Assembly (NCBI GenBank): GCA_016186095.1 | Contig: JACPMG010000020.1 | Span: 1-32,087 of the forward strand | Direction of reading: 5' to 3' | DNA: 32,087 nucleotides | DNA from: Candidatus Sungiibacteriota bacterium | Lineage (GTDB): Bacteria > Patescibacteriota > Minisyncoccia > Sungbacterales > HO2-52-23 | Part shown: positions 1-32,087 of the stretch, in pieces | Layout: every line of letters begins with the position of its first letter | How positions within the stretch are numbered: position 1 is the first letter of the stretch | Position numbers and translations under genes: made by a program | The notes under the pieces: model-generated | Database searches by the model: none | What the model was told of the DNA's origin: nothing | Seen by the model: only the letters and a program-made list of their open reading frames with translations

Positions 1-270
1 GTATCCTGCCACATCTAGTTTTTGAGTCGGACTCTGCGTCCCGATGCCCACGTTTCCTTGGTCCACGATCAATCCGTAACTGGCCCCACCCGTATTTAAA
101 ATCAACCCACCGGTCTTGGTTTGCCCTTGAGAACCAACGTGTAAAGGCGCCGGAGTATTTGCTCCGGGAGGAGGAGACGAGGGTTCGGTAAAGCCCAAGG
201 CTAAATTAGCTAAAAATAAAAGTATGGCTAGAAATAATAATTTGCTAAAATTTGTTTTGAAATTGGCCAT
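1..270 (-). CDS. Secreted tail-fibre-like protein, N-terminal part (cut by window edge)
   Basis: The first 90 codons of a gene running off the left edge. It starts with a basic stretch and a hydrophobic segment typical of a signal peptide or N-terminal anchor (MANFKTNFSKLLFLAILLFL). Next comes a proline-rich stretch (EPSSPPPGANTPAPLHVGS) and a GNVGIGTxxPxxKLDV motif, a short repeat seen in phage tail-fibre-like and CPR surface proteins. It is a close paralogue of the next gene (354-1355): both share the same order of signal, Pro-rich stretch, GGLxLNTGGASYGLIV and GNVGIGT. The pair looks like a tandem duplication. A surface or secreted role is inferred; no enzymatic domain is seen. Confidence 0.75.
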   Translation of the reverse strand, partial: MANFKTNFSKLLFLAILLFLANLALGFTEPSSPPPGANTPAPLHVGSQGQTKTGGLILNTGGASYGLIVDQGNVGIGTQSPTQKLDVAGY

Positions 271-353
271 GTATTGATTGTGTGACCGTTTTTTTATGGT
301 ACAGCGGTGATACGATTTTACTGCCGAAGCACCATCTTGTATACGTGGTTCAT

Positions 354-1355
354 TTACCAGTAAATAATAATTCGCCCCGCGGCCCCACTGCCGCCAAGGC
401 CGGCAGGGCCGGTTTGGTCAACCGTTCCGCCGCCGCCGCCACCGCCGCCAGGAGCAGCACCAGCGCTTCCGGGATTTGCAGTATTTCCCTGACCTCCTGC
501 TCCGCCCGCGCCACCAAGTCCTGCAGATCCGCCCCTACCTCCAGCTAAAGATATAGCTGTTTCTCCTGCTCCGCCAGGACTATTTACAGTAGCAGAACTT
601 GTTCCGCCGGCTCCTCCCGTTGCCGAGCCGGAATCACTAATGCCGAGCCCTCTTCCGCCCCCGCCAGCACAAACCTGACCAAAACAACTTGTTGCCCCCG
701 CGGTTCCACTAAGGCCAACGTTTGAAGAACCTGCTCCGCCTGCACCGGCTGTTACCGTAACCGGGGAACCGGGAGTAACATTGATAATTTCTTTTGCGTA
801 AGCACCTCCCCCTCCACCGCCACCGCCTCGACTTCCGCCCCAAGATCCGCCTCCGCCTCCGCCTCCGCCTCCCCAAACCTCAACCATGACTTTAGTAACT
901 CCAGCCGGGACATTGAATGTTCCGCTGGAACCAAAAATTTGCCAATTGGGAACGCCGGTGTTGCTTAAACACTTTCCGCCTACAGCATCAGTGCAAATAT
1001 CTCCACTAGCATGAATCTGGCCCGATACATCTAATTTTTGAGTTGGGTTATTTATTCCAATCCCTAAGTTGCCGTCAAACACCACGTTCCCTCCTGTTAC
1101 TTGCAATTTGGCATTGGGGTTTAATGTTCCTATCCCCACGTTTCCGAATTGCACAATCAATCCGTAACTTGCCCCTCCGGTATTCAAAACCAGACCTCCG
1201 GACTTGGATTGACCGGATGACCCGACATGCAAAGGCGCGGGGGTATTTGCTCCGGGAGGAGGAGACGAGGGCTCGGAAAAGGCAAAAAGCTGGAGAGCGA
1301 AGAGTATTGAACCAAGGATTCCTAAAATTATACCCTGTTTTGTAAACTTGTTCAT
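354..1355 (-). CDS. Secreted glycine-rich tail-fibre-like protein
   Basis: 333 residues. Residues 1-27 form a signal peptide or membrane anchor. Residues 28-125 contain the Pro-rich stretch and two GNVGIGT/NLGIGI..P..KLxVxG repeats resembling short tail-fibre repeats. Residues 135-333 form a very glycine-rich domain (runs of 8-9 Gly, GGAGG and GGGRG motifs) opening with a FNVPAGVTKVMVEVWGGGG segment, typical of glycine-rich domains that fold as polyglycine or beta-rich sheets. The start is only 2 bp past the stop of the upstream gene at 1358, so the two are probably co-transcribed. It is paralogous to the partial gene at 1-270. A surface-exposed or attachment structure is likely, but this is inferred from architecture only. 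Confidence 0.8.
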   Translation of the reverse strand: MNKFTKQGIILGILGSILFALQLFAFSEPSSPPPGANTPAPLHVGSSGQSKSGGLVLNTGGASYGLIVQFGNVGIGTLNPNAKLQVTGGNVVFDGNLGIGINNPTQKLDVSGQIHASGDICTDAVGGKCLSNTGVPNWQIFGSSGTFNVPAGVTKVMVEVWGGGGGGGGGSWGGSRGGGGGGGGAYAKEIINVTPGSPVTVTAGAGGAGSSNVGLSGTAGATSCFGQVCAGGGGRGLGISDSGSATGGAGGTSSATVNSPGGAGETAISLAGGRGGSAGLGGAGGAGGQGNTANPGSAGAAPGGGGGGGGTVDQTGPAGLGGSGAAGRIIIYW

Positions 1356-1357
1356 TT

Positions 1358-2215
1358 TTATGGTGTTACCTCTTTAAATACCGGTTGTGGCAGATCTTTT
1401 TCGTCATTATCCGTTGAAGAAACACAGCCTCCATCAGCCGGATAGTCAGTTTTCCCATCGTTGTCGTTATCAATTCCGTCTTGGCATTGCGGAGTAACCG
1501 TACATACGCCATTAAGGCATAACAGGCCGGTCTGGCATTGGCTATTTGATGCGCATCCGCCGCCTGATCCGGATACACAGACGTTGTTTTGACAGATATT
1601 ACTCTGACAATCCGGATTTTGAGTACAACTTGATCCGGTTGGCTGCGGTTCTGGCGGCGCAGTACAGCCGTCGCCAGTTCCGACAACGCCATAGTTGGTC
1701 CCTTTGAAATGAACCCATCCCATCACATCCGACCCCCAAGCATAGCCATCCCAGTTGCATCCGCTCGCAATAACTCCATAATTTGTTCCTTTCAGATGAA
1801 TCCATCCGTCCCAGCCGTCACTCCTCGTTGCTCCGCTGCAATTACCGTTAACTGTTCCGGCGCATGCCCGCGCCCAGCCGCTGATTTCGCCAGTTCCTCT
1901 ATTCATTCGGGGGGCACAAGGCGAGGACGGACATCCGGAGCTCTCATTAAAACTTACCCATCCCACGTTTTCGGACCAAGCATATCCGGAGATATTTCCG
2001 TTATTGGCCACCTTTACTCCGTAGCTTGTCGTTGAGCCTTGATTAGTGTTGTTAAAACTTACCCATCCCACGTTTTCGGACCAAGCCCACCCGGAAACAT
2101 TATCCGAACCTGCTGCGAGAGAATTCTGGCCGTTTATATATAAAAAGGATATTACTAAAAGTATGAGAATAGAAGCGGTAAGAATAATGTTGTTTTTCGA
2201 CAGTAAATACCGCAT
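1358..2215 (-). CDS. Surface protein with WAWSENVGW repeats and cysteine-rich region
   Basis: 285 residues. An N-terminal hydrophobic helix (about residues 10-30) acts as signal or anchor. Two near-identical repeats (SGWAWSENVGWVSFN and SGYAWSENVGWVSFN) are followed by two diverged ones (SDGWDGWIHLKGTNYGV and GSDVMGWVHFKGTNYGV), each about 35-40 residues apart. A cysteine-rich stretch (about 190-245, spaced CxxNxxCxxNxCxxxxCV) and a C-terminal DGIDNDNDGKTDYPADGGC calcium-loop-like segment follow. The Trp-rich repeats recur in CPR secreted proteins. The aspartate-rich loop resembles thrombospondin type 3-like or EF-loop calcium sites (inferred). It probably heads a small operon with the glycine-rich gene. 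Confidence 0.75.
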   Translation of the reverse strand: MRYLLSKNNIILTASILILLVISFLYINGQNSLAAGSDNVSGWAWSENVGWVSFNNTNQGSTTSYGVKVANNGNISGYAWSENVGWVSFNESSGCPSSPCAPRMNRGTGEISGWARACAGTVNGNCSGATRSDGWDGWIHLKGTNYGVIASGCNWDGYAWGSDVMGWVHFKGTNYGVVGTGDGCTAPPEPQPTGSSCTQNPDCQSNICQNNVCVSGSGGGCASNSQCQTGLLCLNGVCTVTPQCQDGIDNDNDGKTDYPADGGCVSSTDNDEKDLPQPVFKEVTP

Positions 2216-2233
2216 GGCGATCTGAATTTAAGG

Positions 2234-2500
2234 CTATTTAGACGGCGAGGTTAGTTTATCAAGCACCGTTTCGGGAACCGGTCCGCCGTCTTTTGGGGCG
2301 GTTAATTTTTTAGTCACTTCTGCTGGCGCTGGCATCTCTTTTCCGGTGGGGGCGGTAAGCTTCTCAAGCAGCTGTTTTTCTGTTTCGGCGGATGGCGGCG
2401 CCTCTTTTTCTCCCGATTGGCGATAGTACACCAAAACGGCCGCCAACAGTCCTATGACAGCAGAAAACAATATGACGAAAAGGGTTTTTTTATTCTCCAC
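2234..2500 (-). CDS. Small single-pass membrane protein with LTAP-type repeats
   Basis: 88 residues from a GTG start. A longer reading from 2620 is open, but it would overlap the end of the upstream acyltransferase gene and prepend a peptide with no protein-like features. The GTG at 2500 places a short polar N-terminus before one transmembrane helix (about residues 7-26). The outer part carries three spaced copies of a short motif: LEKLTAPTG, TKKLTAPKD and LDKLTSPSK. The regular spacing suggests a repeated binding or structural peptide; I do not recognise the family. There is no clear SD for either start, so the start is uncertain. Confidence 0.55.
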   Translation of the reverse strand: MENKKTLFVILFSAVIGLLAAVLVYYRQSGEKEAPPSAETEKQLLEKLTAPTGKEMPAPAEVTKKLTAPKDGGPVPETVLDKLTSPSK

Positions 2501-2582
2501 GTCTTTCTTCAGTATATACCCTGCGGCTTGCGAGAGAAATATCCGTTTATACACATATACGCAGGAAATGGTTTCCGAAAAT

Positions 2583-4004
2583 TTAGAAGGTAATGCTTGT
2601 GTATAAAACCCCAGCCTCATCTTTGCCGAGCTGTTTTAATACGCGACCATCTGGGTCAATGACGGCGGAGATGCCACTTTTTAAAGCATGAATCACGTAG
2701 ATGTTATTTTCCAAAGCGCGCAAGCGTCCGGCCCGCAGCACTTCCTTAAAAGCAAGTCCGCTGGCAAAATCATCAGTATTGCCGCTGATTACTAGTAGGT
2801 TTGCCCCGTTTCGTTTGGCTTTCCTAGAAACTTGCGGCACAAATTCTTCACTGCAGAAAAGTACGCCGAAGGCAATCCCGTTTTTTAAAAAAAGGACCTG
2901 GTTGTCCCCATGAGTATATTGAGTGGTGAACTTTTTTAGTTTGGGCAGGAATTTTTCAGAGTATAAAGGGAAATACTCTACAAAAGGGAAAAGATACTCC
3001 TTGGAGGTCGTCTGTATTTCGCCTCCGGGCAGGGAAAGTACGCTCGTTTCATATTGTTGTCCGTCTCTTTTGATGGCTACCCCAAAAAGTACGGGCGAGT
3101 TTTTGGGCAGAAAATCCAGCTCTTCCCTGATTTTATTTTCCAAAATCTCTGCTTCCGCGGCCGGCTTCATATAATTGGCCGGAAGTACTATCAAGTCAGC
3201 ATCCGGTATTTTTTCTTTGGCCGTCGCCTCTTTGGTCTTCATATGCAATCTGCGATAATAATCTTTTTCCTCCGGGTGATAGTTAAAGAGGGACCCGGCC
3301 TGGATTATGGCTACGCTGAAAGTTCGCCCTGTTTTTACGGTCGAATTGTTTGCTCCGGCATAGATCATCCCGCCCGCGGAAAGCAAAATAAAAAGAAGAA
3401 AAGTCGTAAATAGGGGCGTCCATCTCCAAGTTTTTTCTTTATGGAGGATAAGATATTTTATGGATTCATACAGCGCCACGTTAAATAAGGCGATAAAAAA
3501 AGACAGCACATAGATGCCGCCTATTCTGGCGTAAACCCCCAGGGGTAGAAATTCAACCAGAGGTTCCCCTACCGATAGCCAGGCCAGGCCGAAGCTTAAT
3601 TTAGTCCTTAGAAATTCAAAACCGATCCAGGCCAGCGGCAGAAAAGTTATCCGGACCATGGGTTTTTTGAGTAAAGCAATACCTAGCCAAAGTAAAAAGA
3701 ACGCTATGACGGCAAGGGTCAGGACATAGAAAAATGTCACCAATAAAAGGAAAAATAGCTCGTCCCCGGCCGGCATTATTGACTGGACAGTGCGGAATCT
3801 TAACAAGGGGTAGGCCATGACGAGGCCGGTTATAACTACAAAAAATGCGCTTGCCCCAAGGGCCATTTTTTTGCCCATTTGATCTAGCGCGTAAATAAAA
3901 GGCAAGAGGGCAAAGAGCATCAGAAACCATAGCGATTGAATCCAAAAAGCAGCTCCCACCAGAAGCGACGAAGAAAATATTAAAAAGCCGTATTTTTTTG
4001 CCAT
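2583..4004 (-). CDS. lnt: Apolipoprotein N-acyltransferase-like membrane protein (catalytic Glu replaced)
   Basis: 473 residues, close to the usual ~500 of Lnt. Residues 1-215 contain about six to seven transmembrane helices, including the family stretch WIGFEFLRTK..GLAWLSVGEPL. Residues 228-473 are a nitrilase/CN-hydrolase domain outside the membrane. Lnt adds the third acyl chain to lipoproteins using a Glu-Lys-Cys triad. Here the Lys (TSKEYLFPF, K335) and Cys (VLFCSEEF, C384) are in place, as is Glu343 of the PFxEY motif. The Glu expected in the LxxPE motif is missing: the sequence reads DLIVLPANYMK (A276). I re-read these codons (GTA CTT CCG GCC AAT). Either it is inactive, uses another residue, or has a changed role. 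A candidate lipoprotein substrate is encoded at 19498-20022. Confidence 0.85.
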   Translation of the reverse strand: MAKKYGFLIFSSSLLVGAAFWIQSLWFLMLFALLPFIYALDQMGKKMALGASAFFVVITGLVMAYPLLRFRTVQSIMPAGDELFFLLLVTFFYVLTLAVIAFFLLWLGIALLKKPMVRITFLPLAWIGFEFLRTKLSFGLAWLSVGEPLVEFLPLGVYARIGGIYVLSFFIALFNVALYESIKYLILHKEKTWRWTPLFTTFLLFILLSAGGMIYAGANNSTVKTGRTFSVAIIQAGSLFNYHPEEKDYYRRLHMKTKEATAKEKIPDADLIVLPANYMKPAAEAEILENKIREELDFLPKNSPVLFGVAIKRDGQQYETSVLSLPGGEIQTTSKEYLFPFVEYFPLYSEKFLPKLKKFTTQYTHGDNQVLFLKNGIAFGVLFCSEEFVPQVSRKAKRNGANLLVISGNTDDFASGLAFKEVLRAGRLRALENNIYVIHALKSGISAVIDPDGRVLKQLGKDEAGVLYTSITF

Positions 4005-4071
4005 TTACCCTGTTATCTTAATAGATTTTCCGTCAGAAATAAACTTTAAAAATATGTGGATAACGGAATAT

Positions 4072-4100
4072 TTGTACAAAAATGATTAAAGAGATAAAAT
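4072..4100 (+). promoter_or_regulatory. Sigma70-type promoter for HU gene
   Basis: TTGTAC at 4072-4077, a 17-bp spacer and TAAAAT at 4095-4100. Transcription would start about 40 bp before the HU start codon. No SD is visible before that ATG. Confidence 0.55.
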
Positions 4101-4146
4101 AGGCTTAAATAGGCCGCAAAGGTCGTTCAACTTAAACTCAAAATTT

Positions 4147-4419
4147 ATGCATAAAATGGATCTTGTGGACGCGGTCCACGAAAAAATGGGCGGCACTAAA
4201 AAAATCGCCGAGGATGCCGTGGATACGGTATTTGATACTATCGCTAAAGCGCTTGGAAAGGGCGAGGAGGTTTTAATCTCCGGTTTTGGCCTGTTTTTCC
4301 CCAAAAAGCGTTCGGCCCGAGCCGGAGTAAACCCCCGCACAGGGCAGAAAATTCAGATTGCCGAAACCATAACTCCTAAATTCCGTGCCGGGAAAAGCCT
4401 TAAGGAGGCGGTAAAATAA
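4147..4419 (+). CDS. hup: HU family DNA-binding protein
   Basis: 90 residues, the standard HU length. It opens MHKMDLVDAVHEKMGG, matching the HU N-terminal dimerisation helix. It carries the DNA-binding arm signature GFGLFFPKKRSARAGVNPRTG (quoted in part: RSARAGVNPRTGQ) at about residues 45-67, and the C-terminal strand-helix FRAGKSLKEAVK. HU bends and coats DNA as a dimer. The first ATG fits HU alignments better than the internal ATG at codon 4. It is monocistronic, between its own promoter (4072-4100) and a strong terminator (4428-4475). No SD is present, as for several other core genes here. Confidence 0.95.
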   Translation: MHKMDLVDAVHEKMGGTKKIAEDAVDTVFDTIAKALGKGEEVLISGFGLFFPKKRSARAGVNPRTGQKIQIAETITPKFRAGKSLKEAVK

Positions 4420-4427
4420 TTGTATTT

Positions 4428-4475
4428 CAATCAAAAATCCGCCCCGAGCTTGTTTAATGGGCGGATTTTTGATTG
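4428..4475 (+). terminator. Intrinsic terminator after HU gene
   Basis: A perfect 17-bp inverted repeat (4428-4444 and 4459-4475) with a 14-base loop. The arms contain CCGCCC/GGGCGG flanked by A and T runs, so it can stop transcription from either side. Confidence 0.85.
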
Positions 4476-4500
4476 CTCGGAAGCGGGTTATGCCACGATG

Positions 4501-4537
4501 TTACTGCGTCCTTCCGAAGCTCTTCAGAGCGAAGGAG
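4501..4537. repeat. Small palindromic repeat (TTACTGCGTCC...GAAGGAGGA family), copy 1
   Basis: The segment TTACTGCGTCCTTCCGAAGC continues to GAGCGAAGGAGGA. It folds as TCCTTC/GAAGGA enclosing GCTCT/AGAGC. A related copy lies at 7914-7949 in the rplJ leader with the same TTACTGCGTCC opening and GCGAAGGAGGA ending, so this is a dispersed palindromic repeat. The rest of 4476-4600 holds no convincing gene. Confidence 0.6.
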
Positions 4538-4600
4538 GAGAACCTGTTTTGAGAAAAATAAAATACCGCTGGCAGGGCCATGCGGATGATATAGATTATA

Positions 4601-4981
4601 CTATAGAGTATGAGAATTAGTTCCAAAATCCCAGAATCCGTCTTTCTCGGGGTCAAATCTTTTTACAGCGACCTTCAGATCGGGGACTCTGCGCCATTCA
4701 TTCATGACGGCGACGAAACGGCACCCGAGGTTTTTAGCTAGACGTCTTCTGACTTCCAGAGTTCTTGCTGGTTTTTCAAACAGGATTTCAACAATAATAA
4801 AAATGGGGACATTTCCAGACCCTATAGTCGGATCTTTTGGAAACGAAAAGGACGTATTGGTGCCTCGTAAGTTGAGCTCGGGAGTTGCCCGAAAAGCTTC
4901 GCTTAAGGCGGCCTCTATTTTCTCGATTTTGGCATCCTCAAAATCATCGGGGTTGAGGTTATAGACCACAACATGAGGCAT
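4601..4981 (-). CDS. Tautomerase-like small protein of unknown role
   Basis: 126 residues. The start at 4981 is fixed by an excellent SD: AAGGAGG ends 5 bases before this ATG. An ATG 15 bases upstream lies next to the SD itself and would translate it. After cleavage of Met the protein begins with Pro (MPHVVVYNL), and it contains a strand-helix pattern (IPIFIIVEILFEKPARTLEVRRRLAK-like, here about residues 65-90). Pro-1 and this layout resemble the tautomerase/4-oxalocrotonate tautomerase and DUF1904 folds, where Pro-1 is the catalytic base. That link is by pattern only. It is convergent with the HU gene, with the HU terminator between them. Confidence 0.7.
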   Translation of the reverse strand: MPHVVVYNLNPDDFEDAKIEKIEAALSEAFRATPELNLRGTNTSFSFPKDPTIGSGNVPIFIIVEILFEKPARTLEVRRRLAKNLGCRFVAVMNEWRRVPDLKVAVKRFDPEKDGFWDFGTNSHTL

Positions 4982-5009
4982 GTTACCCTCCTTCAAGGAT
5001 ACTGAAACA

Positions 5010-5037
5010 AAAGTACCTCATTCGCAGTATTTTGCAA
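5010..5037 (-). promoter_or_regulatory. Possible promoter of the tautomerase-like gene
   Basis: On the minus strand, TTGCAA (5032-5037), a 16-bp spacer and TACTTT (5010-5015), about 29 bp before the start codon. The -10 box is weak. Confidence 0.35.
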
Positions 5038-5049
5038 GAAAACGGAAAA

Positions 5050-5120
5050 GCGGGTGAACGGAATCGAACCGTCGTCTGCTCCTTGGAAGGGAGCCATAAT
5101 AGCCACTATACGACACCCGC
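5050..5120 (-). tRNA. tRNA-Gly (TCC)
   Basis: A 71-base cloverleaf. Acceptor arms are GCGGGTG (5' end at 5120) and CACCCGC. The anticodon loop is CTTCCAA with anticodon TCC, and the T arm contains GGTTCGATTCC. CCA is not encoded. It lies 12 bp from tRNA-Pro in the same direction, so the two are probably co-transcribed. Confidence 0.95.
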
Positions 5121-5132
5121 ATTAATATTTTT

Positions 5133-5202
5133 CGGGCCGCTGGGAATCGAACCCAGTCTACCTGCTCCCAAAGCAGGCGTACTACCGGTATACTACGGCC
5201 CG
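5133..5202 (-). tRNA. tRNA-Pro (TGG)
   Basis: Acceptor arms are CGGGCCG (5' end at 5202) and CGGCCCG. The anticodon arm is CCTGC-TTTGGGA-GCAGG (anticodon TGG), and the T arm contains GGGTTCGATTCCC. CCA is not encoded. Confidence 0.95.
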
Positions 5203-5207
5203 CCTTC

Positions 5208-5259
5208 GCTCGCTGTAGCGAGCTACGACGGGCAAGGCCCGCATGCTCGCAAAGGCGAG
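5208..5259. repeat. Three adjacent mini-hairpins between yraN and tRNA-Pro
   Basis: GCTCGCT-GT-AGCGAGC (5208-5223), CGGGC-AAG-GCCCG (5229-5241) and CTCGC-AAAG-GCGAG (5246-5259) follow one another. They look like a REP-type cluster at a gene junction. No T run follows, so they are not obvious terminators. Confidence 0.5.
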
Positions 5260-5260
5260 T

Positions 5261-5291
5261 GTTTCATGTTTTTCGTTTCACGAAGTTTCAC
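5261..5291. repeat. Heptamer array GTTTCAC-type
   Basis: Units GTTTCAT, GTTTTTC and GTTTCAC, then GAA and another GTTTCAC, ending next to the yraN stop codon. It is one of several seven-base-period arrays in the window. Confidence 0.55.
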
Positions 5292-5293
5292 GA

Positions 5294-5677
5294 TTAATAG
5301 TACTTCTCCCAAAGAATATTCTCAAGATGCTCAATCTTATAATTTTCTGAATTATCTACTTTAATAAAGATACCATCAGCTTGCCACTCTTTATCTTCTA
5401 AGTTTTTCTCAATTAGGTAAAGCTCACAGATCCTTCTTAAATTTCTTCTTTTCTTTTCATTAATACTTAGCTGAATTGGAAAGTTTGTTTCATGTTTTAC
5501 ATCTCGTGTTTTAACTTCAAAAAAAAAGAGTTTTCCGTTTTTCTCTCCGACCAAATCAATTTCCCCGATGTTCTTAATCCGATAGTTTCTATCAAGAATC
5601 CGATAGCCTTTATTTAGCAAGAAATTTTCAGCTTCTTTTTCTCCAAGGTCTCCAAATTTTCTTTTTATGCTCGGCAT
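5294..5677 (-). CDS. yraN: YraN family nuclease-like protein (UPF0102)
   Basis: 127 residues, typical for the family. It shows the order GDLGEKEAENFLLNKGYRIL, then RNYRIKNIGEIDLVGE, then LFFFEVKTRD. These are the E, D and ExK positions of a restriction-endonuclease-like fold (GEIDLV at about 37-42, EVKTR at about 53-57). The cellular role of YraN is poorly defined; a DNA-processing role is proposed for the fold. No SD precedes the ATG. The gene lies between tRNA genes on the same strand. Confidence 0.9.
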   Translation of the reverse strand: MPSIKRKFGDLGEKEAENFLLNKGYRILDRNYRIKNIGEIDLVGEKNGKLFFFEVKTRDVKHETNFPIQLSINEKKRRNLRRICELYLIEKNLEDKEWQADGIFIKVDNSENYKIEHLENILWEKYY

Positions 5678-5764
5678 TTATGTTAAACCGTAGTGTTCCA
5701 CGGGAAACAGTCCGATAGAATTATACTATTGTCCGTTATGTCCTTTTATTTCTATAGGACAAAG

Positions 5765-5822
5765 TGGGCGACGTTGGGATCGAACCAACGGCCTTTCGCA
5801 TGTGAAGCGAACGTTCGTCCCC
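5765..5822 (-). tRNA. tRNA-Val (CAC)-like gene lacking the D arm (relic or minimal tRNA)
   Basis: Complete anticodon arm TTCGC-TTCACAT-GCGAA (anticodon CAC), a 5-base variable region, T arm GTTGG-TTCGATC-CCAAC and 3' acceptor strand GTCGCCC. The 5' half is abnormal. GGGGAC (5817-5822) can pair with GTC-CCC of the acceptor if one G bulges, and only about 5 bases join it to the anticodon stem, so the whole D arm is missing. A normal tRNA-Val with the same anticodon lies 27 bp upstream on the same strand, so this copy may be a decayed duplicate. Confidence 0.6.
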
Positions 5823-5951
5823 GGGATTCTTTTATTTCGAATATAAAATGGGCGGCACAGGTATCGAACCTGTGGCCTTTGCAATGTGAATGCAACGCTC
5901 TACCACTGAGCTAGCCGCCCATTTTATATTCGGTTTTAAAAGTAGAATCCC
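5823..5951. repeat. Inverted repeat wrapping tRNA-Val
   Basis: CGAATATAAAATGGGCGGC (5838-5856) is the exact complement of 5914-5932. The tRNA acceptor stem therefore continues outward as 19 unbroken base pairs. Further out, GGGATTC (5823-5829) pairs with GAATCCC (5945-5951). Confidence 0.8.
5849..5920 (-). tRNA. tRNA-Val (CAC)
   Basis: Complete cloverleaf. Acceptor GGGCGGC/GCCGCCC, D arm TAGCTCAGTGGTAGAGC, anticodon arm TTGCA-TTCACAT-TGCAA (anticodon CAC) and T arm CACAGGTTCGATACCTGTG. CCA is not encoded. Flanking bases extend the acceptor helix by 12 perfect pairs, which is unusual for a precursor that must be cut by RNase P and a 3' nuclease. Confidence 0.95.
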
Positions 5952-5976
5952 GCGAAAAGATAGACAATCTTTTCGC
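5952..5976. repeat. Hairpin upstream of tRNA-Val
   Basis: A 10-bp perfect stem, GCGAAAAGAT and ATCTTTTCGC, around the loop AGACA. It directly abuts the outer arm of the tRNA-Val inverted repeat. Confidence 0.6.
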
Positions 5977-6044
5977 CCACTTCACTAATCGTCCCTATAA
6001 ATCACCTAACCATTTTACTATCTTTTAGGCCTTAAATCAATCAT

Positions 6045-6075
6045 AAAACCGTCCCGCTTGAAGCGGGACAGTTTT
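6045..6075 (-). terminator. Intrinsic terminator after the wHTH-nucleotidyltransferase gene
   Basis: GTCCCGCTT (6051-6059) pairs with AAGCGGGAC (6061-6069), flanked by AAAAC/GTTTT. On the minus strand the stem is followed by GGTTTTATG. It starts 5 bp past the stop codon. Confidence 0.75.
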
Positions 6076-6079
6076 AATC

Positions 6080-6721
6080 CTATATATGCAATTTGTTTAT
6101 CAGTTTTTCGTGCGGATACTCAAGGATATCCCGCAGAAACCTGTCATACATATCCAAGCGGTATTTAAATTCTTTGGTATCCATTACCGTATATTGCAGG
6201 GGGCGGCCAAGCTCTGATTCTACCTTGCTCAAGAAATTCTCCAATTTTCCTCTTTTGATTGCGTCGCCGACAATAAAAAGATCGGTTCTGGAATTATCAT
6301 TGTTTATAAATACGCCCGCGAGTATGGCAAGCTTCACTTTGCCAAGGCCGTTAATCTGATGATGCAGTTTTTTTCTTGAGGCGACTGAAGCTTTGGTTAT
6401 AAGATTTCGGAGTTCCGTGAGGAAGGGGAAGTCCTGATTAGCATAAAAAACCCGCGCTTTTTTGGTTTTATGGACAATAAGTGGGGGTTTTTTTCGAAAA
6501 CGGGACTTAGGGCGTACTTCGTATTGAATTCGCGCCAACTTGTTTTTTACGATTCCTAGCCGCAGGAGTTTTTTGAGCTCTGTCCGCGCAGAGCGCGCCC
6601 GCACTTGACTGCGTTCCATAAGTTCCTGAAAGGTGAACTCATACTCCGGATTACGCATAAAAGGACGCAAGATTTTGACTTTCGGAACGGATTCAAAAAG
6701 TTTTTCTAAAATTGCTTCCAT
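6080..6721 (-). CDS. Winged-helix protein with C-terminal nucleotidyltransferase-like domain
   Basis: 213 residues. Residues 10-75 form a winged-helix DNA-binding domain (YEFTFQELMERSQVRARSAR, then TELKKLLRLGIVKN). Residues 110-200 resemble the MNT-type nucleotidyltransferase fold found in minimal NTase/antitoxin proteins: strand KLAILAGVF, strand TDLFIVGD, helix KRGKLENFLSKVESELGR and TKEFKYRLDM. The usual GSxxxG...DxD active site is degenerate: AGVF replaces GS, and only one acidic residue of the pair is clear (TDLFIVGD). It may therefore be regulatory rather than catalytic. Similar two-domain proteins are frequent in CPR genomes (general knowledge). It has its own terminator. Confidence 0.7.
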   Translation of the reverse strand: MEAILEKLFESVPKVKILRPFMRNPEYEFTFQELMERSQVRARSARTELKKLLRLGIVKNKLARIQYEVRPKSRFRKKPPLIVHKTKKARVFYANQDFPFLTELRNLITKASVASRKKLHHQINGLGKVKLAILAGVFINNDNSRTDLFIVGDAIKRGKLENFLSKVESELGRPLQYTVMDTKEFKYRLDMYDRFLRDILEYPHEKLINKLHI

Positions 6722-6769
6722 ATAATTTTATACTCTACCCTTACGGCTGGACGATAGTTTTGTCCGGCG

Positions 6770-6918
6770 CGTGGTCGCGGCTATTTCGATTTCAGACAAT
6801 GGAGGACGCGCTCAGCTAGGTCTTGCCGAAGGCAAGTGAGCGCGTCCGACTATTAGCGAGTTCCGCCGCAGGAGCGGAACGAGTCGTGTCTGAAATGGAA
6901 ATAGCCGAGGGCACCACG
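6770..6918 (-). other. Large folded element downstream of rplL (multi-arm hairpin)
   Basis: A 149-bp closed structure. The outer stem is 6778-6798 against 6887-6907 (CGGCTATTTC/GAAATAGCCG and ATTTCAGACA/TGTCTGAAAT, one mismatch), extended by CGTGGT/ACCACG. Inside are two arms. Arm one is GGACGCGCTCA (6804-6814) with TGAGCGCGTCC (6837-6847), capped by CTTGCC-GAA-GGCAAG. Arm two is GTTCCGC (6860-6866) with GCGGAAC (6874-6880). It starts 2 bp past the rplL stop codon, so it would be in the rplL 3' region. It could be a structured RNA, a complex terminator or a MITE-like element; which one is unknown. Confidence 0.6.
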
Positions 6919-6919
6919 T

Positions 6920-7303
6920 CTATTTTATTGTTACTGTCGCTCCTGCCTCCTCCAACTTCTTCTTCATCTCCTCGGCATCTGCCTTAGATACGCCATCTTT
7001 CACGGTCTTAGGGGCGGCATCAGCCAAGTCCTTGGCCTCTTTTAGGCCAAGACCGGCAATCTCGCGTAGGGCCTTTATCACCTGTATTTTCTGGCCTCCT
7101 GCGCTGGTAAGCTCTACCGCAAAGCTTGTTTTTTCCTCTTTTTTCTCACCTTCTTCCCCTGCCTCGGCAGCTCCGGGCATCGCTCCCATCATCATTGGCA
7201 TGGATGCAGATACGCCAAATTTCTCCTCTAGAGCTTTCACCAATTCGGAAAGCTCAAGGACGGACATTTTTTCTATGGTCTCTATAAGTTTTTCTCTATC
7301 CAT
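6920..7303 (-). CDS. rplL: 50S ribosomal protein L7/L12
   Basis: 127 residues (typical about 121-128). The N-terminal dimerisation helices ([20 protein letters not shown]) lead to a flexible hinge rich in Ala, Gly, Met and Glu (about 35-58). The C-terminal domain [20 protein letters not shown]...[10 protein letters not shown]...[24 protein letters not shown] recruits translation factors. It sits 9 bp after rplJ in the standard L10-L12 order. No SD is present. Confidence 0.98.
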
Positions 7304-7312
7304 GTTTTTATT

Positions 7313-7828
7313 TTATCTCTTATCTTTTATTTTATTTAATACTACGACCAAGTTCCTTATATTCCCCTGCAGGACCGTTGCCAGCCCCCGCATAGGCGAT
7401 TGTAAAACTCCAAGCAATTGAGCTAGAAGGGCTTCACGTCCTGGCAGTTTGGCAAAGGCCAAGATTTCTTTTCCGGAGAGTATCCGATCACCCAAAATCC
7501 CCCCCAAAATTTTAAACGTTTCGTTTTCTCTGCTGAATTTGGAAAGTGTCTTGGCCGGAGCCATCTCATCTACATAGGCGAAAGTAACCCCTATTTCTCC
7601 CTGCAGTTCCTTGGTTTTTAGCTTAATTCCGACCTTTCCCAGGGCTCTATCCAGAAGTGTTTTCTTGGCAACCTTATACTCCGCGTCTGATTTTTTCAAG
7701 AGGCGACGCAGCACTTGTGCCTTGGCCACGGAAACGCCGTGAAAATCGCTGAATATAGCGATTTTTTGTCGCTTAAAACGTTCGGCAAGACCGTCAACGA
7801 TATTCTTTTTTTGATCTTTGGTCAACAT
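7313..7828 (-). CDS. rplJ: 50S ribosomal protein L10
   Basis: 171 residues (usual about 165-175). It opens MLTKDQKKNIVDGLAERF and contains the L10 core: FSDFHGVSVAKAQVLRRLLK, YKVAKKTLLDRAL, and GVTFAYVDEMAPAKTL. L10 holds the L12 dimers on the ribosomal stalk. It is followed by rplL, and its own promoter is at 7980-8009. The leader contains several hairpins, including CGGCT/AGCCG (7833-7847) just 4 bp before the start codon, which could serve translational feedback (inferred). Confidence 0.97.
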   Translation of the reverse strand: MLTKDQKKNIVDGLAERFKRQKIAIFSDFHGVSVAKAQVLRRLLKKSDAEYKVAKKTLLDRALGKVGIKLKTKELQGEIGVTFAYVDEMAPAKTLSKFSRENETFKILGGILGDRILSGKEILAFAKLPGREALLAQLLGVLQSPMRGLATVLQGNIRNLVVVLNKIKDKR

Positions 7829-7832
7829 AAAA

Positions 7833-7949
7833 CGGCTCGTATAGCCGCAAAGACCCCGCCAGAATTTTGTTTCACAAAACTTAGGCGGGTAAGAGATATG
7901 CTCTCGGCAGGACTTACTGCGTCCTCCGTAGCTTTAGCGAAGGAGGATA
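7833..7949 (-). promoter_or_regulatory. rplJ leader with hairpins and palindromic repeat
   Basis: Three foldable parts lie in the transcript leader. CGGCT-loop-AGCCG is at 7833-7847. A two-part hairpin at 7855-7889 has CCCGCC/GGCGGG outside and TTTTGT-TTC-ACAAAA inside. The TTACTGCGTCC...GCGAAGGAGGA repeat, related to 4501-4537, is at 7914-7949. L10 leaders regulate the L10-L12 operon in other bacteria; whether this one does is not shown by sequence. Confidence 0.5.
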
Positions 7950-7979
7950 GCCTACCATCTTTGAGCTTTGATTATGGCT

Positions 7980-8009
7980 AGTATATAATTTATGACTAGA
8001 TTCTGTCAA
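7980..8009 (-). promoter_or_regulatory. Promoter of rplJ-rplL
   Basis: Consensus TTGACA (8004-8009), an 18-bp spacer and TATACT (7980-7985) on the minus strand. This gives a leader of about 145 bases before rplJ. Confidence 0.75.
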
Positions 8010-8018
8010 GCAATCAAA

Positions 8019-8034
8019 AACCCGGTCGAGGGTT
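8019..8034 (-). terminator. Weak terminator at the end of the glycerophosphodiesterase gene
   Basis: AACCC-TCGACC-GGGTT followed by TTTTTG on the minus strand. The stem is only 5 bp and overlaps the stop codon at 8033-8035. Confidence 0.4.
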
Positions 8035-8740
8035 ATAGCCTGTCCGGGTAGTTGGATATAATCCCGTCAACGTGCATGGCCTTGATTCGCGCAATTTCTT
8101 CTGGTTCGTCCACGGTCCAGACAAATACACGGCTGCCTGCTCCATGAGCCATGCCGACAAGAGATGGTGTTATGATTTCCCCGGACGGATTAATGGCATA
8201 TATGCGGCTTGGGTATGCCCGCGCAAGGGCGACGGCACGTATGGCGTTTTCCCATTTTTCTGCTAGCAGTGCTATCTTCAGGCGAGGCGTGCGTTTTTGC
8301 ACCCAAAGCAGTTCTAGCCAATTTGAAGAGTCTCCGGGTTCGTTTTCATTTTCGTCAAAAGCGGAGATTATACAGGATTCTTCCAGTTGTCGAAGTTCGA
8401 CCATGCGGGCAATCCTTTCCATAATGCCCTCTTCTTTCACCTCTATATGCAGTTCTACTTTTCCTCCAAATTCTTGAATCACTTCCCACGGAGTTGGTAT
8501 TCCCTGACCATCTTTCAGGCGGGGAAGGCGATGCGGGAAAAGAAAGCCGAGAAGTGGACCGTTTCCAAAGGTGACGCGATCGACCGTCGGGTCATGAAAT
8601 ACGACCAAATTATCTACGGCAGCGCGCCGTACATCAAATTCTATCCCGGTTGCCCCCAGCTCTATGGCTCGCCTAAAGGCCTTCAGGGAATTCTCGATAG
8701 CAGTTCCAGCAGCGCCTCGGTGACCGATTTTCTGGGACAA
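8033..8740 (-). CDS. ugpQ: Glycerophosphodiester phosphodiesterase
   Basis: 235 residues, the size of UgpQ-type GDPD enzymes, with a TTG start. It shows the catalytic motif HRGA (about 7-10), ENSLKAFRRAIELGATGIEFDV (quoted in part: GATGIEFDVR) with the metal-binding E.D pair, and VVFHDPTVDR with the general acid/base His. The C-terminal part contains VELHIEVKEE (metal Glu), VFVWTVDEPEEI and DGIISNYPDRL. It hydrolyses glycerophosphodiesters to glycerol-3-phosphate and an alcohol. An AAAAGGGGG stretch 6 bases before the TTG serves as SD. The symbol is assigned by family; operon partners for glycerophosphate uptake are absent. Confidence 0.9.
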   Translation of the reverse strand: MSQKIGHRGAAGTAIENSLKAFRRAIELGATGIEFDVRRAAVDNLVVFHDPTVDRVTFGNGPLLGFLFPHRLPRLKDGQGIPTPWEVIQEFGGKVELHIEVKEEGIMERIARMVELRQLEESCIISAFDENENEPGDSSNWLELLWVQKRTPRLKIALLAEKWENAIRAVALARAYPSRIYAINPSGEIITPSLVGMAHGAGSRVFVWTVDEPEEIARIKAMHVDGIISNYPDRL

Positions 8741-8769
8741 TTTGGGCCCCCTTTTAAGGTCTAATTATA

Positions 8770-8798
8770 TAGATATGATTAACAAGAGTACATGTCAA
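8770..8798 (-). promoter_or_regulatory. Promoter of the glycerophosphodiesterase gene
   Basis: Consensus TTGACA at 8793-8798, with TATCTA at 8770-8775 after 17 bp. A perfect TATAAT sits just downstream (8764-8769) but would need a 23-bp spacer. Confidence 0.5.
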
Positions 8799-8812
8799 GC
8801 CGTCGCGTCTCG

Positions 8813-10483
8813 TCATCTTAAGAACTTAATTTTTGCTTCATTATGTTCTTCCAGAGTTTTTGAAAAAATAGTTTTGCCGTCGGGAGTGGAGAGATAATAG
8901 AGATACGGGGATTCTTTGGGATAAATCGCGGCGCGGATTGCGGAAAGTCCGGGATTCCCGATTGGTCCTTCGGGAAGTCCCCGATATTTGTAAGTATTGT
9001 ACGGCGAATCAATTTTCGTATCTTCCATCGAGATTTTATTATTTCCCTGATTCTTAATTCCTAATTCTTGCTTCTTGATGTAATCAATGGTCGCGTCAAC
9101 TTGAAGACCCATCCCAAGATCCAGCCGTTTCCATAAAATTCCGGAGACCAATGCGCGGTCTTCATCCGACACCACCTCCTTTTCAATCATAGAGGCCATT
9201 CTGACCACATCAAATACCGTAAGATTACGCCGGACTATTTCTTCCCGCAATTCAGGCGTCAGCTTCTTCCCAAAATTTTCAAGCATCTTCATGATAATGT
9301 CTTCTGTAGTCGCGTCTACAAAAATACGATAGGTATCGGGGAAAAGGTATCCTTCAAGCCCCTCATTCTTCGGCTTGCCGGACAAAAACTCGAATCTAGT
9401 CAACACCGAGTGTTGACTAGATTGGCTGGTATAGGCCCTAAATTCGTTAGGGGAGACAATTCCTTCGCGCCCAAGGTACTCGGCTATTTCTTGTGAGTTC
9501 CATCCCTCCGGAATGGTGATTACGCGTTCGTTTGTTCCGCCGAAGACAAGGTCGCGTACGATTTCCGGTATGGAAGCCTGCCCGAAGACATAATTCCCCG
9601 GTCTTAGATTAGCCGTTTGATTTTTAAGAGATATGTAGAGCACGAAAGTCCATTTGGAGCGGATGACGCCTTCTCGTTTTAAAATATGGGCGATTTTAGC
9701 CGCTCCCAGTCCCTCGGTGATTTCCACCGATCTTGAGCTTTTGTAGGAGGTATGGGGGCGGTAGAGCTCATTGGCGGCCAAGCTGGCCGCAAAGACAAAA
9801 GACAAAAGACAAAAGACAAAAAAATTATATCCAAACCTTTTATCTTTTATCTTTTCACTTTTATCTTGGAGTAATGCTATCACCTCCTCATCGCTTGTCT
9901 GTCCGAATTCCTCATAAAACGCGCCTACCGCTCCGTACCACTCCGGTTCCTCAAGTGCAATTACCTCGTCCGCCTCTTTTCGTAATTGGGCAAGCGAATC
10001 CGCGGCCCCATGAGGCACGGCCACTATTATTTTTTGGGGATTTTTTACGCGAACCGATTTGATAGCCGCTCGCATGGTAAAACCCGTGGCTATGCCATCG
10101 TCAACCAAAATCACAATTCTGCCGGTCACATCCGGATAGGGTTTATCGCCTCTGTATAATTTGAGCCGGCGCTCGGCCTCTTTTTTTTCTTTCTCAATTT
10201 CTCGCACGAGCCATTCTTGATCTATGTGGCGTGTCTCGTCCTCGTTAAAAACTCCCTCGCCGGTTTCGGTAATAGCGCCAACCGCGTACTCTGGGTTTCC
10301 CGGCGCTCCTATTTTTCTTGGCACCACGATGTCGAGCGGGAGCCCGAGTTCTTTCGAGACCTCATATCCAACCACAACTCCGCCTCGCGGAAGAGCCAGT
10401 ATAATCGTATCAGCAGCGGTTTTATATTTGGCGAGCGCTTGGGCCAATTTTTCTCCGGCCTCGCGGCGGTTTTTGAATATCAT
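8813..10483 (-). CDS. Phosphoribosyltransferase-MltG (endolytic transglycosylase) fusion
   Basis: 556 residues from the ATG at 10483; an upstream start would overlap lon. Residues 1-205 are a type I phosphoribosyltransferase with the PRPP loop VILVDDGIATGFT (124-136). Residues 218-237 form a transmembrane helix. Residues 238-556 are MltG/YceG, which cuts nascent peptidoglycan strands: EGYLFPDTY, catalytic Glu in ASMIEKEV (E434), GMGLQVDATIDY, SPYNTYKYRGLPEGPIGNPG and FSKTLEEHN. The two enzymes are normally unrelated. The join (207-230) is encoded by two heptamer arrays (9794-9865), so the fusion may be recent or switchable. The MltG part also contains a palindromic element (354-364) and another heptamer array (469-480). 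A TATAAT 6 bp before the ATG suggests a leaderless mRNA. Confidence 0.85.
   Translation of the reverse strand: MIFKNRREAGEKLAQALAKYKTAADTIILALPRGGVVVGYEVSKELGLPLDIVVPRKIGAPGNPEYAVGAITETGEGVFNEDETRHIDQEWLVREIEKEKKEAERRLKLYRGDKPYPDVTGRIVILVDDGIATGFTMRAAIKSVRVKNPQKIIVAVPHGAADSLAQLRKEADEVIALEEPEWYGAVGAFYEEFGQTSDEEVIALLQDKSEKIKDKRFGYNFFVFCLLSFVFAASLAANELYRPHTSYKSSRSVEITEGLGAAKIAHILKREGVIRSKWTFVLYISLKNQTANLRPGNYVFGQASIPEIVRDLVFGGTNERVITIPEGWNSQEIAEYLGREGIVSPNEFRAYTSQSSQHSVLTRFEFLSGKPKNEGLEGYLFPDTYRIFVDATTEDIIMKMLENFGKKLTPELREEIVRRNLTVFDVVRMASMIEKEVVSDEDRALVSGILWKRLDLGMGLQVDATIDYIKKQELGIKNQGNNKISMEDTKIDSPYNTYKYRGLPEGPIGNPGLSAIRAAIYPKESPYLYYLSTPDGKTIFSKTLEEHNEAKIKFLR
9045..9079. repeat. Heptamer array TCTTAAT-type inside mltG
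   Basis: Five units of 7 bp: CCCTGAT, TCTTAAT, TCCTAAT, TCTTGCT, TCTTGAT. It lies in the coding sequence between the DATIDY and SPYNTY motifs of MltG, a loop that tolerates length change. Confidence 0.6.
9393..9423. repeat. GTCAACAC palindrome, copy 1, inside mltG
   Basis: Perfect 14-bp arms, AATCTAGTCAACAC (9393-9406) and GTGTTGACTAGATT (9410-9423), around the loop CGA. It is translated as SSQHSVLTRF within the MltG domain. Other copies are at 20553-20585 and 27223-27249. Confidence 0.85.
9794..9865. repeat. Two heptamer arrays at the domain junction of the fusion gene
   Basis: GACAAAA repeated four times (9794-9821), then a 16-bp gap, then TTTTATC four times with one variant TTTTCAC (9838-9865). 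One unit gained or lost shifts the reading frame by one base. On the coding strand the arrays encode the charged linker (DKSEKIKDKR) and much of the membrane helix (FFVFCLLSFVF). Confidence 0.85.
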
Positions 10484-10489
10484 AAGCCG

Positions 10490-10495
10490 ATTATA
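10490..10495 (-). promoter_or_regulatory. -10 box of a likely leaderless promoter for the fusion gene
   Basis: TATAAT ends 6 bp before the ATG at 10483, so transcription would begin at or next to the start codon. The -35 region overlaps the lon terminator and is weak (TCGTAA). Confidence 0.45.
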
Positions 10496-10504
10496 AATTA
10501 AAGG

Positions 10505-10523
10505 GGAGCTCTTTACGAGCTCC
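10505..10523 (-). terminator. lon terminator overlapping the stop codon
   Basis: GGAGCTC (10505-10511) and GAGCTCC (10517-10523) enclose a 5-base loop. The lon stop codon (10513-10515) lies in the loop. On the minus strand the stem is followed by CCTTTAATTT, a poor U tract. Confidence 0.55.
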
Positions 10524-12966
10524 ACTCAACTTTTCCTTCAATAAACCGATTGATAATTTCATTGTTCGGGAAGAATTCAAGTAATGCTTGCCAGACAGAA
10601 TGGCAAGGAATGAATGTGATTCCTGGTTTTATTTCCGCAGGAACATCTTCAAGGTCGCGTTCGTTGTCTTTAGGTATAACAAATCGCTTTATTCCTGCGC
10701 GGTGAGCCGCAAGCGCTTTTTCTTTAAGTCCACCTATGGGTTCAAGAATTCCTAACTTCAGATCAATTTCGCCCGTAGCACCCACGTGCGGTTGTATGGA
10801 TGTTTGAGTCAGAAGGCTAAAGGCAGAGACAATGGCCGGGATTCCTGCCGAAGGACCGTCTTTGGGCGTAGCGCCATCTCGGATATGAATGTGGATATAG
10901 AATTCACCTTTCGTTTTTCTCTCTCCCCTCGGTTCATGGAGTATGCCACCTTCAAGCATTAGACAGTCGAAGGCGACATCAAAGGATTCTTCAATAAGAT
11001 TGTTTATTCTTTGTCTTGATCCGCCTGAGCCGCGAACGCCCGTCACTTTTATTTTGCGCCGACTTCTGCCGCGTTGCATCATGACCTCAACGTAGAAGAA
11101 GTGGCCGCCTTCGTCCGATACCGCGAACATAGGAACGCAGCCAACCGGCATATTGTCGAAACGTTGTTCAGGATAGATGCGTGGTTTCCCGGCGAAGAGG
11201 CGAAGATTTTGGGCGGTGATCTGTATTTCGGCAACGTCCCTGAAGTCTCCTTCTGCTGTACGCAGGGCCACTTTTCGGAATATTCTTCTGATTTCTCGCT
11301 CCACTCCCCTGACCCCAGCTTCCCGCGTGTATTCCTCGATAAGTCTTTTTAGGGCGTCATCGGCTAGGGAAACATCCAGAGGATCAAGGCCCTCGCGTTG
11401 AAGTGGAAGCCCTTGTTTTTCACGCTGTTTGGCCACCAGATATTTTCGGGCAATGGCAAGTTTTTCAGGTTGGGTGTAGCCCGGAAGAAGGATAATCTCC
11501 ATGCGATCTCGCAGAGGGCGGGGTATTGTTTCTACGTTGTTGGCCGTGCAGATAAAAAATACGTGCGAAAGATCAAACGGTACGTTGACAAAAATATCAA
11601 AGAATTCGTTATTTTGTTCCGGGTCGAGCACCTCGAGCAAAGCTGAGGCAGGATCACCTCTCCAATGCTCGCCTATTTTGTCTATCTCGTCTAGAACGAA
11701 CACGGGGTTTCTGCTGCCGGATTTCACAATGTGCTGGATAATTTGTCCCGGGTGGGTCCTTACATAGACCAGTCCGTGGCCTCGTATTTCGCCTACGTCA
11801 TACACTCCGCCAAGGGAAAGATGCGTGGATTTTCTGCCAAGGGCACGAGCAATGGATTTGCCAAGCGACGTTTTGCCAATACCGGGCGGGCCGACAAAGC
11901 AAAGAATATCGCCGCTTCCGGACGGTACGTTTTTGCGAACGGCAAGAAACTCCAGAATCTGTTCTTTTACCCTTTCCAGTCCCCAGTGATCTTCGTCCAG
12001 AATTGCTCTTGCCTGAGCAACGTCAGTGTTATCTTCGGTCTCGGCAAGGGCGAAAAGTTGAAGAAGGCAATCCAGATGGTTTTTTGCTCCGGAAATCTCT
12101 CCCGGGTATCCCCCGCGTTTCATAAGTCCAAGCTCTTTTTCAATTTCTATACGCGCCTCTTCGGGCAGAGAACTTTTTATTTCGTTATAACGTTCTTCAT
12201 ATGAATTTCTGGGAGCGTTTGGCGATTGTTTCGAAGAAGCGGCGAATATCTCGGGATTTTTAGACATATACTCCACTAGCTCAGCCAATCCACCAAGGCG
12301 TTTGGCAACATTGCGTTCGCTAAGAAGGTACCGGAGCCCCAGGAGTAACTTCTCGGATTTCTTTACGAACTTGTTTAATACAAAGTAGGCGTAACGATCA
12401 AGAAATTCACCGATTGTCTCTGCGGTTGCCATGCGTATGTCAAACTTCGCCGCATTAAGTTCTCCCCGCTCCACTTGCTGGATAATCGGTTGCGCCAGAG
12501 GCGAGAGTCTAGCAAGCTCTTTCTGGAAGGTTCTGGAGAGGAACTCTTCGCGGTTTGGCTTCTCCTCCGTGATTTGCTCCCATTCGGCGAATAAGATGCT
12601 GTCTTCTGAGTGCGCATTGTAAAGCTTCACGCGAGATTTAAGTTCAACAATCAGGTTCAGTACGCTCTCTGCTGTCTCCATTTTAGTCACGAGACCCAGT
12701 ATTCCTGTCTCATACACCGTTGGTTTTTCAGTCCCATCCTCAGCCTCTTCGTATCTTGTAACATGCCCTACCAGTATATACGGGACTATTTTTATGCCTT
12801 CTTCCACTGCCCGCAGGTACGGAATCTGAAGATTAAGATGTACGTACGGAAAAGGCACCGGCTGGGCTCCCTCGTTGGATCCCGCGGCTTCTTGATCTTC
12901 AAGTATCGCCAAAAGCAATTTTTGGGGTGGCGGCCCTTTGTGGTTTCCTTTGTCGCCCTTGGACAT
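10513..12966 (-). CDS. lon: ATP-dependent protease Lon
   Basis: 817 residues (family about 780-820). The N-terminal substrate-binding domain runs to about residue 300. The AAA+ domain carries Walker A GPPGIGKTSLGKS and Walker B VFVLDEIDKIG. The C-terminal serine protease has PKDGPSAG (Ser706) and GGLKEKALAAHRAG (Lys750), the Ser-Lys dyad. It degrades misfolded and regulatory proteins in the cytosol. The start is supported by a GAGGAG SD 9 bases upstream. The N-terminus carries an extra charged stretch (MSKGDKGNHKGPPPQK) before the first conserved strand. Its own promoter is at 13004-13031. Confidence 0.97.
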   Translation of the reverse strand: MSKGDKGNHKGPPPQKLLLAILEDQEAAGSNEGAQPVPFPYVHLNLQIPYLRAVEEGIKIVPYILVGHVTRYEEAEDGTEKPTVYETGILGLVTKMETAESVLNLIVELKSRVKLYNAHSEDSILFAEWEQITEEKPNREEFLSRTFQKELARLSPLAQPIIQQVERGELNAAKFDIRMATAETIGEFLDRYAYFVLNKFVKKSEKLLLGLRYLLSERNVAKRLGGLAELVEYMSKNPEIFAASSKQSPNAPRNSYEERYNEIKSSLPEEARIEIEKELGLMKRGGYPGEISGAKNHLDCLLQLFALAETEDNTDVAQARAILDEDHWGLERVKEQILEFLAVRKNVPSGSGDILCFVGPPGIGKTSLGKSIARALGRKSTHLSLGGVYDVGEIRGHGLVYVRTHPGQIIQHIVKSGSRNPVFVLDEIDKIGEHWRGDPASALLEVLDPEQNNEFFDIFVNVPFDLSHVFFICTANNVETIPRPLRDRMEIILLPGYTQPEKLAIARKYLVAKQREKQGLPLQREGLDPLDVSLADDALKRLIEEYTREAGVRGVEREIRRIFRKVALRTAEGDFRDVAEIQITAQNLRLFAGKPRIYPEQRFDNMPVGCVPMFAVSDEGGHFFYVEVMMQRGRSRRKIKVTGVRGSGGSRQRINNLIEESFDVAFDCLMLEGGILHEPRGERKTKGEFYIHIHIRDGATPKDGPSAGIPAIVSAFSLLTQTSIQPHVGATGEIDLKLGILEPIGGLKEKALAAHRAGIKRFVIPKDNERDLEDVPAEIKPGITFIPCHSVWQALLEFFPNNEIINRFIEGKVEWSS

Positions 12967-13003
12967 CGCTTATTCTCCTCAAATTGGCAAAGAAGCTAAT
13001 TTA

Positions 13004-13031
13004 AGTATACCCGGTGCTACAACTTCGACAA
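13004..13031 (-). promoter_or_regulatory. Promoter of lon
   Basis: TTGTCG (13026-13031), 16-bp spacer and TATACT (13004-13009) on the minus strand, about 37 bp upstream of the ATG. No heat-shock (CIRCE/HAIR) operator is apparent. Confidence 0.6.
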
Positions 13032-13304
13032 TATAACAACTTAGATCTTTGGATTGGGTTGAATAACCCCAGCTTGAGCTCATCTTACCGTGGGGGGGCG
13101 TGTAGAGAGTTGCCCAGGCGAAGTTGTCGCACGGGGTATAGGCGGTTCTGTTATATTTTCCAGCAGCCTAATTCGCATGGGCGCGTTTGCGTTGCCGGAG
13201 ACCATAGGCCGGAGGCGCGCTACTCGCCCCGCACCGAACTTGTTCTGGTGCGGGGTTCGTGTGCATTAAAATTCCCCTCATGGTGAGGGGATGATGTTTT
13301 GAAA
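13032..13304. other. Gene-free stretch between lon and the island, with hairpins
   Basis: No convincing ORF. It holds a GC-rich hairpin, CCCCGCACC (13227-13235) with GGTGCGGGG (13247-13255), and the terminator at 13274-13290. A plus-strand promoter-like pair (TTGGCA 12984-12989, TATACC 13006-13011, 16-bp spacer) could drive a small RNA across it, but no family was recognised. Confidence 0.4.
13274..13290 (-). terminator. Terminator after the 1272-residue gene
   Basis: CCCCTCA-loop-TGAGGGG (7-bp stem, 3-base loop), followed by AATTTTAATG on the minus strand. It starts about 15 bp past the stop codon. Confidence 0.65.
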
Positions 13305-16300
13305 TTATAGGGGATCGGGCAGGAACTTTTCAAAATCTAGGGATTCGTTCCCATCGATGAATCGTTTCAGGTGGTCGTAGAGAAGTGGTCGGAAAAGAAT
13401 CGGTCCTGCGGCAGGACCTTCCGCCGGAAGGCCTACTAACGCAATGCCTGTGCTATTTGGCGGGAAGCCGAGTTCGCCGAAAGAGTCCGTGTGTGTGCTT
13501 GCGGGACCCATGAGATAGATCGCGTGATCCGTCACGCTGGCCGTATAGAAATGTTTATCGCCGTAAACTTTCAATGCTACCTTTTTCTGGAAGATGCGCG
13601 GGTAGTTTCCGCGCCGGAGATCGGTACGGATTGCCATTAGCAACGGATCGCCCCAGTTAACGTTCATGGCCGGAGGAGTATTGCGGAAGTCAAGCCCCCA
13701 TTCATATCCGCCGGGCGCCTGTATCGTGCCGAATGATATGAAATCATTTCCGTAGATAGGCCCTTTTACAAGCCGTTCAAGGAGCTCGTCTTTATCGTTC
13801 CAGAAAGGAACTGCCCTTAAAAGGTCGCGGAGGAAGATGGAAAGGATTCTGCCTTCAGCAAGATGTCGAAGGACGGTTTTCAGAGAATGATTGCCGGTAC
13901 CAAGATTAATCATACCAGGGTCGCGCCTATCGTAAGGGATGGCGACGCGATCGCGGGGAGTAAGTTCGCTGATCCCACGCAGTACTAGTCCCGACTGAAG
14001 AGTCCGGCGAAGAATGGCGTCAAAGATGTCAACGTTGGGCTTGAGATGACCATCGTGGAACTCTTCAAGCTGGTCGCCGAACCAATCAATACCACGTACG
14101 TTGAACTGCTGGAGCGCGAAGAGTACGCCTTGGGTATGCAGTTCGTCTTTCTTTTTGCTGTCGCGGGCCCGCTTAGACTTTTCGCGTATTTCGCCAAGGT
14201 GCTTCTCTATGAGCCAATAGGGCATCTGATTCGGGTGCGGTTGACGATAAGCGTTAAAGTGGTCGGCCTGATTAGGATCATCGCAGATTGCGTAGCCGTG
14301 AATCGGAGGTGGATTACTCGGTCCGTAACCTGCCGCACGGAGCATATGGAAAAATGCTTCTCCGGGACCCAAACGGACACCTCGATCTTTCCACAATGCT
14401 TCTCGGGCTTTACCACCGACATGTTTGTCTGTCTCAATTAGCCAGTACAAATACCTTGGTTTACTCTCAAGCTGCTTTTTCTTCCGGCGCTCATGTGCGG
14501 CCAATGCTTCAATGCGGATTGGACTTACGCTGATAACCCCGTTGATACAACTGACGAGCAGTACTCCGGGTTTGACCTGTTCGTTGCGGACGAGGCGGGC
14601 GAACTGTTCTTGGCTATCCACCACGGTTTTCAGTTTTTCTCGTACGAAGGCATCGTTTATGCAATCCGGCGCCACGCATACAAGGGCGGAGCCGCGCTGT
14701 CCTTCAGCATCAACTTCGCGCGCGGTTTCGGCGTAGCGAAGCGCATGCGGAGAACCAATTATAGTAAGGTCTGCCATCTCTTCTCGAATTACAGCCGGTC
14801 CGCAGCTATTGGTGAAGTCGGCAAGAAGAGTGTCCGTAACACCTAGGCGCCCCGGAATATGCAGCTTGACCATTTTGTCGCCTACTTTGTAGATGATATT
14901 GCCAAGACTGGTTACCTTGCATTTCGGGAGAATGCTTTCAAAGAGCATAGCCATGTGCCCGATGGCCCTTTTCCTGGAACGTTGCCAACGAGGATCGTTA
15001 ATGTTGGTGATTTTGGTGCGCTGGACGAGTTCTTTCAGCGCAGCGAGCTCCTGTTTGAGAACTTCGGCTCGGCGCGAAAGAGCTGCTGTATCGGTGGCGA
15101 TTTCGGCAAGTTCCGAGCTGGCTTCCTCGTCGCTGCCGCCAGCGGCCTGGAGACGCGCGTCAAGTATTTCACGCCGCTCGTCCAATTTACGGAGCTGTTT
15201 TACGGCTTCCGTATATGCGCTTTCTGCCGCAGCCGCTTCTGCTCTTGCCTCGGCCTGGTCCATCAACATAGAATGATGGTCAGTCCAGTAGGTAGCGGCG
15301 TCAACGATCTTAGAATCGTACGGACCGAAAGAAATGAAGATCGGACCCAAGTACTCCGGCACAGTACGAGTCGGGTTTTCTTCCTCGTCTTTATCGGGAC
15401 GCCAAGTAACCTTGTGATATCCTTTCATCACTGTTTTTAGGAGCTCTTCTCGCGTAACGTATATGATGCGTTCATTTTCTCCACCGTTCCTGCTGATCAT
15501 CTGTCTGACACGTTCTTGATACGCAGGCGCAAGAAGATCAAGATCTACGTCAATGCCGGACAGGAGCGCCCGCGTAACGCGCGACGGCCCCGCGGCTTTC
15601 AGGGTGTTGATAAAGGTCATGTTCATCATGAGGACAGCATCAACCTTGCGGTACTCCGCTTCGGCAAGAGCCCGCCGGACTGCGTTCGCTTTCATGATGG
15701 GGTCGTGGACGAGGCCGAGGTTGGCACCGTTAATGACAAGGATGCACCAGTTTTTTCCAGTAGTCGGTATGACGCATGGGTTGGCGAAAGACGTGTCAGG
15801 AAGCTCAAAGTTTTGCCAACGCAACAAGGCGTCTTCGCCCATGAAACGGTTAATGCCGGGTAGAGTTGGCGTAGGAAATAGATCTGGCCTTGTGATTTTG
15901 TTGGTAACGCCGCGCAACCACTCGGCCTTTTTCTCGACCATAGCAGGCGGGATGTACGGATGATAGCGCGTGAACCTTTCCAGCGGCATTTCGCGTCTGA
16001 TGATTTCAGTGAGCGTCGTGATCGTACCTTTGGGTCCTTCCGTCCAGACGACTCTGTTGAGAACAAAGAAAAACTTCTCTTTGGTCAATTCGTATTGCGA
16101 TCGCTCCATGCCTTCCCGGAACTCCTCTTTTAGTTTGGCATAGACCGCGTCAGGTCCGCCCTCTTCGGTCAGGACGCCACGCTGTATTAGCTCAACCATC
16201 CGCGCCTCAATTGCTTTTTCGATCTGACCAGAGGTTTTATACCCATGCGCAATCTGCACCCGGTTTCGCATCTCCCCAAAATATCTGGCGGCCTTGCTTA

Positions 16301-17123
16301 GACCCTGTTCGCTTATGGGCTCGCCAATGATTCGCGACCACTTATCGCAGTAGTCGGCATTGGTATGTCCCGGCAGGCGAAAATCGGAGCGAAAGTCAAC
16401 AAGAAATTCTTGTCTTTGTTCGGTCGTGAGCCGAGGCCACCAATTGACATTCGCTCCTTGCGGCGTACTGAGTTCGAGCGCAGCCGCTTTGGCGGCAGCA
16501 TATGTCTCTTCAGACATCCCCCAGCCAAGCGGGGCGGTCACCCCCTGTATTTCCAGAGCGGCAAGGCGGGCGTCGTCGAGATGCTCGAGGTGCTTATGCA
16601 ATGAATTCATCGTTACGCTTCCTTCAAACCCGGCATCTTTCAGCTTTTCGGCGGTTTCTTGCCAGAGGCGACGTAGTTCTCTCCTACCCCCAAGAGTATT
16701 GCGGGTGAACTGTGTAGACTGTCTTGCGGCTTCGGCAAGAATCCGGTCGTGCTCGTCAGTCCAGACAAGACTTTCAGGCCTAGTGCGACGGATTCTGTTT
16801 GCACTCATCATTTTCTCAATCCTCGCCTTAGAACAAGAACAGCGAGCCTCAAGATCAGGCCACGAATCGTCTTTATGTTCCCGAAGGTCCGCAATTCTTT
16901 CTGGAGTCCACTTTTTGGGGAGTTTGGTCTCATTGGGCGCCGAGTCCCTGTCGCGCCTGATGTCGTAGCGGCCCATCACTTCTCTCAGGGTTTTAACCGT
17001 ACGATGGCCGAACATCCTGCTCAACCTGCTCCACGGGTCGTTTCTATGTTCCTCAAGTTTCTTCAATCTCGCGCGGCCATTCTCCAACCAGTAAGTGTTG
17101 TCTGGGCTCACTCCGCTACTCAT
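13305..17123 (-). CDS. Giant protein: Myb/SANT-like repeats plus two tandem metallophosphoesterase-like halves
   Basis: 1272 residues. Residues 11-58 and 71-115 are two copies of a Trp-containing helix-turn-helix-like unit (WxxE..RL..L..HR.DPWSRL / WTPERIADLREHKDDSWPDL), each ending IRRxR. A third, weaker copy starts at WTDEHDRIL (121). Two segments then follow the calcineurin-like phosphoesterase motif order. First half: LVINGANLG (463-471; DxH lost), DAVLMMNMTFIN (495-506; GD lost), FISFGPYDSKI (596-606; GNHD altered) and LTIIGSPHA (787-795; GHxH altered). Second half: IETDKHVGG (896-904; DxH kept), YAICDDPNQADH (944-955), LGTGNHSLKT (1074-1083; GNH kept) and KVYGDKHFY (1185-1193; GxxH). 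A coiled coil (620-705) lies inside the first half. An AGGGAG SD precedes the ATG. The family assignment is by motif pattern only. Confidence 0.6.
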   Translation of the reverse strand: MSSGVSPDNTYWLENGRARLKKLEEHRNDPWSRLSRMFGHRTVKTLREVMGRYDIRRDRDSAPNETKLPKKWTPERIADLREHKDDSWPDLEARCSCSKARIEKMMSANRIRRTRPESLVWTDEHDRILAEAARQSTQFTRNTLGGRRELRRLWQETAEKLKDAGFEGSVTMNSLHKHLEHLDDARLAALEIQGVTAPLGWGMSEETYAAAKAAALELSTPQGANVNWWPRLTTEQRQEFLVDFRSDFRLPGHTNADYCDKWSRIIGEPISEQGLSKAARYFGEMRNRVQIAHGYKTSGQIEKAIEARMVELIQRGVLTEEGGPDAVYAKLKEEFREGMERSQYELTKEKFFFVLNRVVWTEGPKGTITTLTEIIRREMPLERFTRYHPYIPPAMVEKKAEWLRGVTNKITRPDLFPTPTLPGINRFMGEDALLRWQNFELPDTSFANPCVIPTTGKNWCILVINGANLGLVHDPIMKANAVRRALAEAEYRKVDAVLMMNMTFINTLKAAGPSRVTRALLSGIDVDLDLLAPAYQERVRQMISRNGGENERIIYVTREELLKTVMKGYHKVTWRPDKDEEENPTRTVPEYLGPIFISFGPYDSKIVDAATYWTDHHSMLMDQAEARAEAAAAESAYTEAVKQLRKLDERREILDARLQAAGGSDEEASSELAEIATDTAALSRRAEVLKQELAALKELVQRTKITNINDPRWQRSRKRAIGHMAMLFESILPKCKVTSLGNIIYKVGDKMVKLHIPGRLGVTDTLLADFTNSCGPAVIREEMADLTIIGSPHALRYAETAREVDAEGQRGSALVCVAPDCINDAFVREKLKTVVDSQEQFARLVRNEQVKPGVLLVSCINGVISVSPIRIEALAAHERRKKKQLESKPRYLYWLIETDKHVGGKAREALWKDRGVRLGPGEAFFHMLRAAGYGPSNPPPIHGYAICDDPNQADHFNAYRQPHPNQMPYWLIEKHLGEIREKSKRARDSKKKDELHTQGVLFALQQFNVRGIDWFGDQLEEFHDGHLKPNVDIFDAILRRTLQSGLVLRGISELTPRDRVAIPYDRRDPGMINLGTGNHSLKTVLRHLAEGRILSIFLRDLLRAVPFWNDKDELLERLVKGPIYGNDFISFGTIQAPGGYEWGLDFRNTPPAMNVNWGDPLLMAIRTDLRRGNYPRIFQKKVALKVYGDKHFYTASVTDHAIYLMGPASTHTDSFGELGFPPNSTGIALVGLPAEGPAAGPILFRPLLYDHLKRFIDGNESLDFEKFLPDPL

Positions 17124-17252
17124 TTGTTTGCGCTCCCTAGAGTGTCAATGATCTTGCTTTCAGTATGTATGCGGATAAGGGTATGTAAACTTCACAAAGA
17201 GGTGAAGATGTGGTGAAATAATTTTTTTGCTCGCCGATGTACTACGGCGGAT

Positions 17253-17279
17253 TATGCGCAACATCAGATGTTGCGCATA
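17253..17279. repeat. 27-bp palindrome upstream of the giant gene
   Basis: TATGCGCAACATC (17253-17265) and GATGTTGCGCATA (17267-17279) pair perfectly around a single A. It lies between the terminator of the ASCH-like gene and the giant gene. It may be a regulator site or an extra transcription stop. Confidence 0.6.
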
Positions 17280-17294
17280 TTAATATATGTAATT

Positions 17295-17327
17295 AAAAAA
17301 GCCGCGAGTATTATGTACTCTGCGGTT
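17295..17327 (-). terminator. Terminator overlapping the stop codon of the ASCH-like gene
   Basis: CCGC and GAGTA pair with TACTC and GCGG (17302-17325, one bulge), followed by CTTTTTT on the minus strand. The stop codon (17311-17313) lies in the loop. Confidence 0.75.
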
Positions 17328-17742
17328 CTGTTTTTTGTCGGATTTGTTCCTGCAGATCCTCCGGCAGGAATCCGGCGATTGGCCGTCCGTTAATACGAGG
17401 AATTCTTAAGGCGTTTATGGCCGCTTCGCTTTCGTCGGTCAGCCCCGGGTAATATCCGCGCATAATTTCCATCATGTCGGTGTGAGACATCTCGGGATCA
17501 TTGAAGTGGGCCCACTTGGCGCGTTCCTCATCTGTAATATCCTTGAATCTTTTCACGACTGTGTCCTCCGTGACTTCTAAGAGAAGCGATATGCCATCCA
17601 TGAAGTGCCCCTCAATTAATTGTCCTTTTTTGAAATCGTTTGAACCTTCGCGATATATACGAAAATCCAGACATTCTTCTCCGGTAAGAAAATTTTGAAT
17701 AAGCCCCTCTACGAAAATCAGCCGCCATGCCTGCTTGGCCAT
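17311..17742 (-). CDS. ASCH/PUA-like domain protein (tentative)
   Basis: 143 residues. It opens with hydrophobic strands and a short FLTGEECLDFRIY motif, then FKKGQLIEGHF, a strand LLLEVTEDTVVKRF, and DITDEERAKW. The order F..fltG.k..e.R....f..Gq.i, then v..v..rf.dit.eea, resembles ASCH domains, PUA-fold modules that bind RNA or modified nucleosides. The C-terminal half (MSHTDMMEIMRGYYPG onwards) is less familiar. A strong SD (GGAGG, 8 bases before the ATG) and its own terminator mark it as an independent unit. The function is unproven. Confidence 0.6.
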   Translation of the reverse strand: MAKQAWRLIFVEGLIQNFLTGEECLDFRIYREGSNDFKKGQLIEGHFMDGISLLLEVTEDTVVKRFKDITDEERAKWAHFNDPEMSHTDMMEIMRGYYPGLTDESEAAINALRIPRINGRPIAGFLPEDLQEQIRQKTEPQST

Positions 17743-17808
17743 CGCCTATCCTCCGTGTGGATCTGAAACGAAATGTACTCTGCCGTCAATCTCCGGTCAA
17801 GCGTTTTT

Positions 17809-17985
17809 CTACCGACGGAGACGACGTGCGGCAATGCTTCCTACAAAACATAGTGCCGGTATGGATGCCCAGAGAACAAGTTTTGGGAGATTCACGGATA
17901 GTTCTGTGAACATAATGGTTACCAGTCCCCCGAGTAGCCACGCTGTTCCGATAAGCCCAACTGCCAGAAGCGTTTTGGATAGCAT
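17809..17985 (-). CDS. Small two-helix membrane protein
   Basis: 58 residues. The ATG at 17985 is chosen because GGAGG sits 6 bases upstream; a longer reading from 18036 would translate this SD. Two hydrophobic helices (about residues 5-25 and 32-50) are joined by a short loop, with a basic C-terminus (ARRLRR) that would face the cytosol. I do not recognise the family. It lies 66 bp upstream of the ASCH-like gene on the same strand, and a 14-bp palindrome (18004-18017) sits just before its SD. Small hydrophobic proteins next to regulators can be toxins or holin-like, but nothing here proves that. Confidence 0.6.
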   Translation of the reverse strand: MLSKTLLAVGLIGTAWLLGGLVTIMFTELSVNLPKLVLWASIPALCFVGSIAARRLRR

Positions 17986-18003
17986 CTTTTGCCTCCATTG
18001 GAT

Positions 18004-18017
18004 TTGTACCGGTACAA
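18004..18017. promoter_or_regulatory. Palindromic operator candidate TTGTACCGGTACAA
   Basis: A perfect 14-bp palindrome located 19 bp upstream of the two-helix peptide's start codon, in the divergent region shared with the triplicated membrane protein gene. It is a plausible dimeric repressor site. Confidence 0.4.
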
Positions 18018-18175
18018 GCGTAGCAAAATCCGACAAAATTACAAGGAATATTTTCCCGGGCGTAAGTACAAACCAGTAAGACAGCTTTTCTACCCGTTTG
18101 TGGATAACTTTTATTGATTTGTTTGCAAAGTATTGCTACGAATAGCGTGGGTCTCTGAAAAGGGAGCAAAAGATA

Positions 18176-19399
18176 ATGGCAGAGGCCAAAAGTAGCTCCA
18201 AGAATCTGTGGCTTATTATCTTTCTGCTAGTTGTGGTTGCGGTCCAGATTATGTGGACTCCGCAGACAGCAGTGGCGATTTTCACAATGGCCGCTCTCGC
18301 CTATTTGCAGAATATTACCTTCTCTCTTACTAGTCGTGCACGTACGAGGAATCATGCGCCGTATCATTTCATCGCGTCTGTTAGTGCCAGCCTTGTATGG
18401 TTTTTGACTTTCCGCACTCTCGTGCTTGCGAAGATGTCCATCGAACTTGCGATTCCGTATACTTGCTTCACGGTTCTCGGCAGTTTGACTGGTGCGCAGC
18501 TCTCCATGTGGATCGAGAGGCACATCGGCGCTTTTGCGGACGAGGACACAATGTCTAAGGACGAGAGAGCGCTTCTTGAGCAGAGACGTATTGAGGAAAG
18601 AAAAAGACATTGGTATACCCGTGTCTGGTATTCCGGCGAAGGTAAGGTGAAAACGTCTCCCTTTTTCTGTATTTTTGGTACGCTGTCGGCAGTTCAGATG
18701 ATTTTCGCTTCGTTACCTCTCGGATGGACACTTATGTTGCTTCTTGCGGCGGGTTTCGTGAGGGACATGTCTTACGGAATGCGTACCTGGGTACAAAATA
18801 GAAACAATCAGTCGCTATTACTTGTAGTGAATATTTTTTCTGCCGGAGCGGAGTTTTTTGCATGGGGAGGGCTCTTTAATATGGAAATGCCATGGGCTCT
18901 TTTCCTGCCATACACCGCGGTGAGTACTGGCGGGAGTCTTTTTGGCACTTTCGTTGCCTCTTGGGCGGGCAAGAAACTTGGGGCATCTGCCGACGCGCAC
19001 GTGAAGAAGGGCGAGATGCCGAAGTTCAGCAGGATACCCTATTACATTCTTGGTCTTGTCATGGCCGTACAGCTCTTGTTCTTCAACCCTTACGGCATAT
19101 ATTTTGTCCTTCTTGTCATCGCGGGCAGTTTCATGCGGAGTGTGGCTTATGCCATGGTTTCCAGATCACGCAACAGAAATCATATGGGATACCACTATGT
19201 CTCTTCGCTCCTATCCAACGGCCTGTACTTTGTGACGCTTTACTGGTTTGTTCTGAAGAATCTTGATCCAGTTCTTTCCATACCATTTGTTTCGGCTTCC
19301 ATTATTGGTGGATTGCTTGCTGTGGAGGTCGCTATGCACGTAGAGAAGCGAATCGGAGCAGTTGCCGACGCGCATGCGCTTAAGCCCCAAAAAGCATAA
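18176..19399 (+). CDS. Membrane protein made of three copies of one unit
   Basis: 407 residues with an AGGGAG SD. I see about twelve hydrophobic segments in three blocks. Each block has a charged R.RNxxxxx loop: SRARTRNHAPYH (53-64), TWVQNRNNQSLL (204-215) and SRSRNRNHMGYHY (329-341). Each ends with GSLxG...E..IGAxAD: IGAFAD (117-122), LGASAD (268-273) and IGAVAD (393-398). The spacing is about 125 residues, with a 26-residue charged linker added after block one (DEDTMSKDERALLEQRR...). Blocks one and three keep RNHxxYH; the middle one has lost its histidines. No known transporter family was recognised. It is the first plus-strand gene of the island and ends at a strong terminator. Confidence 0.8.
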   Translation: MAEAKSSSKNLWLIIFLLVVVAVQIMWTPQTAVAIFTMAALAYLQNITFSLTSRARTRNHAPYHFIASVSASLVWFLTFRTLVLAKMSIELAIPYTCFTVLGSLTGAQLSMWIERHIGAFADEDTMSKDERALLEQRRIEERKRHWYTRVWYSGEGKVKTSPFFCIFGTLSAVQMIFASLPLGWTLMLLLAAGFVRDMSYGMRTWVQNRNNQSLLLVVNIFSAGAEFFAWGGLFNMEMPWALFLPYTAVSTGGSLFGTFVASWAGKKLGASADAHVKKGEMPKFSRIPYYILGLVMAVQLLFFNPYGIYFVLLVIAGSFMRSVAYAMVSRSRNRNHMGYHYVSSLLSNGLYFVTLYWFVLKNLDPVLSIPFVSASIIGGLLAVEVAMHVEKRIGAVADAHALKPQKA

Positions 19400-19403
19400 A
19401 CTT

Positions 19404-19426
19404 TCCGGCCCCTCGGCCGGATTTTT
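19404..19426 (+). terminator. Terminator after the triplicated membrane protein gene
   Basis: TCCGGCC-CCTC-GGCCGGA followed by TTTTT: a 7-bp perfect GC-rich stem, five bases past the stop codon. Confidence 0.9.
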
Positions 19427-19441
19427 CTACCTGATGCCATG

Positions 19442-19470
19442 TTTGCATAGCGGCCGGTATTATGTATAAT
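19442..19470 (+). promoter_or_regulatory. Promoter of the lipoprotein gene
   Basis: TTTGCA (19442-19447), a 17-bp spacer and perfect TATAAT (19465-19470), 27 bp before the start codon. Confidence 0.75.
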
Positions 19471-19497
19471 GGCGTGGGATTCAGATGGAGGTCGAGA

Positions 19498-20022
19498 ATG
19501 TTCAGAAAGGATCTCGGTCTAGTAGCTCTTTTACTTCTTTTAACAGCATGTGCGACTAGCGGCGCTAAGCCAGCGCAGCCGAAACTTTATTTCGGTCAGC
19601 CGGTAGCCGCATATAACTCACAAACCGTTGAACGTCTTATGCCGGTTATCCAGAAGCAGTTTCCGGGATGGCACATTGAAAATCCTAATCAGTCCAAGCA
19701 CGATCAGGGATACCAGCGCTGGAAAGTTAAGACCGGCACGGGGATGGATTATTACTACAACGAGGTCTTTCCCACGATGAATGGCGGTATTTTTCTGCCA
19801 TTTCCTGACGGCGCCTGGAGCGCCGGGGCTTATAACGAGGCACTCAACATTGAGGGCCGAGGCAACCCCATATGGGAAGTTACGTCAGATGGAGCCATTA
19901 AACAGACGACCACGGAAAAAATGCGTCTCTGGGGCGGAGGAATCTTGAGCGTGCAACAGACGCGCGAGAGAAATAAAGTTCCCTATGATGAGTGGCTGAG
20001 GCGTTTTAAGGAAAAGAAATAA
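19498..20022 (+). CDS. Lipoprotein of unknown function
   Basis: 174 residues. The ATG at 19498 is chosen over an in-frame ATG at 19462, which lies inside the -10 box; GGAGG sits 7 bases before 19498. The N-terminus MFRKDLGLVALLLLLTAC is a textbook lipoprotein signal, with the LTAC lipobox and acylated Cys18. The mature part is a single domain rich in aromatics (YFGQPVAAYN, FPGWHIENPN, DYYYNEVFPTMNGG, GAWSAGAYNEALN); no family recognised. It has its own promoter and terminator. If expressed, it would need the lipoprotein-processing enzymes, so the altered Lnt homologue at 2583-4004 is relevant. Confidence 0.8.
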   Translation: MFRKDLGLVALLLLLTACATSGAKPAQPKLYFGQPVAAYNSQTVERLMPVIQKQFPGWHIENPNQSKHDQGYQRWKVKTGTGMDYYYNEVFPTMNGGIFLPFPDGAWSAGAYNEALNIEGRGNPIWEVTSDGAIKQTTTEKMRLWGGGILSVQQTRERNKVPYDEWLRRFKEKK

Positions 20023-20025
20023 TTT

Positions 20026-20049
20026 TCCGGTCACCTATGGCCGGATTTT
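20026..20049 (+). terminator. Terminator after the lipoprotein gene
   Basis: TCCGGTCA-CCTA-TGGCCGGA (8 bp with one G-T pair) followed by TTTT, 3 bp past the stop codon. Its core resembles the terminator at 19404-19426. Confidence 0.8.
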
Positions 20050-20107
20050 AAGTTTGGCGATAAGGCCTCCGGGCGATGCAGAGCTATTGAATCTATCGAC
20101 GTCTTTC

Positions 20108-20136
20108 TTGACAAAATAATGGCTATATGCTATTTT
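20108..20136 (+). promoter_or_regulatory. Promoter of the 110-residue orphan gene
   Basis: Perfect TTGACA (20108-20113), a 17-bp spacer and TATTTT (20131-20136). Confidence 0.65.
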
Positions 20137-20167
20137 TATCTCGGTTCTGCCAAAATAGGAGAATGTG

Positions 20168-20500
20168 ATGAAGGCCTTCAAGATTGTTGTCGACGCTGGA
20201 GATCCGCCTTTCCCCGAAGGAGCGGTTGTGCTGAAACGTGATGGGCAGTATCTAATGATTACTCCCAAGTCGGGCGGATATACGGTGGAGGAGTTTTCTG
20301 GAGAACATGACCAAGCAATTAGGGAGAGTCCTCGCTTTGAAGAAGTGGAGGTTCCTGACTCTCTGTGGGATGTTGTTCTAAAGTATAGAGATGCTCAGGA
20401 GGGTGATTCTAAGAGGGGAGAGGAAAAAGCCATAGAGGATTTGAGAGAAACTCTGGGTCCTGAATTGATGGTTTTCGTCCATGTTGGAGGAGTAACATAA
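20168..20500 (+). CDS. Small acidic orphan protein
   Basis: 110 residues. The ATG at 20168 follows AGGAG by 6 bases; a GTG one codon earlier is also possible. The protein begins with a strand-rich part (FKIVVDAGDPPFPEGAVVLKR, in pieces FKIVVDAGD and GAVVLKRDGQYLMI), continues acidic (VEEFSGEHDQAI, EEVEVPDSLWDVVLKY) and ends with a helix and hydrophobic strand (ELMVFVHVGGV). I recognise no family. Promoter, SD, ORF and terminator form a closed single-gene cassette, as for the neighbouring lipoprotein. Confidence 0.65.
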   Translation: MKAFKIVVDAGDPPFPEGAVVLKRDGQYLMITPKSGGYTVEEFSGEHDQAIRESPRFEEVEVPDSLWDVVLKYRDAQEGDSKRGEEKAIEDLRETLGPELMVFVHVGGVT

Positions 20501-20509
20501 AGAGATCTG

Positions 20510-20539
20510 TAGCGTCCCGCCCGGACGCTATTTATTTTT
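20510..20539 (+). terminator. Terminator after the 110-residue orphan gene
   Basis: TAGCGTCC-CGCCC-GGACGCTA (8-bp perfect stem) followed by TTTATTTTT. Confidence 0.9.
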
Positions 20540-20552
20540 GTTTTGAGATTTT

Positions 20553-20585
20553 ATTTCTAGTCAACACTCGGTGTTGACTAGAAAT
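20553..20585. repeat. GTCAACAC palindrome, copy 2
   Basis: 15-bp perfect arms, ATTTCTAGTCAACAC (20553-20567) and GTGTTGACTAGAAAT (20571-20585), loop TCG. It lies between the convergent ends of the orphan gene and the guaB-family gene, 11 bp past the latter's stop codon. Confidence 0.85.
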
Positions 20586-20596
20586 AGGCCCATTTT

Positions 20597-22123
20597 TTAT
20601 CCATACGGCTTTCCTTCCTCGTATCCCGACGTGGTCTGCCTTCGGAATTTTGCTTTTTGACGATATTCCTCCAGCGTCCAGGCGCCGACGTAGCTCATGG
20701 AGGAGCGAAGATAGCTCATAAGCTCGTGTACCACCGCAGAAACTTCTCCTTTGTAGCGGACGCGGCTGGGCACGCCCTCGGACGCGCGTATTCGTTCGCT
20801 CTCTTCCCGATCCAGGCGCGATAGTTGGAATTCCAGCGAGGCCGAGCCGCGATAAATTTTCCATTTTTCTCCATCCTCATAAAATGGCTGTCCGGGAGTT
20901 TCATCCGTGCCCGCAAGCATCCAGCCAATCATCACCGAAGATGCGCCTGCGGCTAGCGCTTTGCAAAAATGCGCTCCTCCCCGTATGCCGCCATCGGCAA
21001 TCACCGGAATTCCATATTTTTGGGCAACGGCGACGCACTCCGCAACCGCTGTGATTTGCGGCGTACCCACCCCCGGGCCTTCCCGGGTTTTGCATACAGC
21101 GCCCGGGCCAATACCTACTTTTATTCCGTCCGCTCCGGATTCAATGAGCATTAGAGCGCCCTCCGGAGTATCAATATTGCCGGCCACAATCGGGATGTCC
21201 CCCAAAGTAGCGCGCAAATTTTTAATTGCGTCCTCAAGCCGGGTGGAAAATCCCCGCGCCGTATCAATTAAAATTACATCTGCTCCGGCGCGTACAAGCT
21301 CCTCCGCTTCTTTGGAAAAACTTTTTCCTATTCCTACGGTTGCTCCGACCATCAGATGTCCTTTGGCATCTCGCGACGCCTGGGGGAACTGTTCAATTTT
21401 TAAAAGATCCTTGGCGGCTATGAGTCCGGCTACGCGGGCGTTCTCGTCCACCAGGGGCAGCTTTTCAATTTTATTTTTTTTAAGAATCAAGCGCGCCTGT
21501 TCTAGAGTCGTCCCGCGAGGCGCGGTGATCAGGGGCGCGTGCGTCATTACTTCCGCCACCCTTTTTTCCAGAAGCGATTCAAAACGGATGTCGCGCGAAG
21601 TTATGATGCCGATAAGTTTTTCGGACGAAGGGTCAATCACTAGAAGGCCGGATACCTGCATGGAGTCCATAATTTCCTTGGCTTCACGCAGCGTAGCTTC
21701 CGGGTTTATATTAAGGGGATTTTCAATTATTCCGCTGTCGGCGCGTTTCACTTTTTTTACCTCCTCCACGCGCTTTTCTATCGGCAAGAATTGATGGATA
21801 AATCCAAGGCCGCCTAAACGTGCCAAGGCAATAGCCATCCGCGACTCGGTGATGGTGTCCATGTTGGCCGAGACCAGCGGAGTGCTAAGAAAAATATCGC
21901 GAGCCAGATGCGAGCGAGTGTCTATGATAGAACTTCGGGAGGGTATATCGGACTTGAAATCTAAAATTGTGACATCATCAAATGTCACGGCAATGTCTTG
22001 GGGCAGGCCTTTTTGGATGAGGTAGGAATTTACGAGCGAGTGAATATCCGGTTTGGGCATCGCGGTTGCTTTGAACGCGTTGTCATTGAGTTCCAATACT
22101 TCGTCTTCCATACAAATAAACAT
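20597..22123 (-). CDS. guaB: CBS-domain IMP dehydrogenase/GMP reductase family protein
   Basis: 508 residues. The (beta/alpha)8 barrel is split by two CBS domains (about 135-250). Family signatures are present: VTFDDVTIL, SANMDTITE, MVGATVGIG, LIDTARG and GIKVGIGPGAVCKTREGPG with the catalytic Cys. IMP dehydrogenase makes XMP from IMP; GMP reductase runs GMP to IMP. The loop differs from the usual SICTTR (Ala and Lys here). After YRGSAS the short segment leading to ERIRASEG resembles GMP reductase, the IMPDH Arg-Tyr (RYF) dyad is not visible, and the C-terminus SGYEEGKP recalls mycobacterial GuaB1. The reaction is therefore uncertain. It overlaps the upstream methyltransferase gene by 41 bp. 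A start at 22111 is also possible. Confidence 0.85.
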   Translation of the reverse strand: MFICMEDEVLELNDNAFKATAMPKPDIHSLVNSYLIQKGLPQDIAVTFDDVTILDFKSDIPSRSSIIDTRSHLARDIFLSTPLVSANMDTITESRMAIALARLGGLGFIHQFLPIEKRVEEVKKVKRADSGIIENPLNINPEATLREAKEIMDSMQVSGLLVIDPSSEKLIGIITSRDIRFESLLEKRVAEVMTHAPLITAPRGTTLEQARLILKKNKIEKLPLVDENARVAGLIAAKDLLKIEQFPQASRDAKGHLMVGATVGIGKSFSKEAEELVRAGADVILIDTARGFSTRLEDAIKNLRATLGDIPIVAGNIDTPEGALMLIESGADGIKVGIGPGAVCKTREGPGVGTPQITAVAECVAVAQKYGIPVIADGGIRGGAHFCKALAAGASSVMIGWMLAGTDETPGQPFYEDGEKWKIYRGSASLEFQLSRLDREESERIRASEGVPSRVRYKGEVSAVVHELMSYLRSSMSYVGAWTLEEYRQKAKFRRQTTSGYEEGKPYG

Positions 22124-22625
22124 TATCCTTTTCCATTATATGATTCCATCCTTTGATAGGGAAGCCGTTAGAGATTATTCTTGACCCGGGTTTTAATTCT
22201 TGGGATAATTTTTCTTTCAATTTTTCAATGGTGCTTGGCCAAAGATATAACAGTATGACATCCGCGCGGGCGAGACTGATTTTTCGAAAGTCGGAGCGGA
22301 CTATGGATGCGTTTTTGATGCCGAGACGCCTGATCCTCCAGCGAGAGTATAGGCAAAGAAAGGGGTTGATTTCGATACCAACCGCGTTCGCCCCGCGACA
22401 CGCCGCCTCCATCATAAGCGTCCCATCGCCGGAGCCAAGATCATATACCCACTCACCGCTACGAATATCGGCTAGCTCAAGCATAATTTGTATTTTCTCT
22501 TTTTTGGAGCGGACAAAAGGCGCCCCCTTAAGATGGCCGATAATAATGGCATAAATTTCAAAAATCAGAAATAAAACCGCGCCCAGTACAAGCAGTATGG
22601 ATATCAAAAAGACGAGAAGCTCCAT
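22083..22625 (-). CDS. Membrane-anchored class I methyltransferase
   Basis: 180 residues. One transmembrane helix (about residues 4-28) is followed by GAPFVRSKKEKIQIMLELAD and the SAM-binding motif VYDLGSGDGTL (about 61-70), GIEINPFLC (motif II) and ADVILLYLWPS (motif IV-like). The architecture of an N-terminal anchor plus DLGSGDG with YLWP resembles the FAM173/ATPSCKMT-type protein lysine methyltransferases; the substrate here is unknown. The ATG lies only 2 bases past the 3' end of tRNA-Trp, and no SD fits, so translation may start on a leaderless end made by tRNA processing (inferred). Its 3' end overlaps the guaB-family gene. Confidence 0.85.
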   Translation of the reverse strand: MELLVFLISILLVLGAVLFLIFEIYAIIIGHLKGAPFVRSKKEKIQIMLELADIRSGEWVYDLGSGDGTLMMEAACRGANAVGIEINPFLCLYSRWRIRRLGIKNASIVRSDFRKISLARADVILLYLWPSTIEKLKEKLSQELKPGSRIISNGFPIKGWNHIMEKDNVYLYGRRSIGTQ

Positions 22626-22627
22626 GA

Positions 22628-22698
22628 CGGGGGATGAGGGAATCGAACCCCCGACAAGGGATTTGGAGGCCCTTGTGATACCACTTCACCAATCCCCC
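22628..22698 (-). tRNA. tRNA-Trp (CCA)
   Basis: Acceptor GGGGGAT/ATCCCCC, D arm GTGAAGTGGTATCAC, anticodon loop CTCCAAA (anticodon CCA) and T arm CGGGGGTTCGATTCCCTC-type. The 3' CCA is not encoded. The next start codon begins 2 bp downstream. Confidence 0.92.
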
Positions 22699-22701
22699 TA
22701 A

Positions 22702-22757
22702 AACATTTTGCCTTGCAAAATGTTCGGGCGGTCAATTCCGCTGGAAGCGGAGTTGAC
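22702..22757. repeat. Two hairpins between rpmG and tRNA-Trp
   Basis: AACATTTTG-CCTTG-CAAAATGTT (22702-22724) and GTCAATTCCGCT-GGA-AGCGGAGTTGAC (22731-22757, one G-T pair). On the minus strand they follow rpmG. They may act as a terminator or processing signal before tRNA-Trp. Confidence 0.6.
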
Positions 22758-22765
22758 TTAGCCCC

Positions 22766-22924
22766 TTATTTCTTTGTTTCTTTATGCGCCGTATGCTTTC
22801 TGCACCACTTACAGTATTTCTTGAATTCCAACTTCCGCTCCACCTTCTTTTTATTTTTGCTCGTCCAGTAATTTATCCGTTTGCACGCGGAGCACTGCAT
22901 TTTTAATAAATTTGGTTGGGGCAT
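22766..22924 (-). CDS. rpmG: 50S ribosomal protein L33
   Basis: 52 residues, typical for L33. It begins MPQPNLLKMQCSACKRINYW and ends KYCKWCRKHTAHKETKK. The two CxxC pairs (CSAC, residues 11-14; CKWC, residues 38-41) form the zinc ribbon of the zinc-binding L33 type. The ATG at 22924 is chosen because the LxKxxC spacing of the family needs it; a second ATG eight codons later would trim that. It lies between tRNA-Thr and tRNA-Trp on the same strand, a usual location for rpmG. No SD is visible. Confidence 0.95.
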   Translation of the reverse strand: MPQPNLLKMQCSACKRINYWTSKNKKKVERKLEFKKYCKWCRKHTAHKETKK

Positions 22925-22956
22925 ATTGTTATCTTTTGTCTTTTTATTTGTTACCG

Positions 22957-23028
22957 AGCCGATGGTCGGGATTGAACCGACGGCCTACTCCTTACCATGG
23001 AGTTGCTCTACCACTGAGCTACATCGGC
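22957..23028 (-). tRNA. tRNA-Thr (GGT)
   Basis: Acceptor GCCGATG/CATCGGC, D arm TAGCTCAGTGGTAGAGC, anticodon arm ACTCC-ATGGTAA-GGAGT (anticodon GGT) and T arm GTCGGTTCAATCCCGAC. CCA is not encoded. Confidence 0.95.
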
Positions 23029-23040
23029 GCGACTGGACAA

Positions 23041-23121
23041 TGGGCAGGGCGGGAGTTGAACCCGCACGCCTCGCGGCACAGGGTCCTAAACCCTGCGTGT
23101 CTGCCATTTCACCACCTGCCC
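23041..23121 (-). tRNA. tRNA-Leu (TAG)
   Basis: 81 bases. Acceptor GGGCAGG/CCTGCCC, anticodon arm CAGGG-TTTAGGA-CCCTG (anticodon TAG), a long variable arm TGCCGCGAGGCGTG typical of Leu, and T arm GCGGGTTCAACTCCCGC. It is 12 bp from tRNA-Thr, so the two are probably co-transcribed. Confidence 0.95.
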
Positions 23122-23158
23122 AGCCACGCTATTTTATCAAAAATTATCTTAAAAATCA

Positions 23159-23194
23159 ACCGAGCGCTCAATTTTTAAAAATTGAGCGCTCGGT
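23159..23194 (-). terminator. 36-bp perfect palindrome ending the pilin cluster
   Basis: Arms ACCGAGCGCTCAATTTTT and AAAAATTGAGCGCTCGGT with no spacer. It has a GC-rich outer stem and an A/T centre, with no T run after the stem. It lies between the last pilin gene and tRNA-Leu and probably insulates them. Confidence 0.6.
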
Positions 23195-23217
23195 CTCATC
23201 GATCTGAAATACCCTTT

Positions 23218-23484
23218 CTAGGGAAATTTTATATACTGGCAGGTCTTGAAGAAATCACAGAGTAATCTTACGATTCCCCAGGCCGATACCATGATAAACA
23301 TTCCGACGATCCCCCAGACCATGATTTGTTTTCCCTGATCAAGTTTTTTTTGATCTCCCCGACTGCCGATTACATATTGAATTATGCCCCACAAAAATAC
23401 CGCCGTGGCCAGCACGAAAAGAAGGGAAATAAAAGGGGTAAGAATCCCGGTCTGGATTTTAGATAGCAACTGACCGATTGTCAT
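23218..23484 (-). CDS. Type IV secretion pilin-like protein
   Basis: 88 residues with two hydrophobic helices (about 15-38 and 54-74) separated by a polar loop (GSRGDQKKLDQGKQIMVWG). The pattern LFVLATAVFLWGIIQYVI...IMVWGIVGMFIMVSAWGIV is the small two-helix pilin type (VirB2/TrbC or T4SS-pilin-like) that is abundant in CPR genomes. There is no long signal peptide. It is the last of four tandem pilin-type genes on this strand, and the only short one that is intact. No SD is visible. It may form a pilus or a membrane pore with its paralogues. Confidence 0.75.
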   Translation of the reverse strand: MTIGQLLSKIQTGILTPFISLLFVLATAVFLWGIIQYVIGSRGDQKKLDQGKQIMVWGIVGMFIMVSAWGIVRLLCDFFKTCQYIKFP

Positions 23485-23494
23485 CAGCGGATAA

Positions 23495-23792
23495 TTAACG
23501 GATGTCTCCTGGCAGGGAAGGAATTCCTCCTCGTGTTGCTCCGGCTCCCGGCCCCAAGAAGTATCTTATAAGTATTTCAGCTATCCCCCACGCCGCAGCC
23601 ATGACCGCGAGTCCCACAATTCCCCAGGTCATGATGGCCTTGGCTTTGTTGCGCGCCTGCTCATCCCCTGACTTGGCAATGAATTGAATTACTCCCCAGA
23701 GAAAAATGACCGTTGCTAGGACAAAACAGCATCGGTATTAATAAGAACACAAATTGGGGCGTAAATTTTAAACGTGTTCGCAATAATGCCAT
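23495..23792 (-). pseudogene. Frameshifted pilin gene (copy B)
   Basis: Reading from ATG at 23792 gives MALLRTRLKFTPQFVFLLIP, then one extra T in the run before GTCC (near 23723-23726) shifts the frame. In the right frame it continues LATVIFLWGVIQFIAKSGDE, ARNKAKAIMTWGIVGLAV and AAWGIAEILIRYFLG, and stops at 23495. Without that extra T it would be a complete 98-residue two-helix pilin resembling the neighbour at 23218-23484. The segment 23586-23727 is identical to 23908-24049 in copy C, and the lesion sits at the end of that identical block. That fits gene conversion or an assembly join error. Confidence 0.7.
23586..23727. repeat. 142-bp identical block, copy 1
   Basis: Identical over its whole length to 23908-24049 (offset 322 bp). 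It covers the second half of the pilin coding sequence in both broken genes, while the flanks are clearly diverged. Confidence 0.9.
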
Positions 23793-23840
23793 CTTTTTAA
23801 CATTAATAGGTTAGAGTGTCCTATCTAGAGTTATCTTCCT

Positions 23841-24244
23841 TTATGGCAACCCCTGTGGTATTGTGCCGCCACCCGCCCCGAAGTATTGAACCAATATCGC
23901 TACAACTCCCCACGCCGCAGCCATGACCGCGAGTCCCACAATTCCCCAGGTCATGATGGCCTTGGCTTTGTTGCGCGCCTGCTCATCCCCTGACTTGGCA
24001 ATGAATTGAATTACTCCCCAGAGAAAAATGACCGTTGCTAGGACAAAACCCCTGACTTGGCAATGAATTGAATTACTCCCCAGAGAAAAATGACCGTTGC
24101 TAGGACAAAAAGCACGCCGATTACGTTGCGGAGTGTCTGGCCAACATTGTTTAGAATAGTGTTTAGCTGTTGTGCGCCCGCCACAAGAGGAAGGAGCGCG
24201 GATCCAAGAATAAATGCTGGATAAAGTTTTAGAAGTTTTGACAT
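23841..24244 (-). pseudogene. Pilin gene broken by a 62-bp tandem duplication (copy C)
   Basis: From ATG at 24244: signal peptide (MSKLLKLYPAFILGSALLPL, then VAGAQQ), then VLFVLATVIFLWGVIQFIAKSG. A 62-bp segment is then repeated (23987-24048 and 24049-24110), and because 62 is not a multiple of three the frame is lost (VLS, stop at 24038). With one copy removed the frame runs on as GDEQARNKAKAIMTWG, AAAWGVVAILVQYFGAGGG and ends TIPQGLP at 23841, giving a normal VirB2/T4SS-type pilin. So the gene is either truncated in the genome or a duplicate introduced in assembly. Confidence 0.75.
23908..24110. repeat. 142-bp identical block, copy 2, with 62-bp tandem duplication
   Basis: 23908-24049 repeats 23586-23727. 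Its last part (23987-24048, from CCCCTGACTTGG to GGACAAAA) is immediately repeated as 24049-24110. The 62-bp unit is thus present three times in the locus. Confidence 0.9.
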
Positions 24245-24250
24245 AGATTT

Positions 24251-24271
24251 AGTTACCGGTTACTAGTTATC
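24251..24271. repeat. Heptamer array GGTTACT-type (intergenic)
   Basis: AGTTACC, GGTTACT, AGTTATC. This is the same unit family as the array inside gyrA at 27549-27576. Confidence 0.6.
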
Positions 24272-24329
24272 CCGACGCCTCATCCGTATTTTCTAATAAG
24301 GAAGTCGGGATCCCGACTTTACGTCGGGA
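24270..24329 (-). promoter_or_regulatory. Alternating TCCCGAC/GTCGGGA segments (alternative hairpins)
   Basis: TCCCGAC (24270-24276), GTCGGGA (24304-24310), TCCCGAC (24311-24317) and GTCGGGA (24323-24329). The middle two form an 18-bp palindrome AAGTCGGGATCCCGACTT. The last pair can instead form a hairpin with a 5-base loop, so at least two exclusive folds are possible between two pilin genes. Confidence 0.5.
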
Positions 24330-24345
24330 CTAACAATCTCGACCT

Positions 24346-24711
24346 TTATGGTGAACCTAACGTTTTTACGGTATTTACTATAACCTGGGCAAGTACCGAG
24401 GAGCCGACGACTATAGCGGTCCCGATAAGCACCCACCAGAGCATCTTTTTGGCGTCAGTAAGGCCCTTGGTGTCCCCCGAAATGGATGCGGTAAGAAATT
24501 TAAATCCAACAATTATTATAGCCACCACCGCGAATACCGCGCCTATCTGGATTATGGCCTTAGCCAAGGCATTGATGAGGTCCAAAAAGCTTTTAGCGCC
24601 TATGGGATTGGGAATTTGGGCGAGCGCCGGAGAAGCTATTATAAGCATAGCCAAAATTGGCGCCCGGCGCAAGCCAGATTTCCACATGTCCTTAGAGATT
24701 ATGTAATTCAT
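24346..24711 (-). CDS. VirB2/TrbC-like pilin with signal peptide
   Basis: 121 residues. The N-terminus has a signal peptide (RRAPILAMLIIASPALAQ, cleavage likely after ALA), then two long hydrophobic helices (about 50-75 and 88-112) separated by TASISGDTKGLTDAKKMLWW. This layout matches conjugative/T4SS pilins of the VirB2/TrbC type. It is second in a run of pilin-like genes downstream of a solute-binding protein gene on the same strand. No SD is visible. Confidence 0.8.
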   Translation of the reverse strand: MNYIISKDMWKSGLRRAPILAMLIIASPALAQIPNPIGAKSFLDLINALAKAIIQIGAVFAVVAIIIVGFKFLTASISGDTKGLTDAKKMLWWVLIGTAIVVGSSVLAQVIVNTVKTLGSP

Positions 24712-24779
24712 CAGTAAGGAGATAATAGCTGATTAGGGAGATAAAAAATGTCGCTGAAAAGTAGTCCATAGGACGCTAC

Positions 24780-25265
24780 CTAATTTTTAGTTACGCACTC
24801 GATTTTATTCCATGGACCGAGGTTTCCCGGAGCGAGCCCCACGTTTTTAGGGATAAGCGCCGGAGTTTCGGTGCTACCGATGGTCTGTCCGGCCAGCGCT
24901 TTTATTATAGTATCAATCGTAAGCCATGCCAAGAAGATAATTAAGAGTCCGACAACGGCATTGGTCAGAACCTTTTTGCCTTTCTGATACATAGGCACTG
25001 ATTTCTCGCCTCCGATCCCTGGTATAAGCATCAGGAAGCCGCCGTAAGCGAACATCAGGATAGCCAGAGGAGTGGCCAGGAATTTCCATATGAAGTCGAA
25101 GATATTTTGGATGAGTGAAAAAATATGACAGGGCTGACAAGCGGGTTCTCCTGCGCCGCCGCATGGCACCAGCCCTTTGGCCGAGGCGTCATAAGGAAAT
25201 GCCGCCGTTATTAGCAGAAGAGCGGCCAGGGCTATAAATATTAATGTCCTTGACTCTTGATTCAT
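24780..25265 (-). CDS. Pilin-like membrane protein with cysteine pairs
   Basis: 161 residues. A signal peptide (LIFIALAALLLITAAFPYDA) is followed by a cysteine motif (PCGGAGEPACQPC, about residues 34-46), then two hydrophobic helices (about 55-82 and 100-123) with a polar loop (GGEKSVPMYQKGKKVLTNAV). The helices resemble the neighbouring T4SS pilin-type proteins. The added cysteines and the longer C-terminal tail (PALIPKNVGLAPGNLG...CVTKN) suggest a disulphide-stabilised external part. It starts 11 bp past the stop of the solute-binding gene, so it is probably co-transcribed with it. Confidence 0.7.
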   Translation of the reverse strand: MNQESRTLIFIALAALLLITAAFPYDASAKGLVPCGGAGEPACQPCHIFSLIQNIFDFIWKFLATPLAILMFAYGGFLMLIPGIGGEKSVPMYQKGKKVLTNAVVGLLIIFLAWLTIDTIIKALAGQTIGSTETPALIPKNVGLAPGNLGPWNKIECVTKN

Positions 25266-25276
25266 ACTTCTTAATT

Positions 25277-26557
25277 CTACGGCATTAGCAATTGTAATTG
25301 TTCTCGTAATCTTGATACGGCTTCTTCGGGTCGTGCTCCTTTCGAAGCAACTGCCGAGATCGTTTCTTCGAATATACGCTGTGTTCGCCGATCATCCGGC
25401 ACCGGCCATCCGCGGGCGATTAAGGCCTGCTTGTAGAATACGTCTTGTTCGGCCGAAGCAGTTCCACCCGCGATGAGATCCCTTCGCGCGGGAGCTTTGG
25501 CCGTTTCATCAAGATATTTTTTGGCACCGTCCGGCGAAGCCAGGAAAAGCACGAATTGCCAAGCATAGACCGGATTTGAGGAGCGGGTTGACACTGCCGG
25601 GAAGAGAAAACTCATATATACCGCACTGTTCCGGGCGTCTTTCAGCTGCGGAAAAGGCGCTATGGTAAAATCCAAGTGCGGATTTTTGGCGCGTATGCGT
25701 TTTGCATCTGCCGGTAGTCCGATAACCATTGCGGCTTCTCCTTCGGCAAAAGCATCCAGCGAATTTTTCATACGGGCGGTCCAGGACATATTTTTTCCTT
25801 TCGGGTCAGAAAACGAGGCGTAAAATCCGAGTGCTGTAGCTGTTCCTTGGCCAAGATCCATAGTTTTGGTCTTGCGATCAATTATGCGCTCGCCCCGCTG
25901 CAGTATGAGCGAACTTACGATTTCAAACGCGTGTTCCACATTTCCGGCACTGCCGAAAGCAAAGCCGGAACGAACGATGTCGCCGGTTTCCGATCGTTTC
26001 GTAAGACGGCTGGAAATCTGAATTATATCGTCCCAAGTTTTTGGCGGCTCAGCGATTCCCGCGGCATTGAAGACGTCTTTATTATAGAAAAGAGCTAAGG
26101 TATCTACAAATACGGGTAGGCCCACGATGGTCCCATCATTTTGTATAAGTTCATCTGCGGCGCCGTCGACTAGGGATGTTCGTATGGCTCCGGCGGATAA
26201 GCCAAAAGTTTCCTGCGGAAGGGGAAAGATTTTATCCCGGTGTTTCGTTATCCAGGAGTTTTTTGACAAGAACACGTCCGGACCCTTTCCTTCGGCAAGG
26301 CGATTTATAAGCGTTTCTTCGTAGGTAGGCTCATCAAGGCGTTTATAGTTTACGGTTAGGTGCGGATTTTCTGCCTGGAACTTTGCAATTGTTTCGCGCC
26401 ATACCTCTTCGTCTTCGATTCCCCAGAATTCCATAACTGCCGGCTGCGGTGCGGATGACTTTCGGCCAAAAAGCAGGCCACCGACTATAAGAATAACTAT
26501 AAGTATGGCGGCGCCGATGCCGATAAGTATAAGGGGTTGAGAGCGAGGCATAGACAT
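25277..26557 (-). CDS. Membrane-anchored extracellular solute-binding protein
   Basis: 426 residues of the family 1 (MalE/sugar-type) fold: TVNYKRLDEPTYEETLINRL, GPDVFLSKNSWI, GLPVFVDTLALFYNKDVFNAAG (in part: LALFYNKDVF), PKTWDDII, AFAEGEAAMVIGLPADAKRI and a C-terminal helix set. A transmembrane anchor (about residues 9-30) replaces the usual lipobox. Such proteins deliver sugars or peptides to an ABC permease, but no permease or ATPase lies nearby; the downstream genes are pilins. It could work with a distant permease or act as an adhesin. A palindromic heptamer-type element sits between it and the upstream gene. The start may be at codon 3; no SD. Confidence 0.85.
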   Translation of the reverse strand: MSMPRSQPLILIGIGAAILIVILIVGGLLFGRKSSAPQPAVMEFWGIEDEEVWRETIAKFQAENPHLTVNYKRLDEPTYEETLINRLAEGKGPDVFLSKNSWITKHRDKIFPLPQETFGLSAGAIRTSLVDGAADELIQNDGTIVGLPVFVDTLALFYNKDVFNAAGIAEPPKTWDDIIQISSRLTKRSETGDIVRSGFAFGSAGNVEHAFEIVSSLILQRGERIIDRKTKTMDLGQGTATALGFYASFSDPKGKNMSWTARMKNSLDAFAEGEAAMVIGLPADAKRIRAKNPHLDFTIAPFPQLKDARNSAVYMSFLFPAVSTRSSNPVYAWQFVLFLASPDGAKKYLDETAKAPARRDLIAGGTASAEQDVFYKQALIARGWPVPDDRRTQRIFEETISAVASKGARPEEAVSRLREQLQLLMP

Positions 26558-26561
26558 TTCA

Positions 26562-26626
26562 CTACTTATTACGAATCGTACGAATTTACGAATATTCGTA
26601 CATTCGTAAGGATTCGTTATTCGTAG
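26562..26626. repeat. TACGAAT palindromic element, copy A
   Basis: About 65 bp of spaced TACGAAT units on one arm and ATTCGTA units on the other, able to form a long imperfect hairpin. It fills the gap between the methyltransferase stop (26627) and the solute-binding gene start. It is near-identical to copy C (30922-30986). Confidence 0.85.
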
Positions 26627-27175
26627 TTATGGTTTATGGAAGAGTAATCCGTAGTGGTGCGATCCTGCTTCAAATTCTTTTTCCAGTTCAAAGCCAACGC
26701 CCACGGCCCAGCTTTTGGCGGCGTCCTTTTTCACGCGCAAAGTGAGTGGAGGCCCCATGGGAGTCGGGGTTTCGTCCCATTCAACCACGGCCAAGCGACC
26801 TCCTTCGCGAAGAATTCGGTGCGCTTCCCGGAAGATGGCGTCTTTTTTCTCCGCCTGAAAAAGAATATTGGCGATAACCACCAAGTCCAGAAATTTATCT
26901 TTGAGTTTTGATCCTCGTGGTTCGTCAAGGTCGGCCCAGATGGGCTCTATATTTAATAGATTTTCAAGTTTTGCCCTGGCGCGAATGATATCCAGCACCG
27001 ACTTCTGGACATCAACGGCGTATACTTTGCCGTCGCCTCCCACGGCCCTAGCCATAGGGATGGTAAAAAACCCGTGTCCGGCGCCAAAATCAGCCACGTG
27101 ATCTCCCGGCTTTAAGTCAAAATACCGGACAATCCGTTCGGGTTCGAGAAATGCGCTTATCGATGTTCCGGCCAT
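26627..27175 (-). CDS. Class I SAM-dependent methyltransferase
   Basis: 182 residues. Motif I VADFGAGHGFFT (about 28-39), motif II VYAVDVQKSV, then PIWADLDEP and LDLVVIANILFQ (motif IV), and REAHRILREGGRLAVVEW (motif V-VI region). It is a soluble UbiE/type 11-like methyltransferase; the substrate cannot be told. An AAGG lies 1 base before the ATG. It is probably in the same minus-strand series as gyrA upstream, separated by a palindrome (27223-27249). Confidence 0.85.
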   Translation of the reverse strand: MAGTSISAFLEPERIVRYFDLKPGDHVADFGAGHGFFTIPMARAVGGDGKVYAVDVQKSVLDIIRARAKLENLLNIEPIWADLDEPRGSKLKDKFLDLVVIANILFQAEKKDAIFREAHRILREGGRLAVVEWDETPTPMGPPLTLRVKKDAAKSWAVGVGFELEKEFEAGSHHYGLLFHKP

Positions 27176-27222
27176 ACCTTATTAATGTAACACAATTTTC
27201 TCAAGGCGGGAACGAAGATTAT

Positions 27223-27249
27223 TTTAGTCAACACCGAGTGTTGACTAAA
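27223..27249. repeat. GTCAACAC palindrome, copy 3
   Basis: 12-bp perfect arms, TTTAGTCAACAC (27223-27234) and GTGTTGACTAAA (27238-27249), loop CGA. It abuts the gyrA stop codon at 27250. Confidence 0.8.
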
Positions 27250-29712
27250 TCATAGAGTGGTGATTGAAGCTACCGCGTCTCCGGGATCCATTTTCATAAT
27301 GCGAACTCCTTGGGTGGCGCGACCGAGGGTCGGGATGGTTGAGAGCGTGGTGTGGATTACTTGCCCTTTGCGGGAGATGGCTATAAGTTCTGTTTCCTCC
27401 TCGCCTATGATTCGCGCGCCCACCGCCTGCCCGGTTTTGGGAGTAATTTTGGCGCATTTAATTCCCGAGCCGCCCCTGCGCTGTTTTTTGAATTGTTTGA
27501 TAAGAGTATGTTTTCCGTACCCATTTTCCATAACTACCAGAAGTTTTCGGTTACTAGTAACTGGTAACTGGTTACTAACGACATCCATCCCCACCACCTC
27601 ATCCGTTTTCTTCAGCCGCATCGCCCGCACTCCGGCAGCAGTCCTGCCCATCGGTCGTACGTCCTTTTCCGAGAAGCGAATGGATTGGCCCCTTTTGGTG
27701 ACCAGAATAAGTTCGTCCTGACCGCTCGTTAGTTTCGCCCAGCGCAGCGTATCCCCCCCTTTTAGCGTCAGCGCGATAAGTCCGGATCGCCTCACATTTT
27801 CAAAGGAGTTGGCATCGACTTTTTTAATAACGCCATTTTTGGTCACCATTACCGCATATTCGGTTGCGCCCTGCGCTCGGCGCTTTGCGCTTTGCGCTTT
27901 TTGGACTGCCAGTACCGAATTGACCTGTTCTTGTTGAGAAAGAGACAAGAAATTAAAAATCGCTTTGCCTTTGGCGATTCTGGTCCCCTCCGGAATTTCA
28001 TACGCCCGTACCTGATACACTTTGCCGGCGCTAGTGAAGAAAAGAAGGCTGGCATGGGTACTGCATGTTAAAAGATGTTCCACCATGTCTTCTTCTTTGG
28101 TTTCCATCCCGATTAGCCCCTTGCCGCCTCGTTTCTGCATCCGGTAGCTTTCCGGTTTCAGCCTTTTTATATATCCCCCGCGCGTAATTACCACCACCGC
28201 TTCTTCCTCCGCGATCAAGTCCTCTTCGGAAAACTCTCTGGGTGAAGTTTTCACTACTTTGGTTTTTCGCTCGTCTCCATATTTTTCTTTCACCTCTTTA
28301 AGCTCCTGTTTTATGGTCTCCAATATCTTTTTAGGATCTTTGAGAAGCGCCTCCAAAGACCGCGCCAGCGCCTGTTTTTCCTTGAGCTCATTCTCAATTT
28401 TTTGGCGCTCCAGTCCGGCCAGCGTCTGCAGGCGCATCTCTAAAATCGCCGTCGCCTGCAATCCCGATAGGTCAAATTTTTTGACTAAATTGGCGTGCGC
28501 TTCTTCCTTGTCCCGCGATTTTTTAATGGTTTCAATAACACGGTCAATATGATCAAGCGCTTTTTTTAGGCCTTCCAGAATATGAATCCGCTCGCGGGTT
28601 CTGGTCAGATCAAATTTGGTGCGCCGTGTAACTACCTCTACGCGGTGCTTAAGGAATTCTTCCAGTATTTCTTTGAGAGAGAGAACTTGCGGCTGCAGTC
28701 CGTCTACCAGCGCTAACATATTGGCGTGAAAACTTTTTTCAAGATCGGTGTGATTGTAGAGATTGTTCAGAACCTTTTGCGGATGCGCGTCCTGTTTCAA
28801 TTCAATGGCAATGCGTAGGCCGTCTTTGTCCGACTCGTCCCGAATGTCGCGGATTCCTTCCAAGCGTTTCTCATGCACCAAATTGGCCATGGTTTCTATG
28901 AGCTCAGATTTATTTACCTGGTAGGGGATTTCCGTGATTATGATCTGCATCCCTTTCTTTCCTTCTTCAACGATCTCCGCTTTTCCGCGGTTTAAAATTG
29001 CTCCTTTGCCCGTGGCATAGGTTTGGCGGATTTCTTTTTCGTCAAAAATAATCCCGCCGGTGGGGAAATCCGGGCCTTTGATAAATTCCAGAAGATCTTC
29101 GGACGAGGCCTTAGGATGATCGGCAAGAAAGATGAGGGCGTCCACCACCTCACCCAGGTTATGCGGCGGGATATTGGTGGCCATCCCTACGGCGATTCCC
29201 AGAGTCCCGTTTAGGAGGAGATTAGGGACCGCGGAAGGAAGTACGATCGGCTCTTTCCTAGTGCCATCGTAATTTTCACGAAAATTGACCGTGTCTTTTT
29301 CAATGTCGCGCAAAAGTTCTTCGGCAACTTTAGTCATGCGCGCCTCGGTGTAGCGCATGGCTGCTGCCGAGTCCCCGTCTATGGAGCCCCAGTTGCCTTG
29401 GCCGTCCACCAGCGGGTAGCGCAAGGAAAAATCCTGTGCCATGCGTACCAAAGAGTCATAAACCGCGATATCTCCATGCGGATGATATTTTCCCAAGACG
29501 TCTCCGACAATGGCCGCGGATTTTCTGTATTTGGCCGCATGAGTAAGGCCCATCTCATGCAGGGAATATAAAATCCTGCGGTGCACCGGTTTCAGGCCGT
29601 CCCTGACATCCGGAAGCGCCCGCGCCACAATGACAGACATCGCGTAGTCCAAATAGGACTCGCGCATCTCATCAACAATTTCTTTGCTTTGTATTTTACC
29701 TATGTCTGCCAT
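27250..29712 (-). CDS. gyrA: DNA gyrase subunit A
   Basis: 820 residues. The breakage-reunion domain contains the active-site Tyr in [10 protein letters not shown] (Tyr121) and the conserved KPVHRRIL and GKYHPHGD stretches. The C-terminal beta-propeller carries the GyrA box QKRGGKG, which separates gyrase from topoisomerase IV. Two in-frame insertions are encoded by heptamer arrays in propeller loops: residues about 605-616 ([10 protein letters not shown], array 27864-27898) and about 713-721 (NQLPVTSN, array 27549-27576). gyrB is not in the window. No SD precedes the ATG; a palindromic TACGAAT element lies 6 bp upstream. Confidence 0.97.
27549..27576. repeat. Heptamer array GGTTACT-type inside gyrA
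   Basis: Four units: GGTTACT, AGTAACT, GGTAACT, GGTTACT. It lies in frame within a loop of the GyrA C-terminal domain, and the same unit family occurs between genes at 24251-24271. Confidence 0.75.
27864..27898. repeat. Heptamer array TTGCGCT-type inside gyrA
   Basis: Five units: TTGCGCC, CTGCGCT, CGGCGCT, TTGCGCT, TTGCGCT. It encodes the [10 protein letters not shown] insertion in the GyrA C-terminal domain. Confidence 0.8.
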
Positions 29713-29718
29713 TGGGCA

Positions 29719-29781
29719 CTACGAATTACGAAAGTTTACGAATGTACGAATTCGTATATTCGTATGATTCGCTATTCGTAG
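29719..29781. repeat. TACGAAT palindromic element, copy B
   Basis: CTACGAAT at one end and ATTCGTAG at the other, with diverged inner units. It fills the gap between the gyrA start and the stop codon at 29782 of the upstream gene. Confidence 0.8.
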
Positions 29782-30192
29782 TCATTTGAGTGGCTCATAA
29801 ACATATCTCCATACTTTTCCAAAAAAAGTCGGAACTGTTGCCAAACCGCCATAATCTTTACCTTTTGGTCCGATGACGGATTGCAAGGATCTAAAGGACT
29901 CGGTAACGCCTTCAAGCGGCGACAGGGCCTCTGATTTTGCCGGCGCATATTCTGTACTTGGGAAACTTGGCGTTAAGGCCCGCCCAATTTTATTGGGCGA
30001 GGCTCGTCCCGAGGCGGCCGGACCTACGGTTTCACCAGAAAGGGACGTTAGTCTGGAAGATATCAGCATGTTCCAGCTAGAGAATACCATTAATGCGGCA
30101 ATTATAATAAATGATAGACCGGCCAGCAGTCGTCTTGCCTCTTCCGGCAGAGCATGGATCGCTTGTAAAAGTTTTTTGACCCGTTTCATCAT
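29782..30192 (-). CDS. Single-pass membrane protein of unknown function
   Basis: 136 residues from ATG at 30192; the next codon is also ATG. A longer reading from 30240 would translate a heptamer array (CVTRYTLYDTRF), so the later start is preferred. A basic amphipathic N-terminus (KRVKKLLQAIHALPEEARRL) is followed by one transmembrane helix (about residues 22-43) and an extended external region rich in Ser, Pro and Gly, ending VPTFFGKVWRYVYEPLK. No family recognised. It precedes gyrA on the same strand, separated by the TACGAAT element. Confidence 0.65.
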   Translation of the reverse strand: MMKRVKKLLQAIHALPEEARRLLAGLSFIIIAALMVFSSWNMLISSRLTSLSGETVGPAASGRASPNKIGRALTPSFPSTEYAPAKSEALSPLEGVTESFRSLQSVIGPKGKDYGGLATVPTFFGKVWRYVYEPLK

Positions 30193-30193
30193 G

Positions 30194-30267
30194 AATCGTG
30201 TATCGTATAGTGTGTAGCGTGTAACGCAAGAACAATACATGTTACACGATGCGCGTTACACGATTAT
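30194..30267. repeat. Heptamer arrays TATCGTG-type and their inverted counterpart
   Basis: AATCGTG, TATCGTA, TAGTGTG, TAGCGTG, TAACGCA (30194-30228). Inverted-type units follow from 30240: TGTTACA, CGATGCG, CGTTACA, CGATTAT. It occupies the gap between two minus-strand genes. Confidence 0.65.
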
Positions 30268-30268
30268 T

Positions 30269-30913
30269 CTATACGGGTTTCAGCAGCGCCACTTCCGTCT
30301 TTTCTTCTTCCCCGACATCCCGTTTCTTTATAACCAATTTTTCCTGCGCCTCGATTTTCGCGGCCCCCATCTCTTTCAAAAACTCTTCCGCTCCGGCAAG
30401 TCCAATTTTCAGTCCCGGAATTTTATAGTGCATGGGTATGACTAAACGCGGCTCAAGTTGTTTCACTATTTTCGCGGCCCCTTCTCCATCTACTGTGTAT
30501 TTCCCGCCCACCGGAATCATCACAATATCCGCATCTCCCACGCTTTCTAACGTCTCCTCCCGCAGGGCATTTTCGCCAAAATCGCCCAAGTGCAAAAGCT
30601 TCATGTCCTCCAGCTCTATACTATATATAGTATTCAGGCCGCGCTCTTTGCCTTGGGTTGTGTCGTGGAAAGTCTGGATCCCGTGGACATACACCCCCTT
30701 GGCCTCATACTCGCCCGGACCCGTGATCACCAGCGGCTCACCGGTTAGCGATTCGGAATTGGAATGATCGTAGTGTCCATGCGTGACCAACACCAAATCC
30801 GCCCGGAAACGGGGCGGGGTAAGTCCGATATCTTTGGAAAAGGGGTCAATAACGATGACCAGATCTCCGGATTGAATCTTGAAACAGGCTTGTCCGAGCC
30901 ACGAGATTACCAT
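30269..30913 (-). CDS. MBL-fold metallohydrolase (UlaG-like)
   Basis: 214 residues from ATG at 30913; an earlier GTG (30922) lies within the repeat and is less likely. It has the metallo-beta-lactamase motif VTHGHYDHS (HxHxDH with Tyr), then LLHLGDFGEN (metal Asp), and IPMHYKIPG with a late His. The N-terminus ISWLGQACFKI and the second-domain order match the UlaG/YtnP-like small Zn hydrolases common in bacteria. The substrate is unknown. It is followed closely by the membrane protein gene. No SD is visible. Confidence 0.88.
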   Translation of the reverse strand: MVISWLGQACFKIQSGDLVIVIDPFSKDIGLTPPRFRADLVLVTHGHYDHSNSESLTGEPLVITGPGEYEAKGVYVHGIQTFHDTTQGKERGLNTIYSIELEDMKLLHLGDFGENALREETLESVGDADIVMIPVGGKYTVDGEGAAKIVKQLEPRLVIPMHYKIPGLKIGLAGAEEFLKEMGAAKIEAQEKLVIKKRDVGEEEKTEVALLKPV

Positions 30914-30921
30914 GGCGACCA

Positions 30922-30986
30922 CTACGAATTACGAATCGTACGAATTTACGAATATTCGTACATTCGTAAGGATTCGTTATTCGTAG
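30922..30986. repeat. TACGAAT palindromic element, copy C
   Basis: Begins CTACGAAT and ends ATTCGTAG; the inner sequence matches copy A almost throughout. It lies just upstream of the MBL hydrolase start, in the divergent region shared with rpsA. Confidence 0.85.
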
Positions 30987-31024
30987 AATGCTTATTGCAT
31001 TAATTGTAGCAAAATTTTCATGTC

Positions 31025-31053
31025 TTGCCAAATTCTGTTTTCTCGCATATACT
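31025..31053 (+). promoter_or_regulatory. Promoter of rpsA, giving a near-leaderless mRNA
   Basis: TTGCCA (31025-31030), a 17-bp spacer and TATACT (31048-31053). The ATG follows only 9 bp after the -10 box, so the 5' leader would be about 2-3 bases. Confidence 0.65.
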
Positions 31054-31062
31054 CACTTTTGG

Positions 31063-32087
31063 ATGACTTCAGAAGAAAACAACAATACTGAATTTAACAA
31101 TGAGGCAGAGGTTCTTGAGCGGGAAACGTCTGCCTCAAAAGCCGGCCGTCACCCGATGGAGGTCCTTCTTAAAAGCGGCGTAGTTTTGTCATTCCCAAGG
31201 GCCGGGGATTTGGTGGAGGGCGCGGTGATCGATAAAAAAGGCGCACGACTTTTTGTGGACCTGGGAGGTATGGGGGTCGGTGTGGTATACGGACGGGAAT
31301 TTTCCATAGCGCAGGATCTGATCAAAGGTTTGAACTCCGGGGATAGCGTGAGCGCAAAAATCGTCGAACTTGATAATGAAGAGGGGTATGTAGAGCTTTC
31401 GCTCAAAGAAGCCGGCGAGGAAAAACGCTGGGTGGATTTGAAGAAAATGATGCAGGAAGGCGAGGCGATCGAGCTTCCGGTGCTTGAAGCCAACCGCGGA
31501 GGGTTGATTCTCGAGGTCAAGGGGGTCAAGGGATTTCTTCCGGCCTCACAGCTGTCTTCCAAGAATTATCCGCGGGTCGAGGGAGGGGATAAAGAAAAAG
31601 TTTATCTGGAGCTTCAGAAACTCGTCGGCACGCCGCTCAAGGTAAAAATTCTTGATCTTGACCCCAGAGAGAATAAAGTGATTTTCACCGAGAAAGAAAC
31701 GGATCGCGAAAACATCCGCGCCGCCCTCGCGCAATTTAAAGTCGGAGACGAAGTGGAGGGAGAAATTACCGGCGTGGTTGATTTCGGAGCTTTTATGCGT
31801 CTGGGCAGCGAGCCTAACATAGAAGGGCTTATTCATATTTCCGAAATTGACTGGACGCTTATCGAAGACCCCCGCGGAGTTTTAAAACCCGGAGACAAGG
31901 TAAAGGCAAAGATCATTGATATTCAGGGAGACAAGATTTCTCTATCCCTCAAAGCCCTTAAAGAAGATCCTTGGGTCAAAGTTGCCGAGAAGTACAAAAA
32001 GGGCGATGTGATAAGGGGGAAAGTGACTAAATTTAACCCTTTTGGCGCGTTTGTGGAGCTCGAATCGCAAGTGCAGGGACTGGTGCA
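31063..32087 (+). CDS. rpsA: 30S ribosomal protein S1 (3' end cut by window edge)
   Basis: The first 341 codons are present. After an acidic N-terminus (MTSEENNNTEFNNEAEV) come four S1 RNA-binding domains: about 50-110 (GDLVEGAVIDKKG), 135-205 (ELPVLEANRGGLILEVKG...GFLPASQL), 227-300 (GDEVEGEITGVVDFGAFMRL, then GLIHISEI) and from about 314 (GDVIRGKVTKFNPFGAFVEL). The third and fourth show the canonical GxVxxxxxFGAFV pattern. S1 helps the 30S subunit bind mRNA. There is no SD; the start is fixed by the promoter at 31025-31053 and by the domain layout. The gene is divergent from the MBL hydrolase gene. Confidence 0.93.
   Translation, partial: MTSEENNNTEFNNEAEVLERETSASKAGRHPMEVLLKSGVVLSFPRAGDLVEGAVIDKKGARLFVDLGGMGVGVVYGREFSIAQDLIKGLNSGDSVSAKIVELDNEEGYVELSLKEAGEEKRWVDLKKMMQEGEAIELPVLEANRGGLILEVKGVKGFLPASQLSSKNYPRVEGGDKEKVYLELQKLVGTPLKVKILDLDPRENKVIFTEKETDRENIRAALAQFKVGDEVEGEITGVVDFGAFMRLGSEPNIEGLIHISEIDWTLIEDPRGVLKPGDKVKAKIIDIQGDKISLSLKALKEDPWVKVAEKYKKGDVIRGKVTKFNPFGAFVELESQVQGLV

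Follow-up and report, generated by a model that had tools for sequence, protein, structure and literature searches.

In-frame fusion of a phosphoribosyltransferase to the transglycosylase MltG, and the heptamer repeats at its joint, in a Candidatus Sungiibacteriota bacterium

Organization of the fused gene and its surroundings

The window, that is, the whole stretch of DNA analysed here, comprises 32,087 nucleotides of contig JACPMG010000020.1 from a Candidatus Sungiibacteriota bacterium (assembly GCA_016186095.1). Its reverse strand carries, at positions 8813–10483, a single open frame of 556 codons plus stop, which begins with ATG and in which a phosphoribosyltransferase (PRTase) is joined to MltG, as a preliminary description of this DNA had proposed. 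Both PF00156 (E 9.4e-18, 64.5 bits versus a cut-off of 26.3) and PF02618 (E 4.9e-76, 256 bits versus a cut-off of 32.4) were matched by this one protein in the Pfam search. An alternative GTG start at 10525 would give a product of 570 aa; the ATG agrees with the start of the corresponding gene in genome G009, described below. From its N-terminus, the frame encodes the PRTase domain (codons 1–206, 9866–10483), a repeat-rich joint of 31 codons delimited by joint analysis and an AlphaFold2 model, with linker and membrane helix (9773–9865), and the MltG (YceG) domain (8831–9727). According to Pfam, the upstream neighbour on the same strand is lon (10513–12966), and a GDPD-family gene (8033–8740) and rplJ (7313–7828) lie downstream, followed by rplL (6920–7303).

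The PRTase domain, identified by PF00156, by its match to 1wd5 and by the AlphaFold2 model, carries the stretch VILVDDGIATGFT, which we take to be the PRPP-loop motif. Its nearest solved structure by sequence was 1wd5 (E 4.3e-48), with residues 1–205 aligned, and it would in this respect be like the TT1426-type phosphoribosyltransferases (PF00156), from which it differs in being fused to a membrane protein. As the entry 1wd5 is annotated as a hypothetical protein, the substrate of the PRTase is not transferable from that structure.

The solved structures closest to the MltG half by sequence were 4iiw (E 6.9e-44), 2r1f and 8yq7, and the NCBIfam MltG model TIGR00247 gave 188 bits on the second half of the protein (cut-off 103.4). 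Judging from sequence, the window protein resembles the MltG/YceG endolytic transglycosylases (PF02618, TIGR00247; 4iiw, 2r1f) in having the full domain, aligned with 4iiw along its length, and a preceding helix. Unlike them, it has a 206-residue enzyme before that helix and three repeat-type stretches (the joint, 9398–9418 and 9046–9067). Its MASMIEKEV stretch aligns with SSIIEKEA of 4iiw, and the AS-x-IEKE stretch of MltG is presumably the site of the catalytic glutamate. The membrane helix YNFFVFCLLSFVFAASLAA (codons 219–237, 9773–9829, reverse strand) precedes the YceG domain, is the top hydropathy window of the whole fused protein and is also a helix in the AlphaFold2 model. This model (mean pLDDT 90.9), built on a 24-row alignment, showed two confident domains, a long helix before MltG and a loose stretch at the joint (pLDDT below 50 at residues 209–218). 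It is consistent with a good fold in each domain and a loosely structured joint; as its pTM is only 0.51, the mutual placing of the two domains is meaningless.

Other features were observed in the window. A pattern search identified the palindrome AGTCAACACNNNGTGTTGACT in frame inside mltG (9398–9418); it has five sites in the genome, three of them in the window (the other two at 20559–20579 and 27226–27246), and the reversed control pattern had none. A perfect 62-bp tandem duplication is located at 23987–24110, and an ORF of 1272 aa at 13305–17123 gave no Pfam match at 0.001.

Repeats, reading frame and predicted hairpin at the joint

Two heptamer arrays of 4.4 copies each were identified at the joint on the reverse strand. 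The right arm (9791–9821) is a perfect array of TTTTGTC in the mRNA (AAAGACA on the forward strand) and encodes LLSFVF of the membrane helix. The left arm (9837–9867), AAAAGAT in the mRNA (CTTTTAT on the forward strand), is imperfect, with 83% matches and one degenerate unit. The joint had been described as encoded almost wholly by two four-copy arrays. Both arrays are there, but they make up about two thirds of it (60 of the 93 nt of 9773–9865), and one of them is not perfect. About half of the membrane helix (31 of the 57 nt of 9773–9829) is repeat-encoded, in agreement with the same description. The period-7 signal at the joint reached 21 of 21 matches at lag 7, a level found in none of 96 windows elsewhere in the gene.

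Frame arithmetic confirmed that adding or removing units shifts the frame: one or two units more or fewer of either array disrupt the MltG frame, and the resulting products end after 214–272 residues, retaining the PRTase and losing MltG. A change of three TTTTGTC units in either direction keeps the frame; one to three additional AAAAGAT units introduce a stop every time. Beyond the PRTase, the sequence of the fused gene showed no in-frame start that combines a plausible ribosome site with an intact helix. Three candidates for a restart of mltG were discarded, since the in-frame GTG at codon 201 abuts a GAGGAG stretch with too short a spacing and the TTG codons 227 and 235 are both within the membrane helix.

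The two arrays give a long predicted hairpin in the mRNA (9792–9867, reverse strand). Folding of the region 9786–9870 yielded −30.9 kcal/mol on the mRNA strand (z −7.7; 0 of 200 dinucleotide shuffles were as low) and only −13.9 kcal/mol on the opposite strand. This strand bias, and the presence of a T TTT TTT run in frame at the joint, would fit a hairpin acting on the mRNA, through ribosome pausing, processing or slippage on the T run, and tuning the amount of MltG. However, the T run is inside the hairpin rather than upstream of it, and the array is absent in G009. In addition, 120-nt windows around the 25 period-7 arrays described below did not differ in folding energy from 300 random windows (p 0.26). 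Arrays in general thus fold no better than random sequence, and the hairpin is claimed for the joint alone, not as a property of arrays. A role of the hairpin in setting the level of MltG seems highly improbable.

Heptamer arrays across the genome

A 265-kb sample of the same genome was scanned for periods of 4 to 30. Period 7 was found in 18 of the 22 perfect arrays with at least 14 matches and in 25 of the 44 with at least 11, the unit sequence varying between arrays. Five Markov shuffles of the 265 kb gave no period-7 run with at least 11 matches versus the 25 observed, so these arrays are not due to chance. At this threshold, period-7 arrays were also detected in G009 (3 in 140 kb), G021 (4 in 60 kb), G173 (3 in 40 kb), G260 (2 in 60 kb), G248 (1 in 60 kb) and G006 (1 in 18 kb), and none was detected in 13 other genomes of the class (13–60 kb per genome) or in 50 kb of Escherichia coli. 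Heptamer arrays are a habit of certain genomes, the window genome foremost.

Arrays of the window genome, among which those of three to five units are common, were found between genes and in protein loops. A crude ORF call assigned about 91% of the sample to frames, yet it placed 15 of the 25 arrays entirely within them; the arrays avoid genes without shunning them. The ValS gene has three, in weakly conserved stretches; one of these, of unit AAATCCG, encodes the loop insert KSEIRNPKSEI, and a similar insert is present at the same site in G022, which belongs to another family, and missing from several other genomes. Within the MltG domain, a repeat scan and the alignment with G009 identified CCTAATT in 3.1 copies (9046–9067, reverse strand), in a 7-aa insert (21 nt, exactly three units) that G009 does not have. 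For 14 of the 25 arrays, an inverted partner with up to 3 mismatches in 14 was located no more than 90 nt away, versus 14 of 500 control placements.

Bacterial heptanucleotide repeats have been described before, such as TAACTGA in Beggiatoaceae and GGGAATC in Xanthomonas. Heptamers are reported as the commonest such repeat class in most bacterial genomes, and polymerase slippage is proposed (PMC4692102, PMC4679880). The published repeats are like ours in being short period-7 tandem arrays, often intergenic; in the window genome, by contrast, each array has its own unit sequence, and a close inverted partner is frequent.

Repeats of other kinds were observed as well. Inverted repeats of the TACGAAT type (26569–26593, 29720–29780 and 30923–30953) are in the gaps just 5' of solute-binding, gyrA and MBL-fold genes, and TACGAAT together with its complement occurs 112 times in the 265-kb sample. 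Locus L077 (G000:C13:20001–40000) contains near-identical hairpin-like blocks at 8511–8542, 8969–9000 and 10013–10044 that end in 4.6 copies of CGATACA and abut the start codons (ATG) of the genes for ribosomal proteins S8, L6 and S5; a shorter block of the same kind (6840–6861) is ahead of another start. Local copying of these blocks and an effect on translation start are possible.

The frequency of the arrays bears on a further proposal of the preliminary description, namely that heptamer slippage switches the cell between the fused PRTase::MltG and a free, shorter PRTase. A perfect in-frame tandem array, whose frame is broken by one or two units and kept by three TTTTGTC units, would be suited to this, and phase variation via simple repeats is an established bacterial device (PMC4692102). 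Nevertheless, every frame-breaking copy number removes MltG, no internal start was seen from which it could be restored, the G009 fusion is devoid of the array, and similar arrays occur all over the window genome, the housekeeping gene valS included, which deprives the one at the joint of its value as a sign of a switch. The joint array is most likely one more of the genome-wide heptamers. Phase switching is unsupported, and we regard it as very unlikely.

The same fusion in a second genus

The fused protein was used as query against an order sample of 23 genomes, the genus sample being the window genome alone, and matches were obtained in 21. The comparison with sister genomes that had been recommended revealed the fusion itself in G009, a single-contig genome of the same family and another genus. 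The same fused frame is at the same place in this genome, with 66% identity, and also comes straight after a lon-like ORF. An error of assembly or sequencing could have joined two genes in the window, whose genome is a draft of 680 kb in 32 contigs, short repeats being prone to error. However, the frame is unbroken across 556 codons and, because a second and independent genome carries the same fusion in one contig, such an artefact is very unlikely. The fusion is genuine and common to two genera.

Heptamers were not found at the joint of G009, where lag 7 gave 10 of 21 matches, a level reached by 28 of 91 other windows of the gene. Repeats are therefore not required for the fusion. The PRTases of the window and G009 were sisters in the PRTase tree (support 99/94). 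The MltG tree, from which L059 and L063 were left out as partial or odd hits (L059 being on reading a true PCMT::MltG fusion, of the class treated below), did not group the two fused genes, which might argue against a single origin, yet it did not reject a single clade (AU p 0.339). The simplest interpretation is a single fusion in the common ancestor of both genomes, followed by a gain of heptamers in the window lineage or by their loss in G009.

The gene slot upstream of mltG

The order lon–X–mltG is common to the window and some relatives. Neighbours in relatives were named (lon-like, deformylase-like and so on) from reading their translations, and lon of the window from Pfam. The gene just upstream of mltG in relatives is often pcm, encoding isoaspartate methyltransferase (PCMT). 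In L026 and L038 it is a separate gene flanked by a lon-like ORF and mltG; it is directly before mltG in L024, and PCMT is fused to MltG in six members of the order (L021, L023, L028, L029, L031 and L036). L025, L027, L033 and L035 have other ORFs at this position. True PCMT (E <1e-18) was present in 12 of the 23 order genomes and missing from the window genome, G009 and nine others; as these nine have no PRTase fusion, the absence of PCMT is no special mark of a swap.

At the level of the class, PCMT and MltG were in a single frame in at least 11 of the 285 genomes sampled, each confirmed by reading (G006, G010, G017, G021, G022, G023, G040, G100, G121, G174 and G195; G022 was counted from its locus, not from its class-listing row). 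A twelfth case, G005, came from the order search, outside that sample. Elsewhere pcm and mltG are side by side with a stop between them (e.g., G046, G120, G231 and G247). Open-frame length alone had suggested fusions in G247 and G254, but the former reads as two ORFs and the latter has a separate mltG frame of 366 aa, and both were excluded from the count. The window protein is like the PCMT::MltG fusions of the class in having a cytosolic-type enzyme, a short linker, a helix and MltG and, within the taxonomic order, in using the same slot before mltG; unlike them, its N-terminal enzyme is an unrelated one. No report of either fusion was found in open-licence papers.

Among ten pcm::mltG joints measured, a strong heptamer array was present in L023 only, and a degenerate one in L021. 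With the heptamer-free joint of G009, these data do not sustain the suggestion that repeats erased an old gene boundary, and heptamers were discarded as a general cause of fusion. They may have taken part in the first PRTase fusion and been lost later in G009.

PRTases of this kind are rare in the class: a threshold of E 1e-3 gave matches in 16 of 285 genomes, and 11 of these were below 1e-30. Two of these 11 are fused to MltG (the window genome and G009), and another, in G078, which belongs to a distant genus, is unfused and ends 2 nt before mltG. In G078 and its congener G280, the position between a deformylase-like ORF and mltG is taken by a PRTase and a PCMT, respectively, and the MltGs of the two are sisters (100/100). 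Since the G078 PRTase is outside the fused pair in the PRTase tree, with modest inner support, the slot has probably been taken by a PRTase twice. The notable part of these comparisons is that the upstream partner of MltG is exchangeable and has been fused to it repeatedly; open-licence papers yielded no description of such a slot.

The sister of the fused PRTases is in a Candidatus Uhrbacteria record (MGDU01000006.1, L154, 36–6595), where the PRTase gene and prs are between mreB-mreC and a PBP2-like gene, with an extra 191-aa ORF beside mreB-mreC. This arrangement provides a lead towards a link of the PRTase to wall function. Related PRTases adjoin upp in L067 and L068, which points to nucleotide salvage, and the remaining relatives adjoin unrelated ORFs. 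A scan of named organisms with the fused protein, which may omit records very near the window, gave at least seven loci; among the matches listed, only the PRTase part was matched, the closest being in Uhrbacteria and Nomurabacteria records.

The recurrence of fusions in many lineages, with two unrelated partners, could indicate selection for a tether that places the enzyme at the site of wall synthesis or lets PRPP, nucleotide or protein-damage state act on MltG, and would count against mere tolerance. The Uhrbacteria neighbourhood and the third PRTase immediately before mltG in G078 point the same way. Against this, the identity of the partner varies, and relatives show a scattered mixture of fused and unfused states, which would be expected were the partner of little importance. 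Other PRTases of the family adjoin upp or other genes. The recurrent fusions may be either useful or simply tolerated; we consider a selected tether unlikely.

Origin and meaning of the fusion

We favour, as the likely explanation, a constitutively produced two-domain protein that arose when the gene directly preceding mltG lost its stop codon and became continuous with it in frame, the heptamers being passengers and neither cause nor switch. The PRTase half would be in the cytosol, a single helix would cross the membrane and MltG would cut peptidoglycan outside. The N-terminus of E. coli MltG is a short cytosolic tail ahead of the helix, and an MltG with such a tail of its own could be expected to tolerate the addition. 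Arrays of the genome would occupy intergenic gaps and linkers that tolerate them, probably growing and shrinking by strand slippage, and those at the joint would simply make up part of the linker and helix. The joint hairpin, far stronger on the mRNA strand, speaks against arrays that are pure passengers, for which this need not be so.

In a draft genome of this group, an in-frame tandem repeat is poor evidence of phase variation, because period-7 arrays abound in the window genome and occur even within a housekeeping gene. MltG is regarded as setting the length of glycan strands and, to our knowledge, little is known about its control from the cytosol. We regard it as an unlikely idea that MltG in this class offers a plug-in site at its cytosolic end, into which unrelated enzymes (PCMT, PRTase) have been swapped at one chromosomal slot and repeatedly fused because anchoring to the wall machinery is useful. 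Were it true, nucleotide (PRPP) or protein-damage status, for example, would bear on the cutting of glycan chains. MltG fusions with two different enzymes, together with their unfused close relatives, constitute a natural experiment on the cytosolic control of MltG.

Follow-up and report, generated by a model that had tools for sequence, protein, structure and literature searches.

What a live phosphoesterase domain gains from a dead one is a question posed by the locus examined here and by the B-subunits of DNA polymerases alike. The window, a stretch of 32,087 nucleotides from a Candidatus Sungiibacteriota bacterium (GCA_016186095.1 JACPMG010000020.1:1-32087), holds an intact ORF on its minus strand whose product of 1272 amino acids appears to carry both kinds of domain (Table 1), and the gene is single-copy in the source genome (680 kb, 32 contigs). 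When the protein was compared, singly and as a profile, with Pfam, NCBIfam, PHROGs, PADLOC and PDB sequences, only coiled-coil noise was returned, and the family fell below the curated cut-off of the Pfam Metallophos model (PF00149) and related models. None of the curated families searched recognises the protein, in keeping with a sequence-only reading of this DNA that could match it to no known phosphoesterase. No relevant work on tandem or inactive metallophosphoesterases emerged from our literature search; the fold is a known one, and the arrangement of a dead and a putatively active calcineurin-like phosphoesterase (CPE) was not found described in the literature searched. A single chain that joins a pseudo-enzyme to a putatively active relative, each half being conserved in many genomes, makes a natural system in which to ask about the role of the dead domain.

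Table 1. Position and strand, within the window, of the large gene, its parts and motifs, and the genes linked to it.
Feature	Coordinates	Strand
Large 1272-aa protein, from N- to C-terminus: helical/Myb-like region, degenerate CPE half 1 interrupted by a coiled coil, CPE half 2 (putatively active)	13305..17123	-
Residues 1-170, Myb/SANT- or HTH-like repeats; also in homologues L050 and L078; Pfam matches weak	16614..17123	-
Residues 226-430, N-terminal region; C-terminal part from about residue 300 common to clade A homologues	15834..16448	-
Half 1, residues 440-885: predicted CPE fold, metal ligands of motifs I-III lost	14469..15806	-
Coiled-coil hairpin, about residues 601-731, within half 1	14931..15323	-
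Half 1, motif I position INGANLG, residues 464-470 (DxHxG expected)	15714..15734	-
Half 1, motif II position LMMNMT (GD expected), within LMMNMTFIN 498-506	15615..15632	-
Half 1, motif III position FGPYDSK (GNHD/E expected), within FISFGPYDSKI 596-606	15309..15329	-
Half 1, motif V position IIGSPHAL (GHxH expected); IIGSPHA = 788-794	14739..14762	-
Half 2, residues 886-1272: predicted CPE fold with near-complete ligand set (joint model and motifs)	13308..14468	-
Half 2, motif I, DKHVG 899-903 (DKHVGG 899-904)	14415..14429	-
Half 2, motif II, DD 948-949, D949 invariant	14277..14282	-
Half 2, motif III, GNH 1077-1079 (GTGNHS 1075-1080)	13887..13895	-
Half 2, motif V, GDKH 1188-1191, Asp replacing first His (GDKHF 1188-1192)	13551..13562	-
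143-aa protein, upstream of the large gene on the same strand, also adjoining it in locus L079; ASCH/PUA-like by eye	17311..17742	-
Linked membrane protein, 407 aa, three hydrophobic repeats with SRxxxRn..YH; transcribed divergently from the operon that holds the large gene	18176..19399	+
186-aa putative lipoprotein, nucleoside 2-deoxyribosyltransferase-like signature by eye	19462..20022	+
guaB (IMP dehydrogenase); recurs as a neighbour of the large gene and co-occurs with it	20597..22123	-

Two predicted phosphoesterase halves and their metal sites

The AlphaFold2 model of the core (residues 430-1272), built from a 32-sequence alignment, had a mean pLDDT of 88.8 and a pTM of 0.87, and half 1 modelled alone reached a pLDDT of 90.4. 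Among PDB folds the two-half core was closest to PolD DP1 (E=1e-4) and Mre11 (E=9e-4), followed by Rv0805 (E=5e-3) and others; it also matched the Ap4A hydrolase/phosphodiesterase SapH, and among viral folds its best matches include CPEs of phages and proteins that carry the annotation DNA polymerase II small subunit. The TM-scores of these matches were low (about 0.2 on the query and 0.3-0.4 on the target), plausibly because the query consists of two domains and a long hairpin. A fold search of half 1 alone, named beforehand as a test of the sequence-only reading, found the CPE fold: the Mre11 entry 7zr1 was matched with E=8e-4 and a probability of 1.00, other Mre11 entries with probabilities of 0.75-0.95, and 8bah, 9q9j and 4fbq are among the entries matched. 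The catalytically dead B-subunit that forms chain F of a Pol zeta structure (6v8p_F) was also matched, with a probability of 0.84; the remaining matches consisted for the most part of coiled-coil proteins, LSD1 and dynein among them.

Half 1 is, by prediction, a CPE fold, and half 2 probably belongs to the same superfamily, judging from the joint two-half model, the order of its predicted elements and its motifs. The proposal of two tandem phosphoesterase-like halves is thus supported by the matches of the joint core to CPE folds and by the match of half 1 alone to Mre11. The two halves may have arisen by internal duplication, which is read from the fold alone since a profile-level comparison of half 1 with half 2 by hhalign gave no similarity signal. 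The coiled coil that had been placed in the first half was present in both models, where it forms a hairpin starting directly after the motif III position.

Ligands were counted over 32 homologues sharing 15-47% identity with the window protein. In motif I of half 2, D899 is kept in 25/32 (Cys in 7) and H901 in 29/32 (Gln in 3); D949 of motif II is found in 32/32; N1078 and H1079 of motif III are kept in 31/32 and 32/32, respectively; and in motif V, D1189 is kept in 29/32 (His in 3) and H1191 in 29/32 (Asp in 3), so that the pattern is GDxH in 29/32 and GHxD in 3/32. The segments quoted in the sequence-only reading lie in the halves to which they had been assigned, and they exceed what chance would give: the ligands of DKHVGG, GTGNHS and GDKHF, which the second half had been said to keep, are conserved in 25 to 32 of the homologues. 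The Asp pair at 948-949, missing from that list, is motif II.

The His of motif IV is found mainly in clade B, one of the two clades of the family (see below), and is missing in most members of clade A, to which the window protein belongs. The second metal site of half 2 may differ from that of other CPEs, because this His is missing and because motif V reads GDxH and not GHxH. The same two departures, the absent motif IV His in most clade A members and the change of the first His of motif V to Asp in 29/32, would also suit a protein whose half 2 is enzymatically inactive as well and which serves as a whole as a structural DNA-binding scaffold. We regard this as very improbable, since a dead site would not be expected to keep D949, H1079 and N1078 in 31-32 of 32 homologues and the motif I and V residues in 25-29.

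Half 1 presents a different picture, with its motifs placed by predicted strand order and inspection, without superposition. At the motif I position Asp occurs in 0/32 and His in 1/32, with N465 in 30/32 and G470 in 32/32; at motif II the residue after G/N is never Asp (0/32); and at motif III the pattern is G-x-x-[DE], with G600 and D/E603 both in 32/32 and the Asn and His between them lost. Half 1 is considered dead because of this loss of ligands in motifs I-III. The claim that the first half is catalytically stripped is complete for these three motifs across the 32 homologues; it is incomplete for motif V, where CHP[YHF] still stands in most clade A homologues and His in 18/32, the window protein having GSPH. 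Conservation at the motif positions, on which the sequence-only reading had counted, was found in both halves, as retained ligands in half 2 and as a separate pattern in half 1, which is a pseudo-CPE domain with its own conserved pattern. By eye, the 'NGxNLG' at motif I of half 1 resembles the start of a 3-dehydroquinase, an identity rejected because of the predicted CPE fold.

Between the closely related homologues L056 and L057, dN/dS was 0.086 in half 1 against 0.085 in half 2, so that in this one pair purifying selection is equally strong on the two halves; other homologue pairs were mostly saturated at synonymous sites. On its sequence and predicted structure, the protein is a conserved pseudo-CPE that bears a coiled-coil hairpin and is joined to a putatively active CPE.

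The N-terminal extensions vary within the family. Repeats of a Myb-like kind, about 170 residues long, are shared by the window protein, L050 and L078, and other homologues have shorter and different extensions. For the Myb/SANT repeats previously proposed we obtained sub-threshold Pfam matches only, namely Myb_DNA-bind_4 (E=0.2) and Myb_DNA-binding (E=1.4) in the window protein and Myb_DNA-bind_3 (E=0.0038) in L078; the proposal is weakened to this extent, and Myb-like repeats at this end of the protein are plausible.

Distribution of the family and its linked genes

Of 55 relatives searched at the protein level, 9 carry the gene, and a profile search found homologues in 33/384 genomes of the window's class (Parcubacteria), with 14/45 genomes in one order and 7/23 in the window's own order. 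Two of the copies look split or decayed (G091 and G373). A phylum-wide sample gave only the window itself and one marginal 53-residue match, and a scan of GTDB contigs gave 18 loci, with titles naming Sungiibacteriota, Yanofskybacteria, Tagabacteria, Zambryskibacteria, Lloydbacteria, Azambacteria, 'Parcubacteria group' and Patescibacteria MAGs. The family, unnamed in the libraries searched, is thereby added to the accessory genome of Parcubacteria. In the tree, 22 rows (the window included) formed clade A and 10 rows clade B. Bacterial families are mixed within clade A, where a strongly supported group unites G012 (f1), G188 (f39) and G734 (f56), and this mixing suggests lateral transfer. In G007, a genome of the window's bacterial family, a clade B copy lies between lon and a methyltransferase gene, as does the clade A copy of the window.

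The membrane protein adjoins the large gene in 17 loci, and there are further loci besides. By profile search it is full-length or near full-length in 16/384 class genomes, and 16/16 of these carry the large gene (Fisher p=1.5e-19 over the 384 genomes); two weak partial matches occur elsewhere among them. Its carriers all fall in clade A, and since the members of clade B are without it, the core does not depend on membrane coupling. This linkage makes a two-gene function directly testable. The 143-aa protein had no database match, nor did the 186-aa protein, whose family occurs near the large gene in 8 loci. No homologues of the large gene were found in phages and plasmids by tblastn or in IMG/VR by pattern scans. 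We found no support for a viral or prophage origin: the neighbouring genes are housekeeping ones, the viral collections contain no member of the family, and single units related to the membrane protein are all that was found, in a few Bacteroidetes phages (of Tenacibaculum and Cellulophaga).

Another companion is guaB, which is present in 26/33 carriers of the large gene and in 75/351 other genomes (p=5e-11, without phylogenetic correction) and lies within a few genes of it in many loci. This association underlies the main rival to the role that we propose below, in which the enzyme would act as a phosphodiesterase on an alarmone or other nucleotide signal (e.g. a dinucleoside polyphosphate) that steers guanine nucleotide synthesis through IMP dehydrogenase, with the dead half as a sensor. 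Ap4A binds and inhibits IMPDH in B. subtilis (PMC10148737), the core model matches SapH and Rv0805, and, guided by the fold alone, the substrate could be a small nucleotide. However, the co-occurrence may come from lineage or genome reduction, being confounded by lineage and by the retention of guaB in less reduced genomes, and 7/33 carriers lack guaB at the threshold used. Nucleases, moreover, are the best fold matches, and the N-terminus looks DNA-binding, and on balance we think this role unlikely.

The position between lon and guaB has a second kind of occupant. In the complete genome G003 the interval holds, in place of a window-type island, an 854-aa protein (P0002) with CxH, GD, GNHD and NFH in its C-terminal half and no recognisable ligands in its N-terminal half. 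The P0002 family was found in 32/286 class genomes, with guaB in 24 of the 32 carriers, and hhalign detected no profile-level similarity between it and the window family. No genome has both families, an exclusion with a chance probability of about 0.05 under an assumption about which genomes belong to the 286-genome sample. At least two sequence-unrelated tandem dead-plus-active CPE families might then vie for the guaB/lon/mltG slot in Parcubacteria, clade A and its dedicated membrane protein being a hitherto unknown membrane-coupled module of nucleic-acid processing (for defence or DNA uptake); we offer this wider picture tentatively, as one that could well be wrong.

An anti-phage or anti-plasmid defence module, with the CPE protein as sensor or cutter of invading DNA and the three-unit membrane protein as effector (or with these parts exchanged), draws on the same exclusion of two unrelated-looking tandem proteins from one another's genomes, and on a gene that is patchy, apparently laterally spread, fast-diverging and tightly linked to a membrane protein. 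PADLOC gave no match, however, neither an integrase nor other defence genes were identified beside the large gene, and its recurrent place on the side of housekeeping genes across families would equally suit an old resident locus; we would not expect a defence role to prove correct, although it deserves to be kept in mind.

A proposed role in DNA processing

The reading that we prefer, with confidence that is about evenly divided, is that of a metallo-phosphoesterase specific to Parcubacteria and directed at DNA, formed by the fusion of a degenerate and a metal-binding CPE, the dead half acting as a scaffold and the whole being coupled to the membrane in clade A; we infer its substrate and its role. 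From the best fold matches, PolD DP1 and Mre11, half 2 would be a two-metal, Mn-type nuclease or phosphodiesterase, and at the sequence level the family matches no nuclease. Half 1 could be a scaffold or clamp by analogy with the B-subunits of DNA polymerases, in which dead PDE domains serve as scaffolds (PMC4996933). The coiled-coil hairpin and the Myb-like N-terminus may hold DNA or a partner, and in clade A the membrane protein might anchor the enzyme or be controlled by it, so that foreign or imported nucleic acid would be cut at the membrane. The co-occurrence with guaB counts against the nuclease, as it would find no explanation in such a role.

Comparison with known systems

PolD DP1, the archaeal 3'-5' proofreading exonuclease and the best PDB fold match of the core, shares a CPE fold with dimetal motifs with the window protein as predicted. 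It differs in having one PDE domain, an OB domain and a DP2 partner, whereas the window protein would have two CPE domains in one chain, one of them dead, and a coiled coil. We detected no sequence similarity between DP1 and the window family, and no polymerase subunit was identified near the large gene. Mre11/SbcD, which half 1 alone matched best and which was one of the core's best matches, is likewise a CPE fold. Mre11 is an active homodimer that works with a separate coiled-coil ATPase, Rad50/SbcC; in the window protein, by contrast, the hairpin sits inside the dead CPE half. No ATPase of the Rad50/SbcC type was identified among the window's predicted genes, and there was no sequence match to Mre11/SbcD.

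The overall plan is also resembled by the P0002-type proteins of other Parcubacteria, which have a similar length, an N-terminal helical region, the half 2 motifs, a ligand-less half 1, the lon-guaB slot and the co-occurrence with guaB. These proteins, compared at the sequence level, have a winged helix between the halves, in contrast to the coiled coil of the window family. The B-subunits of eukaryotic DNA polymerases, finally, are alike in retaining a catalytically dead CPE domain as a scaffold (6v8p_F; PMC4996933); theirs is a separate subunit, without fusion to an active CPE, unlike the window protein, in which the dead domain and the putatively active one share a single chain.

Large putative tandem phosphoesterase proteins

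In the complete genome of a relative, G003, the lon-guaB slot holds an 854-residue protein, P0002. Judging from sequence, the C-terminal half of its family would be calcineurin-like phosphoesterase-like (motifs CxH, GD, GNHD, HP and NFH), the N-terminal half is without ligands, and the protein also contains a winged helix. The family was found in 32 of the 286 Parcubacteria genomes sampled for it, and no genome listed has both this family and that of the 1272-residue protein. The gene for the latter is broken up into two or three ORFs in genomes G091 (L076) and G373 (L077/L047/L048), and these copies may be decaying.

Neighbouring genes

The apparent phosphoribosyltransferase-MltG-like fusion is common to the window and G003, and the small ASCH/PUA-like protein adjoins the large gene in two loci. 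Near this gene, some relatives of the putative lipoprotein have no lipoprotein signal.

Features of the window and related loci (L119 is in G003)
Feature	Position	Strand	Note
Phosphoribosyltransferase + MltG-like, single fused ORF	window 8813-10525	(-)	by eye
Fusion counterpart	L119:10570-12228		by eye
ASCH/PUA domain-like small protein	window 17311-17742	(-)	by eye
Its counterpart	L079:2510-2905		by eye
Putative lipoprotein, nucleoside deoxyribosyltransferase-like signature	window 19462-20022	(+)	
P0002-type large protein	L119:5442-8006		lon-guaB slot
Single-unit relative of linked membrane protein	L083:5998-6267		phage matches H3-H6

Phage relatives

The linked membrane protein has a relative with just one unit in Tenacibaculum and Cellulophaga phages; in Tenacibaculum phage Larrie, replication genes adjoin the gene for this relative.
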